DNA of 64,000 nucleotides from Armatimonadota bacterium (lineage in GTDB: Bacteria > Armatimonadota > Fimbriimonadia > Fimbriimonadales > Fimbriimonadaceae). The stretch covers positions 1,798,001-1,862,000 of the forward strand of contig WGMG01000006.1 in assembly GCA_016125185.1 (NCBI GenBank), given 5' to 3'. A program made the position numbers and the translations under genes. Below, piece after piece: positions 1 through 64,000 of this stretch. Within the stretch, counting starts at the first letter, position 1. Every line of letters begins with the position of its first letter. The notes beneath the pieces are model-generated. The model did not search any database and was not told the origin of the DNA. It was given only the letters and a program-made list of their open reading frames with translations.

Positions 1-4
1 CAAC

Positions 5-1609
5 CTAATTCGCCAACGCCGTAAACCCTTCCGACGGCGTCCGCATAAACTTGATCTTCGGATGCTGTTCAACCTGGTAGTTGCAGCCCCACTCGGTCGT
101 AAACAGCGCCACCGGAACCCCGTAGTTGTCCTCCAGACCCACCGCGTTCGAGCCCCAATAGATGCCCTTGATCTCCGCCGCGTCGCCGTCCAGCCACCGA
201 ATAATCTCGTACGGCATCATCTCCACGTTGGTCTTCACGCCGTACTCGGCGATCAGCCGGTACTGAACGACCTCGAACTGCAATCGCCCAATCGCGCCCA
301 AAATCGGCTCGCGCTGAACGCTTTTCGGGTTCCAGAAAAGCTGAACCAGGCCCTCTTGGCACAACTGCTCCACCCCCTTCTCAAAGTTCTTCAGCTTCGA
401 TACGTCCATGTTCGTCAGCCGCGCAAACACCTCCGGCACAAACTCAGGCACCTCGCTGTACTGAATCTTGGCGTTGGTCGTCACCGTGTCGCCCAGCATA
501 AACGCCCCTGGGTTCGTCAGGCCCACGATGTCGCCCGGGTACGCCAGTTCGACCGTCTCCCGCTCCTGCGCAAACAGCCGTTGCGGGCGCGACAGCTTCA
601 GCCGCTTGTTGCTCCGCTTGTTCAGCACCTCCATGTCCTTCTCAAACATGCCCGAAACGATCCGCACAAACGCGATTCGGTCGCGATGGTTGGGGTCCAT
701 GTTCGCCTGAATCTTGAACACGAAGCCGCTGAAATCGTCGCTCTCCACCACGTCCTTCGTCTTCGCCAAGCGGCTCTCGGGCGTCGGCGCCATGGTCATA
801 AATTGGTCCAGGAACAGGCTCACGCCGAAGTTGGTCAGCGCCGAACCGAAGAAGATCGGCGTCAGATTTCCCGCCAAAACCCTCTCCAAATCGAACGGCT
901 CGCCCGCCACGTCAAGCAGTTCGATGTCCTCCATGAGCTGGTTGTACTTCGCCTCACCCAGTTCGTCCTTCAGGCGCGGATCGTCGAGTGACAGCTTCGT
1001 GGCTTCGATCGCGTTCGAGCCGTGCGACGCCTTGTCGTAAAGGTGCACCGTCTTCGACGCCCGGTCGAACACGCCCTTGAAGTCCACGCCCTGCCCGATC
1101 GGCCAGTTCATCGGCGTGCTCTGAATCCCGAGCACGTCTTCGATCTCCGCCATGATCGCTAGCGGCCCCGGACCTTCGTTGTCCAGCTTGTTGACGAACG
1201 TAAAGATCGGCAGTCCCCGTTGCTTACACACGGCAAAGAGCTTTCGCGTCTGGCTCTCGACGCCGCTCGCATTGTCGATCAGCATGACCGCCGCGTCGGC
1301 CGCCGTCAGGGTTCGATACGTGTCCGCACTGAAGTCGTCGTGCCCCGGAGTGTCCAGCAGGTTCAGCACGTGCCCCTTGTATTCGAACTGAAGCACCGTC
1401 GAAGTGATCGAGATGCCGCGCTGTTTTTCTAGCTCCATCCAGTCCGAGGTAGCGGTGCGCTGGTTGCGCCGCGCCTTCACCGACCCCGCCAACTGGATCG
1501 CCCCTCCATAAAGCAAAAGCTTCTCGGTGAGGGTCGTCTTTCCGGCGTCGGGGTGAGAGATGATGGCGAACGTGCGGCGACGCTTCGCTTCTTGCTCGAT
1601 GGTGCTCAT
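5..1609 (-). CDS. prfC: Peptide chain release factor 3 (RF3)
   Basis: Translational GTPase that recycles RF1/RF2 from the ribosome after peptide release. The 534-residue product has the G1 P-loop (SHPDAGKTTLTEKLL, near residue 19), the switch/G3 motif DTPGHDDF and the G4 motif NKLD, in the RF3 arrangement with the family segment around NWPIGQGVDFKGVFD. Length matches the usual ~530 residues. The open frame continues 56 codons upstream (to 1777), but that extension is unlike the family; the ATG at 1609 gives MSTIEQEAKRRRTF, the normal RF3 start. It borders the A+T-rich island on its upstream side. Confidence 0.95.
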   Translation of the reverse strand: MSTIEQEAKRRRTFAIISHPDAGKTTLTEKLLLYGGAIQLAGSVKARRNQRTATSDWMELEKQRGISITSTVLQFEYKGHVLNLLDTPGHDDFSADTYRTLTAADAAVMLIDNASGVESQTRKLFAVCKQRGLPIFTFVNKLDNEGPGPLAIMAEIEDVLGIQSTPMNWPIGQGVDFKGVFDRASKTVHLYDKASHGSNAIEATKLSLDDPRLKDELGEAKYNQLMEDIELLDVAGEPFDLERVLAGNLTPIFFGSALTNFGVSLFLDQFMTMAPTPESRLAKTKDVVESDDFSGFVFKIQANMDPNHRDRIAFVRIVSGMFEKDMEVLNKRSNKRLKLSRPQRLFAQERETVELAYPGDIVGLTNPGAFMLGDTVTTNAKIQYSEVPEFVPEVFARLTNMDVSKLKNFEKGVEQLCQEGLVQLFWNPKSVQREPILGAIGRLQFEVVQYRLIAEYGVKTNVEMMPYEIIRWLDGDAAEIKGIYWGSNAVGLEDNYGVPVALFTTEWGCNYQVEQHPKIKFMRTPSEGFTALAN

Positions 1610-1963
1610 AGGGTCTGTTGTTCGCGCTCTCTTGGCCGCCCTAGCCTTGTGCGAAGGAGGCCGTCCGGCGTAGCTTCCTGTCCGACGTAGCTTTAGCGAA
1701 GTCAGGATGCGAAAGGCATCTCGCGGGGATACGACTATTTTACTCCGAGCGAAAAACCGACCGTCAAACACAACCAATTAGGAAGATTTTCCTGTACAGC
1801 AAGTGGTCTCGACCTCCATTTGGGCTGTCCAGCCTGAACACAAGGTCGAAGAATCTTCGAAAACACTATCATTCTTTCTACCTACGAGGAATCCGTAGCA
1901 CAGGCAATCATTTCCGGCAAAAGACGAGAACCACGAATGAAACGTGAACCTGGTCGGACATAA
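1610..1963. other. Intergenic junction between prfC and the A+T-rich island
   Basis: No convincing gene. Positions ~1660-1710 hold an imperfect repeat (GTCCGGCGTAGCTT / GTCCGACGTAGCTTT) of the host's intergenic type. From about 1775 the base composition drops toward that of the island. A short leftward frame (1778-2008) is present but has no recognisable features. No tRNA, integrase or clear direct repeat marks the border. Confidence 0.5.
1846..1860. promoter_or_regulatory. Perfect inverted repeat upstream of the methyltransferase
   Basis: TCGAAGA-A-TCTTCGA is a perfect 15-bp palindrome about 100 bases before the methyltransferase start. It could be an operator for the island or a small hairpin. 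No regulator gene is adjacent, so the role is a guess. Confidence 0.3.
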
Positions 1964-3265
1964 TTGCCGGATATAATCATCCTCGCAGCTGGAGGAACGG
2001 CAATACAAACTTCATTTCAAGATTGGACTCAGACTCGCCAAATCAAAAGTCTTGGAACAAATGCGGGAGCATTAGAGATTCCGTTCCAAGGTTGGCGACA
2101 TTTCAAGGAAGCCTTTGCACCAGAACTCATTCAGCGCGCTATTTCTGAGAATCCAATTCCCACCACAAATTGTATTGACCCTTTTGGTGGCTCTGGCACT
2201 ACGGCATTGGCATGTCAATTTTTGGGAGTTCACCCAATAACTGCGGAAGTCAATCCTTTCCTGGCTGACCTAATTGAATCCAAGATTGACAGCTACGATA
2301 CTGACCTGTTAACTCGAGATTTTGGTCTCGTAATTAAAAACTCTCAGCGTCACGGTTGCTCTTACACCGCACCTCAATTCCCCAGGACGTTAATTGAGCC
2401 TGGGTATAAGAAGAGGTGGATATTTTCCAAAGAGGTTGCTCGCAGTATATTTTCACTTCTTGAGTCGATTGAATCCTTAGATGAATTTCGACACAGAAGA
2501 CTATTTCGCATACTTCTCGGCGGAATTTTAGTCGATCTAAGTAATGTTGTGGTAAGTGGAAAAGGTCGACGTTACAGACCTAATTGGCAGTCGAGGACGA
2601 TAACGGGACCTGATGTATATACGAGATTTATAGAAGCCTCAAAAAATGCCATTACAGATATACATCGATTTTCAAAACGCAGTTGCTTGTCATATTCTTT
2701 ATTACGAGGTGACATTAGGCAACTATTGGCGGGCAAAGATGATACATCCCTCTGTGTCTTCTCGCCACCGTATCCTAATTCATTCGACTATACTGATGTT
2801 TATAATGTGGAACTTTGGACATTGGGTTATCTATCCGACGCTGATTCAAATTACGAATTACGTTCTTCAACACTTACATCACATGTCCAAGTTGGCCGGA
2901 TCTTCGCGCCCCACCCTAGCGGTTCACCTACGCTGGAAAAAGTTATGGCAGACCTACACTTAAGGCAATCCATGCTTTGGGACCGACGCTTGACTCAAAT
3001 GATCGGTGCCTACTTCGCCGAACTAACTGATCTGCTTCACAAACTATTCAACAAAATAAAGGATGGAGGATCAGTATGGATCGTCATAGGTGACAGTATT
3101 TATGCAGGTGTCCATATTGAAACAGCAAGGATTCTTAAGGAACTAGCAATAGCCAACGGGTGGACGCTTCTTGCACTCGAACCGTTTCGGTCAATGCAAT
3201 CATCGCCGCAACAAGGCGGAAGAGCCGAGCTAGCCGAAACTCTTTTAGTATTGCAGAAGTGTTAG
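1964..3265 (+). CDS. DNA (N4-cytosine/N6-adenine) methyltransferase of the defence island
   Basis: Amino-methyltransferase of 433 residues. The S-adenosylmethionine motif DPFGGSGTT lies at residues 72-80. The catalytic motif SPPY is at 267-270, followed by a family-like NSFDYTDVYN stretch; SPPY favours N4-cytosine but N6-adenine is not excluded. The motif order (SAM site, then catalytic site) is seen here directly. No ATG lies near the N-terminus: the start used is TTG at 1964, and a GGAGG at 1991 before an ATA codon leaves the true start open. The gene converges on the nuclease-like gene and their stop codons overlap by 4 nt, so the two units probably travel together. Inferred role: protective modification of host DNA. 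Confidence 0.8.
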   Translation: MPDIIILAAGGTAIQTSFQDWTQTRQIKSLGTNAGALEIPFQGWRHFKEAFAPELIQRAISENPIPTTNCIDPFGGSGTTALACQFLGVHPITAEVNPFLADLIESKIDSYDTDLLTRDFGLVIKNSQRHGCSYTAPQFPRTLIEPGYKKRWIFSKEVARSIFSLLESIESLDEFRHRRLFRILLGGILVDLSNVVVSGKGRRYRPNWQSRTITGPDVYTRFIEASKNAITDIHRFSKRSCLSYSLLRGDIRQLLAGKDDTSLCVFSPPYPNSFDYTDVYNVELWTLGYLSDADSNYELRSSTLTSHVQVGRIFAPHPSGSPTLEKVMADLHLRQSMLWDRRLTQMIGAYFAELTDLLHKLFNKIKDGGSVWIVIGDSIYAGVHIETARILKELAIANGWTLLALEPFRSMQSSPQQGGRAELAETLLVLQKC

Positions 3266-4344
3266 GCGGTCTGATTAAGGTACTCCCTGTAGAGTTCACT
3301 GCTTGCAAACAAGTACCAAAGCCGCGTGACCACGCTCCTATCCTGAGCCAGATCGCGTACATGTTCAAAGCAACATTCATCTGAACTTTTCGAAGTTCTC
3401 ATGTCGAAACAGCACAATGCGGACTCGCGTGCTCCTCGCTCATCTCTATAGCTTGACGCCTGCTTAACCCCAGACTCAATCCAATTCATGGTATAGTCTT
3501 GAGTGACCACATCTCCCGTGCTCCCAAATGAGCGCAAGACCTTAAGTTCTAATAAGGCGTATCTTGTAAAACTACTTCTATTGATAGCATCTTGTCCCTC
3601 TACCTCTAGGTCTATTCTGCCCGTCGTCTGTGATTGCTCTTCTCGAATTATGCAGGCCGGAAAAGCCCCTTGTAACCCCATACGGAGATACGCCTGAATA
3701 CCTCGCTCGGCATTCTTTATTGGCCAAAACTTACCCGGATTCTCCCATAGCTTCAATTCCTGTGACTGTGCATCCGGCGTAACTAACATTTTTTCATAGA
3801 TTGTTTCGACAGTCTTTAGAACCTGCTCTAATGTCACTTCAGAGTTAAGACTTATTAAGCTTCGCGTATCCAATTCCGAAAGGCCCGATGGGTAGTAAAC
3901 CACTTCAGGACTAGCAGTTCTCGAATCATAGAAAATCGCAGGGACCGCACCTAAACTTAACTCGTTGCACACCAATTCAAACACGGCTTCGTCATCTTTA
4001 TCTCCTATATTCATGCTACGTCCGCTGGCAGCAATCTCGTTTACAAACCATAATTTTTCTACAAGAGAAGTTAGACCATTCTCCAACCTAGGCACACGAA
4101 CCGCGTCTTCTTCTATCTCGTCCGGCACATTTGGGGCAAGCAGGAACACTGCAACCCCTTTTTTTTCAGGTTGTGCTGCCGCCTCGGCGATTCTTCGCCT
4201 GATAAGCTTTACGGTGTTTGCGAGAAACCGGACTTCTGCGGGGAGTCCGGCGTCAGTTCCAATACCTACACCAACAAGTGCCGCTTCCGTGTACTCAATC
4301 ATAGACCAAGTACCAAGGGAACCCGGCGCAATTTGATCAGGCAC
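3262..4344 (-). CDS. PD-(D/E)XK nuclease-like effector of ABC-3C-type system
   Basis: 360 residues, last gene of the leftward operon, overlapping the middle-component gene by 8 nt. The C-terminal half has a restriction-endonuclease-like signature: E213 in NAERGIQAYL, D245 in GRIDLEV, E266-x-K268 in LLELKV, then Q295 and Y299 in VKQASSYRD. This is the E...D...ExK...Q pattern of RecB-type PD-(D/E)XK folds. The N-terminal ~200 residues are not recognised; they may dock to the other components. Inferred role: DNA-cleaving effector. A non-catalytic DNA-binding role cannot be excluded. Confidence 0.65.
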   Translation of the reverse strand: MPDQIAPGSLGTWSMIEYTEAALVGVGIGTDAGLPAEVRFLANTVKLIRRRIAEAAAQPEKKGVAVFLLAPNVPDEIEEDAVRVPRLENGLTSLVEKLWFVNEIAASGRSMNIGDKDDEAVFELVCNELSLGAVPAIFYDSRTASPEVVYYPSGLSELDTRSLISLNSEVTLEQVLKTVETIYEKMLVTPDAQSQELKLWENPGKFWPIKNAERGIQAYLRMGLQGAFPACIIREEQSQTTGRIDLEVEGQDAINRSSFTRYALLELKVLRSFGSTGDVVTQDYTMNWIESGVKQASSYRDERGARESALCCFDMRTSKSSDECCFEHVRDLAQDRSVVTRLWYLFASSELYREYLNQTA

Positions 4345-4984
4345 TTTCTAACCTCATGTGAAGATATCTAATGTACGAATGAACTTTTTCGCCCGGGGAC
4401 ATGGTCACCAGCGCCGACATCCTCTGTTCGATTTCCTTAGTCGCAAGATAACTTAGATTCTTGAACTCCGTTCGGCTAAAGTCCAACCTGTTACCATTTG
4501 TTACCAAGGGCGTCGAGTAAGTTATGTCTTCAGTCATGGCGTCGTCGAACTCATTATCGGAGAGCGATGATAGTGCTAGCGCCAACTCACAGGCAAATTC
4601 CACAAGTCGTTGCTCCTCCGGAAAATATTTCAAGCACTCCATAATGGGCTTTGAAAACTCTGTATTCAGCTTATAGGACCCATCCAGTCGCCAACGCCCC
4701 ATTTCATCTTTAATATGGCTGGGGTCAAGCACCCGAGCCACACCTATGCCCACCAGCCGGTCTAAGTCCTGCTGGAGAGCAGGATAATATGGTCCACCTT
4801 GCCTTTTGAGTAGGTCACTGTCAAGCGCGCTTAATTCCCAAATTGGCGCAAGAACATTCATAAGGTATGCAAAGGTATGGAGCCTCAATACACGAAGTGG
4901 CAATATCCCTGCCCTCTCTGCCGAATAAAGCAGAATTATCAACCTGACTTGATGCCTTAATCTCGTCTCTAATTCAGATTTCAC
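4337..4984 (-). CDS. Middle component of ABC-three-component-type system
   Basis: 215 residues, soluble and helix-rich. The segment RLHTFAYLMNVLAPIWEL followed by GGPYYPALQQDLDRLVGIGV resembles the winged-helix-like middle components that pair with SMC-like ATPases in ABC-3C systems. The family link is from memory of that pattern and was not tested by search. It sits between the ATPase and the effector, with a 4-nt ATGA overlap upstream and an 8-nt overlap downstream, so equimolar coupled translation is likely. Inferred role: bridge between ATPase and nuclease. Confidence 0.6.
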   Translation of the reverse strand: MKSELETRLRHQVRLIILLYSAERAGILPLRVLRLHTFAYLMNVLAPIWELSALDSDLLKRQGGPYYPALQQDLDRLVGIGVARVLDPSHIKDEMGRWRLDGSYKLNTEFSKPIMECLKYFPEEQRLVEFACELALALSSLSDNEFDDAMTEDITYSTPLVTNGNRLDFSRTEFKNLSYLATKEIEQRMSALVTMSPGEKVHSYIRYLHMRLESA

Positions 4985-6981
4985 GAATTGTCACCCAGAG
5001 ATGCAAGTAAGCTCTCAATTCGTTCTTGATATTCATCATGCAACTGTCTAATCGCCTCAGTTGGCTCCGCAATGTCAAAAAGATTCAGCAACCGTTCAAA
5101 ATTATGGTTATCACTTTCGGCTGTCTTCAATAGAAGTGGCAACAATTGCCCTTCCACCAAATTTGATGTTACGACCAGTCTGTTTTCCACGGTAGCACGT
5201 GCAAATTTAGCGAGAACGCTTGCCGCCCTAACCACAAAAACGGCATCCAATGATGACTCTGGCGCATCAATAAGCAGGCTGGTGAATCCATGTGCTCCTG
5301 CCGTTGATGTCAAAGCCATTCGAAATGAGAGATCGATGAATTCTCGCTGACTTTCGGACACCTGTTCAGGCCCGGTACGGCGCACCGTTGAATTGAAGTC
5401 TGAGCCACTTAGATCCAATTCAAAAAATGGAAAATCGAATGACTCACCTGTCTCTCCCAGCCTTGACTTCCTTGGTGCCCAGCTTAGGGTGCAATCCTCC
5501 AGTAAGAATCCTCTGGCAAAGCTGTGAAAGGAAGCTACAACATCTGAAGCTTTATCAGCTATTTCCTTATTTCTGATCTCAATGAAAGAGCGAAAAGATG
5601 TGCGCAATTCTTGGAGCATTTGACGCTGAGACTCAACACTACTTCTCAATGCCGCCGTTTCCGCCTGCTTTCGGTGCAGTTTTGACTCCTCCGGGGGTAA
5701 AAGCTTAACTAATTCCGCTAGCCTTGCCGATTTTTTGGCAATAGAAGTATTTAGTTCTTGAATTGTAAGAACATGTTGCGAAAAGGCAGATTCAATTTCC
5801 TTCAGCGCATTTGCCGCACTCTCTTGTGCAACATCACAGTCATTAAGTTGTCGAAGACTTACTTGCACGCGTTTATCGGCCAGTTCGCTAGATTCCGCTA
5901 AGATCTCACTTTCGGAAATATCAGAAGCGCACACAACACAAAGTGAGTCTTCTATACGCTGGGTGAGCTCTTCTACCACTCCCGGTACCTCGGAGCCACA
6001 AACTAAGCAGGTGTTGTCCGTCATCAATTGCGCAAGGATATAGCGAGCCGTATCAGAGCGACTCGGGAATCTAGATGCAATAGCAATCAACTTAGCATTT
6101 TCGAATTCTCTAAAAGCAGATTCCCTCTCTTGTTCTTTTTGCAAGTACGAAAGGCGGCGATCCTGCCTTGCTGCCTCAATGCCTACCAGATCATATTGAA
6201 GGGTTTCCCGGTCAGCTGAATCGCTTGTCAAAAGCTTTTCAATCGTTTCCAATTCAGCACGTATGTCCTTGGCTCCTTCCGACTTTGCAACCTCACTTGC
6301 TAGTGCCCGTTCCTCCCTTGAAACAGCACTCTGCAGGTTCCTCATACGACTGTCTAACTCTAAAACTTCACGTTCCTTCTTGATCCAGACCTCAGACATA
6401 TCTGGCTGCATAAACAGTATCCGGAGAATCTGGCGTTGTGCTGATTGATCCCAAACCAACGCTCGTCGATCCTCAAAATAGAAGATCATGTGCCGTAGCA
6501 GTAATATCCAGTCGCCAAACGACCAAACTCCAGCGAGTCTACATATTTCGGCTTGCAAATCCTCCTCGGCTAAATGGGTTATCAAACCGTCTATGATTAC
6601 TTGCCTTAGGCTCAAATCATGTAACGACCTTGAAATGACCACCGACGTGTCATTCAGCATAAACGTCAAGGTAACCACGGCGTCCGATGCACCATTCATA
6701 ACGCGGTTGGCAAATACGCTGCGGGCGTACGAGGGCATCCTGATAGCCTGGATTCGTGCGCTACCTAAGTCTCCAGTGAGAGTCGCCGTAGGTAGCTCGT
6801 ACGGTCCCGTGAGTGACCGGAACAGAATTGAAATGAAAGTCGTTTTACCTATTCCATTTGCTCCTAGAATGAGGCTAAGGCCGGGCTTAAATTCAAATGT
6901 TAGACCCGGTTGATCTGTTGTACCGGGATACATTCCATATCCCTCGATAATAACGTTCTTTAATATTGGGAAGCTGACCAT
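4981..6981 (-). CDS. SMC/Rad50-like ATPase with four-cysteine knuckle
   Basis: 666-residue ABC-type ATPase split by coiled coils. The Walker A motif GANGIGKTT is at residues 40-48. Two heptad-rich arms flank an apex with CLVC (C325/C328) and CVVC (C348/C351), which could chelate one zinc within a single chain. The C-terminal lobe has a signature-like VSESQREFIDLSFRMAL and Walker B LLIDAPESSLD. This is the AAA_23/RecN-like layout and much shorter than SMC. First gene of the three-gene leftward operon. A purine-rich ribosome-binding site (GGGAGGAAAAGG) precedes the ATG at 6981, unlike many leaderless host genes nearby. Inferred role: DNA or phage-signal sensor that licenses the effector. Confidence 0.8.
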   Translation of the reverse strand: MVSFPILKNVIIEGYGMYPGTTDQPGLTFEFKPGLSLILGANGIGKTTFISILFRSLTGPYELPTATLTGDLGSARIQAIRMPSYARSVFANRVMNGASDAVVTLTFMLNDTSVVISRSLHDLSLRQVIIDGLITHLAEEDLQAEICRLAGVWSFGDWILLLRHMIFYFEDRRALVWDQSAQRQILRILFMQPDMSEVWIKKEREVLELDSRMRNLQSAVSREERALASEVAKSEGAKDIRAELETIEKLLTSDSADRETLQYDLVGIEAARQDRRLSYLQKEQERESAFREFENAKLIAIASRFPSRSDTARYILAQLMTDNTCLVCGSEVPGVVEELTQRIEDSLCVVCASDISESEILAESSELADKRVQVSLRQLNDCDVAQESAANALKEIESAFSQHVLTIQELNTSIAKKSARLAELVKLLPPEESKLHRKQAETAALRSSVESQRQMLQELRTSFRSFIEIRNKEIADKASDVVASFHSFARGFLLEDCTLSWAPRKSRLGETGESFDFPFFELDLSGSDFNSTVRRTGPEQVSESQREFIDLSFRMALTSTAGAHGFTSLLIDAPESSLDAVFVVRAASVLAKFARATVENRLVVTSNLVEGQLLPLLLKTAESDNHNFERLLNLFDIAEPTEAIRQLHDEYQERIESLLASLGDNS

Positions 6982-7169
6982 ATCTTTGCCTTTTCCTCCC
7001 GGCTCAGTTGCAATCTATATTAGCATCATAAGCTTCTTTCGAGCGCTGTGCTTCGGAAGTTATTTGCTGTTTGACCTTCTTCTGTTTTTTTGTTAGTAGA
7101 ATTACGTCGTTCGTGGGCATCTCTTGTCGAACTTGGGACTATCGAGTTCTTTACCCCAAGAGCAAAACC
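6982..7169. promoter_or_regulatory. Promoter region of the leftward island operon
   Basis: A+T-rich gap between the ATPase start and the DUF4253 stop. Read leftward it contains TATAGA-like and TAATAT-like hexamers about 40 bases before the ribosome-binding site. The G+C content rises again near 7170, so the right-hand island border lies here. Confidence 0.4.
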
Positions 7170-7928
7170 TCAGTCCCACCAGAAATACCACACGTTCGCG
7201 CCCAACACCGCGTTAGCAAGCTCTTCGACCGACTCCGTGCCCTGATCCACCACATCAGGGCAGAGCCAGAACATCTCCATCGCCAGCTTCGCCGCGACCG
7301 CCGGGTCCTCGATCGGACGATCCACCCAAAACTCGATCACGTCGTTTGAAATCAGAGCCGGAACCGCCCCAAACCGCTCGAACCAATCGCGGAACACCGC
7401 CGTCAACTCGTGGTCGTAAGGCGTATCGTTCCACCCGCCAAACGGGTAGTGCGCCAACACCTGCCAAGGCGCCTCGCAAGGGATTTCCGACAGAAAAGCG
7501 CTCTTCCCAAACTCCGCCCCCGAAAACGTCCGAACAGGGTCGGTCGCCTTGGTCAGCTTCGCCGGGTCCGGCTCGCGATGCGCGGACTCCAGTTCCTCGT
7601 CGGCCTCTTCGTCCTCGTCCAACGACAAGTTCTCACGCCGTGCCGCGAAAAACTCCGCCAGGTCCACCTCGGCGGCCTGAGCCAGAACCTCGGCGGGCCG
7701 GCCGTCCACCGCATCTTCCTTGATCTCAATATGGTCGAAGGGATCGACCAAAATCACCGCCACCCCGCGAGCCGAGCCCCTTCGCTTCTGCCATTCTGCC
7801 TGCGCCTGCTCCTTCTGAATCGGCATCAAAGGCAGTACGCCGCCCCGCGCCATGGCACCCTGCGGAGGCGCGCTCGCCGGTGGACTCGACTCACTCTTTC
7901 CAAACAAACCCTTCAGCCATTTCATCAT
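7170..7928 (-). CDS. DUF4253 domain protein
   Basis: 252 residues. The C-terminal ~100 residues match the DUF4253 pattern: HYPFGGWNDTP, then FRDWFERFGAVPALISNDVIEFWV, CPDVVDQGTESVEELANAV and the hallmark ending WYFWWD. The N-terminal half is acidic and variable (DEDEEADEELE). The molecular function of the family is unknown to me. It lies downstream of rho but is separated from it by a strong terminator, so it probably has its own promoter. Confidence 0.8.
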   Translation of the reverse strand: MMKWLKGLFGKSESSPPASAPPQGAMARGGVLPLMPIQKEQAQAEWQKRRGSARGVAVILVDPFDHIEIKEDAVDGRPAEVLAQAAEVDLAEFFAARRENLSLDEDEEADEELESAHREPDPAKLTKATDPVRTFSGAEFGKSAFLSEIPCEAPWQVLAHYPFGGWNDTPYDHELTAVFRDWFERFGAVPALISNDVIEFWVDRPIEDPAVAAKLAMEMFWLCPDVVDQGTESVEELANAVLGANVWYFWWD

Positions 7929-7955
7929 GGGTGAATCATACCAACCCGCAAAAGC

Positions 7956-7990
7956 AAATCAGCCTCCAGCAAAAAACTGGAGGCTGATTT
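7956..7990 (-). terminator. Intrinsic terminator of rho
   Basis: Inverted repeat AAATCAGCCTCCAG / CTGGAGGCTGATTT with a 7-nt A-rich loop, 14-bp stem. On the minus strand it is followed by GCTTTTGC. It lies 20 nt past the rho stop and upstream of the DUF4253 start. Confidence 0.75.
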
Positions 7991-8011
7991 CAAAAGGCTA
8001 AAGGCTCAAAA

Positions 8012-9409
8012 CTAAACCGTCGCGCGAGTGCGTTGAATAACGCCTTCGATAAACGCGGCGTTGTTCGGCGTTCGCTTGATGAGCTTGATGAACTGCTCGG
8101 TGGCTTCCAGCGAGCTCTGCTCCTTCGCCATCAGGCGGCGAAGCTGGACCACGCCTTCGTAAATCTCCCGGTTGAACAGCAGTTCTTCGTGTCGGGTCGA
8201 CGACCGTCGCACGTCGATAGCTGGCCAAATGCGGCGCTCCGACAGTTCGCGGTCGAGGATGATTTCCGAGTTACCCGTACCCTTCAACTCTTCAAAGATC
8301 GATTCGTCCATCTTCGAACCGGTATCCACCAGAACCGAAGCGATGATCGTGAGCGAGCCGCCTTCTTCGATGTTGCGCGCCGCGCCGAAGAACCGTCGCG
8401 GTCGGTACAGCGCCGACGGGTCGAGACCGCCGGTCAGCGTTCGTCCCGAAGGGTTGATCGTCAAGTTGGAAGCGCGCGAAAGTCGCGTCAGCGAGTCGAG
8501 CATGATGACCACGTCTCGACCGGATTCCACCAGTCGCTTGGCTTGCTCAAGGCAAAGTTCGGCCACTCGCATGTGGTTCTCCGCCGGCTCGTCGAAGGTC
8601 GACGAGATCACCTGGCCGCGAACCGATCGTCGCATGTCCGTCACCTCTTCCGGTCGTTCGTCGACCAGCAAGACCAGCAGAGCGACTTCGGGATGATTGG
8701 TCGAAATCGCATTGGCGATCGACTTCATCATCGTCGTCTTACCCGCCTTGGGCGGCGACACGATCAGGGCGCGCTGGCCCTTGCCGATCGGCGAGATCAG
8801 GTCGACGATTCGCGTCGGAATATTGTCCGCCGTCGTCTCCATCACCAGCTTCTCGTCGGGATACAGCGGCGTCAGTTCGTCGAAATTCTTTCGCTTGACG
8901 TTGTGCAGCAGCGCGAGACCGGTGTTGTTCACCGCCTCGACGCGGAGCATGCCGCGATACTTCTCGCCTTCCTTCGGCGCTCGAACCAGGCCGAAAACGA
9001 GGTCGCCGCTTCGAAGGTTGCCCTTCTTCACCAGCGATTGCGAAACGTAAACATCGTCGGGCGACGGCTGATAGGTGTCCTTTCGCAGGAAGCCCCATCC
9101 GTCGTTCATGATCTCAAGAATGCCCTTGGCATACTGAGGCTCCTTTTCCTTGTTCATCACTGGCAGGAGCGCCTCGATGACCTCGTACTTGAGCAGGTCG
9201 GCCGAAATCTTGGCCTTCTTTGCCACCTTCAGCAGTTCGGCTGGCGGCATGGCGTCGAACTCAGAAAAATCGTGTTCTGGCAGATTTTCGAGCTCTGTCT
9301 GGGAGTCGCCCTTAGGCAGACCCTCGTTGGCACGGTTGCGTCGGCGTCGGTTGTTGTTTTGGTTGTTACCGCCGCCTTGCCCTTGGCGTTGTCTGAATGT
9401 CGGAGTCAT
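8012..9409 (-). CDS. rho: Transcription termination factor Rho
   Basis: Hexameric RNA helicase for factor-dependent termination, 465 residues. An Arg/Asn/Gly-rich N-terminal tail (residues ~6-30) precedes the Rho_N helical domain and an RNA-binding OSB domain (GILEIMNDGWGFLR). The ATPase core has Walker A SPPKAGKTTMM and Walker B VVIMLDSLTRLSRA, then the secondary RNA-binding region. Length is slightly above the ~420 typical because of the N-terminal tail. It ends with a clear intrinsic terminator. hpt lies 71 nt upstream on the same strand. Confidence 0.96.
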   Translation of the reverse strand: MTPTFRQRQGQGGGNNQNNNRRRRNRANEGLPKGDSQTELENLPEHDFSEFDAMPPAELLKVAKKAKISADLLKYEVIEALLPVMNKEKEPQYAKGILEIMNDGWGFLRKDTYQPSPDDVYVSQSLVKKGNLRSGDLVFGLVRAPKEGEKYRGMLRVEAVNNTGLALLHNVKRKNFDELTPLYPDEKLVMETTADNIPTRIVDLISPIGKGQRALIVSPPKAGKTTMMKSIANAISTNHPEVALLVLLVDERPEEVTDMRRSVRGQVISSTFDEPAENHMRVAELCLEQAKRLVESGRDVVIMLDSLTRLSRASNLTINPSGRTLTGGLDPSALYRPRRFFGAARNIEEGGSLTIIASVLVDTGSKMDESIFEELKGTGNSEIILDRELSERRIWPAIDVRRSSTRHEELLFNREIYEGVVQLRRLMAKEQSSLEATEQFIKLIKRTPNNAAFIEGVIQRTRATV

Positions 9410-9480
9410 AGACAGTAGAGTCCGTAATAGAGAGATTTATAAGGAAAAACTTCGAACCAGGGAGACGCGAGATTAGAAAC

Positions 9481-10017
9481 CTATTCGTCTTGGTGGAAAA
9501 CGGCGATGGTCGGCAGATTGCGAAATCGCTCGTCGAAGTCTAATCCGTATCCTACCACAAATTTGTTAGGAATGGGGAAACCTATATACTCACATTCCAC
9601 ATTTACGATCCTTGCATCCGGTTTTGAGAGCAAAGCGCAGATTTGGAGCGAGCGAGGACGCCGGGTTCCCAGCAGTTCGCGAAGGTGCGAGAGCGTCCGG
9701 CCCGTGTCGAGAATATCTTCCACGATGACGACGTCCCGATCTTCGATGCTGCTGTCGAGATCCTTCTTAATTTGTACTACGCCGGAACTGCTCGTTTCGC
9801 CATGCCAACTGCTCACTTGCATGAATTCCAGGTGGCAATCGCGGCCCAAATCCCACAAAGCCCGGGAAAGATCGCTCAGAAAATGGACCGAGCCTTTCAG
9901 AATTCCGAGCAGAATGATCGGCTGGTCGGACTTGGGAATCGAAGCGTCGATCTGCTGGGCGAGTTCACGAACTTTTGACTGAATTTCGTCGGAAGAGATC
10001 AACACTTCAAGGCGCAT
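9481..10017 (-). CDS. hpt: Hypoxanthine phosphoribosyltransferase
   Basis: Purine-salvage enzyme that converts hypoxanthine or guanine plus PRPP to IMP or GMP; cytosolic. The 178-residue product has the PRPP-binding motif VVIVEDILDTGRTL, the early PIILLGILKGSVHF loop and the C-terminal YGLDFDERFRNLP segment diagnostic for HPRT. Length is typical (~180). Located upstream of rho on the same strand, with a TATCTT hexamer about 10 nt before the ATG as a possible -10. Confidence 0.93.
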   Translation of the reverse strand: MRLEVLISSDEIQSKVRELAQQIDASIPKSDQPIILLGILKGSVHFLSDLSRALWDLGRDCHLEFMQVSSWHGETSSSGVVQIKKDLDSSIEDRDVVIVEDILDTGRTLSHLRELLGTRRPRSLQICALLSKPDARIVNVECEYIGFPIPNKFVVGYGLDFDERFRNLPTIAVFHQDE

Positions 10018-10113
10018 GGAAGCAATTAAGATACCCTCAGTTCGCCTCCCGATCCATAAAACTTTGGCGCTCGGAATCTTGATAAAGACCCGTTTTGTTT
10101 GAAGTAAATTCTT

Positions 10114-10425
10114 ATGACAAAAAGCGACCCCGATTCATCAATCAAGCTCCTTTCGGGAATCACCCCATTCGGAACATTTGCAGAGGAGCTATTTGAAACA
10201 ATGACTCTACCATTGCCGTCGAGCCCAGTCTGGGCCGACATTATTTCGGGGAAGAAGGCCATCGCCTTCGAAAGCCTGACCATCAAAATTTTTCTCGGTT
10301 CGGCTCAACAGCGCTTCAAGCTGAAGCCAGAGACGATGAGCCAAATCGTCGCCGAACTCCACAACCTTTTCGAAAAGAACATCAAGATTCCGACCGTCCA
10401 GCGCGACATCGAGAAACTCGCCTAA
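10114..10425 (+). CDS. Small conserved hypothetical protein
   Basis: 103 residues, soluble, no signal peptide, no recognised domain. The C-terminal half (residues ~50-103) is predicted helical and basic. The stop codon sits within the ribosome-binding site of the next gene (TAAGGAGG), so the two are translationally linked and probably work together. Divergent from hpt. I cannot assign a function. Confidence 0.65.
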   Translation: MTKSDPDSSIKLLSGITPFGTFAEELFETMTLPLPSSPVWADIISGKKAIAFESLTIKIFLGSAQQRFKLKPETMSQIVAELHNLFEKNIKIPTVQRDIEKLA

Positions 10426-10439
10426 GGAGGACCATGACC

Positions 10440-11426
10440 ATGAGTTCACAACTTTTAACGCTTGAACAAGCATCGCAATTGTTGACCCAGCCTGGGGCCT
10501 ATCTCGTCGCCGCGGACGCCAATGTCCTTTGCCAGCTTCCCAAGGGCAACTGGATCGGTGGAAGCATTCCGTATTTCATCGCCGAAGAGGGCGGCGTCGT
10601 TTCCCAAAATCGAGTCTTCGTAACCAAGCTGCCCGAGGCGACGAAAATCGTTTCGACCCAACTGGTGTCCGAAGCCGACCTACCGAACGTCTACCGAAAC
10701 ATGCCGGAGAACGGCTTCGGCGTCATCATCCTGCCTGCCACCAGCCCGAGCCACCTTTCGTTTGCCCTGAATGCGCCGAGCTACGAAGACTTCGCCATGA
10801 AGCCCTTGGTCGGATGGATTTCTGGAGTGCACCTGAGCGAACTCGGCAAAACGACGCCGACAGTCTTTGACGGCCGAAATGGCCGGTCTTCTGAATCGGA
10901 TGCGGTTCTGATGTACCTCGACCTCGACGCCGACTACGTCTGCGACATGGGTATCGTCAACATCTTCACCCAAGGCGGCGGCGACACGCTTGAGTTCCCC
11001 GAGACCAGCTTCTCCGTAAAGGATGTCCTCGTCAACGGTGTCAAGCAGAACTTCGCCGAGTACCTGAAGGCAAACAATGTCGACATCAAAAATCCGCTCG
11101 TCGCGAACTACGCCGGGGCGATGATCAACGTCAGCTTCCAGGGCATCGACGAAGCCAATCAGATCGTCAACCTATACGCTCCCGTCTTCCAGGGCGCGGA
11201 GTACAAGCTTGCGGACCCGATTCAGGACTATGTGGGCCAGTTCACCAGCCAAATGCCGAAGGATTCCGACTCCATCGCGTTCTCCTGCAACTGCATCCTT
11301 AACTTCCTGTATTCGGAACTCGAAGGCAAGAAGACGGGCAATGTCACCGGACCGATTACCTTCGGCGAGGTCGCGTTCCAGTTGCTAAACCAAACGATGG
11401 TCTACCTGACCCTCGAAAAAATTTAA
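10440..11426 (+). CDS. Conserved protein, probably DUF6976 family
   Basis: 328 residues, cytosolic. The segment LPKGNWIGGSIPYFIAEEGG near the N-terminus and the ending GPITFGEVAFQLLNQTMVYL recall the DUF6976 family, with a FIST-like look (SCNCILNFLY). This is from memory only. Two ATGs exist, at 10434 and 10440; the ribosome-binding site AAGGAGG ends at 10430, so the second (9-nt spacing) fits better than the first (3 nt). Operon with the preceding 103-residue gene; an intrinsic terminator follows. Confidence 0.65.
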   Translation: MSSQLLTLEQASQLLTQPGAYLVAADANVLCQLPKGNWIGGSIPYFIAEEGGVVSQNRVFVTKLPEATKIVSTQLVSEADLPNVYRNMPENGFGVIILPATSPSHLSFALNAPSYEDFAMKPLVGWISGVHLSELGKTTPTVFDGRNGRSSESDAVLMYLDLDADYVCDMGIVNIFTQGGGDTLEFPETSFSVKDVLVNGVKQNFAEYLKANNVDIKNPLVANYAGAMINVSFQGIDEANQIVNLYAPVFQGAEYKLADPIQDYVGQFTSQMPKDSDSIAFSCNCILNFLYSELEGKKTGNVTGPITFGEVAFQLLNQTMVYLTLEKI

Positions 11427-11489
11427 GTTCCACCTCGTTCCCAGTTCGGGGGCGTCTGTTGTTGCGGCAGCGCCCCTTGTTTCCCAGAG

Positions 11490-11517
11490 CGGCCCCACTT
11501 CGGGGCCGTCTTTTTTT
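11490..11517 (+). terminator. Intrinsic terminator
   Basis: CGGCCCC / GGGGCCG stem (11490-11496 and 11502-11508) with a 5-nt loop, followed by TC and seven T residues. It ends the 10114-11426 operon and its T-run reaches the stop codon of the convergent DUF2461 gene. Confidence 0.88.
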
Positions 11518-12139
11518 AGAACTTGCAGAGCCAATCGTATAACGGGGTCAATTTCTGCATTCCGTCCAGGGCCAACGATGCCTCGATTGCTTCTCGGTCC
11601 AACTCGTGGTCGAACCACGCGCTGATCCCTTTTCGCCGATAGTGATCGGCCAACGGTAAAGCCGCGTCGAACCCCTTCGGCACCCGCGCTAATTCAGGTT
11701 CAGGTATCCGCGCTCCCATCTCCACCAAGGCGTCGAGCACCGCCGGAAGTTCATCCACGCTCTGCCGAAAGGCCGCCAGCCGCTCAGAGTCGAACTCCCA
11801 AACCCCTGTCCCAACGGTCAGCCGATCAGGCTCGATCGAGGCATGAAAAGCCCGACACAAACCCGACTCTTCCGGCATCCGCCAAAACGACATTCGCACG
11901 TAAGGCGTGTACGGCGTCTTATCCTTCGAAAACCGGACGTCGCGGTAGATTCGATACAGCTTGCCGCCGAATTCTTCGCCGCGCAGGTCCGCCAGCCCCT
12001 GCCGAACGTCTTCGAAGAACTCCTCGCTCGGCCCTTTCACCTCGGTCTCGTACTCCGCCTTGTGCGCATTGAACCAATCCCGGTTGTTGTTAAGCTCCAG
12101 TTCCCGCAGGAACCGTCGCCCCGATTCTGGAAAACTCAT
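11516..12139 (-). CDS. DUF2461 domain protein
   Basis: 207 residues matching the DUF2461/TIGR02453 pattern: an N-terminal FLRELELNNNRDWFNAHKAEYE, a central YRIYRDVRFSKDKTPYTPYVRM and a C-terminal DHYRRKGISAWFDHEL. The biochemical role of the family is not established. The start overlaps the stop of the upstream TfoX-like gene by 4 nt, so the two form a translationally coupled pair; this neighbour pairing may be informative. Confidence 0.88.
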   Translation of the reverse strand: MSFPESGRRFLRELELNNNRDWFNAHKAEYETEVKGPSEEFFEDVRQGLADLRGEEFGGKLYRIYRDVRFSKDKTPYTPYVRMSFWRMPEESGLCRAFHASIEPDRLTVGTGVWEFDSERLAAFRQSVDELPAVLDALVEMGARIPEPELARVPKGFDAALPLADHYRRKGISAWFDHELDREAIEASLALDGMQKLTPLYDWLCKF

Positions 12140-12489
12140 TTCTTCTTCCCCAACATATGCTCTCGAACAAAAGTCGTGCTCTTCTGCATCCAGCCCAGCA
12201 GGTCCTCGTCCGAATCGTAATGCCCCTTCGCCACATAGGCAAAGTTGCGCAACGGCTTACCCGTAAAGTCCATCGGATCAACGGCATTGGCGGCTATCGC
12301 CCCTTCCATGTCCTCATCCCCAAGGCGGATCATCAGCCGATCCTTCCCCACGCCGACCGTCATCTTTCGGTTGATCGCAAAGCAAAGCCCGCCGAACATC
12401 TTGATCTCGCTCATCTCCTCGTTCGGAGCTAGGTCAAGTCGCGGCACCAGCACGCGAATGCGTTCCGCCAATTCCGGATCGTGTGGCAT
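12136..12489 (-). CDS. TfoX N-terminal domain protein
   Basis: 117 residues. The pattern EIKMFGGLCFAINRKMTVGVGKDRLMIRLG is typical of the TfoX_N family. Stand-alone short TfoX_N proteins are common; a competence role cannot be inferred from this domain alone. An open frame extends 60 codons upstream, but the ATG at 12489 follows AAGGGA and gives the normal family start MPHDPELAERIR. Overlaps the DUF2461 gene downstream by 4 nt. Confidence 0.85.
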   Translation of the reverse strand: MPHDPELAERIRVLVPRLDLAPNEEMSEIKMFGGLCFAINRKMTVGVGKDRLMIRLGDEDMEGAIAANAVDPMDFTGKPLRNFAYVAKGHYDSDEDLLGWMQKSTTFVREHMLGKKK

Positions 12490-12587
12490 CGTCCCTTCGT
12501 TATACGACTTTTGCGGAGCGAGAAATTGCCGGTCGGACTTCCGTTCCGAAACGAACCTTCCAACTGCCGCCGCGCGTCCTATTTGCA

Positions 12588-13322
12588 ATGAGAAAGCTGT
12601 TCTCGATTTGCATTGTGCTGTCCATCGTGACAGCGGGGTTTGCCCAAGACCAAGCGGCACCCGCCGCAAGCCAGGCGTCTGAAAAGTATCGCGAGTATCG
12701 CAACCAGATCACCGAGCCAAAATACGGCCTCGCCAAAGTCAAAAAGCTCATCAAGGCCATCAAGCCCGACGGCGAAGACAACGTGATCATGGCGAACAAA
12801 ACTTACAACGCCCTTTCGGTCGAGGAGAAGTTCACCTATAACGCCCTCCACGGCGAAGTTTTCTCCCAAAACTGCGATGTTATGCCCCCGATGGTCGACG
12901 AGGAAAAGAAAATCTTTGGCCACATCCCCGGCAACTTCGGCGACGAGGAGCAGTGGAGTGAACGCCAGCTCGCGTTCTTCAAGAAGTACCGCTCGAAAGT
13001 CGTCAGCCTTTTGCGCGAAACCATGACCGGCCAGAAGCACGTCGGTCTCAATCTCAAGCACATCGCCATCGAGATTCAGGCCTACGAACTCATTCCAGAT
13101 ATGATCAAGATTTATGGCCAAAAGCATTACGATCAAGACATCTTGACCGTGCTAATGGACCTCATGCACCAAGGCAAATACGGCCCCTTTATGAAGTCGC
13201 AATCCTGCGAAAAGCTCTTTGGTGACGCCTCCAACTACCGAAGCTTTATCGTCGCCAATCCCGAAAACCAAGCCCTCGTTATCGAGCGCGCAACCGCGTA
13301 CTATAAGACCAAAAGGAGATGA
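12588..13322 (+). CDS. Exported hypothetical protein
   Basis: 244 residues with a signal peptide (MRKLFSICIVLSIVTAGFAQ, probable cleavage after AQ). The mature part is helical, charged and has no domain I know; two cysteines are present (near SQNCDV and KSQSCEK). The ATG at 12588 was chosen over an upstream frame start because the signal peptide begins there. It overlaps the following formylglycine-generating-like gene by 4 nt, so both are probably exported partners. Confidence 0.7.
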   Translation: MRKLFSICIVLSIVTAGFAQDQAAPAASQASEKYREYRNQITEPKYGLAKVKKLIKAIKPDGEDNVIMANKTYNALSVEEKFTYNALHGEVFSQNCDVMPPMVDEEKKIFGHIPGNFGDEEQWSERQLAFFKKYRSKVVSLLRETMTGQKHVGLNLKHIAIEIQAYELIPDMIKIYGQKHYDQDILTVLMDLMHQGKYGPFMKSQSCEKLFGDASNYRSFIVANPENQALVIERATAYYKTKRR

Positions 13323-14125
13323 TCGTCGCCGCCCTTGTCCTGCTTGCCTCGCCGCTTGGGGCCAAGGGCTACGTGGCCATTCCCGCCGGCACCTACCAGG
13401 TCGGCAAAGCCGATCGTCTCGACACGCCCGTGAGGAAGGTCACCCTCAAAGCGTTCGAAATCGCCGTCTACGAAACGACGAACCGTGAGTTCAAACAGTT
13501 CGTCGACGCCGCCCACTACGTCACCGACGCCGAACGCCTGCACAACGCGATGGTGTTCGCCCCGCCGCTGAAAGAGTTCACGTGGCTCCAAGACAAAACC
13601 GCCAACTGGCGTTACCCAAACGGCAAAAAGCGCGGCGGGATCGAAAAGTTGATGGATCACCCGGTGACCTCCATCAGCTACCGCGACGCCCTGGCCTACT
13701 GCACATGGGCGGGCGTCCGCCTCCCGACCCTCGACGAGTGGGAGGTCGCCTGCCGCGCCGGGACCACCACCGACACCTTCTTCGGCGACGATCTCACCAA
13801 GATCGGCAAGTATGCCAACGTCTGGCATGGTCGAGATCACCTCCGGGCCGATACCTCCGACGGCTATATGACCACCGCGCCGGTCGGCAGTTTCGCGCCC
13901 AGTCCCAACGGACTGTACGACATGTACGGAAACGTCTTCGAGTTCTGCTCCGGCCATCTCAAAAGCGACAAATCCGACCGCACCGTCCACGCCCGCGGCG
14001 GCTCCTGGTGGTGCAGTCTCAACTCGTGCTGCTTCTTCAACTCCATCGACATCGGCAAGGTAGATATGCGGGCTTCTTTCAGCAACCAAGGCTTTCGAGT
14101 TGCACGCGACGTCAAATCCCGGTAG
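13319..14125 (+). CDS. Formylglycine-generating enzyme-like (SUMF1) exported protein
   Basis: 268 residues, short hydrophobic N-terminus (probable signal peptide). It has the FGE-sulfatase fold markers IPAGTYQVG, YETTNREFKQFVDA, GVRLPTLDEWEVACRAG, GLYDMYGNVFEFCSG and ARGGSWWC...GFRVARD. RGGSWWCSLNSCC keeps a C-x4-C pair in the place where true formylglycine-generating enzymes hold their catalytic cysteines. Most bacterial homologues lack the pair, so sulfatase activation is possible, but no sulfatase gene is in the window. Start overlaps the upstream gene by 4 nt. Confidence 0.85.
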   Translation: MIVAALVLLASPLGAKGYVAIPAGTYQVGKADRLDTPVRKVTLKAFEIAVYETTNREFKQFVDAAHYVTDAERLHNAMVFAPPLKEFTWLQDKTANWRYPNGKKRGGIEKLMDHPVTSISYRDALAYCTWAGVRLPTLDEWEVACRAGTTTDTFFGDDLTKIGKYANVWHGRDHLRADTSDGYMTTAPVGSFAPSPNGLYDMYGNVFEFCSGHLKSDKSDRTVHARGGSWWCSLNSCCFFNSIDIGKVDMRASFSNQGFRVARDVKSR

Positions 14126-14128
14126 CAT
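14123..14128 (+). promoter_or_regulatory. -10 box of a probable leaderless transcript (GH106 gene)
   Basis: TAGCAT lies exactly 6 nt before the ATG at 14135, leaving no room for a ribosome-binding site. Confidence 0.5.
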
Positions 14129-14134
14129 GGGTTC

Positions 14135-16987
14135 ATGCCGAAGTGGGCTGTGGTCCTCGCTTTGTTGGTGCCGTGCCTAGCCTCGGCCCAAAGTTCCCTG
14201 GAATCTGACTTCAAAAATCCGCCCAATTCCGGCAAGCTCCGTGCCTATTGGTGGTGGCTCAACGGCAATGTCACCCGCGCCTCCATCCAGCGCGATCTTG
14301 AGCAAATGGCCGCCAAAGGGTTTGGTGGAGCCCTCATCTGCGATGCCAACGGAGCCGACCAATTTGGCAACGGACCGGTCCCACATGGTCCAGATTTCTT
14401 TTCTCCCGAATGGCGTGAACTGTATAAGTTCACACTTCAAGAAGCCCACAAATTAGGCTTAGAAATGAGCCTCAACATCATGAGCGGGTGGAACCTCGGT
14501 GGCCCGATGGTGCCCGCCAAAGACGCCCCCAAGAAGCTCGTTTTCTCGTCGACGACCGTCGATGGCAACGCAACCACCATCAAGCTTCAGGAGCCCAAAC
14601 ACGATCCTGCCCTTTACGGCGAAGTCGCCGTCGTCGCTTATCCCGTCGATCCCTCTGCCAAGCCCGGAACCTTGCGCCATTTCGAAGAAAAGGCTCTCAT
14701 CAAAGGTCTCTCTTTTTCCGCCCCCGACACTTCCCTTTTGCTAGACGACGGTCCTGATATCCCGCGTGAAGCCGCTACCCGCTCGTCCGAGGTCATCGAT
14801 GTCTCCCGCGACATGGACGCCGACGGCACACTCCATTGGAAGAAACGGCCCGGCCATTGGCAGGTCTTCCGCATCGGCTATACCCTCAACGATCACTGTC
14901 ACGTCTCGACCAACAGCGAAGGATGGTACGGCTACGCCATCGATCCTTTCGACAAGGGCGCATTCATGCGCTATTGGAACACCGTCGTCGAACCCCTCAT
15001 CCGCGACGCCGGTCCGCTCGCAGGTAACACCCTCAAGTACCTTCACACCGACAGTTGGGAGGTCGAAGTCGCTAACTGGACTCCCACTCTCCGAGAGGAG
15101 TTTCGACGCCGACGCGGCTACGACATGTGGCCCTACCTTCCCGTCATGCTCGGCCAAATCGTCGACAGCCGCACCAAGAGCAATCGCTTCCTCAACGACC
15201 TCCGCCGCACCATCGGCGACCTCGCCATCGACAACCACTATCGCCTCTTCCGAGACAACGCTCACAAGCACGGTCTCCTCATCCATCCCGAGTCGGGCGG
15301 GCCCCACGCAGTCCCTATCGACTCCCTTCAATGCCTCGGCATGGATGACGCACCTATGTCCGAGTTTTGGGCCTCATCCTGGACACATCGAGTCAAAGAA
15401 GAAGACCGCTTCTTTGTGAAGCAGCCCGCGTCTGCTGCCCACACCTATGGTCATAACCTTGTCCTCGCCGAAGGTTTCACCACCATCGGACCTCACTGGC
15501 AGGAGACCCTTTGGGACAACCTCAAACCCAATTTCGACGAAGCAAGCTGTCAGGGTCTGAACCGCCTGGTCTGGCATGCCTTCGTCTGCTCGCCTGACTC
15601 CACCGGTCTGCCCGGTCAGCAGTACTTTGCTGGTACCCATCTCAACCCCAAAGTCACCTGGTGGAACCAATCTCAGCCCTTTTTCGCCTATCTTAACCGC
15701 GTCCAAACCATGCTCCAAAAGGGACGCTTTGTGGCCGACGCGCTGGTGTATTACGGAAACCACGTCCCCAACTTTGCCCAGCTCGAAAAGTCCGATCCCG
15801 CCAAGGTTCGACCCGGCTACGACTACGATGTCGCCACCGAGGAGGTCATACTCAATCGCGTCCAGGTGGAAAACGGCGACCTCGTCCTCCCCGATGGCAT
15901 GCGCTACCGCCTCCTCGTGCTGCCCAACCGCACCACCATTTCGTTGCCCGTGCTCAAGAAGGTCCGCGAGTTAGTAATTGCCGGCGCAACCGTGCTCGGG
16001 CCCAAGCCCACCGAAGCCACCAGTCTAGAAGACTATCCTCAGCGTGACGCCGAGGTCAAAAAGATCGCCGATGAACTTTGGGGTGCTGGCCCATCCGTGC
16101 CCGTTCGCACCGTTGGCGACGGGGTCGTACTCTCCGGGCTTTCCGGTCGCGATGCCCTGCTTGGCCGCACCGCTGGACCCGACTTCGCCTTCACCTCGCC
16201 CGACGATCTCGACATCAATTATGTCCACCGTCGCGATGGCGACGCCGACATTTACTTCGTGGCCAACCGCTCCAAGACCGCTGGAAAAGCTGCCTGTTCG
16301 TTCCGCGTGACCGGCAAAGTGCCCGAGTTTTGGGACCCGATGACCGGCGAGGTCCGCGACGTTCCGTCCTGGACCGACGACACCATCCACACCACCGTGC
16401 CCATGGAGTTCAACCCCTGCGGCTCCATGTTCGTCGTCTTCCGCCGCCCGGGCCGTCCCGATCCCAAGATCGGCCCTCTCGCCAACTACGATCGCGTCAC
16501 CGACCTCGGCTTCCTCGATTCGGGCTGGGGCGTCGCGTTCGATCCCAAGTGGGGCGGTCCCGCCCACACCGCCTTCGAAAAGCTGACCGACTGGTCCGAA
16601 AACCCCGACCCCGGCATCCGCTATTACTCGGGCACCGCCGTCTACACCACGACGTTCGAAGGTCCGCAAACCGCCATCAAAGGCCTCGCCCTCGACCTCG
16701 GTTCGGTCCACGAGGTCTCTGAAGTCATCCTCAATGGTCGCAATCTCGGCATCGTCTGGGCCCCGCCGTTCCGCGTCGACATCAGCCAAGCCGTACAACC
16801 CGGCACCAACGTCCTCGAAGTGAGGGTCACCAACTTCTGGCCGAACCGAGTCATCGGCGACGCCCGCTCTCCTGGCCAAACCCCGTTCACCCGAACCAAC
16901 ATCCGCAACCTCACCGCCGACTCCAAACTCATGCCCTCCGGCCTCCTCGGCCCGGTCCGCATCGTTTCGATCAGTCGAGGCAAATAG
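14135..16987 (+). CDS. GH106-type alpha-L-rhamnosidase-like glycoside hydrolase
   Basis: 950 residues with a signal peptide (cleavage after LASAQ). The N-terminal AYWWWLNGNVTRASIQRDLEQMAAKGFGGALI and the following SLNIMSGWNLGGPMV are typical of the GH106 family, whose members release rhamnose from pectin side chains or other glycans by inversion. The C-terminal ~170 residues form a galactose-binding-like beta domain (GSVHEVSEVILNGRNLGIVWAPPFRVDI). Length fits the family. Located just after the FGE-like gene, with no operon partner downstream. Probable role: periplasmic or secreted breakdown of rhamnose-containing polysaccharide. Confidence 0.85.
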   Translation: MPKWAVVLALLVPCLASAQSSLESDFKNPPNSGKLRAYWWWLNGNVTRASIQRDLEQMAAKGFGGALICDANGADQFGNGPVPHGPDFFSPEWRELYKFTLQEAHKLGLEMSLNIMSGWNLGGPMVPAKDAPKKLVFSSTTVDGNATTIKLQEPKHDPALYGEVAVVAYPVDPSAKPGTLRHFEEKALIKGLSFSAPDTSLLLDDGPDIPREAATRSSEVIDVSRDMDADGTLHWKKRPGHWQVFRIGYTLNDHCHVSTNSEGWYGYAIDPFDKGAFMRYWNTVVEPLIRDAGPLAGNTLKYLHTDSWEVEVANWTPTLREEFRRRRGYDMWPYLPVMLGQIVDSRTKSNRFLNDLRRTIGDLAIDNHYRLFRDNAHKHGLLIHPESGGPHAVPIDSLQCLGMDDAPMSEFWASSWTHRVKEEDRFFVKQPASAAHTYGHNLVLAEGFTTIGPHWQETLWDNLKPNFDEASCQGLNRLVWHAFVCSPDSTGLPGQQYFAGTHLNPKVTWWNQSQPFFAYLNRVQTMLQKGRFVADALVYYGNHVPNFAQLEKSDPAKVRPGYDYDVATEEVILNRVQVENGDLVLPDGMRYRLLVLPNRTTISLPVLKKVRELVIAGATVLGPKPTEATSLEDYPQRDAEVKKIADELWGAGPSVPVRTVGDGVVLSGLSGRDALLGRTAGPDFAFTSPDDLDINYVHRRDGDADIYFVANRSKTAGKAACSFRVTGKVPEFWDPMTGEVRDVPSWTDDTIHTTVPMEFNPCGSMFVVFRRPGRPDPKIGPLANYDRVTDLGFLDSGWGVAFDPKWGGPAHTAFEKLTDWSENPDPGIRYYSGTAVYTTTFEGPQTAIKGLALDLGSVHEVSEVILNGRNLGIVWAPPFRVDISQAVQPGTNVLEVRVTNFWPNRVIGDARSPGQTPFTRTNIRNLTADSKLMPSGLLGPVRIVSISRGK

Positions 16988-17507
16988 CCCTGATTTGGAG
17001 GCACAGGAACGACACTGAAACCCCTCTCCGGTTTCTCGCGAAGCGAAAACGGGGGAGGGTGTGTCCTGACTTGTGTCAGGAGACGGGAGGGGAAAATCCG
17101 CTCAACAAAACTTCGCACCTAGAGGCATAAACAAGCCACCTTTGGGTCACATCAAAGACCGTGTTAGCCCGGCCACAGAAAGGACCCCAGCGGGGTCCCA
17201 GACCATAGCCTGGGGTGCTTGCACCCCAGGAAATCCAAGTCAACAGCCAAAGTCCGAGGAGTTCCGAGTATCGGGACGACCCAAATATCCCTCCCTAAGT
17301 TCTCCGCGGGTAATTTGGATCAGTTTCTCCTGACTCGTGTCAGGAGACCGAAGGTGAAAATCCGCTAAGCCAACCTTATAGATTTGAGGCTTTTTGGGGG
17401 CACAGGCGTCCCGCCTGTGGGCATCTAAAACACTTCAAGCTTCGATAGAAGGTTGACCCAAAGAGTCCCAGTCCTATGCGCCGCCACAATGAAGTACCCT
17501 TCCAACT
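16988..17507. repeat. Intergenic mosaic of hairpin repeats
   Basis: No gene seen. It holds several palindromic units: GGACCCC-AGC-GGGGTCC (17182-17198), CCTGGGGTGC-TT-GCACCCCAGG (17209-17230) and CACAGGCG-TCC-CGCCTGTG (17401-17419). The segment GTGTCAGGAGAC...GAAAATCCGCT occurs twice (~17074-17102 and ~17338-17367). A piece AAGTCCGAGGAGT...CGGGACGACCC (~17251-17283) recurs at 26.6 kb and in part at 21.4 kb. Confidence 0.75.
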
Positions 17508-18287
17508 ATGGATTTAGGACTCGCCGGAAAGGTCGCCCTGGTGGCCGCCGGTAGCAAAGGCATCGGCTTTGCTACCGCCAAAATGCTTGCCCAAGAAGGC
17601 TGTCGCGTCTCAATCTGCGGACGCACCCAAGACTCCCTCGACAACGCCATTTCCGAAATCGGAAACGGATCGATCGGCATCGTCTGCGACGTCTCAAACC
17701 CCAACCAAGTTGATCATTGGATAAAAGAATCCACGACGAAACTTGGACCAATCGATATCCTCGTCACCAACACCGGTGGACCTCCGGCCGGGTCTTGGCA
17801 GATCATGACCGACGACCAATGGCAGTCCGGTTTTGACTCCACGCTGATGAATGTCGTCCGTATGGTCCGAGGCGTCGCCGCCGACATGCAGCAGCGCGGT
17901 TGGGGCCGCATCGTCCACAACACTTCCCTCGTCGCCAAAGAACCAAACGCCCTTCTCCCCATCTCCTCCACCCTCCGCGCCGGTCTCATGGCCCTCACCC
18001 GCCTCCAGGCTCTCGAACTCGCCCCACACGGCATCACCGTCAACAGCGTCCTGCCCGGCCATACGCTTACCGACCGCCAAATCCACCTCGCCGAGGTCCG
18101 AAGCCAGCGCGACGGCATCTCCCCCCGAGAAGCCCTCGATAAGCAAGCCCAAGAAGTCCCAATGAAGCGCCTCGGCACTCCCGAAGAAATCGCCGCCGCC
18201 ATCGTCTTCCTCTGCTCCCAACCCGCCGCCTATATCACCGGCACCAACCTTCTGGTCGATGGGGGCCTCACGAAAGGCTTAGCTTGA
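17508..18287 (+). CDS. Atypical short-chain dehydrogenase/reductase
   Basis: 259 residues, Rossmann-fold SDR with a GSKGIGFA nucleotide-binding motif at residues ~15-22 and the NTGGPP variant of the NAG motif. The C-terminal LGTPEEIAAAIVFLCSQPAAYITG...VDGG is standard. The catalytic YxxxK is absent: the region reads NTSLVAKEPNALLPISSTLRAG, where typical members have YSASK. Such SDRs form a recognised divergent branch and may bind NAD(P) without normal ketoreduction. A TACCCT hexamer lies 7 nt before the ATG. Confidence 0.85.
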   Translation: MDLGLAGKVALVAAGSKGIGFATAKMLAQEGCRVSICGRTQDSLDNAISEIGNGSIGIVCDVSNPNQVDHWIKESTTKLGPIDILVTNTGGPPAGSWQIMTDDQWQSGFDSTLMNVVRMVRGVAADMQQRGWGRIVHNTSLVAKEPNALLPISSTLRAGLMALTRLQALELAPHGITVNSVLPGHTLTDRQIHLAEVRSQRDGISPREALDKQAQEVPMKRLGTPEEIAAAIVFLCSQPAAYITGTNLLVDGGLTKGLA

Positions 18288-18294
18288 GCCGATA

Positions 18295-18321
18295 AGTATG
18301 ATATACTCATTTCATACTCAT
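18295..18321. promoter_or_regulatory. Probable operator/promoter of toxin-antitoxin operon
   Basis: Inverted repeat AGTAT-GAT-ATACT (18295-18307), then a direct repeat ATACTCAT at 18303-18310 and 18314-18321. The repeats run into the ATG of the antitoxin gene and overlap a TATGAT/TATACT -10-like stretch, as expected for autoregulation by antitoxin. Confidence 0.5.
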
Positions 18322-18808
18322 GATCAAACGTCAGAACTTCAATGTCGATCCCGATCAAGAAGCGCTCTTAGAGTCGGCCAGGGTCTTCCTGAAGGCCCCG
18401 ACGATCAAAGACGCGGTTCTCCGCGCGGCCGGAATCGTCAATTCGATCGGGCGCGAGCTGGAGTCTGGTAAGCAACTGATGGTGGTCGACTCCAACGGCC
18501 AAGCCTCGCGAATTCTCATTCCCGAAATGGAAGCGGGCGGCTCAGCTTGGACCTACCTTTGCCTCCGCCCTCATCCTTGGCGCAGACAGCTCTCCATCAA
18601 AGGCACGAAGCTTCTGGCCTCGACGGTGTGGCAGGACATGACAGCCAATGGTCTCACTCCCGAGCAAGTTGCCGAGGACCTCGATTTGCCGCTTCCAGCT
18701 ATTCTCGAAGCAACTCGATACTGCGAAGCAAACAACGACCTGATCCGAATGGAAGCCGCGGAAGAAAGAAACCGCTTGGCCGACGCAGGGCTCAAGCTCG
18801 GTGCTTAG
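18320..18808 (+). CDS. DUF433-type antitoxin
   Basis: 162 residues. The C-terminal ~80 residues follow the DUF433 pattern: RPHPWRRQLSIKGTKLLASTVWQDMTANGLTPEQVAEDLDLPLPAILEATRYCEAN, a helix-turn-helix-like domain found in VapB-like antitoxins. The N-terminal part looks like a small ribbon-helix-helix-type segment (FNVDPDQEALLESARVFL). It precedes and overlaps (8 nt) a DUF5615 PIN-like gene, the classic partner. Probably autoregulates through the repeats at its start. Confidence 0.75.
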   Translation: MIKRQNFNVDPDQEALLESARVFLKAPTIKDAVLRAAGIVNSIGRELESGKQLMVVDSNGQASRILIPEMEAGGSAWTYLCLRPHPWRRQLSIKGTKLLASTVWQDMTANGLTPEQVAEDLDLPLPAILEATRYCEANNDLIRMEAAEERNRLADAGLKLGA

Positions 18809-19151
18809 GCTTCTTCTCGACGAGGACAGCAAATCGAAGACACTCGTAAGGCTCCTAACCGAAGCGGGCCACGATGTCGCGACTACCGCTGACCTGAATC
18901 TCGATGGCCAACCAGACCACGAGGTCCTCAAGGCAAGCGTGTCCGAAAATCGAGTGCTTTTGACGCGCAATTGTGGCGATTTCCTTGAACTTCACCAGCA
19001 AGATTCAAGTCATCCAGGAGTCCTGTTGGTCTTCCAAGACCCTCGATCTCCAATGAGTTTCGGCGACATCGCTCGCTCCATCGCCAATCTGGAGGCCGCC
19101 AACTGCCCTCTCGCTGAACAATGTCACGTCCTCAACGCATGGCAGTTCTGA
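18801..19151 (+). CDS. DUF5615 PIN-like toxin
   Basis: 116 residues, Mut7-C/PIN-like ribonuclease fold. LLLDEDSK at the N-terminus and LLTRNCGDFLELH in the centre carry the acidic residues expected for metal binding (D8/E9/D10, D64). The GTG start at 18801 overlaps the antitoxin stop by 8 nt. Family partners of DUF433 proteins are believed to be RNA-cleaving toxins; activity here is inferred. Confidence 0.75.
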   Translation: MLRLLLDEDSKSKTLVRLLTEAGHDVATTADLNLDGQPDHEVLKASVSENRVLLTRNCGDFLELHQQDSSHPGVLLVFQDPRSPMSFGDIARSIANLEAANCPLAEQCHVLNAWQF

Positions 19152-19158
19152 GGTGGTG

Positions 19159-19164
19159 TAGAAT
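19159..19164 (+). promoter_or_regulatory. -10 box of a probable leaderless transcript (peroxiredoxin-like gene)
   Basis: TAGAAT lies 6 nt before the ATG at 19171. A conserved promoter here argues that the TGA-interrupted gene is expressed. Confidence 0.55.
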
Positions 19165-19170
19165 GGCGCT

Positions 19171-19710
19171 ATGTCATTGGTCGGACTCATCGCCTCGACA
19201 ATCCTGCTTCGTCAGGATCCTCAGGTGGTCGACCACGGAGCCGCTTGGATCGGCAAAACCGCCAAAAGCGTCGTCGTCAAAGACGAGGACGGCAAGGACG
19301 TCGATCTATCCAAGCAATTCGGAAAAAGGCCGGTCGTGCTGGTCTTTTACCGTGGCGTGTGGTGACCCTATTGCCATCGCCAGCTCGGTGAGCTTGGCAA
19401 GTTAGAGAAGGATTTCAAAGCAAATCAGGCGATCATCTACGCCATTTCGAACGAACCCGCCGACAAACTCAAGAAGATGCGCGAGTCCGAAAAACTCGGT
19501 TCGCAATTCGTCTTCCTGTCGGACCCCGACGCAAAACTAGCCGAACTGTACGCTGGCAAGTACCCGCAAGGCTTCCTTCGCCCCGCGACCATCGTCGTCG
19601 GCAAGAAGGGCATCGTCACCTTCGCCACGTCTCTGGACGATTACAAGGTGAGACCCGCCGCCGACAAGGTGCTGTCCATCGTCAAAGAATTCGGAAAGAA
19701 GGGCAGCTAG
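19171..19710 (+). CDS. Peroxiredoxin-like selenoprotein (in-frame TGA = Sec65)
   Basis: AhpC/TSA-type thioredoxin-fold protein, 179 residues if the TGA at 19363-19365 is read as selenocysteine. The reading frame continues without break: FYRGVW-U-PYCHRQLGEL, where homologues have W-C-P-Y-C with the first cysteine catalytic. Downstream residues (AIIYAISNEPADKLKKMRE, FVFLSDPDAKLAELY, RPATIVVGKKGIV) are intact family sequence. A stem-loop follows the TGA at the right distance for a bacterial SECIS. The alternative is a nonsense mutation in a pseudogene, but the rest of the frame is undamaged and the stop hits exactly the redox residue. A short hydrophobic N-terminus may be a weak signal. Its stop overlaps the convergent TPR gene by 4 nt. 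Confidence 0.75.
19363..19400 (+). promoter_or_regulatory. Candidate bacterial SECIS element
   Basis: Begins at the TGA. Outer stem TTGCC (19371-19375) / GGCAA (19396-19400), inner stem AGCTC (19382-19386) / GAGCT (19390-19394), apical loop GGT (19387-19389) and an unpaired T at 19395. The GGT loop is 21 nt past the TGA, close to the 18-nt spacing in E. coli fdhF, which also has a loop GGU and a bulged U. Confidence 0.5.
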
Positions 19711-20495
19711 GCGCTGCTCTGCCGCACATCGGCGATCGCTTCCCACGCCTCTCGGTAGTCGGGATCGATCGCCAATGCCCGCTCAAAGGCCTCGATCGCT
19801 TCGGCGCCTCGCCCCAACTGAACCAAAAGCGTGCCCACTCCATAGTGCGTCGTCTCGATCGTCGGATCGACCTCCGCCGCCCGCTGGTAAGCCTCCAATG
19901 CCAGCTTCGGCTCCTTCAGGGCCACATAACAGTTACCCAGCGTCCGCAACGCCACCAAGTTAGCCGAATCCAAAGCCAGCGACCGCAAAAACGCCTCTGC
20001 GCACTCCCAGTACCGGTGCATCTCCCAAAGCACCTGACCGAGATGAAAAACGGCATCGACGTCGCCTGGGTCGGCCAAACTCGCCGCCTCAAAATCTCGC
20101 CTTGCCGCCTTCAAATCGCCATCTTTATAGGCCAACAGACCGCGTCCAACCAGGACCGACGGAGCCGAGGCATCCAGTCCAGAGGCCCGTTCCAAGTACG
20201 GCTTAGCCCCTTCGAAATTGCCGAGATAGCACAGCGACTTTGCCATTCCCGCCCACGCCGCCGTGCACGATTCATCGAGCGAAGACGCCTCGCCGTACTC
20301 CCGCGCCGCGTCTCGATACCGCTCCAATCGCAGGTACCCATCCGCCAAATCCAGCCGCGCCTCTAGGTCGCCAGGATTCTCCTTGACCCGCGTCATCGCC
20401 TCGCGAACAACCGCCTCGTAGTCAACCGTCGGCGGCAGTCCCGAGAGCGAAACCGCGTCCACCTTGCGAGAAAAGGGATTTCGCCAGCGTGCCAC
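19707..20495 (-). CDS. TPR-repeat protein
   Basis: About 262 residues, made almost entirely of tetratricopeptide repeats (for example NPGDLEARLDLADGYLRLERYRDAAREY, and AIEAFERALAIDPDYREAWEAIADV at the C-terminus); a protein-protein interaction scaffold. The start is uncertain. The GTG at 20495 has CATCAT 6 nt upstream, matching the leaderless pattern seen in neighbours; an ATG at 20546 would overlap the divergent hydrolase start. No signal peptide, so probably cytosolic. Confidence 0.75.
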   Translation of the reverse strand: MARWRNPFSRKVDAVSLSGLPPTVDYEAVVREAMTRVKENPGDLEARLDLADGYLRLERYRDAAREYGEASSLDESCTAAWAGMAKSLCYLGNFEGAKPYLERASGLDASAPSVLVGRGLLAYKDGDLKAARRDFEAASLADPGDVDAVFHLGQVLWEMHRYWECAEAFLRSLALDSANLVALRTLGNCYVALKEPKLALEAYQRAAEVDPTIETTHYGVGTLLVQLGRGAEAIEAFERALAIDPDYREAWEAIADVRQSSA

Positions 20496-20520
20496 TTCCC
20501 TATGATGCCACGCCGCCCCG

Positions 20521-20526
20521 TACAAT
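20521..20526 (+). promoter_or_regulatory. -10 box of a probable leaderless transcript (hydrolase gene)
   Basis: TACAAT lies 6 nt before the ATG at 20533, back to back with the presumed CATCAT box of the divergent TPR gene (20502-20507, minus strand). Confidence 0.5.
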
Positions 20527-20532
20527 AGGCAT

Positions 20533-21249
20533 ATGCTCGCCGCCATCGCCGCCCTTTCCCTCGCCGCCAAAGGCACGGTCGTCATGATCCACGGTGCCGG
20601 CGGAGGTGGGTGGGAGTACGACAAGTGGCGTCCCGTCTTCGAAAAGGCCGGTTGGACCGTCGTCAATCGCGACCTCGTGCCCGTTGGTGGTAAGTACGAA
20701 AACACGAAGTTCAACGACTACGTCCGCCAGGTTCTGACGTGGACTCCCAAGCACGGCAAAATCGTCTACATCGGAGCCAGCATGGGCGGCATCCTCGCCC
20801 TCAAAGCCAACGAAAAGCATCCTGCCAGTGCCGTCGTCCTCGTGAACAGCGTCGGCCCGAAAGGCATCGGCCCCAAAACCGATCGCAAGCCCAACCCACC
20901 CCTCGTCGTCTGGAAGGATGGCCCCCTCAAAGACACCGAAGACGCCATGCCTGACAGCGATCGCGAGACGATCCTTTGGGCCTGGAAGCGCTGGCGAAAC
21001 GAATCCGGCGCGGTCATGAACCAGATTCATGCAGGCATTCCCGCCCGAAGACCCAAGTGCCCCGTCCTCGTCGTCCTCGGCGCAAACGATACTGACGTCC
21101 CCCATGCGACCGGCCTCGCCCTCGCCAAATGGTCCTCTGCCGATGTCAAAACTTACGAAAACATGAGCCACGTCGGCCCCCTCATGAGCACCCGCGCCGA
21201 AGGAGTCGCCTCCTTTGTCGAAAGCTGGGTGAACCAGAAAACCAACTGA
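20533..21249 (+). CDS. Alpha/beta hydrolase
   Basis: 238 residues, alpha/beta-hydrolase fold. VVMIHGAGGGGWEYDKW holds the oxyanion HG motif; the nucleophile elbow is GASMGG (a GxSxG variant); D and H are offered by LGANDTDVPH and MSHVGPL. A short hydrophobic N-terminus (MLAAIAALSLAAKG) could be a signal peptide. Substrate unknown. Stands alone, followed by an intergenic hairpin cluster. Confidence 0.85.
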   Translation: MLAAIAALSLAAKGTVVMIHGAGGGGWEYDKWRPVFEKAGWTVVNRDLVPVGGKYENTKFNDYVRQVLTWTPKHGKIVYIGASMGGILALKANEKHPASAVVLVNSVGPKGIGPKTDRKPNPPLVVWKDGPLKDTEDAMPDSDRETILWAWKRWRNESGAVMNQIHAGIPARRPKCPVLVVLGANDTDVPHATGLALAKWSSADVKTYENMSHVGPLMSTRAEGVASFVESWVNQKTN

Positions 21250-21490
21250 ATTAGGGCAAGCGCGCCAAATGGGAATCTTCGACCGAAAAAGCCCTGAAGG
21301 GGCGTGATATCTTAGCCCAGGTTGGAGTCCCGAAGGGACGCAGGCCTGGGTAACAATCCGAGCCAGCAAAAGTCCGAGGAGCAAAGTCGAAGACTCCGCT
21401 GAGCGAAGCGAAGGAAATGGAGCAAAGCGGAATCGGGGCGACCCGGGCGAAGCCCTGCCGTAGGCTCGACCGAAGGAAGACGATAGTCGC
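21250..21490. repeat. Intergenic hairpin repeat cluster
   Basis: Contains a nested hairpin CCCAGG...GTCCC-GAA-GGGAC...CCTGGG (~21314-21353) and a copy of the GCAAAAGTCCGAGGAGCAAAG unit (~21366) related to those at 17.25 and 26.58 kb. No gene seen. Confidence 0.6.
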
Positions 21491-22246
21491 TCACGCCGCA
21501 TAAACGGCAAGCTCTAACTCGGCCAAACCCGCCAACGCCCGCCGATGGTCCGGCTTCAACTGCAGGACCGCCCGAAAATCGGCTTCGGCATCGTCATACC
21601 GATGGATCTTCATCAAAGCCGAAGCCTTGCTGCACAAAATCAGCGTGTGGTTCGGATACGAAAACAGCGCTCGCCGATACGCCGTCACTGCCTTCGCATA
21701 TTCGCCCATCTGCGTATAGGTGTTCCCCATCACAAAATTCGTAAAGGCATCCGTCGGATCAATCTGCAGAATCCGCTGATAACAGAAAAGCTCTCGGTCC
21801 ACCTCCCCCCGCAACCCAAAAACCGTCGCCAGCCCATGAAAAGCTGCAACGTTTTCGGGAGAATTGCGAAGCGCTTCGGAAAACGCCTGTTCGGCGTCCT
21901 CGAAGCGCATCGCATGGCATAATGCCCACGCCAATCCCATCAAAAGGTCCACGTCCGCCGGGTTCTTCACCCGAGCCCGTCGATACACATCAACGGCCTC
22001 CTCGTACCGGCAACGCGAATAATATGAAGCGGCCTTCAGTTTCAACATGCGTGAGGCTGCGACTTCCTCATTCGAAACTTTTGGACGAGCCTGGTCGGCC
22101 TTGCGTAATCCGAAGAGCGACTCCAACAATTGGAGAGGCGACTTCCAGAAAACATTTGTAGGCCAACTCAAGCTCACGAGGGGGATATTCCGCGAACCAA
22201 TCCGATCTGGGTCGGGAAACCGCCCTATGTAAGTCAAATAAGCCAC
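21491..22246 (-). CDS. TPR-repeat protein
   Basis: 251 residues. After a ~75-residue N-terminal stretch with no recognised domain come at least four tetratricopeptide repeats (YYSRCRYEEAVDVYRRARVKNPADVDLLMGLAWAL; FEDAEQAFSEALRNSPENVAAFHGLATVF; YAKAVTAYRRALFSYPNHTLILCSKASAL). The start is GTG at 22246, with AAGGGG about 10 nt upstream on the minus strand, unlike the leaderless neighbours. Function unknown; probably a scaffold. Confidence 0.78.
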   Translation of the reverse strand: MAYLTYIGRFPDPDRIGSRNIPLVSLSWPTNVFWKSPLQLLESLFGLRKADQARPKVSNEEVAASRMLKLKAASYYSRCRYEEAVDVYRRARVKNPADVDLLMGLAWALCHAMRFEDAEQAFSEALRNSPENVAAFHGLATVFGLRGEVDRELFCYQRILQIDPTDAFTNFVMGNTYTQMGEYAKAVTAYRRALFSYPNHTLILCSKASALMKIHRYDDAEADFRAVLQLKPDHRRALAGLAELELAVYAA

Positions 22247-22331
22247 AAATCAGCCCCTTGGCACGAATTTCGCTTGGCACCTTTGTCGCCGTTTCGGGGT
22301 TGATTAGGGATAGGCCGAATCCCATTCGGCG

Positions 22332-22337
22332 TACAAA
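22332..22337 (+). promoter_or_regulatory. -10 box of a probable leaderless transcript (htpX)
   Basis: TACAAA lies 6 nt before the ATG at 22344. Confidence 0.4.
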
Positions 22338-22343
22338 TAACCA

Positions 22344-23213
22344 ATGAAACGAATCGCACTGTTTCTCGCCACGAACCTGATGGTCATGGCCATGGTCGCC
22401 ATCGTCTTCTCGGTGTTCGGGCTGGACGGCGTCTTCTCGCAGCGCGGTCTTAACCTAACGTCGCTCCTCGTCCTGTCGCTGGTCATCGGCTTCGGCGGCT
22501 CCATCGTCAGCCTCCTGATGTCGCGCACCATGGCAAAGTGGATGATGAAGATCGAGCTCGTCACCCCGCAGTCCGGCGGTGGATACGGCCAAATCGCCAA
22601 CGACGTCTACGCTCTCGCCCGAGCCGCGAACCTCAAAGCTATGCCCGAGGTCGGCATCTACGACAGCCCAGAGATGAATGCGTTCGCAACCGGCCCCAGC
22701 CAGAGCAAGTCCCTGGTCGCCGTCTCGACTGGTCTCCTGGCCCAGATGCCTCGCGACCAGGTCCAAGCCGTCATCGCCCACGAGATTTCGCACATCAAGA
22801 ACGGCGACATGGTCACGATGACCCTGATTCAAGGCGTGGTCAACACCTTCGCCGTCTTCCTGGCCCGGATCGTCGCCTACATCGCATCGAACTTCGTCGA
22901 CTCTCGCCTGGCCGGCCTGGTCTACTTCCTCGTGTCGATTGTCTGCCAAATCCTATTCACGATCCTCGGCTCGCTCATCACCTTCGCGTTCTCCCGAGCC
23001 CGCGAGTACCGAGCTGACGCCGGGGCCGCCGAATTGGTCGGCAAAGCGGGCATGATCGGCGCGCTCCAAACGCTCCAACACGGCTTCGAGCCACTGGATG
23101 CCCCGAACGGTCTTCAGACCGCAAAAATCGCCGATGGCAAGTCGAGATTCAGCCTCTTCGACTCCCACCCTCCGCTCGCAAAGCGGATTGCCGCCCTCCA
23201 GCAAAGAGCCTAA
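22344..23213 (+). CDS. htpX: Membrane metalloprotease HtpX (M48B)
   Basis: Inner-membrane zinc protease that degrades misfolded membrane proteins. 289 residues: two N-terminal membrane helices (residues ~5-25 and 38-58), zinc motif HEISH at 146-150, third ligand in the SRAREYRADAGA segment (~E222), two further helices between them (~158-210), and a C-terminal FDSHPPLAKRIAALQ typical of HtpX. Full length. A strong terminator follows 6 nt after the stop. Confidence 0.95.
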   Translation: MKRIALFLATNLMVMAMVAIVFSVFGLDGVFSQRGLNLTSLLVLSLVIGFGGSIVSLLMSRTMAKWMMKIELVTPQSGGGYGQIANDVYALARAANLKAMPEVGIYDSPEMNAFATGPSQSKSLVAVSTGLLAQMPRDQVQAVIAHEISHIKNGDMVTMTLIQGVVNTFAVFLARIVAYIASNFVDSRLAGLVYFLVSIVCQILFTILGSLITFAFSRAREYRADAGAAELVGKAGMIGALQTLQHGFEPLDAPNGLQTAKIADGKSRFSLFDSHPPLAKRIAALQQRA

Positions 23214-23218
23214 ATTCA

Positions 23219-23246
23219 GTCCCCTCCAACGAGGGGACTTTTCTTG
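23219..23246 (+). terminator. Intrinsic terminator of htpX
   Basis: GTCCCCTC / GAGGGGAC stem of 8 bp (23219-23226 and 23231-23238) with a CAAC loop, followed by TTTTCTTG. Confidence 0.85.
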
Positions 23247-23309
23247 TCTGACGGCCCAGCGGGACCTATTGCCAGACACATCGGTAGGTGATAAAACGTA
23301 ACTACCGTT

Positions 23310-23972
23310 ATGAAGAGAATCTTTCTGTTCAACGAGACGGTCGTACCGATCACGGACTTCGATATCCGCGTCACGATCGTCGCGCTTCAGGCGGTTCGAG
23401 GGCTCATCATCGAGCGCTGCGGTTGGCCGGATCATCTCGATCTCGATCAGAAAATGCTCTCTCGATTCCTCGATCTGCCGATCGTCCCCACCTTCCTCGG
23501 CCCCGACGACGACTTCGTGCCGTTCGAAAACCGTTACCAGTCCAGGCTCAAGGAGTTGACCGGCTTCCCGTCCCACTCCAAGGACTTCCACTCGCGAGGA
23601 AAGACCTTCCGCGACTTCGCCGAGCACCGGCTGGGAACCACGCTAGAAGGCGCCCTGTTCCACATGTTCCTCGACGCTCACCGAACCGGACGGGCCACCA
23701 TCCCATCGCTCAGCGGCTCCGAGGACATCCAAGATCGTCTACAACGGCCAATCACCAAAATCGACCTCGCTGGACTCACTAAGGTGATGGAAGTAGTTCT
23801 GAATCCGCTCCTCGAAACCGGGCACGCCATCGTGCAAATGAATCCGCACATCGAGAAGGAGTTTCCGCGCATTGCATCGATCATTGACCACTCCTCGATC
23901 GGCCGCCGCTTCGGCGACGTCGTCTCCGACGCGATCTACCCACTCCCCACCCGAGATCGAGCGCCAGCCTAG
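23310..23972 (+). CDS. Hypothetical protein
   Basis: 220 residues, soluble, no signal peptide or membrane segment, no domain recognised. Start MKRIFLFNETVVPITDFDIRVTIVALQ; the middle is basic and rich in Phe/Asp/Arg (HSKDFHSRGKTFRDFAEHRLG). A possible promoter (TTGCCA at 23269, 17-bp spacer, TAAAAC at 23292) would put the transcription start only a few bases before the ATG. Codon use and G+C match the host. Function unknown. Confidence 0.7.
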   Translation: MKRIFLFNETVVPITDFDIRVTIVALQAVRGLIIERCGWPDHLDLDQKMLSRFLDLPIVPTFLGPDDDFVPFENRYQSRLKELTGFPSHSKDFHSRGKTFRDFAEHRLGTTLEGALFHMFLDAHRTGRATIPSLSGSEDIQDRLQRPITKIDLAGLTKVMEVVLNPLLETGHAIVQMNPHIEKEFPRIASIIDHSSIGRRFGDVVSDAIYPLPTRDRAPA

Positions 23973-24168
23973 ATCAGACAGGATTTGAAAGTCTAAAACC
24001 TTTCTCCAAATTCTCTGAAGGAAATTTGGAGAGAGTGTCGTTCCGCTAGTCCATGCGCGGAACGACGAGAGAGGAAAATCCGCTAGGGCTTACGCAGAGT
24101 CATCAAAGCGCTCTCAAGTTCGTAGAAGTCCACTCGAGAATAGGCTGTTGCCAAAAGGAACCAACCCC

Positions 24169-25119
24169 CTACTGCCTCCGATCAAAATCTGGCGACACGT
24201 ACGTAAAGTCCGCAATCCCTCGCGAAACCGACTCCTTTCCACTCGCCTCGATATTGATCAGCGTCAACGTATCCATCCCCGTCCGCTTCCAAATTCGCCA
24301 GTTGATCCCCTGCTTATACAGCCCGTGGCCCATGCCCGCCACGATCACGAAAACCGAATGTGGCGGCATCGCTTTCGCCGAACCATAGCGGCCCGTCACG
24401 TACTTGATCGCGGTATCCGCCATTCCCTCATCCCACAGGCACTGCGCCGCGTACATGTTCTCGCCCACCGAGCCCTGCATCGGATGCCCGCCCATCATCG
24501 CGTTAAACACCACTCGGTGGCTTGCATTGTCGGTCCGCACCGTCGGAATCTGGGACTGCTCGTCCGCCGTCAACCCCTTCAGGCCACTCTTACCGACCGA
24601 CCGCACCCAGTCGCGCGGCACGTTCAACGCCACCATCGGCAAGCGGTTCTTCTTGATCACGTCGAAAATCGGCTTATAGAGTGGATACGGAAAGCCCCAT
24701 TCCTTCTTCCAGTTCGAGTTCTCGATGAACTCGTCGTCCGACCACTTCCCAAGCGTCCACGCATTGATGTTCGGCTGGTTTGGCCGAGTAAACATCTCGA
24801 ACCCAACCGTCACGTTCCGCCCCCGCTTCACCAATCCGTCGATCACCTTCGCCTGAATTTGGTGATGCACGGGATCGTCGTGCGACTCCCCGAGGAAAAT
24901 AAACTGATAACGGTCCGAAGCCTTCAAAAAGGCGTCCAGCGAGCTCTCTTTTCCACTCGTCAGGTCGTACCAGTTGTTCGCCTCCACCGTCGCCTGACCC
25001 GCTCGCCACAGGTTCAATTTCAGCGGATCGACTTCTGCCGGAGGGGTCGCGACGACTTTCGGCGCGTGCGCCTTCTGGTTCTGCAGGGCCGAAGCCACGA
25101 CGATGGAGCTGAGAAGCAT
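24169..25119 (-). CDS. ChaN/Tiki-type haem-binding-like lipoprotein family protein
   Basis: 316 residues, exported by a short signal segment (MLLSSIVVASALQ). The motifs FLGESHDDPVHHQIQ, VTVGFEMFTRPNQ and VIVAGMGHGLYKQGI place it in the ChaN-like (PF04187) family; ChaN of Campylobacter binds haem, but many members are uncharacterised and relate to TraB/Tiki proteases. The frame continues 37 codons upstream; ATG at 25119 is chosen because the signal peptide starts there. Divergent from the APH-like gene, 69-bp gap. Confidence 0.8.
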   Translation of the reverse strand: MLLSSIVVASALQNQKAHAPKVVATPPAEVDPLKLNLWRAGQATVEANNWYDLTSGKESSLDAFLKASDRYQFIFLGESHDDPVHHQIQAKVIDGLVKRGRNVTVGFEMFTRPNQPNINAWTLGKWSDDEFIENSNWKKEWGFPYPLYKPIFDVIKKNRLPMVALNVPRDWVRSVGKSGLKGLTADEQSQIPTVRTDNASHRVVFNAMMGGHPMQGSVGENMYAAQCLWDEGMADTAIKYVTGRYGSAKAMPPHSVFVIVAGMGHGLYKQGINWRIWKRTGMDTLTLINIEASGKESVSRGIADFTYVSPDFDRRQ

Positions 25120-25188
25120 GTGGTTAGGATACTCCCGCGCCGCCCCAACACCAAACCGCCGGTGCCAAAGAACTACAATACACAAGCA

Positions 25189-26094
25189 ATGACGACGCAG
25201 GAACGCATTCAATCCGTAATCGAACGGCACATGCCCGGCGCGTCACTCGTGCGAACTTGGCCCCTGTCCGGCGGCATCTCCGCCCACATGACCGCCTTCG
25301 AGGTCGAACACCATGGTGCCAACCAAAAGCTCATTGCCCGCCAACCCAACAAGTGGTGGTTCGAACAGCGTCCGAACGCCGCACAGGTCGAATTCGATAC
25401 CCTTCATTCGCTCTTTCGCATGGGTCTCCCGGTCCAAGAACCGCTCTTCGTCGAGCCGCAATCCGAAGCCGTTCCCCACCCCTTCTTCGTCATGCGCTAC
25501 ATCGAGGGCCGACCCGAAATCGCGCCGACCAATGTGGATTCCTACCTCCAAAAGTACGCCGACCAACTCGTCGCCATCCATCGCACACCCACCGAAAACC
25601 TCGACATCGAACCCGGTCTTGCCGAATCCCTTCCCAACCGCCAGACCTTCAACGAGGCCCTTCGCGAACCCGAAATTCGCGCCGCTCTCGTCGACCGAAA
25701 GCGTCTAGACCTCAACCCTAGCGTCTTGCGCCACGGCGACTTCTGGCCCGGCAACATCCTGTGGCGCGACGGCAGCATCGCCGCCGTCATCGATTGGGAG
25801 GAGGCCACCATTGGCAATCCCCTCGCTGACCTTGCCATCTGCCGTCTCGACCTCCTCTGGATCCTCGACTTCGACGCCGTCGACAAATTCACCCAACTCT
25901 ATCTAGCCCAAATAAACCTTGCTCTCGATGACCTGCCGTGGTGGGATTTGTGGGCCAGCCTCCGCCCCGCCGCCAACCTGCCCGAATGGGCGCCCGCCTA
26001 CACCGCCCTCGGTCGCCCCGACATCACCGCCGAAACCATGACCCGGGATCACCAAGCCTTCGTCACCCAAGCTCTAAAGAAACTCGATAAGTGA
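25189..26094 (+). CDS. Aminoglycoside phosphotransferase-like (APH family) kinase
   Basis: 301 residues, APH/choline-kinase fold. The N-lobe has WPLSGGISAHMTAFEV; the catalytic loop reads HGDFWPGNILW with D as base and N as metal ligand; the DFG-equivalent is AVIDWEEATIGNPLADLA. These features suit small-molecule kinases (macrolide-phosphotransferase-like or metabolic); substrate unknown and resistance should not be assumed. The open frame starts far upstream at 24148, antisense to the ChaN-like gene, but the ATG at 25189 with TACAAT 9 nt before it is the sensible start. Confidence 0.85.
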   Translation: MTTQERIQSVIERHMPGASLVRTWPLSGGISAHMTAFEVEHHGANQKLIARQPNKWWFEQRPNAAQVEFDTLHSLFRMGLPVQEPLFVEPQSEAVPHPFFVMRYIEGRPEIAPTNVDSYLQKYADQLVAIHRTPTENLDIEPGLAESLPNRQTFNEALREPEIRAALVDRKRLDLNPSVLRHGDFWPGNILWRDGSIAAVIDWEEATIGNPLADLAICRLDLLWILDFDAVDKFTQLYLAQINLALDDLPWWDLWASLRPAANLPEWAPAYTALGRPDITAETMTRDHQAFVTQALKKLDK

Positions 26095-26955
26095 GCAACA
26101 GCAAAATCTCGTCCCGTCCTTTCAAAGCATTCCATCTTATGCGCGAGACGACCCCATCTGACCAGTCGAACTGCCTCTTTAGGGTTCGCGAAATCGTTGC
26201 CCCAAAGGCAACGATTCTGTGGAGAGTGGCCGGTGAGGAACGAACCGGGTGAGTCGACTGAGGAGCTTGCGAACATTCCGTTTCGAAAAGCTTAGCGAAG
26301 CCCGTTGGAGAAACCCGAAACTGCCAAGGTCCGAGTTTGAGAGCTGTGTGCAACGACTTTTCGGGGTCGATCCGGAGGATCGCAGATGCTAGCCTTCGCC
26401 ACGAAGGCTTCGGCGAGCGAAAGGATGCCGGAGCGAAGACCCTTGGAGAAATCCGAAACTGCCAAAGTCCGATTTGAGAGTTCTTTGCAACGACTTTTCG
26501 GGGTCGATCCGGAGGATCGCAGATGGTAGCCAGGGCGTCGAAGCGGAGCGAAGACCCCTGGAGGGGCCCGAAATAGCCAGAGTCCGAGGAGTCCCGATAG
26601 TCGGGACGACCCCGCCAATTTGGCGGCAACAAACACTCCTCTACTCACGGACATATCGAGAAGCAATGACCTCATCGCGTTGAGTCGAACTAAAAGGACG
26701 CAAATCGAAAAGCCGAGGGCGAAGCATCCTGACGTTGCCCCCAAAACGAGGTCAGCCCAAGTCCCCTCCAAAGATTGGAGGGGTGACGCGAAGCGGCGGG
26801 GTGGATGACCTTTGTTTGACAAACCAACAACCACGATCCGAGATATCTCTCTTGAGAAAGAGGTCGGTGACCAAGGGGAACCGGGAGAGTAGAACCAAAC
26901 GCAAAAAAATCCCAAAAATCCCAATAACTTATTGTATTATTCAATTAATACAATA
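26095..26955. repeat. 861-base intergenic region with tandem imperfect repeats
   Basis: No gene seen. Positions ~26301-26395 and ~26440-26530 are two copies, about 139 bases apart, of CCGAAACTGCCAA-GTCCG...GCAACGACTTTTCGGGGTCGATCCGGAGGATCGCAGATG. A third, shorter copy (~26556-26615) carries GAGTCCCGATAGTCGGGACGACCCC. Further on, CCCCTCCAAAGATTGGAGGGG (~26763) is a hairpin, and GGTCGGTGACCAAGGGGAACCGGGAGAGTA (~26862) resembles a piece at ~52980. Confidence 0.75.
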
Positions 26956-26956
26956 A
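26929..26956. promoter_or_regulatory. Operator palindrome of the GntR/ABC operon
   Basis: TTATTGTATTA-(6 nt)-TAATACAATAA: two perfect 11-bp arms ending on the A of the ATG at 26956. It includes TATTAT and TACAAT -10-like hexamers. A site of this size just before a GntR-type gene suggests autorepression. Confidence 0.7.
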
Positions 26957-27360
26957 TGCAGTTACGAATCTCCGAACAGGACGGCGTCCCGATCTACCTT
27001 CAGATCGTGAACCAGGTGAAGCTCCTCGTCGCCTCGGGCCGACTGGAGCCCGGCGAGGAACTCCCCGCCATCCGCGGCCTCGCCGAGCAACTGATGGTGA
27101 ACCCCAACACCGTCGCCCGCGCTTACCGAGAACTCGAAAACGAGGGCGTAGTGACCAAAAAGCGCACCACCGGAACCTATATCTCCGAAGGCGCTCCCCG
27201 CCTCTCTCGCCCCGAGTGCATCCGCATTCTCACCGAACGCATCGACGCTCTTCTCGCCGAAGCTCGGCAAATGAACGTCCCCACCCACGAAATTTTAGAC
27301 CTCGTCCGCCAACGCGACGAGATGATGAACACGCCCCAACCGGTAACGAACCATGAGTGA
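26956..27360 (+). CDS. GntR-family (YtrA-like) transcriptional regulator
   Basis: 134 residues. The N-terminal winged helix-turn-helix reads IYLQIVNQVKLLVASGRLEPGEELPAIRGLAEQLMVNPNTVARAYRELENEGVV, characteristic of GntR; the short C-terminal ~50-residue helical tail is that of the YtrA subfamily, whose genes usually sit with ABC transporters. It does here: the stop overlaps the ATPase gene by 8 nt. ATG at 26956 is preferred over an upstream frame start. The palindrome immediately upstream is the probable operator. Confidence 0.9.
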   Translation: MQLRISEQDGVPIYLQIVNQVKLLVASGRLEPGEELPAIRGLAEQLMVNPNTVARAYRELENEGVVTKKRTTGTYISEGAPRLSRPECIRILTERIDALLAEARQMNVPTHEILDLVRQRDEMMNTPQPVTNHE

Positions 27361-28237
27361 CGCAGTAATTCAAATCGACAACCTCTCCCGCCGATTCGGC
27401 TCCAAACTGGCCCTCGACAACGTCTCGCTCACGGTTCAGCCCGGCACCGTCATGGGCTTGGTCGGAGAAAACGGCGCGGGCAAAACCACCCTCATCAAGC
27501 ACGTCCTCGGACTCCTCCGCGCCCAACAGGGCTCGGTCCAGGTCTTCGGCCTCGATCCCGTCGCCTACCCGGAAAAGGTCCTCGCCCAGATCGGCTACCT
27601 TAGCGAAGAAGGCGATATCCCCCTCTGGATGAAGGTCCACGAGCTAATGCGCTACGCCAGCGCTTTCTACCCAACCTGGGACGACCAATACGCCCAAAGC
27701 TTGCTGAAGGAATTCAACCTCGACCCCGGCGCAAAGCTCGGAAAGCTCTCGAAAGGCCAGCGCTCGCGGGCCGGACTTCTCGTCGCCATGTCCTACCGGC
27801 CCCAACTGCTCGTCCTCGACGAACCCTCGTCTGGCCTCGATCCGATCGTCCGCCGCGACATCCTCGGTGCCATCATCCGCACCATCGCCGACGACGGCCG
27901 TACCGTCCTCTTTTCGTCCCACCTCCTCAGCGAAGTCGAGCGCGTTTCTGATCAAATTTCAATGGTAAAAGGTGGACGAATCGTCCTTTCCGATTCCCTC
28001 GACAGCGTGAAAGAAAAGCATCTCCGCGTCACCCTCTTGTTCGAGTCCGACCGCGATGTTGCCCCCAGCATCCCCGGCTGTTTGGCCTGGACCGGTCGCG
28101 GACGGGAGTGGTCCACCACCTTCTTCGGCGAAACCGAATTGTTCGAAGCCTCCGCCGCCGAAATCGGCGCTCAGATCGTCGACCGGTCGGGCCTCTCCCT
28201 CGATGAAATCTTCGTCGCTCGGGTCGGTGCAGCATGA
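27353..28237 (+). CDS. ABC transporter ATP-binding protein
   Basis: 294 residues. Walker A GENGAGKTT, signature LSKGQ, Walker B LLVLDEPSSGLD and switch histidine SSHLL are all present. The C-terminal ~80 residues form an extra beta-rich domain as in YtrB/CcmA-type exporters. Overlaps the GntR gene upstream (8 nt) and the permease downstream (4 nt). Probable role: energising an exporter for an envelope-active compound or lipid; substrate unknown. Confidence 0.92.
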   Translation: MSDAVIQIDNLSRRFGSKLALDNVSLTVQPGTVMGLVGENGAGKTTLIKHVLGLLRAQQGSVQVFGLDPVAYPEKVLAQIGYLSEEGDIPLWMKVHELMRYASAFYPTWDDQYAQSLLKEFNLDPGAKLGKLSKGQRSRAGLLVAMSYRPQLLVLDEPSSGLDPIVRRDILGAIIRTIADDGRTVLFSSHLLSEVERVSDQISMVKGGRIVLSDSLDSVKEKHLRVTLLFESDRDVAPSIPGCLAWTGRGREWSTTFFGETELFEASAAEIGAQIVDRSGLSLDEIFVARVGAA

Positions 28238-29946
28238 TCGCCCTTCGCAATATCGCCTGGACGCTGTTCTATCGTAACCGCGTCATCCTTTCCGTCACCC
28301 TCGGCTTCATCTTTGTCTTCGGCGTTCTGCTCGCCGCCGTCGGCTATCGCCACTTGCCAGAGCTCGTCATCGCCTGGGGCGTGCTCGGCTTGGGACTCGC
28401 GATCCTGGTGCTCATCGCGGTGCTGATGTACCAGGACGCCGACGTGGGAGCCAGCGGATCGCAGTTCCCGTCCCACATGTTCTCGCTTCCCCTCCGCACT
28501 CCCCAGATGGTCCTTATCCCGATGGCTCTCGGGTCGCTGACCTTGCTTACGTCCGGGCTCTTCCTCACCACGGCAACCAAGGTCGGTGGCATGAACGTCG
28601 CCATCTGGTGGCCCCCCTGCCTCGCCGTGGCCGTCCTTGCCGTCCTTCAAACCATCTTCTGGTACCCAATCGGAATCCCCTACGCCAAGTTCGTACTCAC
28701 CTTGGTCTTGCTTCCCGGAATCTGCATCGCCTGCGGCTCGATGCTAACCAACGGAACCTCCGAAGCCACTATCGCGGGAAGTCTCATTGCCGTCACGGCC
28801 CTCTGCTATGCCATCACCTGCATCGGTGTTGGTCAGGCGCGTCGGGGCGACATCATCATCTGGAACCCCGACCGCCCTCGCACCGCAACCCCGGCGAAGA
28901 AACAAAAGCCCCCATTTGCCAGCCCCCAGGCCGCCCAGCGATGGTATGAATGGCGACAGCACGGCATCATCCTTCCCGCCCTCGTCCTCTTCGTCTTCAT
29001 TGCGTTCTGCATTCCCCTGGCTTGGAACGACACCTTCACGCCAATCGGACTCGCCCTCGACCAGTCTAGATCGACCTTCATGATGGTTCCGACCTACATC
29101 GAGGTCTATCTGCCCGTCGCTGTTGGCCTCATCCTCATCGTGGCCGTCTTGGTGGGCTACGGCGTGCGCCGGTCAGACATGAATCGTGGTGACCGCACCT
29201 TTCACCTCTTCTTCGGCGTCCGCCCCCTCACCGACTCCGACCTGGTCGCCCAAAAGCTTTGGAGCGCTCTCAAGAGCACGCTCTGGGCGTGGGGCCTATT
29301 CTTGGCCTGCGGCGCTTACCTGCTGACGATGCCCGCCCGAACCTTCCAGATGTCCTCGCAGTTCATCGACAACACGCCGCACACCATCTTCGAGCTCCTG
29401 CTTTTGGGGCTATCGGGCGAGACCATTCGGTTCATTTGCGCCGGATTGTTCCTTCTTGCTGGACTCACGTACCGAAACTACATCGTTGGCTTTTGGGCCG
29501 AGATGAGCGACCGACTTTGGGTTCGCCACGGTTGCCCCGTCGCTCTCGGGCTCATCGCCACCAATCTCTACGTCTTTGCCCTCACCCACCCTCAAAGCGT
29601 CGACAGCCTGTCCAATATCCCCAATATCTGCGCCATCGTGTGGACCCTCGTCATCGTCAAACTCGTCCTGAGCGGGCTCCTCGCCTCGCGCCATTTCGAA
29701 AACGGTTTGCTGACATCTCGCACTATCTGGCGTTCGCTCGCCACCTACGCCGTCATCGGCGCTGTCTTCACCTGGGTCGCCTTGTTCTTCACTGCGCCGT
29801 GGCGAAACGCCTTCGTCGAGCAAAAAAGGGCATCCCCCGAAATGGCCACCGCCCTCGTGGTCGGATTAACCCTCCTCTGGATTCCGATCACGCGAGTCCT
29901 GCTGGCCATCTCGATGTTGAACCGGAACCGCCACCGCGCGAAATAA
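28234..29946 (+). CDS. ABC transporter permease
   Basis: 570 residues with about a dozen hydrophobic segments in two clusters (residues ~10-200 and ~245-560) separated by a cytosolic stretch rich in Pro/Lys (PRTATPAKKQKPPFASPQAAQRW). It resembles ABC-2-type exporter permeases. Start overlaps the ATPase stop (ATGA). Last gene of the GntR-ATPase-permease operon. Confidence 0.85.
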   Translation: MIALRNIAWTLFYRNRVILSVTLGFIFVFGVLLAAVGYRHLPELVIAWGVLGLGLAILVLIAVLMYQDADVGASGSQFPSHMFSLPLRTPQMVLIPMALGSLTLLTSGLFLTTATKVGGMNVAIWWPPCLAVAVLAVLQTIFWYPIGIPYAKFVLTLVLLPGICIACGSMLTNGTSEATIAGSLIAVTALCYAITCIGVGQARRGDIIIWNPDRPRTATPAKKQKPPFASPQAAQRWYEWRQHGIILPALVLFVFIAFCIPLAWNDTFTPIGLALDQSRSTFMMVPTYIEVYLPVAVGLILIVAVLVGYGVRRSDMNRGDRTFHLFFGVRPLTDSDLVAQKLWSALKSTLWAWGLFLACGAYLLTMPARTFQMSSQFIDNTPHTIFELLLLGLSGETIRFICAGLFLLAGLTYRNYIVGFWAEMSDRLWVRHGCPVALGLIATNLYVFALTHPQSVDSLSNIPNICAIVWTLVIVKLVLSGLLASRHFENGLLTSRTIWRSLATYAVIGAVFTWVALFFTAPWRNAFVEQKRASPEMATALVVGLTLLWIPITRVLLAISMLNRNRHRAK

Positions 29947-29986
29947 GAAGTCAGAGAGCACAGATTGCTCTGAAAGGAGATTCCTC

Positions 29987-30119
29987 GCTCTGTGCTCTGT
30001 GCTCTGTGCTCTGTGCTCTGTGCTCTGTGCTCTGTGCTCTGTGCTCTGTGCTCTGTGCTCTGTGCTCTGCACTCTGTGCTCTGTGCTCTGCACTTAGCAC
30101 TTGGCACTTGGCACTCCGC
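29987..30119. repeat. Heptanucleotide tandem repeat (GCTCTGT)
   Basis: Eleven perfect copies of GCTCTGT (29987-30063) are followed by about eight degenerate heptads (GCTCTGC, ACTCTGT, GCTCTGT, GCTCTGC, ACTTAGC, ACTTGGC twice, ACTCCGC). The array lies between the permease stop and the convergent lipoprotein gene. The 7-base period shifts frame at each copy, so it is not a peptide repeat. Confidence 0.92.
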
Positions 30120-30172
30120 AAACAAAGATATCCCTTGGCGAAAGAGGGCATCCCAACGCAAGCGAAGCGCAA

Positions 30173-30625
30173 CTAATTCAGCGTCATATCGTACGTGTTG
30201 GTCGCACCAATAACTCCGTTATGCGAAATGGTCACATTTCCACCCAGATGCCCATTGTTGATCGCCCAATTGCCATTTAGGGTGCCCGTCGCGCCTCCTT
30301 CGGAGATCGTACCGGTCACCACGCCGCTCGACGTGATCGCCCCCTGCACCGTGTAGTTCAGTTGAGTGGTGTTGTCGAATCCGCTTCCCGTGTACGATCC
30401 GGACGAGTTGATGGTGACATTGGCAGTTCCCGATTCGCCAGTCGACGCATAGGTACCCGACCAACTGCCCAAAAACGGCGAAGCGGTGACGGCCGTTCCG
30501 CTCCCTCCACAACCGGCAAGCCCGAAAAGAACGAGAGCCGCCGTTGCGATCGACCTGGCGTGACTCGACGACGAACGGATAGAGCGAAGATTTGTTTTGC
30601 AAAGGGAGAATCGTGACTTTTTCAT
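30173..30625 (-). CDS. Small putative lipoprotein
   Basis: 150 residues. The N-terminal ~40 residues hold a basic stretch and a hydrophobic segment ending in a lipobox (LFGLAGC), followed by GGSG. The mature part is Gly/Ser/Thr-rich with a repeated beta pattern (GSWSGTYASTGESGTANVTINSSGSYTGSGF), resembling small beta-barrel lipoproteins of unknown function. The basic leader before the hydrophobic core is unusually long (~28 residues), so the true start could be internal. Convergent with the ABC operon. Confidence 0.65.
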   Translation of the reverse strand: MKKSRFSLCKTNLRSIRSSSSHARSIATAALVLFGLAGCGGSGTAVTASPFLGSWSGTYASTGESGTANVTINSSGSYTGSGFDNTTQLNYTVQGAITSSGVVTGTISEGGATGTLNGNWAINNGHLGGNVTISHNGVIGATNTYDMTLN

Positions 30626-30818
30626 GGTGAACACTCACGGACCGCTCATTGCGATCCAGCTCTGTTCATAGTGAAGGTAGGGCGTCAAACGCCGTCAATT
30701 CTCGGCTCCCGCTCGGTCGAACAAAGACTCGAAACACAACTCCCAACGCTGGAAGAAAAGGAGAGCCCCGATCTATCGAGGCCGACTCCAAACTCAAAAC
30801 TTCAAACTCCAAGCTAAA

Positions 30819-31571
30819 TCAAACCTGCCCCAATCCTCCATCCACAAACAGCTCAACACCGTTCACATAACTGCTGTCGCCCGAGGCAAGAAACACCGCC
30901 GCACGACCAATCTCGACCGGCTCGCCAACGCGACCCAACGGAACCATCGTCGTCACCTGCTCCTTGAACTGGTCGGCACCTTCCTTGCTGCCCGTGATGC
31001 CCTCGATGATCGGAGTATCGATCGGGCCGGGGCTGATCGAATTCACGCGAATCTTTCGATCCTTCAGATCGTTCGCCCAGCTTCGCGCAAAGGATCGAAC
31101 CGCCGCCTTCGTCGCACTGTAAACGCTGAACGCCGGCATGCCCTTGATGCTCGCCACCGATGCGTTCAAGATGATCGATCCGCCATCGTTGAAGATCGGA
31201 AGCGCCTTCTGTACGCTGAACAGCAAGCCCTTGACGTTGATGTCGAACATCTTGTCGAACTGCTCTTCCGTAATCGATCCCAGCGGGGCCAATTCGCCGC
31301 CGCCCGCATTCGCAAACAGGACATCGATCTTGTGGCCGTCCTGAGCAATCGTCTCGTAGAGCGAATCGAGGTCGCCAAGGTTAGAAACGTCGCTCCGAAC
31401 TGCCTTCACGTTGCCGCCGATGAGCTTGACCGCTTCATCCAGTTGATTCTGGCGTCGTCCCGTGATGTAGACGGTCGCACCCTCGTTGACGAACTCCTGG
31501 GCCGTAGCCAAACCGATGCCTGTGCTTCCGCCGGTGACGACTGCGACTTTTCCTTCAAGTTTCTTTGACAT
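30819..31571 (-). CDS. Short-chain dehydrogenase/reductase
   Basis: 250 residues, classical SDR: NAD(P) motif TGGSTGIG, NAGGG, catalytic S and YSATK (Y-x-x-x-K intact), and the C-terminal LGRVGEPVEIGRAAVFLASGDSSYVNGVELFVDGG. Substrate unknown; glucose/quinone-type reductases look alike. Divergent from a TetR regulator with operator-like palindromes between them, a common pairing in redox or electrophile response. AAGGA lies about 12 nt before the ATG. Confidence 0.9.
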   Translation of the reverse strand: MSKKLEGKVAVVTGGSTGIGLATAQEFVNEGATVYITGRRQNQLDEAVKLIGGNVKAVRSDVSNLGDLDSLYETIAQDGHKIDVLFANAGGGELAPLGSITEEQFDKMFDINVKGLLFSVQKALPIFNDGGSIILNASVASIKGMPAFSVYSATKAAVRSFARSWANDLKDRKIRVNSISPGPIDTPIIEGITGSKEGADQFKEQVTTMVPLGRVGEPVEIGRAAVFLASGDSSYVNGVELFVDGGLGQV

Positions 31572-31599
31572 TGTGTTTTTCCTTGATGAGACAGTTTTG

Positions 31600-31611
31600 T
31601 ACTGATCGGTA
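31600..31611. promoter_or_regulatory. TetR-type operator, SDR side
   Basis: TACTGATCGGTA, a near-perfect palindrome (TAC-N6-GTA) in the leader of the SDR gene. Similar in layout to the site at 31653. Confidence 0.5.
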
Positions 31612-31651
31612 AATAATGTATCTCGCCTTGAAATTCGATGTCAAGGGCTTT

Positions 31652-31657
31652 TATACT
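31652..31657 (+). promoter_or_regulatory. -10 box of a probable leaderless transcript (tetR gene)
   Basis: TATACT lies 7 nt before the ATG at 31665 and is inside the second TetR-type palindrome. Confidence 0.5.
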
Positions 31658-31666
31658 AATTGGTAT
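31653..31666. promoter_or_regulatory. TetR-type operator, regulator side
   Basis: ATACTAATTGGTAT, palindromic except for a T:G pair of positions; half-sites TAC/GTA match the site at 31600. It covers the -10 box and the start codon of the regulator, consistent with autorepression. Confidence 0.5.
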
Positions 31667-32300
31667 GAAAAGTGAAAAAACTTTGGGGGTGACGGGTCGA
31701 CCGCGCTGTTTTTGCGTTCATGACGCTCTCGACAAAGCCCTTGAGGTTTTTTGGGAAAAGGGCTACGAGGGCGCATCCCTGACCGATCTGACCGAAGCGA
31801 TGGGCATCAATCGCCCCAGTCTTTACGCCGCCTACGGCAACAAGGAACAGCTATTTGCTAAGGTTCTTGACCGCTATGCCGAGCTCTACGGTTCGTTCAT
31901 TTCCGAAGCTCTGGCGCGTGAGTCGATCGACGACGCTGTTCACCGTCTCCTGTACGGAAGCGCCCACACGCTCACCCAACCCGACAAGCCGCATGGTTGC
32001 TTGGGCGTTCAAGGTGCCCTCTCGTGTGGCGAGGCGGGCGACTTCGCCAAACAAGAACTGATTCGGCGTCGAGAATTAGTGCAAGGCATGGTCCTTAACC
32101 GCTTGCGCCGCGCCGTCATCGAAGGTGAAATCCCCGAAGGCGTCGACCTCGAATCGATTACTGGTTTCCTCATGGCCACCAACAACGGAATGTCTGTCCA
32201 GGCAACCGGCGGCGCGACCCGCGAAGACCTGGAGAAGATTGCCGAAATCGCCCACCAAGCGTTCCGAACCGTAGCCCGGTTACAAGTCACCCAATCCTAG
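31665..32300 (+). CDS. TetR-family transcriptional regulator
   Basis: 211 residues. HTH region: ALDKALEVFWEKGYEGASLTDLTEAMGINRPSLYAAYGNKEQLF, near-identical to the TetR consensus. The C-terminal ligand domain (TetR_C type) contains CLGVQGALSCGEAG with two cysteines that could sense electrophiles. An ATG at 31638 is in frame, but the one at 31665 has TATACT 7 nt upstream and gives the usual N-terminus. Likely represses the divergent SDR gene. Confidence 0.9.
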   Translation: MKSEKTLGVTGRPRCFCVHDALDKALEVFWEKGYEGASLTDLTEAMGINRPSLYAAYGNKEQLFAKVLDRYAELYGSFISEALARESIDDAVHRLLYGSAHTLTQPDKPHGCLGVQGALSCGEAGDFAKQELIRRRELVQGMVLNRLRRAVIEGEIPEGVDLESITGFLMATNNGMSVQATGGATREDLEKIAEIAHQAFRTVARLQVTQS

Positions 32301-32793
32301 TCCGAACCCGTTTGGGAGTTGTGAGCGTCCCGCTCACAAAAAGGGCGTACTTTCTTCGGGTGCAAAAGCCCCATGGATGTTACTGATCCCTGTGAGGGTG
32401 GGCTTTACGAAGTTCCCGCCAAAGGGAAATGAGCAAAGCGAATCGGGACAGCCCATCAAGCATTGGTTGAAGGTGAGGCCGTGTAGGAGTTGTAAGCATC
32501 CCGCTCACAAAATGCGTTCCTCTTTCGAGAACGAAAGCCCGATGGATGTTACTGATCCCTGGGAGGGTGGGCTTCACGAAGTTCCCGCCAAAGGGAAATG
32601 AGCAAAGCGAATCGGGACAGCCCACCAAAGCTCCCAAGTAGGGTGAACGCAAATGGGGGCACAGGCGTCCCGCCTGTGAAGGAAGTCGAAAACTTCCAGT
32701 AAGACGTTTAAGCGACAAAAGTACGCGAACCGATTGGCTGATCCCAATGAATTCCCCACTTCCCAAAACCCCGGACTCCCGCATAATAAAGTC
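32301..32793. repeat. Intergenic region with ~170-bp tandem duplication
   Basis: Two copies (~32313-32458 and ~32484-32628; period 169-171 bases) share GGAGTTGT...CCCGCTCACAAA, then ATGGATGTTACTGATCCCTG-GAGGGTGGGCTT, then ACGAAGTTCCCGCC...GAGCAAAGCGAATCGGGACAGCCCA. Copy 1 has an intact hairpin GTGAGCG-TCC-CGCTCAC (32321-32337). A CACAGGCG-TCC-CGCCTGTG hairpin follows at 32660-32678, identical to the one at 17401. No convincing gene. Confidence 0.8.
32782..32787 (+). promoter_or_regulatory. -10 box of a probable leaderless transcript (GH127-like gene)
   Basis: CATAAT lies 6 nt before the ATG at 32794. Confidence 0.45.
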
Positions 32794-35079
32794 ATGGTTG
32801 GAAAGGCGACGATCGCCTTCGGATTGGCTTGCGTCACGACATCGGCTTTCGCCCAAAACGTCGTCAAATTTGAACCATTCCCCTTGCGAAGCGTCACATT
32901 GCGATCTGGGTGCGTCGCCGACGTTCAGAACTCCGCCATCGAATTGCTCAAGTCAATCGACCCCAATCGACTCCTTAATGGATTCTATGCTGCCGCCGGG
33001 CTCAAGCCAAAAGCCGCCCCCTATCAAGCTCTACAAGACAACGACCTCGAAGCCGCCATGCTCGGCACCTACCTCACCGCTGCCAGCCAAGTCGTTGCTA
33101 CCAACGGCGATCCAAAACTGAAAGCCAACATCGAGACCGTCATCGCTGGTCTGGCCGATTGCCAGAAGAACCTGTCCAGCGGCTACCTAGGAACGACACC
33201 CGACGCCGACAAAGCCTGGACCGAAATCCGAAGCGGAGACATCGACGCCTCTCCCCAAGCCCTCAACGGGATGTATGTGCCCTGGAAGGTCAACGCCAAA
33301 ATCCTCTCTGGCCTCATCGATTGCTACAATCTGGCCGACAATGACAAAGCCTTAGCTGTCGCTACTAAGTTCGGCGATTGGACACTGGAGCAAACTCGTC
33401 GCCTAACCGACGATCTTTGGCAATCCATGCTCGTCTGCGACTACGGCAACATGGCCGAAGCCCTCGAAAACCTCACAAAGACTGTTAGGAATACGAAGTA
33501 TCGAGACTTAGCCAAGAAGTTCTACGACCGAACATCTTTCGATCCTCTCGCGAACGCGACGGACCGTCTAGACGGTCTCGACGTCTATGCCATGACCCAA
33601 AAAGCGACGGCTCTCTCCGTTCTTTTCGAGTCGACCTCCAACCCCCAAAACGCCAAGACCGCCAAATACTATTGGTACTCAGTCGTCAAGCACCACGCTT
33701 ACGCAACTGGAGGCTTCGGATACGAAGGACTCTTCAGCGCACCCGACCAGCTCTCCAATCACCTCTCCACCGAAACCTGCGATCTCGCCGCCGCATCCGA
33801 GATGTTTCGCCTCACCAGCCACCTGTTCCAATGGGACTCCCGCTCGGAATTCATCGACTACGAAGAGCGCCTTCTCTTCAACCAATTCCTGCCCAGTTGG
33901 AACACGCAAAACAGTTCGGTATCCGACCTAATACCCATGCGAAGCGGCCACTATCGCTCTTACCAATCGATCCTCGATCAGCCGTCCTGGGGACGCCTCG
34001 CCGCCCTCGAAACCGCCACCAATCTGGCCAGCAACATCTACTACCACCTCGCCAATCAACGCCTCTACGTGTGCCATTTTGTGCCAAATGATCTCACGTG
34101 GCTCGGGCAAACCGTCCGCCTAGACACCAATTTCCCTAAGGACGAGAAAGCAACTTTAACCATCGCAAAAGGCCTCCCCCACACCTACGAAATAGCCTTT
34201 CGGAAACCCAAATGGCTCGCGGCACCAATGACGATCTTGGTCAATGGCAAGGCCGTCACCACGACCTCATCCAACGGCTTTGCGATCGTCAAACGGCAAT
34301 GGCGGACCGGCGATAAAGTTCAAATCACGATGCCAATAGGCATCGCACCTCTCCCAACTCCCGGTGATCCCAATCGCATCGCATACACCTATGGTCCTCT
34401 CGTCCTTGCAGGCGATCTTGGACCAATAACGAGCCCGCGCCCGCGTACTCCCGTCATGCTCGATGGAGACCCGCCCATCGTAAAAGCCGACAGTCTCCTA
34501 ACCTTCAAAACCAACGGAGCCCAACCTCAAGACGTCACTCTGCACCCCCTGATAGACCTCGGGGATCGCCGCGTCGCGACCTACTTCGAGCACCTAACCG
34601 CTCAAGAGTGGGCTCAGGCCGACCAAGCCTATCAAACGGATGCGAACCAGCAGAAGGAACTCGACTCACGCACCCTCGACCGAGTCACACTAGGCGACGA
34701 AAAGTCCGAGCAAGCCCACAAGGTGGGTGGTCAGCAAACCGACACCGCCACCATCAACGAACGATCATTTCGCCGCGTTCTCACCGAAGGTTTCCTCGAC
34801 CTTGAACTCAAATCGGACCCCAAGCTGCCCCTCCAAATCGTCGTAACCTACTGGGGCGACGAACGCGCTCATCCCGATTTCACGGTCATTGCCAACGGTC
34901 AGCAACTCGCCGTCGAACGCCTCGCCGGATATCCCCTCAACCGCTACTACCAGGTCACCTACAAGGTCCCCGAGGAAACCTCGGCCACCACGCAGATCAT
35001 CAAAGTCCAGTTCCTCGCCGCCCCAACCAAGATCGGCCCCTGCGTTGCCGAGGTTCGTTCCGTCTACGCCCGCGGCTAA
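32794..35079 (+). CDS. GH127/DUF1680-like glycoside hydrolase lacking the cysteine motif
   Basis: 761 residues, signal peptide cleaved after AFAQ. The all-helical (alpha/alpha)6 part (YVPWKVNAKILSGLIDCYNLADNDKAL, YATGGFGYEGLFSAPDQLSNHLSTETCDLAAASEMFRLTSHLF) and the beta domain after residue ~430 match the beta-L-arabinofuranosidase family. The FWCC-x-GTG-x-E motif that supplies the nucleophilic and zinc-binding cysteines is here SWGRLAALE: both cysteines are missing. Activity may be lost or different. Convergent with a small membrane-protein gene, overlapping stops by 4 nt, and next to a GH78 gene. Confidence 0.75.
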   Translation: MVGKATIAFGLACVTTSAFAQNVVKFEPFPLRSVTLRSGCVADVQNSAIELLKSIDPNRLLNGFYAAAGLKPKAAPYQALQDNDLEAAMLGTYLTAASQVVATNGDPKLKANIETVIAGLADCQKNLSSGYLGTTPDADKAWTEIRSGDIDASPQALNGMYVPWKVNAKILSGLIDCYNLADNDKALAVATKFGDWTLEQTRRLTDDLWQSMLVCDYGNMAEALENLTKTVRNTKYRDLAKKFYDRTSFDPLANATDRLDGLDVYAMTQKATALSVLFESTSNPQNAKTAKYYWYSVVKHHAYATGGFGYEGLFSAPDQLSNHLSTETCDLAAASEMFRLTSHLFQWDSRSEFIDYEERLLFNQFLPSWNTQNSSVSDLIPMRSGHYRSYQSILDQPSWGRLAALETATNLASNIYYHLANQRLYVCHFVPNDLTWLGQTVRLDTNFPKDEKATLTIAKGLPHTYEIAFRKPKWLAAPMTILVNGKAVTTTSSNGFAIVKRQWRTGDKVQITMPIGIAPLPTPGDPNRIAYTYGPLVLAGDLGPITSPRPRTPVMLDGDPPIVKADSLLTFKTNGAQPQDVTLHPLIDLGDRRVATYFEHLTAQEWAQADQAYQTDANQQKELDSRTLDRVTLGDEKSEQAHKVGGQQTDTATINERSFRRVLTEGFLDLELKSDPKLPLQIVVTYWGDERAHPDFTVIANGQQLAVERLAGYPLNRYYQVTYKVPEETSATTQIIKVQFLAAPTKIGPCVAEVRSVYARG

Positions 35080-35294
35080 GACGGCGCCCGACCATATCGC
35101 CACAGCAAGATCACTCCAGAAATAAATAGCGTAAGAACGGCAAAGGACATCGGATAGTTGAAACTCACGTTAAACCCGATGCTGGAAGGGCCCTTGAAGA
35201 GGACATAGATTCCAAAACCGACCATCAAAACGCAGCTCACGGCGAAGGGTGCCATCATCAGGACTGCGACCGCGAAGATGGCCGTTCGCTTCAT
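35076..35294 (-). CDS. Small membrane protein
   Basis: 72 residues with two hydrophobic segments (residues ~5-33 and ~48-66), so probably two membrane helices with a short loop (KGPSSIGFNVSFNYP). No family recognised. It is sandwiched by overlaps: 4 nt with the upstream GH78 gene (start) and 4 nt with the convergent GH127-like gene (stop), so it is likely co-expressed with GH78. Confidence 0.65.
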   Translation of the reverse strand: MKRTAIFAVAVLMMAPFAVSCVLMVGFGIYVLFKGPSSIGFNVSFNYPMSFAVLTLFISGVILLWRYGRAPS

Positions 35295-37990
35295 TTCAAT
35301 GTCGACGTGAACTGATATCGGCCCGATCCAACCTCGAACACGCCGTCGCTCCCGACATGAACTCCAGTTTGGTCACTGGTCTTCGCATCCTGGCCCGGCA
35401 TGATCACCGTCGCAACCGTATTCCCCGGAACATCCACGTCTAGCGTCAAGGCACTTCCCTTTCGATGCCACGAGACCGCAATTCGTCCATAAGGGCAGTC
35501 GTGATGCCCTTTTGCATAGGTCAGATCGCCGACAACCGAAGGCCGGATCAGAATCTTCTTGAAGCCCGGCGCCGCTGGACGGATTCCAAGAAGCGAACGG
35601 TAGAACCATTCGCTGACCGAGCCAAACATCGGATGGTTGTGAGAAAACGTGTTGTCGCTGTAGTCCCAATGCTCCCAAAGCGTGGTCGCGCCTTTCTCCA
35701 ACATATAGCCCCAGCCGGGAAACGTTTTTTGGTTGGCGATGCGGTAAGCAACGTCGTCGTGGCCGTTGTCGCTCAGCGCTTCGAACAAGTACTTGGTGCC
35801 GAAAATACCCGTGGTGAGGTGATCATCGTGGGCTTTGATGTCCTTGAGGAGGACGTCGAGCACCTTAGACTTCATATCCTCGGGAACGAGGCCAAGGGCC
35901 AGCGGCATGGCTTGGCAACATTGCGTACCGATGTCGTATTTGCCTCTCTCGCTGTCGAGAAAGTGGTTGTTGAAGATGCGCTTCATCCTGTCGCGGCCGT
36001 TGATATCAGGACTTGGGTATCCGGTTCTAAAGGTGTCGAAGTCAAGCCATGCAATATTTGCGTTTAAAAAGGCGGTTCCAGTCAAGGCTCGCGATTTCGG
36101 TGCAATACTTTCGTGATCACCAATTCCATTGTCGAGAATCCCATTTTGGGACTTACCTCCAAGAAAATTCATCCACTCCACGATCAGAGATTGAGCTTCA
36201 TCACTACTTTTGCCTGAGCTGTAATATCGATTCAATTCATGAATTAGGTAAACGTAGGCCGATCCCCACCCTACTGGGCCACTCTGTCCACCCAGCCCTT
36301 CGTCGGCGATACCGACATACGGAGCAGTTTCGGTGAATCCACCATTATCTCGCCGAGATTCGGCCAGGAGTCCGATCGTATTCGCGTAAAAGCGCGCCAT
36401 ATCGAACGTGTACATCGCCGTCTCACTGACCGCAACCTGGTCTCCGCCGTAGCCAAACTTCTCGCGATGCGGACAATCCGACTCGACACTAAAAATGTTG
36501 CTCAAAAGCGTCCATTCCACCATCGTCTGAATTCGGTTGAACATCGGGTTCGAGCATTCGAACGAGCCGATCTTCTCCACATCCGAATTCAGTCGTTCGC
36601 CTTCAAAGTCGGCCAATGCCGGCTTGCCTGGGTAGCCAGTGACCTCGACATAGCGAAAGCCGTGGAAGGTAAATCGAGGTTGAAAAGTCTCGACCCCCTC
36701 GCCTCTGCAAACATATTCGTCGATCTGAAAAGCAGTCTTAGGCTCGCCCTTCCCGGGATAGACATAATCTTTCCCGCCGCCCTTCGCCTGACCGGCCACG
36801 CTGGTCATTCCGTTCAGCGTTCCATCGTCGTAAAGCAGTTCGCCGCTCCGCAACCGAATTCGCGTCCCCGCCGGACCTTTCACCCTCATCTTCGTCCACC
36901 CAGCGAAGTTCTGACCAAAGTCGACAATGTAGGTTCCCGGCTTCGGCTCGGTGATTCGCACAGGTTTGAGCGTCTTCGTGATCCGGATTGGAGGCGTCTG
37001 CTGCAAGCTCAAAATCGTTTTGTTAGCGTCGGCCACAACCTTTGCGTGCCCCCAGGACGAATCGTCGAATCCCGGCCCATCCCATCCATCCTGCTCGGCG
37101 CGAGCATCATAAACCTCGCCGAGATAGACGCTGTTGCGAATGATCGGCCCATCGCTCGCTCGCCAAGAACCATTGCTCGCCACCGTCTCGGTCGAGCCGT
37201 CCTTGTATCGAATCTCAAGCTGAGCGATCAAGCGCGGATTGCCAATCGTGAGGTGCTCACGCAGATTCAAATGCCCCCACATCTTCAGCGGCAACGGGTT
37301 GAACCACCCGTTTCCCAGCATCGCTCCAAGGACATTTTCACCTTGCCGCAACTGCTTCGAAACATCGAACATCGAGTAAGAAACCCGCTTCGAAAAGTCC
37401 GTCCAGCCCGGATCTAACTGGTGATCGCCAACCTTTTCCCCGTTCAGACGGGGCTCGAAGTACCCTAGCCCACTAATAAACAGCATAGCCGATGCAACCG
37501 GCCTCTCAATCCGAAACGATTTTCGCAATAGCGGAGCCGGATCGTCGTCGAAGGGATCGACCGGCGCAAAGGTCTGCTTTACGGGACGCTCGATCCAGTC
37601 CGCCTTCCAAGAAGTCAAGCCGGTTCGCCATTCAGCGGGCGAGCTCCAATCGCTCGAAGACCCATTCTGATCCCAAACGCGAACTTTCCAAAAAGCTGAC
37701 TTGTTGTCCCCGACTGACGCCCCTGCATAAGGAACCTGAATCGACTCGTCCGACTTAACCTTTCCGCTGTCCCACAGATCGCCTTTGCCCTTCTTCAGAG
37801 CCTCTGCCGATGAAGCAACCAAGATCTGATAGGCGGTCTGCCGAAGTCCTCGCTCGGCCGACTGCAACTGCCAGGCAAGGCGAGGACGAGCAACATCGAC
37901 CAAGCTTGGGCTCGTTTGGTACTCGCATCGCAGGTTGAGGACGGAGACGGACTTCATGAGCATCGACGAGACAACGACGGTGAGTAACAT
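35291..37990 (-). CDS. GH78 alpha-L-rhamnosidase
   Basis: 899 residues with an N-terminal hydrophobic segment (probable signal). The order of domains is that of GH78: N-terminal Fn3-like (LRCEYQTSPSLVDVARPRLAWQLQS), a carbohydrate-binding beta domain (FISGLGYFEPRLNGEKVGDHQLDPGWTDF), the (alpha/alpha)6 catalytic domain with DCPHREKFGYGGDQ, and a C-terminal beta domain (SYAGRIAVSW-like). Family role: release of terminal alpha-L-rhamnose. The catalytic motif is intact (FGYGGD where FGWxGD is common). The start at 37990 was preferred over 38017. Followed by a small membrane-protein gene. Confidence 0.9.
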   Translation of the reverse strand: MLLTVVVSSMLMKSVSVLNLRCEYQTSPSLVDVARPRLAWQLQSAERGLRQTAYQILVASSAEALKKGKGDLWDSGKVKSDESIQVPYAGASVGDNKSAFWKVRVWDQNGSSSDWSSPAEWRTGLTSWKADWIERPVKQTFAPVDPFDDDPAPLLRKSFRIERPVASAMLFISGLGYFEPRLNGEKVGDHQLDPGWTDFSKRVSYSMFDVSKQLRQGENVLGAMLGNGWFNPLPLKMWGHLNLREHLTIGNPRLIAQLEIRYKDGSTETVASNGSWRASDGPIIRNSVYLGEVYDARAEQDGWDGPGFDDSSWGHAKVVADANKTILSLQQTPPIRITKTLKPVRITEPKPGTYIVDFGQNFAGWTKMRVKGPAGTRIRLRSGELLYDDGTLNGMTSVAGQAKGGGKDYVYPGKGEPKTAFQIDEYVCRGEGVETFQPRFTFHGFRYVEVTGYPGKPALADFEGERLNSDVEKIGSFECSNPMFNRIQTMVEWTLLSNIFSVESDCPHREKFGYGGDQVAVSETAMYTFDMARFYANTIGLLAESRRDNGGFTETAPYVGIADEGLGGQSGPVGWGSAYVYLIHELNRYYSSGKSSDEAQSLIVEWMNFLGGKSQNGILDNGIGDHESIAPKSRALTGTAFLNANIAWLDFDTFRTGYPSPDINGRDRMKRIFNNHFLDSERGKYDIGTQCCQAMPLALGLVPEDMKSKVLDVLLKDIKAHDDHLTTGIFGTKYLFEALSDNGHDDVAYRIANQKTFPGWGYMLEKGATTLWEHWDYSDNTFSHNHPMFGSVSEWFYRSLLGIRPAAPGFKKILIRPSVVGDLTYAKGHHDCPYGRIAVSWHRKGSALTLDVDVPGNTVATVIMPGQDAKTSDQTGVHVGSDGVFEVGSGRYQFTSTLK

Positions 37991-38029
37991 AGTCGGCTTG
38001 CCTACAGCATGCCACACTCGCGCCGCAAT

Positions 38030-39007
38030 CTACAATTGCGCCAACTCGGCGACTTCCAGCGTGGACTCCAGGGCGAGCGTCTTTTTCACGATCCCCTCCG
38101 GGTCCAAACCCGGTCGATGGATCGGCCAACGGGCCGCACTCCGAATCGCCTTCGGAGTCTCCGTTCGGAAATGGTCGAGTTCAACATCGGTCGGCTTTCG
38201 AAAGGTCCAATCCATCTTCAAGACCTCATCTACGCCGACAATTTGGGCTCTCCGCTTCAGATCACCCAGAAACTGCCCAAGATTCTCCAGGCCACGACGG
38301 TAGGTGTCGTCGTCCACGGGCTCAGACTCTTCTGGCGTTCCGGTCATCCGGCCGTTTGCGAAAGGCACATCCCAAAACTGAACGTGGCAAAAACGGGTTG
38401 GATGACCAACAAAGATTCCCAGCCAAGGAGCCTGTAGAATCTGGACCGTCTGTAGAACCGACTCACTTCGAAGTTCAGCTCGCTCATCGTCCAGCCAATC
38501 CGCTTCGGAAACGCTGATCGCCTGCGGTAACCCAAGCACACCGTTATAGCGATGGGGCGTGAACCCCGAAACCGCCGTTAGGGCATAGGAATACGCTGGG
38601 ATTCTCAATTCCCCCAAGGCGTAGGTGATCTCCGGTGCCCAAGTGTTGCCCGCCCCGCCCCAAAAGTCGGGCGTTCGATGAAACGCGGTTCGAAAGGCGT
38701 CCAATCCTCGCCCTTCGCTCGCTAATGCTAGCCGACACCCATCCTCGTACGAGACGTCGGCCAGCATCTCCATCGTCGTGGGATGCACCGAGTGCGTGTC
38801 CGTGTGTAACCCCAAACTATGAGAGTGAAAAGCTTCAATTAAGTCCTTACGTCCTCGTTGAACCAGCGATCGACATTTCTCGCCGGTCAAACAAAACGAA
38901 CCCCGAATTCCCAGTTGGGAAAATAGATTGACTAAATCGAGCGCTGCGTCGTCCGATCGAGGATTGATCGGGTCCTCGACATCCATGAAAACCGAGACTT
39001 TGCCCAT
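38030..39007 (-). CDS. Polysaccharide deacetylase-like (NodB homology) protein
   Basis: 325 residues. MDVEDP near the start gives the metal-binding Asp, and LGLHTDTHSVHP the H-x3-H pair of the NodB fold. The rest (RTAFHRTPDFWGGAGNTWAPEITYALGELRIPAYSYALT) fits a deacetylase barrel. No signal peptide, so cytosolic or acting on an internal substrate. A TATACT box lies 13 nt before the ATG, directly after a terminator. It lies just upstream, on the same strand, of the GH78 gene, suggesting a shared role in sugar use. Confidence 0.75.
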   Translation of the reverse strand: MGKVSVFMDVEDPINPRSDDAALDLVNLFSQLGIRGSFCLTGEKCRSLVQRGRKDLIEAFHSHSLGLHTDTHSVHPTTMEMLADVSYEDGCRLALASEGRGLDAFRTAFHRTPDFWGGAGNTWAPEITYALGELRIPAYSYALTAVSGFTPHRYNGVLGLPQAISVSEADWLDDERAELRSESVLQTVQILQAPWLGIFVGHPTRFCHVQFWDVPFANGRMTGTPEESEPVDDDTYRRGLENLGQFLGDLKRRAQIVGVDEVLKMDWTFRKPTDVELDHFRTETPKAIRSAARWPIHRPGLDPEGIVKKTLALESTLEVAELAQL

Positions 39008-39031
39008 AAACCCGATGGCAAGTATATCGAG

Positions 39032-39063
39032 AAAAAAACGCCCGCGTCCATGATGACGCGGGC
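39032..39063 (-). terminator. Intrinsic terminator upstream of the deacetylase gene
   Basis: GCCCGCGTC (39040-39048) / GACGCGGGC (39055-39063) with a 6-nt loop; on the minus strand it is followed by seven T residues after one G/C step. It would stop any transcript entering from the LacI side. Confidence 0.8.
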
Positions 39064-39315
39064 AAGTGTATGGGGTTTTACTCGTGAGTTAAACTTTCTC
39101 TTGATCTCTTCATTACCGACGACCAGCCGGCGACAGAGTCGCCGGAAGGCGCGTCGACCGATCGGTCGCAGCTCCTGGGGCTTTCGCCCAAGAATTCCTC
39201 TAATCCCCCCACTCTGGAATCCTCCAAGGGTTCAAGCAAAGGACTTCTGCAAGCGCAGAAAAAGGTCTACGCTCACCCGCGACCCAATCAGATGGATCGA
39301 AACGTATTCTACACG

Positions 39316-39337
39316 AGAACGTTCTTGCCCGCAAGAA
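39316..39337. promoter_or_regulatory. Overlapping LacI-type operator candidates
   Basis: AGAACGTTCT (39316-39325, perfect palindrome with the central CG typical of LacI sites) overlaps TTCTTGC-CC-GCAAGAA (39322-39337, perfect). They cover the -35 side of the leftward -10 TAGAAT. The adjacent LacI-family gene is the natural candidate regulator. Confidence 0.45.
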
Positions 39338-39377
39338 TTGGTACTAGTTTTTCTTGACAACGGTGGAAAAATTCCCC

Positions 39378-40403
39378 TTAACCAGATGACCTTTCGACTA
39401 ATTCCATGGGGAAACGAGCCAAACGGGTTTCGATTAACGGGTTTTCAATTCGACTCAACAGCCATTCCCAAGACTGGTCCACCAGGTCTTGAATAGGAAT
39501 TCGGATCGAGGAGATCGGAACGTTCCAATCTTGCCCTTCCGGCAGATCGCCATATCCCCAAATTCGGCAGTCATCCGGCACTTTCGCGCCTTTCGCCTGA
39601 ATCGCCTGGATCGCGCCGATCGCAAGGCGGTCGCTAAAGCAGATGATCGCATCGGGAACGGGATTTTCAGCCAAGTACTCGCTCATGGTGATATAGGCCG
39701 CATGCCCATCCTCACCCCTAGCTGCTAGGTAGGTTGTTTCCAGTCCGGCGTCGTCCATCGCTTCGGTGTAGCCACGGCGACGCTGTTCGCGCGGATAATC
39801 TTGCAGCACCCAGTCGAGGGTTAGATGAGCGATCCGCTTGCAACCCTTCTCGATCAGATTGTTGGTCAAAAGGCGCGAAGCAACGGCCACTTCCCAGCCG
39901 ATAGAGTCGGAATTTCTAAACTCTTCAAAGCCCAGGACCGAAACCGGAATCGTGTCGTTTCGAGGATCTTCGCGAAACGAAATGATCGACTTACCGGCAT
40001 CGACAGCGATCACGCCGTCGACCGGCCAAACCTTGGGAGACTCGCCTTGTCCAGCATAGGCGAACTGGGAGTCGAGACCGGAAACCAAAAGCCCATGGTC
40101 CGTACAGCGAGCCTTTTCGGAGATCGCCCGAAGAAAGAGGAACATGTTCGGGTTGAACCGCTCCATCGGAATCCAAACCGAGATCAAATCCGTCTTGCCA
40201 GACTGAATCGCCTGGGCAAAACGGTTCGCTCGGTAACCCACCTGCGCGGCAGCATCGCGAACTCGCTGTCGCGTCGTGTCTGGCAGGCGAACGGTTGGAT
40301 TGCCCGATAACACGTGCGAAACCGTCTTGATGGAAACGCCCGCAATTTCGGCAACGTCGGCGAGTGTGACCCGCCGCCGCTTAACATCGTTTTCTGGAGG
40401 CAT
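39378..40403 (-). CDS. LacI-family transcriptional regulator
   Basis: 341 residues. The N-terminal HTH VTLADVAEIAGVSIKTVSHVLSGNPTVRLPDTTRQRVRDAA is complete, and a periplasmic-binding-protein-like ligand domain follows (SVWIPMERFNPNMFLFLRAISE... DAIICFSDRLAIGAIQAIQAKGAKVPDDCRIWGYGDLP). Probably senses a sugar derived from the polysaccharides handled by the neighbouring GH78, deacetylase and GH127-like genes. The frame extends 12 codons further; ATG at 40403 is chosen because MPPENDVKRRRVT fits the family. Confidence 0.9.
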   Translation of the reverse strand: MPPENDVKRRRVTLADVAEIAGVSIKTVSHVLSGNPTVRLPDTTRQRVRDAAAQVGYRANRFAQAIQSGKTDLISVWIPMERFNPNMFLFLRAISEKARCTDHGLLVSGLDSQFAYAGQGESPKVWPVDGVIAVDAGKSIISFREDPRNDTIPVSVLGFEEFRNSDSIGWEVAVASRLLTNNLIEKGCKRIAHLTLDWVLQDYPREQRRRGYTEAMDDAGLETTYLAARGEDGHAAYITMSEYLAENPVPDAIICFSDRLAIGAIQAIQAKGAKVPDDCRIWGYGDLPEGQDWNVPISSIRIPIQDLVDQSWEWLLSRIENPLIETRLARFPMELVERSSG

Positions 40404-40486
40404 GACTAGTGCCGCCCCCTTGGCCTCTCTACTTTCCAATTTTGTCCCCTTAACATAACTCCCAATGCTGGATTATTACCAATAGT

Positions 40487-40500
40487 CTATGCGTACATAG
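40487..40500. promoter_or_regulatory. Inverted repeat upstream of the LacI gene
   Basis: CTATG-CGTA-CATAG in the upstream region of the regulator; possible autoregulatory site. Different in sequence from the site at 39316, so the assignment is weak. Confidence 0.25.
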
Positions 40501-40609
40501 TGATTTCCCAACGGAAATCGCGCAACTTGGTACTTTCGCCGCAATGGGTCGCACCCTCTTCGGGGCGCTTCTACAATGAGTATCGGTTTGGTTCTAAATT
40601 TCTGTACAG

Positions 40610-42076
40610 TTAGGCCATTTGAAATTCGGGAATCGCCACCATTAGCTTCATCACATCTCCTAGCATTTTGCTGGCCGAGTCCTTGTCTTTGAGCGCACTC
40701 GCTCCACCAAGCTTTGTGCAAGATTCGACCAAAAGCCTTCGCTTTTCGGATGGAATCTGACCATCGAAAATCTCTAGGAGACTATCAACGATCTTGTCTG
40801 GCGTATCGGCGTGAAAGTCGGTCGTCAGTTTAGCGGCAAGATACGTTGCGATTGGATGGTTTTTGTCCTCGTTTTGCAGCAGAATCGCCGGTAGCTGGAT
40901 ACGAGCCGTCATGTTGTTGGCCGTGATCCACGAGTTGCCCCACTCCCAACCGCCCACATTTGGCGGGTAAGTCAGCAGAAACCCCTCCCGGCTCATCAAA
41001 TAGAAGACTCCTCCGGCGGTCCCGGCAACCTCGGGACGCATGGGCTTAAATTTGTCCGTGACCGTCCCACGCAACTGCAGAAGAATGTCTTGCAGGGCTA
41101 GCTGACGATAAGTTGCTACGTAGTAGTCCGGCGGACTCTTCGGGCGTCGATAAACCTGCTTTTCGTCCCAGAACTCGTTCGACGTCGCGATCTGTCGCAA
41201 AACCGGCTTGATCTCAAAGTTGCTCGACGAAAACGTCGCGGCAAGTTGGTTGACGAGCGAATCCGAAACCTCACCCTCGATGAACCATTGTGCAAGCTTC
41301 TTGGTGATGTACTTGGCGCAGGCGGGATGATCGCACAGCAGGTTCAAAACCTGATCGCCGTCGAAACGGCCGGTTTGGTTGAGAATCGTTTTGTCACCCC
41401 CGTCGTGCAGAGACGGCACGATGCAGAACGAAAGCGGCGATCTCCCCTTGCGCGCTTCCTCCTGCACGACCTTATCGAACGGACGGTTTCCCCCAATGTC
41501 GATGTAGTGCAGGCTCCAACCGGTGAACGCCCGAGCACCCTCTTTAACGTCCTTTTCGGTGTAGCTTCCGATGCCGAGCGTGAAGAGCTCCATCACCTCG
41601 CGCGCAAAGTTTTCGTTCGGATGCTCGTTCGTGCTCTGCTGGGTATCCAGATAGAAGATCATCGCTGGCGTCTTGCTAACCTCCTTCAGAAGCGTTCGGA
41701 AATTGCCGTTAGCATGTTGTCGAAGTGTCTGCTGATAAAGAAGCATGTTCGGCCCATCGGCCACTTTCTCAGCGCTGACTGCGAAGTGGTCATGCCAGAA
41801 CAGCGTGAGACGTTCCTGCAGAGGTCTTCGGGTCATCACCATGCGCAATGCCCACCAAGCCCCAAATTTGGTTGGGTCGAATTGGATGAGCCCCTCATCG
41901 CCGTACCCGGTCATCTCCCAGGGATCGACGGGAAACTTCTCGTCGACCTTGTCGTAGTCGATCAGTCGATCGATGGTCCCATCCACCCCAAAAGGCATGT
42001 ATTGGTCCACCTCATACTTGCCCGCTCCCAGCCCAAACCGGCGGAGCAAGTGGGAAATCTTCTCGCGCTCGTTCAT
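40610..42076 (-). CDS. DUF1800 domain protein
   Basis: 488 residues. The family pattern is clear: HLLRRFGLGAGKYEVDQYM, RPLQERLTLFWHDHFAVS, ANGNFRTLLKEVSKTPAMIFYLDTQQ, NENFAREVMELFTLGIGSYTEKDVKEGARAFTGW and FVTKK-like CAKYITKKLAQWF. Function of the family is unknown; its usual DUF1501 partner is absent here. No signal peptide. TATAAT lies 6 nt upstream of the ATG, so the transcript is probably leaderless. Confidence 0.9.
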   Translation of the reverse strand: MNEREKISHLLRRFGLGAGKYEVDQYMPFGVDGTIDRLIDYDKVDEKFPVDPWEMTGYGDEGLIQFDPTKFGAWWALRMVMTRRPLQERLTLFWHDHFAVSAEKVADGPNMLLYQQTLRQHANGNFRTLLKEVSKTPAMIFYLDTQQSTNEHPNENFAREVMELFTLGIGSYTEKDVKEGARAFTGWSLHYIDIGGNRPFDKVVQEEARKGRSPLSFCIVPSLHDGGDKTILNQTGRFDGDQVLNLLCDHPACAKYITKKLAQWFIEGEVSDSLVNQLAATFSSSNFEIKPVLRQIATSNEFWDEKQVYRRPKSPPDYYVATYRQLALQDILLQLRGTVTDKFKPMRPEVAGTAGGVFYLMSREGFLLTYPPNVGGWEWGNSWITANNMTARIQLPAILLQNEDKNHPIATYLAAKLTTDFHADTPDKIVDSLLEIFDGQIPSEKRRLLVESCTKLGGASALKDKDSASKMLGDVMKLMVAIPEFQMA

Positions 42077-42082
42077 ATTTGG

Positions 42083-42088
42083 ATTATA
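42083..42088 (-). promoter_or_regulatory. -10 box of a probable leaderless transcript (DUF1800 gene)
   Basis: TATAAT on the minus strand, 6 nt before the ATG at 42076: a consensus -10 in the leaderless position. Confidence 0.65.
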
Positions 42089-42126
42089 AGGCGAGCCGGG
42101 TGATTGGTTGCAGCCTGGGCCAAAAG

Positions 42127-43719
42127 CTAACGAATGGCGGTCTCAAGAAATTTCGGCGCCTTTCGGTGTCCAGTGGCGCGTTCAAACGCGTAGGCGTACG
42201 AAAGCAGTTTGCCTTCGCTCCACGCGCGGCCAAAGAACGTGATGCCTACGGGCAATCCTCGAACGTTGCCCGCTGAGAGAGTCACCGCAGGATATCCTGC
42301 CACTGCCGACGGGGTCGAACTGCCGCCCGTAAAGTGGTCGCCGTTCAGCAAGTCGGTAGTCCAGGCCGGACCACCCGTGGGAGCGATGATCGCATCCAGC
42401 TTAAGCTTATCCATGATGCCGTCGATGCCCTCATCCCGAGAAAGCCGATGGTTTCGCTCCAACGCTTTGATGTACTTCTTGTCCGTCAGCGGCCCTTTTG
42501 CCTGAGCTTGATGGAATATCTCCTGACCGAAGAACGGCATTTCGCGATCCTTCATTTCGTCATTCATCTTGATCAGGTCCGCCAGCGTTTTCGCCTTCAG
42601 ATTTCTCGCCCGCAAGTACGCCTCGATGTCGTGCTTGAAGTCGTACAGCAACACCTCAAGCTCCGTATCGTCGTATTTTCCGTGGCTCGGCAGGTCCGCC
42701 GGATCGACCATCACCGCGCCAAGCTCTTTGAGGACGAGGATGGCCTCGTGCATGATATAGTCGACCTTATCGTTGAAACCGAAGAACTTCCGCGCAATGC
42801 CGATGCGAGCGCCCTTCAGAGCTCCTGGCTTTAAGAACTTCAGGTAGTCGCTCGCCCCTTTGTAGCCCTTCGAAGCAGAGTCATTCGGGTCTTTGCCCGC
42901 CAGAACGCCGAGCAACAGAGCCGCATCGGTCACGGTGCGAGCCATCGGTCCGGCCGTATCTTGGCTGTGCGACAGAGGGATAATGCCCGTTCTCGACACC
43001 AAGCCGACGGTCGGCTTCACGCCGACCAACCCATTGTTCGTAGAGGGGCACACAATCGAGCCATCGGTCTCGGTTCCAACCGCGATTGCACAGAAGTTCG
43101 CCGACGCCGCCACCCCCGAACCAGAGCTGCTTCCGCAAGGATTGCGGTCCAATGCGTAGGGATTCTTGGTTTGCCCACCGCGGCCGCTCCAGCCGCTCGT
43201 CGAGTGAGTCGATCGAAAGTTGGCCCATTCGCTCAAGTTCGTCTTGCCCAAAATGATCGCGCCCGCTGCGACCATCCGCTTCACGATGAACGCATCTTCC
43301 TTGGCGACGTTCCCGTCCAAAACCAGCGAACCTGCAGTCGTCATCATCTTGTCGCCGGTCTCGATGTTGTCTTTGATCAAAATCGGAATGCCATGCAAAG
43401 GTCCGCGGACCTTGCCCGCCGACCGTTCCTCGTCGAGGCGTTGCGCGATCTCCATCGCGTCTGGGTTCAACTCGATCACCGAGTTAGTTTTGGGCCCGCT
43501 CTGGTCGACGGCATGAATGCGCTCTAAATACTGTTGAGTGATGCTCGCGGACGTCTCCGAGCCTTCCTTCATCGCCTTCTGCAGGTCGGCGGTCGTCTTT
43601 TCCTCAAGGTCGAAGTCGGGCACGGAATAGGGGTGCCCGTTCTCATTCGCCAATAAATTGCCTGCCATCGCCGAGACACCGGTCGCGAGGCCGGCTTTGA
43701 GAAAATCGCGTCGCTTCAT
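42127..43719 (-). CDS. Tat-exported amidase (amidase signature family)
   Basis: 530 residues. N-terminal twin-arginine signal (MKRRDFLKAGLATGVSAMAG). The amidase signature follows with its Ser-cisSer-Lys triad: lysine in PILIKDNIE, second serine in GSSSGSGVAASA, and nucleophile in TETDGSIVCPS. C-terminal AVAGYPAVTLSAGNVRGLPVGITFFG is typical. Substrate (amide, nitrile-derived or peptide) unknown. The frame continues 25 codons further, but the ATG at 43719 begins the Tat signal and has a purine-rich GGGAAAGG before it. Same strand as DUF1800, 50-nt gap. Confidence 0.92.
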   Translation of the reverse strand: MKRRDFLKAGLATGVSAMAGNLLANENGHPYSVPDFDLEEKTTADLQKAMKEGSETSASITQQYLERIHAVDQSGPKTNSVIELNPDAMEIAQRLDEERSAGKVRGPLHGIPILIKDNIETGDKMMTTAGSLVLDGNVAKEDAFIVKRMVAAGAIILGKTNLSEWANFRSTHSTSGWSGRGGQTKNPYALDRNPCGSSSGSGVAASANFCAIAVGTETDGSIVCPSTNNGLVGVKPTVGLVSRTGIIPLSHSQDTAGPMARTVTDAALLLGVLAGKDPNDSASKGYKGASDYLKFLKPGALKGARIGIARKFFGFNDKVDYIMHEAILVLKELGAVMVDPADLPSHGKYDDTELEVLLYDFKHDIEAYLRARNLKAKTLADLIKMNDEMKDREMPFFGQEIFHQAQAKGPLTDKKYIKALERNHRLSRDEGIDGIMDKLKLDAIIAPTGGPAWTTDLLNGDHFTGGSSTPSAVAGYPAVTLSAGNVRGLPVGITFFGRAWSEGKLLSYAYAFERATGHRKAPKFLETAIR

Positions 43720-43870
43720 GAGCCTTTCCCTATCTTTGCACAAACCGACCTTCGACCCATTCTTTTCGGAGTTCATCGCTCGGTCACGTCGCATTCAGCC
43801 TTCATTCAGATTCGCCACGTTTCATGGGGATTGTAGTGCCTTTCCACCAGTCAAAGGCGGAGAACCATCC

Positions 43871-44557
43871 ATGAAGAAATCGTTTGTCCCTATTCTCGCC
43901 GTGCTCGGTCTCGTGACCGCTGCGGGCGTGTTGGGCGTTCGCCAGGCTATCGCCTCGGACCACGCCGACACGCCGCAGATCGCTCAGTCGCCTGGCACCG
44001 ACCTTACCGACGTCTACATCTTTCCTAGCCCAAACAACCCGAACAACGTGGTCCTCGTGATGAACGTCAACCCGCTCATCACCCCAAGCACAAAGAACAG
44101 CACGTTCCTGGACCCGAACGTCCTCTACCAGTTCAAAATCGACAACAACCTCGACGGCCGCGAAGATCGCGTCATTCAGGTCTGGGCCGAAGGAACTGGA
44201 TCTGGACAGAAGATTCGGGTGGCCGGACCGTCCGTTCCCGCCAGCGTGGGCACGAACAACGGCAAGCTGAAGCCCTACGACGTCGCAGGGGACTTCAACA
44301 ACGCCTTTAGCCCAACGAACGGCATGCAGGTGTTTGCCGGAGTGCGCGAAGACCCGTTCTTCTTCGACCTGGAGCAGTTCTTTACGATCTTCCCAGACCG
44401 AGCAACTCCAATCACCGGAGTTCCCGTCGATAACCCCAATGACCCGCAAGCGACCACTTGGCGAGCCCCTGGCACCGCGGTCGACTTCCTTTCTAACGGC
44501 AACTACAGCGTCATCTCGATCGTTGTCGAACTGCCCAAAACCATGGTGACCAACTAA
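43871..44557 (+). CDS. DUF4331 protein, N-terminal half (split gene)
   Basis: 228 residues with a signal peptide (MKKSFVPILAVLGLVTAAGVLGVRQAIA). The mature start SDHADTPQIAQSPGTDLTDVYIF is the DUF4331 N-terminal hallmark. Complete members are ~400-500 residues and continue with a C-terminal block that is missing here; that block is encoded by the next gene with its own export signal. The stop TAA and the next ATG share one base (TAATG), so the two are coupled. The function of DUF4331 is unknown. Upstream frame extension from 43658 is ignored. Confidence 0.8.
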   Translation: MKKSFVPILAVLGLVTAAGVLGVRQAIASDHADTPQIAQSPGTDLTDVYIFPSPNNPNNVVLVMNVNPLITPSTKNSTFLDPNVLYQFKIDNNLDGREDRVIQVWAEGTGSGQKIRVAGPSVPASVGTNNGKLKPYDVAGDFNNAFSPTNGMQVFAGVREDPFFFDLEQFFTIFPDRATPITGVPVDNPNDPQATTWRAPGTAVDFLSNGNYSVISIVVELPKTMVTN

Positions 44558-45168
44558 TGAAATCGATTCGAAATCTTGCTTTTCTGTCGCTAGCCGCCGT
44601 TCTCGGACTTGCTGGTTGCGCCGGCTCGAACACGACTCCCGTCACTGGAAACGTGATCGGCCTCTGGGCCACGACCGGCGTCAAGAGCGGGAACGTGTAC
44701 GCTCAGCGCGACCGCCTCGCCAATCCGGTCGTCAACGAGGTCTTCGCCACCGTCGCCAACGATCGCCATAAGATCAACGACGAAGCTGAGCCCGACCAGG
44801 ACTTCCACGAACTCAAGAATGACATCAACACATTCATGACTCAGGTCGCGGGACGATCGCAAGCGACCGCCAACGTGGTCACTTCGGTTCTCGTTCCCGA
44901 CACCATGAAGGCCGACCTCTCGCAAAGCGGCCCGGCTTCGTACCTCGGCCACGAAACCGGTGGCGCGACCGGCGGCACCTTTGGCGGACGAGCGCTGACC
45001 GACGATGTCGTCGACATTTCGCTTGGCATCGTGTTTGGCAACACCGTTTCTGCCCTCGGCCTCGCGCCCGATGACGGAAAGGAGATTCCGACTCTCACCA
45101 GCGACAACGTGGACGCGAGCGGAAAGCACTTCATCTCGACATTCCCCTACCTTGGCGCACCGCAGTAG
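44557..45168 (+). CDS. DUF4331 C-terminal-half lipoprotein (split gene)
   Basis: 203 residues with a lipobox (LAAVLGLAGC). IGLWATTGVKSGNVYAQRDRLANPVVNEVF matches the C-terminal part of DUF4331 proteins, where it normally continues the same chain. Here it is a separate lipoprotein, coupled to the N-terminal half by a one-base overlap. The halves presumably reassociate outside the cytoplasm, one anchored by lipid. Confidence 0.7.
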   Translation: MKSIRNLAFLSLAAVLGLAGCAGSNTTPVTGNVIGLWATTGVKSGNVYAQRDRLANPVVNEVFATVANDRHKINDEAEPDQDFHELKNDINTFMTQVAGRSQATANVVTSVLVPDTMKADLSQSGPASYLGHETGGATGGTFGGRALTDDVVDISLGIVFGNTVSALGLAPDDGKEIPTLTSDNVDASGKHFISTFPYLGAPQ

Positions 45169-45199
45169 AGCTTCACACCCGGACACTCCCTGATCCCAC

Positions 45200-45222
45200 G
45201 GGGTCCCGCTAGTCGGGGCCCC
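45200..45222. other. Hairpin between DUF4331 and TPR genes
   Basis: GGGGTCCCG / CGGGGCCCC, 9 pairs with one G:U, 5-nt loop, no T-run. It might reduce read-through or stabilise the upstream mRNA. Confidence 0.35.
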
Positions 45223-45233
45223 ACCCAACCGCT

Positions 45234-46496
45234 ATGAAATCTTTTGCTTATCTTGCCCTGATCGCCGTCGGAGTCGGGTCCGTCATCATCGTCTGGCCCC
45301 GCCGAACCGAAGCTGCCTCCCCTGCCGCCGTCCCCCATCGACCTTACGATTCCGCCCTCGCCGCTCATGAGGTCGACTTCAACCTCGCGCGGGTTCGCCG
45401 CGATCCAGGAGGGGCAATCGGTTGGCGTCAGCTTGCCTCGGCTTACCTAACCGAGGCCCGACAGAAGGAAGATCCAAAGCTGGCCATCAAGGCTCAGCAA
45501 GCTGCCGAACGTTCGCTCTCCATCCGTAAAGCGCGGAATGCCGGAGCTGCCATTCTCATCGCCGATGCGTTGCTGGAACAGCACCGCTTTGAAGAAGCCC
45601 GCCAAGCCTGTGAAACGGCCCTTGCAATCGAACCCGGTGCCGATGCCGCCGAGCGGACGATGACCGACATCGACTTTGAACTGGGGCGGTACGACGAAGC
45701 CGGGCAACGCATCGCCGCTCACCCGGATTGGCGCAAGGACCCAGCGGGCATGGCGCTCATGGCGAGGCAAGCAGAAACGTATGGCCATCCCGATCAGGCC
45801 GAAATGTGGCTGACTCGGGCCGTACAGACTGCCGATGCCGACTACGAACTGCCCGCTACAACCGTTAGTTGGTTTCACGTGAAACTTGGCGAATTGCAAA
45901 CCCGATATGGCCACTACGACCAGGCCGACAAGCAACTCAAGCAGGCCCTCGCCCTCTACCCCGAGAGTTGGAAAGCCCTCGCCGCGATGGCTCGCCTCTG
46001 TGCCAAGACACGAGATAAAGACGGTGTCCTGTGGTACGGAAAACAGCTCGACGAAGTCGCTCCCATGACCGATGTGGTCGGCTTGATGGAGGACGCCGCT
46101 CGGACCAAAGGAGATGAGTCTGACGCCGATTTATACGCGAAATATGTCTTAAAGCTAAACCAATCGACCATCGATCTTGGCGTCAAGCCCCACACTCCAG
46201 CCCAACTGAAGAATGGCCATACCCATGACCGAATGTTCTGCCTCTACCTAGCCGAACACGGCAAAATGCTCGACCTCGCCCAGCACGCCGCCACCCACGA
46301 ACTGGCCAGCCGAAAGGACATCTACTCGTACGACACGTACGCCTGGGTCACCTTCCTCTGGGGCAAAGCCAAAGGCTCTCGAATCGATGTCGTCGAAGCA
46401 AAACAGTCGATCGACAAAGCCCTCGCCACCGGCACCAAAGATCCGCAAATCTTGGCCCACGCCAAAGCCATTGACGACTATTTGCAAAACAATTAA
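45234..46496 (+). CDS. Exported TPR-repeat protein
   Basis: 420 residues with an N-terminal hydrophobic segment (signal peptide or anchor, residues 4-22). TPR-type repeats cover residues ~50-290 (for example FEEARQACETALAIEPGADAAERTMTDIDFELGRYDEA; YGHYDQADKQLKQALALYPESWKALAAMARLC). The C-terminal part KNGHTHDRMFCLYLAEHGKMLDLAQHAATHELASRKDIYSYDTYAWVTFLWGKA is also TPR-like. It follows the DUF4331 pair by 65 nt and may be its assembly partner. Confidence 0.78.
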   Translation: MKSFAYLALIAVGVGSVIIVWPRRTEAASPAAVPHRPYDSALAAHEVDFNLARVRRDPGGAIGWRQLASAYLTEARQKEDPKLAIKAQQAAERSLSIRKARNAGAAILIADALLEQHRFEEARQACETALAIEPGADAAERTMTDIDFELGRYDEAGQRIAAHPDWRKDPAGMALMARQAETYGHPDQAEMWLTRAVQTADADYELPATTVSWFHVKLGELQTRYGHYDQADKQLKQALALYPESWKALAAMARLCAKTRDKDGVLWYGKQLDEVAPMTDVVGLMEDAARTKGDESDADLYAKYVLKLNQSTIDLGVKPHTPAQLKNGHTHDRMFCLYLAEHGKMLDLAQHAATHELASRKDIYSYDTYAWVTFLWGKAKGSRIDVVEAKQSIDKALATGTKDPQILAHAKAIDDYLQNN

Positions 46497-46510
46497 CGAC
46501 ATTTGTCGTT
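46495..46510. promoter_or_regulatory. BlaI operator O1
   Basis: AACGACA-TT-TGTCGTT, perfect 7-bp arms. It overlaps the -35 (ACGACA, 46496-46501) of a promoter whose -10 is TACAAT (46519-46524, 17-bp spacer). Contains the GACA-NN-TGTC core also found in O2. Confidence 0.65.
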
Positions 46511-46531
46511 TTTAGTGATACAATGCCTTTG

Positions 46532-46545
46532 CCGACAAATGTCGG
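46532..46545. promoter_or_regulatory. BlaI operator O2
   Basis: CCGACA-AA-TGTCGG, perfect 6-bp arms, placed just after the presumed transcription start and before the BlaI ATG at 46555. Two similar sites around the promoter match BlaI/MecI-type control. Confidence 0.65.
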
Positions 46546-46554
46546 TAAAGGCTT

Positions 46555-46944
46555 ATGAGAAAGAAACCGAGCATCGGCCGATCCGAAAGCGAGGTCCTGC
46601 GGTTCATCGCCGAACAGGGCACCGCGACCGTGACCGAGGTGGGCGACCACCTCGCCACGACCAAGGGGCAGACCCGCAACACCGCCCTCAACATGATGGA
46701 GCGGCTTCGGCAAAAGGGTTTTCTACAGCGGACGAAGGTTGATGGCGTGTTCCGCTACCGCCCCGCCGACCAAGATTCGAACTTGTTCGAAGGCTTTGTG
46801 GAGGATTTTGTCGACGGAATCTTGGGCGGTTCGGTGACGCCGCTCGTGGCATACCTGGGCCGCCGGGCCGAGGTCGATGACGAACAGCTTGCGAAGCTGA
46901 AAGAACTGGTCCGGCAGTTGGACGAGAGGCGAAATGAACCCTGA
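46555..46944 (+). CDS. BlaI/MecI-family repressor
   Basis: 129 residues. Winged-helix: IGRSESEVLRFIAEQGTATVTEVGDHLATTKGQTRNTALNMMERLRQKGFL, followed by a short dimerisation tail (EDFVDGILGGSVTPLVAYLG) that in this family is cleaved by the membrane sensor. The stop overlaps the M56 sensor gene by 11 nt. Two GACA/TGTC palindromes upstream are its likely binding sites. No beta-lactamase gene is present, so the regulon must be something else, perhaps just this operon. Confidence 0.9.
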   Translation: MRKKPSIGRSESEVLRFIAEQGTATVTEVGDHLATTKGQTRNTALNMMERLRQKGFLQRTKVDGVFRYRPADQDSNLFEGFVEDFVDGILGGSVTPLVAYLGRRAEVDDEQLAKLKELVRQLDERRNEP

Positions 46945-48916
46945 ATTCCTTCTCTCCGCCGCGTTGCAGACCAGCGTCGTCTTCCTGTTGGTCTGGTTGG
47001 TCTTTCGCCTTGTCCCGGCGATTCCGGCTAACACCAAAGCGTGGATCTGGCGTTTGGCATTCCTCAAGCCGCTCATCGTTCTGCTTCCCTTCGCGGTCGT
47101 AACGTTGGCCGTGCTTCCCGCAAAAGCTGTGGAACCAACGACGGTCATCACCATCCCAACACAGGAGACAACCTCGATCGTCGCCGCCACAACTACCACT
47201 TACCCAGCGCCTAAAAGAACCGTCGATCCGTGGCTGACCACGTGGCTGGTTGGTATTGGAGTTCTGAGCCTCGTGGCCCTTACGGGAGCCTTTCGAGTTC
47301 GTCGCTTGATTCATAAGGCCGAACTAGTTCCGGCGAGCATCCAAGCCCTCGCCGAAGAATTCCTCGGCCCCAGAAACCGAATTCCGATCCTCCAGTCGGG
47401 AGACATCGCATCTCCACTGCTCGTCGGGCTTCGTCGTCCGACCGTGATCCTGCCCACCAGCCTTTTGGAGTCTGAGGGACTCGCCGATGTCCGCCTGATG
47501 CTCGCCCACGAGTTTGCCCACTTGGGACGTCGAGACGCCGTGTGGTTCGTCTACTTTTGGCTGGTCCAAACCCTGCTCTTTTTCAATCCGGTCGTCTGGC
47601 TCGCCGCACGGTGCGCCCGTCTCGACCATGAATCGGCAACCGACGAGTACGCCGCGAAGCTGGCGGCCGTACCTGTCCCGACCTACGCAGAAATGCTCTT
47701 GCGGGCGACGGTGGTTACGCGCGGCCCCCTCGCACCCGGAGCCCTAACGATGAGCGAATCCTATCGCTCCATCCATCGAAGACTCGAAGCCATGAAGCAC
47801 TTCAAATCTCAATCGACACCCCTGCGCAAGACGGCGACCGTCGCCCTTGCCCTCGCCGTCGTGGGGCTCCTCCCACTCTATCAACTTGCCCAAGCGACGC
47901 CGCAGAGCAAAAACAAGTCTAAATCGACTCCCAAAGTCGTGACCGGAAAGGCTTCCGGCAGCCTCAAACCTGTGGTGGTCCAGGGCAAGCCATCCGGTAA
48001 GTCGTCGACCAAACCGGTCCTGGCCAAAGGCAAACGGCTCAAGCCAGTGGTCGTGAAGGGTAAGGCGATTCCACCGGCTCCGGCCGTCGTTCCCGTTAAA
48101 GGCGTTCCCGCTCCAGCTCAAGCGCCAAATGCACCCGCTCTCGCCCCGGCCCGCGGAGTCCCTGCCGCCGCCGCACCCAAAGGTGTCCCCGGAATGCCAG
48201 GGGAACCTGCGACTCAGCCTGCTCCCGCCGCGCCGAAATCGGTTCCCGGTTTCATCATTCCTGGTGGTGCCACGCCGACTCCGCCCCAAGCAAAGCCTGG
48301 AGCGACGGCTCCCGCAATGGCGCCCACTCCCAAGCCCGCGGGTGACCCGATTCGAGGGAAAGCCGCGCCTGCGACCAAGCCAGGAGACAGCGACCCGTTC
48401 CATCAGCCCGGCACTCCTGTTTCGACGCCAACACCGAAAGGAAGCGACCCGTTTATTCCCGGTAAGACCGCTCCAACGCCGACCGCAAAACCCGGTTCAG
48501 AACCGCCGAAGCCGGTTGGTGGAAAGGGTTGGGCTCACGCCACGCCGGGCTCCGACGCTCCGACGTTGCCGGGCCTCGCTGCACCTGCCGGTTCGAATAA
48601 TGGTGTTCGCACCTTGGTCTATTTCGACAAAGTCGGATCCTTGGCCCCCAACTCGAAAGCACCTATCAACTCGGTTGTAGTGTCGGATGCCTTGGTTTCC
48701 ATCGATCTGCACGATGTGGACGTTCGCGAAGCCCTCCGCGTGATCTTTCGGGATACAAAACACCAGTTGAAACTCGAAGACAAGGTCAATGGCCACGTCA
48801 CCACCAAGTTGGACCGAGTCCCCTTTGATGAATGCCTCACGAACCTCCTCAAAGCCGTCGGAGCGAGCTACGTCATCGAGAACGGCGTCTACAAAATTAC
48901 TCCGATTAAGGAGTAA
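46934..48916 (+). CDS. BlaR1-like M56 membrane peptidase with C-terminal STN domain
   Basis: 660 residues. Membrane helices at ~5-30, ~40-62 and ~100-120; the zinc motif HEFAH at 192-196 with E233 in DHESATDEYA as third ligand; a further helix at ~200-225. A Lys/Val/Pro/Ala-rich, low-complexity linker follows (residues ~320-560, with repeated KPVV, DPF and GVP units). The last ~85 residues (SIDLHDVDVREALRVIFRDTKHQLKLEDKVNGHVTTKLDRVPFDECLTNLLKAVGASYVIENGVYKITP) match the secretin/TonB N-terminal (STN) fold. BlaR1 normally ends in a penicillin-binding sensor; here an STN domain takes that place. Confidence 0.85.
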   Translation: MNPEFLLSAALQTSVVFLLVWLVFRLVPAIPANTKAWIWRLAFLKPLIVLLPFAVVTLAVLPAKAVEPTTVITIPTQETTSIVAATTTTYPAPKRTVDPWLTTWLVGIGVLSLVALTGAFRVRRLIHKAELVPASIQALAEEFLGPRNRIPILQSGDIASPLLVGLRRPTVILPTSLLESEGLADVRLMLAHEFAHLGRRDAVWFVYFWLVQTLLFFNPVVWLAARCARLDHESATDEYAAKLAAVPVPTYAEMLLRATVVTRGPLAPGALTMSESYRSIHRRLEAMKHFKSQSTPLRKTATVALALAVVGLLPLYQLAQATPQSKNKSKSTPKVVTGKASGSLKPVVVQGKPSGKSSTKPVLAKGKRLKPVVVKGKAIPPAPAVVPVKGVPAPAQAPNAPALAPARGVPAAAAPKGVPGMPGEPATQPAPAAPKSVPGFIIPGGATPTPPQAKPGATAPAMAPTPKPAGDPIRGKAAPATKPGDSDPFHQPGTPVSTPTPKGSDPFIPGKTAPTPTAKPGSEPPKPVGGKGWAHATPGSDAPTLPGLAAPAGSNNGVRTLVYFDKVGSLAPNSKAPINSVVVSDALVSIDLHDVDVREALRVIFRDTKHQLKLEDKVNGHVTTKLDRVPFDECLTNLLKAVGASYVIENGVYKITPIKE

Positions 48917-48928
48917 CCGTATTCAAAA

Positions 48929-48961
48929 TGATCGTCCGCTCGAATAGTTAGCGGGCGATCA
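48929..48961 (-). terminator. Hairpin between convergent genes, likely terminator
   Basis: TGATCGTCCGCT / AGCGGGCGATCA, 12 pairs with one G:U, 9-nt loop. On the minus strand it is followed by TTTTG, so it fits the DUF817 gene end; on the plus strand the T-run is absent. Confidence 0.6.
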
Positions 48962-48992
48962 TCGGTCCAAGCCCAAGAGCAAAGGAGCAAAC

Positions 48993-49757
48993 CTAGCCAG
49001 CCACTAGCGCCTCGCGCTCCTCCCCCCGTTCCTTCCACGTCCAGATCAGCACGAATGCCACCATCACCATCATCGACCAACTCACGATCTTGGTCGCGCC
49101 CACAAGCTCCCAGCCATCCATCTGATGCGGATAGAGCCACGCCCCGAGGTAAGTACACAGGTTTTCGCCAACCCACACGAAGAATCCGATGAGCCCAAAG
49201 GCGACAGGCATCGGCATTCGGAAGCGCCCCTCTCGACACGTAAAGTGTGCTTGGCTGGGCAGAAACATCGCCAATAGCGCGAGGATGATCCAAATGCGAT
49301 TGTCGCCAAACGTCTTTGCCGTGAAGAAGTTGATGTAGATCAGCCCGACTCCCAGCAACGCCCAAGCCTTGCGCGGCATCCGCGTAAACTCAAGCCCGAA
49401 CACCCGATACGCCTGGAAGACGTAGCTCGCTACGCTGGCGTACATAAACCCCGAGTAGAGCGGCACGCCCGAAAACTTAGTGTAGGCAAATTCAGGATAA
49501 GTCCATGATCCATGCCTTACTTTGTACAGTTCGAGGGCTAGACCAACGCCATGAAAGGCCGTCACCGCCACCAACTCCTTCTTGGTCTCCAGCTTGCTCC
49601 ACACCATGTAGACCTGCATGGCCAGGCACGCGGCGAGCATGAAGTCGTACCGGGGCATCACGTGTTGCCAATGCGACACCGCGAGCATGCTGAAGATGAA
49701 TAGCGCGAAAATCGACGCCTGCAATTGTTTGACGAAGAAGGTCAGGAACTCGCGCAT
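48993..49757 (-). CDS. DUF817 membrane protein
   Basis: 254 residues with about seven hydrophobic helices. ELYKVRHGSWTYPEFAYTKFSGVPLYSGFMYASVASYVFQAYRVF is the DUF817 hallmark. Function unknown; the fold is that of a small integral membrane protein. The frame extends 25 codons upstream, but ATG at 49757 gives MREFLTFFVKQLQ, the usual start. Convergent with the BlaR1-like gene. Confidence 0.85.
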   Translation of the reverse strand: MREFLTFFVKQLQASIFALFIFSMLAVSHWQHVMPRYDFMLAACLAMQVYMVWSKLETKKELVAVTAFHGVGLALELYKVRHGSWTYPEFAYTKFSGVPLYSGFMYASVASYVFQAYRVFGLEFTRMPRKAWALLGVGLIYINFFTAKTFGDNRIWIILALLAMFLPSQAHFTCREGRFRMPMPVAFGLIGFFVWVGENLCTYLGAWLYPHQMDGWELVGATKIVSWSMMVMVAFVLIWTWKERGEEREALVAG

Positions 49758-49861
49758 TTGATAAGACCTTACCGACTCGAAAGTGCGTCGGTTCCTATAA
49801 CTTTCGCATCCGCCCGAGACTAGGCTTGCCAAAACTGTTGCTTCGGTTTAGAGTTGTGCCG

Positions 49862-51235
49862 ATGATTGCTCTTTTCGCCGCCGCCTTAGTGTTTTCAAGT
49901 GGCGACCGACTTAATACGTTGATCTGGAGAGCTGACAATTTTCACCAGTCTGACGCCAAGGAAATTGCGAAGTACGGCAAAACTGCCTTTAACCGGCTTT
50001 ACGCTCTCCTGAGCAAGCCGGCTGCTTCGGTCAGTCACGAAGAGTCTTTGCACCGAATCTGGTGGTCCCACTATCTTTGCGAGATGGCAAAACCAAGCGA
50101 CGGCAAGAAAGTGGTTCAATTGCTGCAAATCTCGCGGAAGGACATCAACTCGCGCTACGAGGCCCATACCTATCTCGACTGGATGGCCCAGCAAAAGAGT
50201 CCAAACCAGTTCCGGTCATGCTTCGAGTCATCCATCCTCACGGAACCTGTTCCGTCCGCAAATGGCTTGGTAAAGATTGGCGACGATAAAGCGGTTGAAG
50301 CTCTCGTAAAAGCAATCAAAGAGTGCAAAAGTCGTGAACCAGTGATCCAACTCTTTTCGGGTCTCGTATCGATCCGTCGAAAAAGCGTGAAGAGAGCAAT
50401 CGACGCTTTCTCGTCCGGTAAGCGCGTTCTCTCTCCTATTGCGGGTCGGTCCGCATTGAAATCCGATAACGGTCGGGGTTTTCATATCCTCGATCGAGTT
50501 TTGCCTGACGATGGAGAGAAGCTTGCGCTTGTGGCGTGGGACGGCCTTGGTTCACCAGAAGACCTTTGGGTTGTGAGATGGGACGGGAAGCAGTGGAGCG
50601 ATCCAGTGTTCACCGGAATGACGAACGCGGTGACGCAACGCTACCCAATCAACCCAACGGACGACGAAGAGAAGCGAGCGGCGGAGATCAAGGCGTATGC
50701 CAAGGCTCGCGATTGGACTCAGGCATACGGACCCGATTCAAAGCTAAAGAAAGATTCCGATAGCGACGGTTTGACTGACATCGTGGAACAGTGGATTGGC
50801 ACCGACCCTAACAACCCTGATACGGACGGAGACGGAATTCCAGATGGCATCGACAAAAGCCCGATGGCCAAACCGGCCACGGGCGACAATCTCGCACTTC
50901 AGGCAGCCCTCATACCATTTGCCATTTATCGCAGTATGGCAATTCAAAACCTCTGCTTTACCTACCCACCGCTCGTGACTCCCGTGGAACTCAACGCCGC
51001 GGCAGGTCCCGTCTACTGGTTCCCAGATGATGACAAGAGGACCTGGCACGCAGAATTCTTGTACGGCCACTGGCTACATATTGAGAGTTCTCAGAAGTTT
51101 GGTCTGAATCAGGTTGTATTTGTACTCAATGAGAGTTACGGATACTATGACTTGATCCACACGATTACCGTTAAATGTGTAGAGGGCGACTGGCAGATTG
51201 TCAAAATTGACACGAGGTCGGGAGGGATTGCCTAG
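49862..51235 (+). CDS. Exported protein with thrombospondin-3-like calcium repeats
   Basis: 457 residues with a signal peptide (MIALFAAALVFSSG). Residues ~300-340 read DSDSDGLTDIVEQWIGTDPNNPDTDGDGIPDGIDKSP, two DxDxDG calcium-binding loops of the thrombospondin type-3 kind. The rest is helical N-terminally (HEAT-like, ~30-190) and beta-like at the C-terminus, with no family I recognise. TAGAGT lies 7 nt before the ATG. An upstream TTG at 49826 also opens the frame but has no promoter in place. Confidence 0.7.
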   Translation: MIALFAAALVFSSGDRLNTLIWRADNFHQSDAKEIAKYGKTAFNRLYALLSKPAASVSHEESLHRIWWSHYLCEMAKPSDGKKVVQLLQISRKDINSRYEAHTYLDWMAQQKSPNQFRSCFESSILTEPVPSANGLVKIGDDKAVEALVKAIKECKSREPVIQLFSGLVSIRRKSVKRAIDAFSSGKRVLSPIAGRSALKSDNGRGFHILDRVLPDDGEKLALVAWDGLGSPEDLWVVRWDGKQWSDPVFTGMTNAVTQRYPINPTDDEEKRAAEIKAYAKARDWTQAYGPDSKLKKDSDSDGLTDIVEQWIGTDPNNPDTDGDGIPDGIDKSPMAKPATGDNLALQAALIPFAIYRSMAIQNLCFTYPPLVTPVELNAAAGPVYWFPDDDKRTWHAEFLYGHWLHIESSQKFGLNQVVFVLNESYGYYDLIHTITVKCVEGDWQIVKIDTRSGGIA

Positions 51236-51353
51236 TCTCGATTGCGTGTCGCTCAGTGACCCAAGTCAGGCTGACCTTCGAAGAACGGTTGGTTCAGTGG
51301 AGTGAAACCGAGAATTGACGACGCAATACTGGGATTCTCCCCCGAAGTCTCCA

Positions 51354-52832
51354 CTAGTCCGCTTCGCTACTCGTGAACGGCGACGAATAGTTCGGCGGTT
51401 CCTTCGTGATCTGGACATCATGCGGATGGCTCTCGCGCAGACCCGCGCCGGTGATCTTCATAAACTCCGCGTGCTCGTGCAGTTCGGCCAGCGAACCGGC
51501 GCCGACATAGCCAAAGCCGCTTCGCATTCCGCCGACGAGCTGAGCCATCGTATCCTTCAGCGCACCTTTGAACGGCACGCGTCCCTCGACGCCTTCCGGC
51601 ACGATCACCGCGCCCGACTCCTTGATCTGCATGTATCGGTCGCTGGAGCCCGACTTCATCGCGCCCACCGAGCCCATGCCCCGGTAAACCTTGTACGCTC
51701 GGTTGCGGTAGATTTCGATCTCGCCTGGGCTTTCTTCGCACCCGGCAAACATGTTGCCCATCATAACCGCGTCGGCCCCGGCGGCCAAGCACTTCACTAC
51801 ATCGCCCGACGAGCGAATTCCACCGTCAGCAATGGTCGGGATGCCCAGCTTCTGAGCCTCCTCGGCGCAGTCTCGCACCGCCGTAAATTGAGGAACGCCA
51901 ACACCCGCCACCACGCGAGTGGTACAGATCGAACCCGCGCCGATACCGACTCGGAGGGCATCCGCCCCTAGCTCGTGCAGGGCTCGCACACCCGCCGCCG
52001 TCGCCACATTTCCTGCGATCACCATGAGGTCGGGCAGTTTTGTTTTCAGCATCTTCAGGCAGTTCATGACGCCCTTCGAATGGCCATGCGCCGCATCGAT
52101 CACCACGAAGTCCACACCTGCGTCATGTAGAGCCTTCGCTCGCTCATACGGCTCGCGAAGCGCGCCAATCGCGGCTCCGACCACCAGCCGCCCCTTGGCG
52201 TCCTTGGTCGAATACGGATGCTGTTGCACCTTCAAAATGTCCTTGATCGTGATCAGTCCTTTCAGGAATCCGCCGGAATCCACGATCGGCAGTTTTTCGA
52301 TTCGGTTCTCGGCGAGAATCTGCTGAGCCTGGTCCAAGGTCGTGCCCTCAGCGGCCGTAATCAAATCCTGCGAGGTCATGCGAAGGCGGATGGCTTGCGT
52401 ATAGTCCGTCTCAAATCGGATGTCGCGGTTGGTGAGAATTCCTACCAGCTTTCCTTCGGCGTCGACGATGGGCACGCCGGAGATATGGTAGCGCTCCATC
52501 AAGTTGACGGCGTCCTGCAGAGTCTCTTCGGCGGTGAGTTTGAACGGCTTGGTGATAACGCCGCTCTCGGATCGTTTCACGCGGTCGACGGCGGCGGCCT
52601 GCTCGTCGATGCTCATGGTGCGGTGAAGCACGCCAACGCCGCCTTCTCGGGCAATGCCGATGGCCAACCGGGCGTCGGTAACGGTGTCCATCGGGGCGGA
52701 AATGATCGGCACATTGAGCCGAATTCCAGGTAGTAATTGGGATCCTAAGTCAACTTCGCTGGGCAGAACTTCGGTTTTGGCGGGAATCAAAAGAACGTCG
52801 TCAAAACTGAGACCTTCGCGGTATGAAGCCAT
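51354..52832 (-). CDS. guaB: IMP dehydrogenase
   Basis: Converts IMP to XMP, the committed step of guanine nucleotide synthesis. 492 residues: N-terminal [24 protein letters not shown], two CBS domains (~95-210), the TIM barrel with the active-site loop [20 protein letters not shown] (catalytic Cys) and a C-terminal [18 protein letters not shown]. Two ATGs at the start; the one at 52832 has CATACT 5 nt upstream and yields [10 protein letters not shown], so I prefer it to 52847. Complete and conserved. Confidence 0.96.
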
Positions 52833-52847
52833 ATAAGAGTATGACAT

Positions 52848-53056
52848 AAGTCAGGGCTTTTCGGCTTCGCTTTGCAGGCTTCAGAAACCGCCAATTTTCA
52901 GTCGGCAAACCAAGAAAAAGGTTGCCTCCCCGCGCACAAGGATAAGTCGACAGACCAAGCTACCCCTTTGTTGACAGAGGGGTCGATGACCGAGGAACGA
53001 GGGAATCGGGGGAGTACGGCGGGTCCCAGTTGACCCATGCTTCCATTTCTTCGGTC
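52848..53056. repeat. Intergenic repeat segment
   Basis: CCCCTTTGTTGACAGAGGGG (~52964-52983) forms a hairpin and is followed by TCGATGACCGAGGAACGAGGGAATCGGGGGAGTA, related to ~26808-26893. No gene seen. Confidence 0.5.
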
Positions 53057-54565
53057 CTACATGTCGTCGCGAAGCTGAAAGTCGGCCACTTCTCCAGCTT
53101 CCAGCGAACCCATCAGCCCGTGATCGCCGTTCACCTCGGCCCCCGCCACCGTGTAGCCAAGAATCGCCTCTTCCAACGTGCAGTTCTCCGCCGGATCGAA
53201 GCCATCGAGGCGAGACGAAGCCGTCCGAATCCCATCCATCGGATCGCCCGGTACGATCGGGCGATCCGAGTTCAAGCTTAGCTTGAGACCCGCATCCAAA
53301 ACCGATCGCGTCCGCTCCAGCTTCGACGCGACTGCGTCACCGAGCTGACGTCGGTAAACATGGCCGAATCGTAAAAGAAACTCAGGTTGAAATGTTACAA
53401 AACAGTCGAGGCGAGCCAGTCGCTCAATCTGCTCGTCACTCAGAATCATGGCGTGCTCGATGCGGTGTCGAGACGGATCGCCGGTCGCCTCGAAGGCATC
53501 CATCACCAGGTCGGACGCATAGTCGCCAATGGCGTGAATCGCCACCTGATACCCGGCGTCCGAAGCCGTCCGCGTCATCGCCGTCAGCTTTTCGGGTGAA
53601 TAGATCAGTTGTCCGCTGGTCCCCGAGACCTTGGTATCCACCGCATTCCGTGAGATCACCGGGCCCTTGGCGGGTTGCCCTGAATACGAACCGTAGATAG
53701 CCGCCGTAGCCGAGCCGATGGCTCCATCGGCGAAGAGCTTGATCCCCGCCACCCTCGTTTGGTCCGGCGATGAGAAGCCCGCCGCCAGTTCGCGGAATCG
53801 CTCTAATCCGATGCCCTTCGGCCCGAACACGTCGCGCCACTGAACATATAGCCGCGTCCTCACCCTGCACCCGCGAGAAGCCGCGATTTGATAAGCTTTC
53901 AGTTCATTTAGTAGATCAAAACGCCCCGTCATCATATCCGACGCGCAGGTGATGCCGAGGTCGGCCATCTTGTTGCCGGCCTCCAAAATCGCCTCGACCA
54001 TCTCGTCCAAGTTCGGCTTTGGCGTTGCCGCCCAAACCACCTCATGAGCATCCTCCAGAAGCACCCCGTTCAGCCGCCCCGAATCGTCTCGAACAAATTC
54101 GCCACCCGACGGATTGGGCACGTCTTCCGCCACGCCCGCCAGGCGCAGGGCTTCCGAATTGGCGATACTACAGTGCCCGTTATAGTGCCGCAACAGGATC
54201 GGCCGAGACGGAGAAATCGCATCCAGGTCGTCCCGGGTTAGGTGCGCACCGTCGAGAAACTTGTTGTTGTCGTATTGCACGGCCAAGAGCCAACCGTCGG
54301 GTTGCTCGCGGTGCCGGTCGCGGACGGCGTCGAGAATACTTTCCCGAGTCGAATGGGCGACCAAATCTAATTTCATCAGATCGAGCCCGGTCGGCAAGAT
54401 GTGGCAGTGCGCATCGATGAATCCGGGCAATAGAATCTTGCCCCCGCAGTCCACTACCTCATCGTCCGGGTGCATGACCTCGTCGATCGTCGGAGCGATC
54501 ACCACCCGACCGTCTTCGACCACCATTTGGCTTGGCAGCTTGGTCCGCCACCACTCAAAGTTCAT
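53057..54565 (-). CDS. YtcJ-like metal-dependent amidohydrolase
   Basis: 502 residues, amidohydrolase family 3. GFIDAHCHILPTGLDL has the HxH metal motif; further markers are RHYNGHCSIANSEALRLAG, a typical C-terminal histidine (AIHAIGDYASD), RIEHAMILSDEQIERLARLDCFVTFQPEF and SLNSDRPIVPGDPMDGI. Metal-dependent hydrolysis of an amide or carbamate; substrate unknown. ATG at 54565 overlaps the amine-oxidase stop by 4 nt and has AAGG before it; the ATG at 54580 is less likely. Confidence 0.9.
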   Translation of the reverse strand: MNFEWWRTKLPSQMVVEDGRVVIAPTIDEVMHPDDEVVDCGGKILLPGFIDAHCHILPTGLDLMKLDLVAHSTRESILDAVRDRHREQPDGWLLAVQYDNNKFLDGAHLTRDDLDAISPSRPILLRHYNGHCSIANSEALRLAGVAEDVPNPSGGEFVRDDSGRLNGVLLEDAHEVVWAATPKPNLDEMVEAILEAGNKMADLGITCASDMMTGRFDLLNELKAYQIAASRGCRVRTRLYVQWRDVFGPKGIGLERFRELAAGFSSPDQTRVAGIKLFADGAIGSATAAIYGSYSGQPAKGPVISRNAVDTKVSGTSGQLIYSPEKLTAMTRTASDAGYQVAIHAIGDYASDLVMDAFEATGDPSRHRIEHAMILSDEQIERLARLDCFVTFQPEFLLRFGHVYRRQLGDAVASKLERTRSVLDAGLKLSLNSDRPIVPGDPMDGIRTASSRLDGFDPAENCTLEEAILGYTVAGAEVNGDHGLMGSLEAGEVADFQLRDDM

Positions 54566-55869
54566 GTACCTTGTTCGCATGTTTTAACCTCCGCTACGAC
54601 GCGCTCCGCGCTCTCTAGCGCACCCTCGATAAAACCTACCCACGTGGCCGTATGCTCGCCCGCGAAGTGGACCCGGTCAAACGGAACGATCATGTTTTGT
54701 GAATGTTCGAGCACATATCCTGGTCGATAATGACTGAAAGCTCCACGCGAATAAGGGTCATGAATCCAGTCGTGGAGCCACCCTCCGTCAAAGAAGTCCT
54801 TGGCTTCTGGGAAGTACTGGCCCAACTCGTACGCCGCCGCCGAAATCGGGTCAGGAAGCGAGGTCCACTCGACCGCTCGCTCACCGCAAATATAGGCAGT
54901 CAACACCGGTGAGCCACCCCTGGTACCATCCCACATCTGCTGTAGCGCGCCGTCGCAATGGAAGCGACCGCAAAATCCTCGCTCTGTCCACCAGGGCTTT
55001 TTGAACTGAAGGGCGATTTTGATCGCGCGGCTCATCCCACACGCCTCGACGGCGCATCGCTTAGCCGATGGCAAGGGCGGATCGAACACGACATGCTCCA
55101 GGCACGGTGGTGGCAAGGTCAGAACGACGCGATCGAACTCCTCCGACGACTCATCGTCGAACTGAAGGGTGACCTTGCCGTCGCTCTGAGCGACGCGCTG
55201 CAAAACGCGACCTAACCGAACCTCGCCCGCCAAAGCCGCTTTCATCGACTCCAATAGAGACGAAAAGCCCAAAGGGGTCCGATAAGCGCTCATTTCGCTC
55301 TCGCCCCGATTAAGATTCTCGCGGTCGATATAGTGGACGTAGCCGCTCAACCACCCGAGGAGCCCGATTCGCTCCAGATCCTCGCCTTCGTCGCTCCGAA
55401 GGTTTGCGTTCATCCACCAGAAGCCGCGCTCGCTTTGGCAGTTTTGGCGAAGGAACGACGCAAGGTCGAGGTTATCGTACTTTGCGAACTTAGAATTCTT
55501 CCAGGCTGGAAGCTCCAGTTCTCGGGCCAAGGCTCGAGCCGACAGTTCGACCGCGGTTTCGTCTTCCACCAAATCTTGCCAGAGGTCGTCCGTTCGCCGC
55601 ACCTCGCCCTTATAAATAGCGAGCGCCGGTTCGCGAACCGCCTCATCCAACCGACCCTGCAAGGCATTGACCAATCCATGCAGACGCGGCTGATCGGCAT
55701 CGATCCATTCTCCGCCTGCCTCATAGATGGCTTCCCCCTCTTGCACGGTCTCCAAGCGACCACCGATCCGATCCCTGGCCTCGAAAACCGTGACGTCGCA
55801 ACCCATCGCTTCCAACAGACGGGCGGATTGCATGCCGGAAATTCCGGCCCCGACCACCGCGACCTTCAT
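54562..55869 (-). CDS. FAD-dependent amine oxidase
   Basis: 435 residues, flavin-containing monoamine-oxidase fold: FAD-binding GAGISGMQSARLLEAMGCDVTVFEARDRIGGRLE at the start and RVHFAGEHTATWVGFIEGALESAERV at the end. The middle holds the substrate domain (GGEWIDADQPRLHGL...). Substrate unknown. Overlaps the small membrane-protein gene upstream and the amidohydrolase downstream by 4 nt each, so it belongs to a tight operon with UbiA. Confidence 0.9.
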   Translation of the reverse strand: MKVAVVGAGISGMQSARLLEAMGCDVTVFEARDRIGGRLETVQEGEAIYEAGGEWIDADQPRLHGLVNALQGRLDEAVREPALAIYKGEVRRTDDLWQDLVEDETAVELSARALARELELPAWKNSKFAKYDNLDLASFLRQNCQSERGFWWMNANLRSDEGEDLERIGLLGWLSGYVHYIDRENLNRGESEMSAYRTPLGFSSLLESMKAALAGEVRLGRVLQRVAQSDGKVTLQFDDESSEEFDRVVLTLPPPCLEHVVFDPPLPSAKRCAVEACGMSRAIKIALQFKKPWWTERGFCGRFHCDGALQQMWDGTRGGSPVLTAYICGERAVEWTSLPDPISAAAYELGQYFPEAKDFFDGGWLHDWIHDPYSRGAFSHYRPGYVLEHSQNMIVPFDRVHFAGEHTATWVGFIEGALESAERVVAEVKTCEQGT

Positions 55870-56090
55870 CGCTTAAGCTTCCCGGAAAACAGCAGGAAGA
55901 GCGAAGTGAGGATCACGCCCGCCGCCACGAGTTTGAACACTCCGCGCGTGTAACCGTAGGCAAGCACGCCAAGCGCCAGGGCAAAGATGATCGATGTCGC
56001 CTTCAGGTTGAACGGCTTGGTCATCGCGACAAACCCACCGCCGAAGCAGATGATCAGCACGAGCGGAACCACCATCGCCTTGAAGATCAT
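55866..56090 (-). CDS. Small membrane protein
   Basis: 74 residues, almost wholly hydrophobic, with two or three membrane helices (residues ~4-22, ~32-47, ~52-69) and a basic C-terminus (SGKLKR). No family recognised. Linked by 4-nt overlaps to the AKR-like gene before it and the amine oxidase after it. Confidence 0.65.
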   Translation of the reverse strand: MIFKAMVVPLVLIICFGGGFVAMTKPFNLKATSIIFALALGVLAYGYTRGVFKLVAAGVILTSLFLLFSGKLKR

Positions 56091-56728
56091 GCCGGGGCTC
56101 CCAAAAACTCGCCCAGGGCCGAAACCTGAGCCTGCGTACTCACGGTAGCGAGGCAGGTTTCTTCGCCGCCCGGGAGGTCGGCGTCTCGCGCCAGCAAGGA
56201 AACGACCCCGACGCGCCGCTCGCTCGCCATCGTCCGGAGCGACGACTGATCTTCCGGCAAAAGGACCACCTCAAAGGCGTCGTGGAACTGCCACAGGCTC
56301 TGAACCGCCAGCGCCGAGCCCTCGGCAAACAATCCGAGGTGACGGATATGCCCTTCCTGCTTCGCAAACTCCAACGCCGCCAACGCGCCGTTGATCTGAA
56401 ACTCCTCGACCACCCGCCGCACGCGCAGAAAATAAAAGTCGACCATCTCTCGCCCGACCGCTGACAAAACCTCGATCAGGTGCGCCTGAATCAGGTCCGT
56501 GGCGTGGTCCTGGCTGGTCGCCCGCTCGTACTGCGAGGTGCTTCGCTGAACCAAAACGTCAGTCCCGCCGCGCAGAAATCCGCCCCACAGGGCCGGTTGC
56601 GACGAGATGTCCATCGGCACGCCCAGATCGCGAGCCGCCACAGCTAAATCCCCTGGCGACGTCTCCGGCGAGACGGCCAACGAGGCCCAAACCCTCGGAT
56701 AACTGGCATTGGTGCGACCTAATAACAT
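56087..56728 (-). CDS. Aldo/keto-reductase-like protein
   Basis: 213 residues. EMVDFYFLRVRRVVEEFQINGALAALEFAKQEGHIRHLGLF resembles the central strands of aldo/keto reductases (DxYLLH...EALEELVKEGKIRxIG), but the catalytic Tyr/Lys/His set is not obvious and the protein is shorter than the ~280-320 of full members. It may be a degenerate barrel. ATG at 56728 lies 8 nt after the UbiA stop; a longer frame would overlap UbiA. Confidence 0.6.
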   Translation of the reverse strand: MLLGRTNASYPRVWASLAVSPETSPGDLAVAARDLGVPMDISSQPALWGGFLRGGTDVLVQRSTSQYERATSQDHATDLIQAHLIEVLSAVGREMVDFYFLRVRRVVEEFQINGALAALEFAKQEGHIRHLGLFAEGSALAVQSLWQFHDAFEVVLLPEDQSSLRTMASERRVGVVSLLARDADLPGGEETCLATVSTQAQVSALGEFLGAPA

Positions 56729-56736
56729 AGCGAAAT

Positions 56737-57621
56737 TTATCGAATCAGTCGGTCGATGAGAACGAAGACAAAGACGCCGACCGAAATGCACCCGTTCAGG
56801 GTGAAGAAGGCAAAGTTTACACGCGAAAGGTCGTTCGGCTTCACCAAGGACTGCTCATAAGTCAGCATTACGCCCGCAAAAATCACCCCAAGCCAACCGA
56901 CCCAGGTGATCGGCTCCATGGCGAACGCCTGGACCAAAAACACGACTGCGAACAAGTGCGACAGTCGGCTGACGATCAGGGCCGTCTTCCGACCGAACCG
57001 AGCCGGAATCGACCGCAAGCCATTCTCGCGGTCAAACTCCTCGTCCTGAAGGGCATAAATGATGTCGAATCCGGCCGTCCAGAGCAGCACCGCCAACGTC
57101 AGGAAGATCGGCGGCCAACTGAGATCGCCCTTCACGGCGATCCAAGCGGCGGACGGTGCGATGCCCAACGAAAGGCCGAGCCAGTAGTGGCAAAGCCATG
57201 TGAACCGCTTCGTCCTTGAATAGAAAATCGTGACGAACAAGGCAATGGGCGAAAGAATAAGCGTGAGCGAGTTCAGCATCGCTGCCGCGCCTAGAAACAA
57301 GATGATCGACGCGTAAAAGTATAGGTTTACGGTTCTTAAACTTAATAAACCAGACGGAATCGCCCGCATCTTCGTCCGGTCGTTCTTCGCGTCGATGTCA
57401 CGATCAGCGATCCGATTGTAGGTCATCGCCGCCGTGCGACAGCTCACCATTGCCACCAGAATCAATAGGAAAACGCGCAAACCGGGCCACCCGCTCGGCG
57501 ACGCCCAAATCATCGCGATCATGGCGTACGGCAAGGCGAAAATCGAGTGCTCGAATTTGATCATCTCGAGGAAGGCTCGAAACGCCTTCCAACCCGATGC
57601 CTGCCCGGAAACCTGCGCCAT
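56737..57621 (-). CDS. ubiA: UbiA-family polyprenyltransferase (quinone synthesis)
   Basis: 294 residues, about eight membrane helices. Both aspartate-rich motifs are intact: NRIADRDIDAKNDRT and FDIIYALQDEEFDRENG. It joins a prenyl chain to an aromatic acid in ubiquinone or menaquinone synthesis; MqnP of the futalosine pathway is an equally good candidate. ATG at 57621 gives MAQVSGQASGWKAF; the longer frame adds a Ser/Arg-rich stretch unlike the family. Leads a leftward gene set with an AKR-like, amine oxidase and amidohydrolase. Confidence 0.88.
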   Translation of the reverse strand: MAQVSGQASGWKAFRAFLEMIKFEHSIFALPYAMIAMIWASPSGWPGLRVFLLILVAMVSCRTAAMTYNRIADRDIDAKNDRTKMRAIPSGLLSLRTVNLYFYASIILFLGAAAMLNSLTLILSPIALFVTIFYSRTKRFTWLCHYWLGLSLGIAPSAAWIAVKGDLSWPPIFLTLAVLLWTAGFDIIYALQDEEFDRENGLRSIPARFGRKTALIVSRLSHLFAVVFLVQAFAMEPITWVGWLGVIFAGVMLTYEQSLVKPNDLSRVNFAFFTLNGCISVGVFVFVLIDRLIR

Positions 57622-57643
57622 CACCTTTATTCTACGAGATGCC

Positions 57644-59614
57644 TCAAAACTCGTAGGCCGCGGGCCCGAACTCGATCTTCCCGCTTGTCGCCCGGCTCTT
57701 GTCGGCAGCCTCGACAAACAAGAAATGGTCCCATGTCAGCTTGCCCTGCGGCGCGCCACCACCCGAGATCGACGCTTGCGCGGTCAGGTCCGCCAGCGAA
57801 GCGATGTACACCCGCCAGCCGTTCCGGTCGGTTTCGCTTCCCAGCGTGCCTAACGGAATCTGGAAAATCCCCCCCGACGCGTCCTTCACCCGAACAAAGA
57901 GAGGATTGTTCGACCCATCCGGCTTCACCCAAATCACAAAGCGCTTCGCTCCGTCGGGAATCTCCATCTCTTTACTGGCCATGAATCCGCAGCCCGCCGA
58001 CCCCGCTTCCAGGGAGTAGCTCGCTGCCGCTCCGGTCACGCCTGCGGTCATCATGCCCTTCTCAAATTCCGTCCCATTATAGGTTCGAAACTCTAGATCG
58101 TCGGTCACCATCTTCACAAGCTGAACCGAATAATCGCCGACCTTTTGACCGCCCACCAATGCGGTAATCATCGTCTGAGCATCGGAGTCGGCCAAGGGTT
58201 CCACCGTCCGATCCGCATTCGCCGTGGCAAAACACGTCACCTTGGCGCCGCTGGTCTTGCGGTCATATCGAAACTCCACCTTCGAAGGCGTCGTTCCCGC
58301 CGGTTTGGTGATGACGGCACACCAACCTTCGTCGTCGATCGGCGGCGCAAAAGCCAAACTCAATTGCGTCACGGCACTGCCAGGGACGCTCTTCGGAGGA
58401 TTGGTCGCAAGGCTCGAGTCGCCTCCGCTTCCCGTCTTTGGCGGCGCGACCGTATCATTCGAGGCGATCGACGTCGAATCCTCGATGATCTGGTTATACA
58501 GGACCCGGTTGGACTTATCTGCCATGTCGTACGCTTCAAATTTCGGCAAGCCACCCAGCTTCTGATACCAGCGGGCCCGTACCATCTTGCCGTCCCCCGC
58601 TCCGACCACGACCCAACTCAGCGGGTCCTTCTTCTCCATGCGTCGAAACACTGAACAGCCCTTGAACGCTTTCAGAACCAATCGAGCCGCATCAAACGCC
58701 GGCTTCGGCTTCAGGTTGGAACGCACGATTCCGAACCGATGCTCGGAGTTCCGCGCGTCGTCGCCATCGTCCTTCCAATCGTAGTAAATCGAAACCGGAC
58801 TGCCCGCCGCCGCACTCAACAGCCACAGTTTGGCCAGGTACATCGCCTGCCGGTCCTCGTTTACATTGCCGCCCTTATAGGTCGAATAGCCCCACTCCGA
58901 GCAGACCACCGGCATGTCTTCGCGCCCCTTGGGAGCCACCGAGTGAATCAGGTCCTGAACCTTCTCGTAGTCCTTCACCACCGTTTCGGGTCCGCCGCTG
59001 CGATACGGGTGGACCGATACTCCATCGATCAGCCCCAACAGTTCGGGCGTCAAAACCGCCTTCAAGAATGGCATGTCGATGGTCGAAACCCCAGGACCGA
59101 TGATCCGGCAGTTGGCATCGGCGGTTCGCATCGCTTTTGCCGCCTTCAGCGCCAGCATCGCATAGCTCGACGGGTCCGGTTGCGGTTTCCAAAACTGGCT
59201 GATGTTGGGCTCGTTCCAGATTTCCCACACAATCTCCTCGCCCTTGTAATGGGCGATGGCCGCCGCCGCCCAAGCTGCATAGGCATCCTGCGCCTTCACC
59301 GTTTTCGGCGCGCCCTGTTCGTAGATCGAATTCCCGTAGTCGAGAATGAAAAGCGGGCGGATGTGGGCGGGCTTTAGCCGCGCCAAGAGTCGGTCATAAG
59401 CCGAAAAATCGTATTGACCCGCCGCCTTCTCCGTCGCTTCCCAGGTGAAGTCGGTCCGCACGTAATTGATGCCGGCCGCCTGCATGAGCTCTATCTCTCC
59501 AGGGTGGGGCTCGGTGAAGTGAATATTGACGCCGAATCCCTGCCAGATCTTCTGCGGGGCCGCCGATTGCCGAGCAACCGCTAGTCCGCACAGAGCCGCC
59601 GTGACGAAACTCAT
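57644..59614 (-). CDS. Secreted glycoside hydrolase (GH39/GH5-like clan A)
   Basis: 656 residues with a signal peptide. A TIM-barrel glycosidase: acid/base E135 in IWNEPNISQF and nucleophile E240 in VCSEWGYS. YVRTDFTWEATEKAAGQYDFSAYDRLL is typical of clan A beta-glycanases (xylosidase- or arabinofuranosidase-like). The C-terminal ~300 residues are beta-rich (probable carbohydrate-binding domains). TATAAT lies 7 nt before the ATG at 59614. The stop is 22 nt before the UbiA start on the same strand. Confidence 0.82.
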   Translation of the reverse strand: MSFVTAALCGLAVARQSAAPQKIWQGFGVNIHFTEPHPGEIELMQAAGINYVRTDFTWEATEKAAGQYDFSAYDRLLARLKPAHIRPLFILDYGNSIYEQGAPKTVKAQDAYAAWAAAAIAHYKGEEIVWEIWNEPNISQFWKPQPDPSSYAMLALKAAKAMRTADANCRIIGPGVSTIDMPFLKAVLTPELLGLIDGVSVHPYRSGGPETVVKDYEKVQDLIHSVAPKGREDMPVVCSEWGYSTYKGGNVNEDRQAMYLAKLWLLSAAAGSPVSIYYDWKDDGDDARNSEHRFGIVRSNLKPKPAFDAARLVLKAFKGCSVFRRMEKKDPLSWVVVGAGDGKMVRARWYQKLGGLPKFEAYDMADKSNRVLYNQIIEDSTSIASNDTVAPPKTGSGGDSSLATNPPKSVPGSAVTQLSLAFAPPIDDEGWCAVITKPAGTTPSKVEFRYDRKTSGAKVTCFATANADRTVEPLADSDAQTMITALVGGQKVGDYSVQLVKMVTDDLEFRTYNGTEFEKGMMTAGVTGAAASYSLEAGSAGCGFMASKEMEIPDGAKRFVIWVKPDGSNNPLFVRVKDASGGIFQIPLGTLGSETDRNGWRVYIASLADLTAQASISGGGAPQGKLTWDHFLFVEAADKSRATSGKIEFGPAAYEF

Positions 59615-59621
59615 TCCAACA

Positions 59622-59627
59622 ATTATA
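59622..59627 (-). promoter_or_regulatory. -10 box of a probable leaderless transcript (GH gene)
   Basis: TATAAT on the minus strand, 7 nt before the ATG at 59614. Confidence 0.65.
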
Positions 59628-59773
59628 TCGAAATTGACTCTTTCGGGGTTCCAAGTGAACCTGAAGCCGCCGTGCAAATGGCGTACCACATTTGCCAAAA
59701 GTGGGACAAATGGTTGAAATTCGGCTAGAAATGCGGGGGTACAAAAGCTGGTCGCGCGGAAAGCGACTTTCAG

Positions 59774-61747
59774 ATGAAGCGACCGTACCTACCACTTTTG
59801 ACGCGGATAGTCTTATTCGTCGCCTTCATCGCGACCCTGATTGGTTGCGGTGGCGGCGGAGCAGGATCGAGCCTATCAAACTCATTCAATTTGTTCATCA
59901 CCGACGACGCCTCGACCAACTATTCGGGCGTCTGGGTCAAGCTCTACAAAGCCGAGCTGAAGGGCGATGGCGACACTGGCGTCACCCTCTTCGAAAGCGC
60001 CGAAGGGTTGACTGTCAACCTTCGCCAGCTCAACGACGGCGCGAGCAAGTTTCTGCTCCTCGCCCCAGGCCAAGTTCCGGCCGGCACCTACACCAAGATT
60101 CAGTTCGAAGTCGACAAGACCGTGAATCTCGTCGCCACCGGATCAGGAGCGCCTTCCACCGCCACCTTCCCCGACTCGCTGGATAACGGCGCGGGCCATT
60201 CGAACCTCGCCCTCAACCTTTCACCGGTCGTGACTATGCCAGGTTCGACTAAGGTGGTCGTCGACTTTGACCTCAAAAATTGGGATGTCGTCAATGGAGT
60301 CATCACCCCAGTCCTTCGCAACCACGACGGCACCGGCCTGGAAGATAGCTCGCGACACGAGCGATTTGAGTTCAATGGTGTCATCGGCAACCTCGCCGGG
60401 ACGGCTCCAAACCAAACGTTCGACCTGACTCTCCGAACCGGTGGCACCATCAAGGTCTCCACGGACGACACGACCGACATCGTGGGTGAAGGCGATTCCG
60501 CTGGTCTCACAAGCGGCCGAGCCGCGTCCATCTTCGGCGCATTCGACCCTACAACCAACACTCTCAAAGCCAATATCGTTCATTTCATCAGTTCCAACCA
60601 GGAGCAGCAGATGGCCAAGGCGATCGGTCTTGCCTCGAACGTGAACGCCGACGCCGGTAGTTTCGACCTCGCGCCGAAGTACACCAAGGGCTTTGCGCCG
60701 AAGGGCGATACCGTTTCGGTCACGACCGACGGCACCACCGTCTTCCGCGGTAAGAACGGCATCACGCTGACTAAAGACCAATTCTTCAGCGCTCTTGCCG
60801 CCGCCGGATCGCACGCCAACGTTGACCTCGAAGGAACGTACGACGACGGTTCGAACACCATCGCCGCCAAGTCCGCCCACGTGGAGAACGAGGCCGAGTT
60901 TGGCTCCGCCGAGGCTGCTGGACGAACGTCCAACCCGAACGCCGACACACAGACCTTCGACCTGGCTATGACTGAAAACGAAGGCATGCACGACCTCACC
61001 GGAACCGTACAGGTTCAACTCTCTCCGGATGTTGCGATCAAGGGTCCGAACGGAGTCGTGACCACCGTCGACCAGTTCTTCTCGCTCCTAACTGAGAAAG
61101 CCCGAACCGTCACCGTGAAGGGTGCCTTCAACCAGGATACGAACGTCCTCGTCGCTTCCCGAATCGAGTACAAGGTCGATGCTGCGGTGAACTTCACCGC
61201 TAAAGGCACCACCTCGAATCCTGATTCGACCGGCGGAGCGTTTGACTTCCTGGCCAGCCAGGTGTCGGGACTCGACCTCTCCAAGAGCACGGCCGTCCAC
61301 CTGACCGTAACCGCGAACACCGTGTTCCGCGACGAGAACGAGCAAACCATCAGCTACGATGACTTCTTCGCCCTGATCGATCAGAAGTCGAAGACCCTCA
61401 ACATCGCCGGTAAGGCCAGCCTTCCCGGCCCCGAGTTCACCATCACATCCATCACCGTGATGCCTGATCCCGTGGTTCTCGAAGTCGCCCGCGGCTCGTC
61501 GTCCAACCCGAACGCCGAAGCCGGAACCTTCGATATCGCGGTCGCCGAATCCAATGGATTCGATGCTCCTGACACGCTCCACGTTCAACTCGGCGATGGA
61601 GCAGCGCTGAAGGGGCCGCAAGGCATCTCGATCAATCGGACGCAACTCTACTCATATCTGAATGAAATGAGCCGAAACGTCCGTGTCACCGGCGATTACC
61701 ACGACGGCACTTTTGTGGCCAGCAAGGTCGAACTGATCTTCCAGTAA
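59774..61747 (+). CDS. DUF4382 lipoprotein with repeated beta modules
   Basis: 657 residues. Lipobox FIATLIGC with a following Gly-rich stretch; the N-terminal ~150 residues match DUF4382 (NSFNLFITDDASTNYSGVWVKLYKAEL, GTYTKIQFEVDKTVNLV, STKVVVDFDLKNWDVVNG). After that come about five modules of ~75-95 residues (DUF5666-like), each starting near xxGxxSNPNADxxTFDL and containing TVFRxxNG-xLTxDQFFSxL-like segments. Probably a surface or periplasmic beta protein. A paralogue with fewer modules follows. Confidence 0.8.
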   Translation: MKRPYLPLLTRIVLFVAFIATLIGCGGGGAGSSLSNSFNLFITDDASTNYSGVWVKLYKAELKGDGDTGVTLFESAEGLTVNLRQLNDGASKFLLLAPGQVPAGTYTKIQFEVDKTVNLVATGSGAPSTATFPDSLDNGAGHSNLALNLSPVVTMPGSTKVVVDFDLKNWDVVNGVITPVLRNHDGTGLEDSSRHERFEFNGVIGNLAGTAPNQTFDLTLRTGGTIKVSTDDTTDIVGEGDSAGLTSGRAASIFGAFDPTTNTLKANIVHFISSNQEQQMAKAIGLASNVNADAGSFDLAPKYTKGFAPKGDTVSVTTDGTTVFRGKNGITLTKDQFFSALAAAGSHANVDLEGTYDDGSNTIAAKSAHVENEAEFGSAEAAGRTSNPNADTQTFDLAMTENEGMHDLTGTVQVQLSPDVAIKGPNGVVTTVDQFFSLLTEKARTVTVKGAFNQDTNVLVASRIEYKVDAAVNFTAKGTTSNPDSTGGAFDFLASQVSGLDLSKSTAVHLTVTANTVFRDENEQTISYDDFFALIDQKSKTLNIAGKASLPGPEFTITSITVMPDPVVLEVARGSSSNPNAEAGTFDIAVAESNGFDAPDTLHVQLGDGAALKGPQGISINRTQLYSYLNEMSRNVRVTGDYHDGTFVASKVELIFQ

Positions 61748-61772
61748 CCGACTGCCGGACAAATCACCACTG

Positions 61773-61813
61773 GCGGCGGGTCGTATTCTTCGGAATCGAC
61801 CCGCCGCTATCTT
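61773..61813 (+). terminator. Probable terminator
   Basis: GCGGCGGGTCG (61773-61783) / CGACCCGCCGC (61797-61807), 11-bp stem with a 13-nt loop, followed by TATCTTTGTG. Confidence 0.65.
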
Positions 61814-61915
61814 TGTGTCAGGCGAAGCGCGGGGACCTATGTCCTAAATTTCCGGTAGAGCACGGCATTCTTGCTGGCATTCGTCTCTACAATGGTATGG
61901 GCTCAGGAGCTAGCT

Positions 61916-63313
61916 ATGAAAAATCGAATATGGCGAATTGCATTCGCCTTTTTGTCACTGCTGATCTTAACCGTGTCGCTTGTTAGCTGTGGAGGTTCGA
62001 GCGATGGCACGGGATCGGGAAGCGCATTCAATCTTTTCGCGACCGATGACCTCAACGCCGACTACACCGGAGTATGGGTCAAGGTCTATCACGCAGATAT
62101 GGTCGATTCGACGGGAGCAAAAGTCGACCTCTTAACCAGCACGGATGGGGTGACCGTCAATCTTCGCGCCCTTAACGACGGTGCGGCGAAATTCCTCCTT
62201 CTTTGTCCTGGCAAGTTGCCGGCGGGAACGTATACCAAAGTTGAATTTGAACTCGACAAATCGGTAACCCTCGTGGCGACCGGGTCGGGAACCGTATCCA
62301 CTGCCGACTTTCCAGACTCTTATGATGCAACCGTCGCCGGACATTCTCTGCTCTCGGCCGACATCACACCGAACCTGACAGTGCCGGGTTCATCCAAACT
62401 CATCATCGACTTCGACCTGAAGAATTGGACGGTTTCGAGCGGCGTCATTACGCCGGTCCTTACTGTCAGCTCAGGCACCGGCTTCGACGACGGATCTCGA
62501 CACGAGCCATTCGAGTTCCGCGGAACGGTAGGCGATCTCGCCGGAACGGCGCCGACGCAGACCTTCACCCTTAATCTCAAGAACGGAGGCACCATCTCCG
62601 TCACGACGTCCGACACCACCGCGATCGTCGGTGATGGCGGTGTGACCTCGCTGTCGAACGGGATGAACGTCCACGTCTACGGGACGTTCGATCCGACCAC
62701 CAACACCATCACAGCGACCAGCATTCGCGCCGACTCCGAGTTCTCCTCATTTGCGGCCGCCGTCGGTGCCGCCAGCAACGGCGACGCACTGGCCCAGACC
62801 TTCACGCTGACACCGAAGTGCGTGCATGGGTTCGTTCCCCAAGGTGACAGCCTCACCGTCTCGACCTCCGATACGACGAAGTACCGGGGCCACCACGGCT
62901 CGATGCTCACCGAGGCTCAGTTCTATGAGGCGCTCGCGGCAGCTGGCGATAACGCCGTCGTTGATGCGGAGGGAACCTACGATTCCGGCTCGAATACGCT
63001 GACCGCAAAGAGCGTTCACATCGAGAACGAGACGGAAGTCGATCACGCCGAAGCCCAAGGCACCGTGACGGCCGCAGACCTCACGACGGGAACGTTCACG
63101 CTCACCGTGTCGGAGTCCGATGGCTTTGCCAATAACTCGGACACGCTCTCGGTCGTCGTTTCGGTCGATGCGCTGTTCACGAACAACGAAGGTCACATCA
63201 TGACGGAAGCGGACTTTTTTGCCGCTCTCGCGTCCCCAACCCAACGCATAAAGATCAAGGGATCGTTCGCAAACGGCGTGTTTACCGCAACCCGTCTGCA
63301 ACTGAAGCACTAA
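61916..63313 (+). CDS. DUF4382 lipoprotein, paralogue
   Basis: 465 residues, lipobox VSLVSC followed by GGSSDGTGSG. DUF4382 domain (SAFNLFATDDLNADYTGVWVKVYHADM) with the same ending as the preceding gene's, then about three repeated modules (compare SFAAAVGAASNGDALAQTFTLTPKCVHGFVPQGDSLTV with module 2 of the neighbour). A CAGGAG ribosome-binding site is 8 nt before the ATG at 61916; the frame opens at 61871. Tandem duplication of the preceding gene with two modules fewer. Confidence 0.8.
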   Translation: MKNRIWRIAFAFLSLLILTVSLVSCGGSSDGTGSGSAFNLFATDDLNADYTGVWVKVYHADMVDSTGAKVDLLTSTDGVTVNLRALNDGAAKFLLLCPGKLPAGTYTKVEFELDKSVTLVATGSGTVSTADFPDSYDATVAGHSLLSADITPNLTVPGSSKLIIDFDLKNWTVSSGVITPVLTVSSGTGFDDGSRHEPFEFRGTVGDLAGTAPTQTFTLNLKNGGTISVTTSDTTAIVGDGGVTSLSNGMNVHVYGTFDPTTNTITATSIRADSEFSSFAAAVGAASNGDALAQTFTLTPKCVHGFVPQGDSLTVSTSDTTKYRGHHGSMLTEAQFYEALAAAGDNAVVDAEGTYDSGSNTLTAKSVHIENETEVDHAEAQGTVTAADLTTGTFTLTVSESDGFANNSDTLSVVVSVDALFTNNEGHIMTEADFFAALASPTQRIKIKGSFANGVFTATRLQLKH

Positions 63314-63324
63314 GAACATATCCA

Positions 63325-63354
63325 ACGCCAGGTGGGCACCCACCTGGCGTTTTC
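63325..63354 (+). terminator. Intrinsic terminator of the DUF4382 gene
   Basis: ACGCCAGGTGGG (63325-63336) / CCCACCTGGCGT (63339-63350), 11-12 bp stem, followed by TTTCATTC. Confidence 0.85.
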
Positions 63355-63372
63355 ATTCATAATCAACGAACG

Positions 63373-64000
63373 ATGGCGTTCAAAATTGCGGTTCTTCCTG
63401 GCGACGGGATCGGTCCCGAAGTAATCGCGGAAGCGGTCAAAGTCGTCAAGGCGACTTCCGACAAGTACGAATTCGAAGAGGCGATCATCGGCGGTATCGC
63501 CTACGACCAAACCGGTCATCCGCTCCCGCCCGCCACTCTTCAGCTTTGCCGCGACGCCGACGCCGTCCTTATGGGCGCGGTGGGCGGCCCTCAGTGGGAG
63601 AACATTCAGCCAGCTTCCCTTCGCCCCGAAATTGGCGCGCTTCTGGCGATTCGTTCCGAATTGAGTCTCTATGCCAACGTCCGCCCGGCGAAGACCCTGA
63701 AGGCACTCCTAAACGCGTCTCCGCTGAAAGGCGACCATGGCATGATCGACGTGGTCGTCGTGCGCGAACTCACTGGTGGAATCTATTTCGGCCAGCCGCG
63801 CGAGCGACGCGATGGCGGCAACACCGCAGTGGACACCTGCGTCTACACCAAAGCCGAGGTTCGCCGCATCGCTGAGCAAGCGTTTGCCATCGCCCGAACC
63901 CGCCGACGCGAAATCGTCAGCGTGGACAAAGCAAATGTCCTCGAAACGTCGCGCCTGTGGCGCGAGGTCGTCACCGAGATGGCCGCCGAGAACACCGACG
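63373..64000 (+). CDS. leuB: 3-Isopropylmalate dehydrogenase (partial, runs off the window)
   Basis: Third step of leucine synthesis: oxidation of (2R,3S)-3-isopropylmalate. The 209 residues present have the family start FKIAVLPGDGIGPEVIAEAVKVV, GAVGGPQWE, the substrate segment RSELSLYANVRPAK, VVRELTGGIYFGQPR, and SVDKANVLETSRLWREVV. The C-terminal ~150 residues, with the NAD-binding motif, lie beyond 64000. CATAAT is 9 nt before the ATG, so the leader is short. A terminator separates it from the previous gene. Confidence 0.95.
   Translation, partial: MAFKIAVLPGDGIGPEVIAEAVKVVKATSDKYEFEEAIIGGIAYDQTGHPLPPATLQLCRDADAVLMGAVGGPQWENIQPASLRPEIGALLAIRSELSLYANVRPAKTLKALLNASPLKGDHGMIDVVVVRELTGGIYFGQPRERRDGGNTAVDTCVYTKAEVRRIAEQAFAIARTRRREIVSVDKANVLETSRLWREVVTEMAAENTD

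Follow-up and report, generated by a model that had tools for sequence, protein, structure and literature searches.

Peroxiredoxin-like (Prx-like) selenoproteins with a UxxC motif have been known as predictions since 2005, from marine metagenomes and from Geobacter (PMC1088965, PMC1794560). The Sargasso Sea collection comprises 22 sequences with UXXC in place of TXXU (PMC1088965), the GOS Prx-like 1 group comprises 225 sequences (PMC2398784), UxxC proteins of this kind are found in Geobacter, Syntrophus and Desulfotalea (PMC1794560), and the kind is tabulated in a 2026 review (PMC13188914 Table 1). The same table includes the cd02970 peroxiredoxin-like selenoprotein, which is also of the AhpC/TSA type and has Sec at the first position; by its motif description it is set apart from the protein discussed here, having UxxS instead of UxxC. 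Sec-containing true peroxiredoxins (TxxU) have the fold in common with this protein, but its Sec takes the place of their Thr, three residues ahead of their Sec (UxxC). Armatimonadota are mentioned neither in the main text of a 2016 survey that covered over 5200 organisms nor in that of the 2026 review (PMC13188914), and a literature search of incomplete coverage for selenocysteine or selenoproteins in Armatimonadota or Fimbriimonas yielded no paper on the subject.

A peroxiredoxin-like gene with an in-frame TGA

The window, that is, the whole 64-kb stretch of Armatimonadota DNA that was analysed, contains on its forward strand a Prx-like coding sequence of 179 aa at positions 19171–19710, including the TAG stop, with a predicted Sec at residue 65. 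Its translation (MSLVGLIA...VLVFYRGVW*PYCHRQLGEL...GKKGS*) has a single internal stop, around which it reads ...VVLVFYRGVW*PYCHRQLGELGKL..., and which is a TGA at 19363–19365, codon 65. A sequence-only reading had placed this TGA exactly on the first Cys of a WCPYC motif with undamaged flanks, and had pointed, correctly, to marine metagenomes as a known source of Prx-like selenoproteins with UxxC (PMC1088965, PMC2398784). The placement is borne out by the translation, by the match of the read-through 179-aa product to PF00578 AhpC-TSA (90.7 bits, gathering threshold 26, positions 1–123 of 124) and by the residue at the TGA position, which is Cys (TGC/TGT) in all 15 Cys homologues examined. The codons UGA CCC TAT TGC (19363–19374, forward strand) thus spell a U-P-Y-C redox motif of the UxxC form, in which the UGA position is occupied by Cys in Cys homologues and by TGA in Sec homologues; Cys68, encoded at 19372–19374, is the only cysteine of the protein. 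As had also been foreseen, the gene is split in the ORF list of the window, which gives it as fragments of 64 and 77 aa.

It is very nearly certain, in our estimate, that this ORF is a functional selenoprotein gene in which UGA codon 65 is decoded as Sec; its product is predicted to be a Prx-like thiol:disulfide oxidoreductase. The gene is almost certainly intact and not broken, its UGA being read as selenocysteine in the redox active site. This reading, which the sequence-only reading had proposed, is supported by the Sec machinery of the genome, the Cys/Sec exchange at the site in relatives, selection on both halves of the gene, a covarying SECIS hairpin and the predicted fold, from which we infer the actual insertion of Sec at residue 65. 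Likened by description and not by alignment, the gene shares with the known Prx-like UxxC selenoproteins the PF00578 domain, the Sec-first UxxC motif, a Sec-utilizing bacterial host and a SECIS directly downstream, and differs in that its host belongs to Armatimonadota. It is a well-supported addition to the known kind; what is new is that it occurs in this phylum, that the Sec/Cys switch is resolved by lineage and that the SECIS covaries. The analysis rescues a gene liable to be split or declared broken in annotation and extends a known selenoprotein family to a little-studied phylum.

An NCBIfam search with the window protein gave sub-threshold matches only, the best being the SelL-related redox protein NF040769 at 44.3 bits; this is far below the cut-off of 120, and membership in that family was rejected. 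A crude scan of the 64-kb window for other TGA codons in a UxxC/CxxU context, judged by eye, revealed no protein-like candidate.

Fold, active site and leader

The AlphaFold2 model has a peroxiredoxin/thioredoxin fold (pLDDT 80.7) in which residue 65 starts the helix 66–76. The best matches among solved structures are peroxiredoxins of the Bcp/PrxQ and AhpE types (TM about 0.7, 21–28% identity), with Bcp4 (3hjp) as the top PDB match. These peroxidases, together with membership in the AhpC/TSA family, would suit a true selenoprotein that acts as a genuine peroxidase and not as a disulfide oxidoreductase. Such a function is possible but rather unlikely, since the sequence FYRGVWUPYC departs from the classical peroxiredoxin pattern PxxxT/SxxC(U): when the sequence is aligned with that of Bcp1 (3drn), Sec lines up with the Thr of the Prx signature, and it is Cys68 that occupies the peroxidatic site. 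Moreover, the UxxC motif is as in thioredoxin-like/ResA proteins, and the UxxC type is set apart from TxxU Prx in the literature (PMC1088965). Given this placement of Sec and Cys68, a thioredoxin-type active site (CxxC/UxxC) built on a Prx scaffold is predicted; as the protein has no cysteine other than Cys68, U65 and C68 would be its sole redox pair.

For the disulfide oxidoreductase the following course can be proposed. The SECIS hairpin would recruit SelB–tRNA-Sec, UGA codon 65 would be decoded as Sec, and the UPYC active site would lie at the N-terminus of helix 1. The selenolate of U65 would attack a substrate disulfide or hydroperoxide, Cys68 would resolve the intermediate as a selenenylsulfide, and an external thiol reductant would then reduce the latter, both the substrate and the reductant of the Prx-like selenoprotein being putative.

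On inspection of the sequence, the N-terminus encoded at 19171–19222 (forward strand) is hydrophobic (MSLVGLIASTILLRQDP) and probably constitutes a short signal peptide; pLDDT is low for residues 1–18. Since similar leaders are present in relatives, a hydrophobic N-terminus in G016 and a lipoprotein-like one (LLLGPVGC) in G058, the Prx-like selenoprotein is probably exported.

Sec/Cys exchange, selection and the SECIS hairpin

The closest homologue within the order, from the metagenome-assembled genome G019 (contig JANYCU010000048.1), is 73% identical and has TGA CCC TAT TGC at the site, while the homologue from G058, 41% identical, has TGA CCT CAC TGC; in both the TGA is the lone one, and the scattered frameshifts and stops that would mark a decaying gene were not found in these relatives. 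The homologue from G016, a 98% complete genome of the same genus, is 45% identical and reads TGC CCG TAT TGC. All four Sec parts are present in the host genome (G000), G019 and G058, and none of SelA, SelB, SelD and tRNA-Sec in G016; the proposed alignment of Cys and Sec homologues shows TGA kept in the 73% and 41% relatives and TGC in the Sec-less genome. Elsewhere in the phylum, in other families, the TGA form was found in G165, G171, G131, G167, G118, G208, G246 and G119, with SelB present in G165, G171, G131, G167, G208, G246 and G119. In G118 (72% complete) tRNA-Sec was found and SelB was not, and in G165 (73% complete) SelB is present and tRNA-Sec was not found. Cys forms occur in G128 and G129, both without SelB; G128 gives a weak tRNA-Sec match of 55.5 bits. 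The gene neighbourhood differs between the host and G019, so the gene is not kept within a conserved block. The searched viral contigs contained no relative of the gene, and the searched plasmids only distant Prx-like proteins, all below 60% identity.

Some more distant relatives are also worth mentioning. L044 (G036:C4, about 283210), an AhpC/TSA homologue from a Sec-positive genome, has TGA at the same site (FYRGVW*SFCHRQL) and is a candidate for a second subfamily with USFC; its hairpin is marginal (-5.5 kcal/mol). In L085 (G246:C7:152099-152575), a larger protein, HEAT-like repeats precede a C-terminal Prx-like domain that reads FQLADW*PVCNRQL; its TGA is followed 21 nt downstream by a perfect 8-bp hairpin with a GUC loop. 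L089 (G195) has the same layout with Cys, making another Sec/Cys pair.

Between the window and G019, dN is 0.17 and dS 2.8 on the 5' side of the TGA, and dN is 0.15 with saturated dS on the 3' side (overall dN about 0.16, synonymous sites saturated). Judged from these rates, purifying selection acts on both halves flanking the TGA, which is not what a dead 3' part would show. Within the 13 codons after the TGA the exact codon is kept at 10 of 13 conserved residues versus 37 of 101 elsewhere (Fisher p 0.007), and when every 13-codon segment was scanned, the best proved to be the one beginning at the TGA itself (permutation p 0.04). This codon conservation suggests a constraint on the RNA, beyond that on the protein, just after the TGA; in the comparison with G019 synonymous sites are conserved in the hairpin stretch and saturated elsewhere.

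The predicted bacterial SECIS hairpin, GCCAGCUC-GGU-GAGC(U)UGGC, is located at 19379–19398 (forward strand), with its GGU loop at 19387–19389, 21 nt after the UGA. Its stem, GCCAGCUC-GGU-GAGCUUGGC, has 8 bp, starts 13 nt after the UGA and has a predicted energy of -9.6 kcal/mol. The hairpin conforms to the published bSECIS model, which comprises a loop of 3–9 nt with G in the first two positions, a stem of 4–16 bp, a location 16–37 nt after the UGA and an energy of at most -7.5 kcal/mol (PMC13188914 Fig. 2). In the hairpin of G058, GCCAGUUC-GGU-GAACUGGC, one C-G pair is replaced by U-A. Across five homologues in the GGU register four of the eight pairs show changes on both sides, with 100% pairing retained; the covariation score is 0.55 versus 0.24 for shuffled sequences, and in cells paired and covariation score the structure beats 500 of 500 shuffles and every slid control. 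For this count the bulged U of two sequences, which is present in the hairpin of the window and G019 and absent from the other homologues, was removed by hand. In a second group within Armatimonadota (G171, G131, G118, G208, G119) the stem is of 7 bp and the loop, AGUU, lies at 25 nt; four pairs are compensatory here too.

The bSECIS model is satisfied by 11 of the 12 TGA homologues versus 2 of the 15 Cys homologues (Fisher p 7e-5), and the 12 TGA homologues differ from random protein-preserving synonymous recodings with a combined p of 9e-6, both values being optimistic because the sequences are related. Taken alone the window hairpin is mildly unusual, 1.5% of protein-preserving recodings folding equally well. 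An alternative fold of the same stretch has a lower predicted energy in the window (-14.1 kcal/mol); since neither G019 nor G058 has it as its predicted minimum, it was taken as incidental. Longer folds (76 nt) around the UGA showed no unusual stability, and the SECIS was therefore assessed against the published model and by conservation and covariation. The locus can be considered an evolutionarily resolved case in which Sec or Cys is used in step with the Sec machinery, while the SECIS hairpin comes and goes with the UGA.

A pseudogene, in which the TGA would be a nonsense mutation that recently arose in a Cys gene, is what ordinary annotation into 64- and 77-aa fragments amounts to, its sole support being the in-frame stop itself. 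It is refuted in the main by the purifying selection 3' of the stop and the fact that several lineages conserve the 3' part; the same TGA recurs in the 73% and 41% relatives and in other families of the phylum, the gene is otherwise undamaged and the SECIS covaries, which makes this explanation extremely improbable. A sequencing error of TGC/TGT, no more credible and with nothing specific in its favour, is refuted by the presence of TGA at this codon in independent assemblies, including JANYCU010000048.1.

Sec machinery of the host and gene surroundings

In the host genome (4.52 Mb, 13 contigs, 96% complete) the whole set that had been named for a check, selA, selB, selD and the selC tRNA, was found, so Sec machinery is not lacking. 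The tRNA-Sec is located at C1:275717-275806 (72.8 bits, anticodon TCA by ARAGORN), SelA is present, and SelB scores 346.7 bits against a cut-off of 242. SelD, at G000:C4:76370-77287 on the minus strand (L064, minus strand 302-1291), reads MRLTHLVACAGUAAKLG with its own Sec-UGA, one in-frame UGA at the Sec site; in most SelD-bearing genomes of the order SelD is likewise itself a selenoprotein.

This dedicated machinery also argues against a genome-wide reassignment of UGA, e.g., to Trp, or its read-through by a near-cognate tRNA. A stop inside the gene occurs in only one of the 24 AhpC-TSA matches of the genome, the ORF at 19171–19710, the other 23 having no internal TGA; many window ORFs of recognisable families terminate normally at TGA, and the residue at the site exchanges with Cys only. 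Nothing speaks for either kind of non-Sec decoding, to which we give hardly any credence.

Among 113 genomes of the order about half have each of SelA, SelB, SelD and tRNA-Sec, so that more hidden selenoproteins can be expected there. In the genus of the window all four are kept in five of 20 genomes (G000, G015, G019, G020, G032), which suggests that the others lost the Sec trait; G025 has SelD without SelA, SelB or tRNA-Sec. When formate dehydrogenase alpha was sought as a further selenoprotein in the host genome, only weak matches below the cut-off were obtained, among them G000:C6:1496362-1497573 with 82 bits versus a cut-off of 666. With the match so far below the cut-off, the usual main Sec enzyme seems to be absent from this Sec-using genome. 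A broader picture, which we offer as speculative and probably not correct in full, is that in the host mainly SelD and a single exported Prx-like UxxC enzyme keep the Sec system in place, the latter belonging to a family that would extend across the phylum with its SECIS in one of two positions (a GGU loop at 21 nt or an AGUU loop at 25 nt) and would switch from Sec to Cys or back with the loss of the Sec system. If true, the two positions and the switching would provide a natural test of SECIS turnover.

Upstream of the gene, sequence comparison weakly indicates a -10-like element, TAGAAT, at 19159–19164 (forward strand), ending 6 nt before the ATG, and TAGACT is present at the equivalent place in G019. 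Leaderless transcription of the Prx-like gene is possible on this basis; TANANT starting 12–13 nt upstream is found in 5 of the 52 window ATG ORFs of at least 200 aa and is not strongly enriched. Just upstream, two overlapping ORFs occupy 18320–19151; the first has no Pfam match and the second is a DUF5615 protein (PF18480, 59.5 bits), and by analogy the two resemble a small toxin-antitoxin pair.
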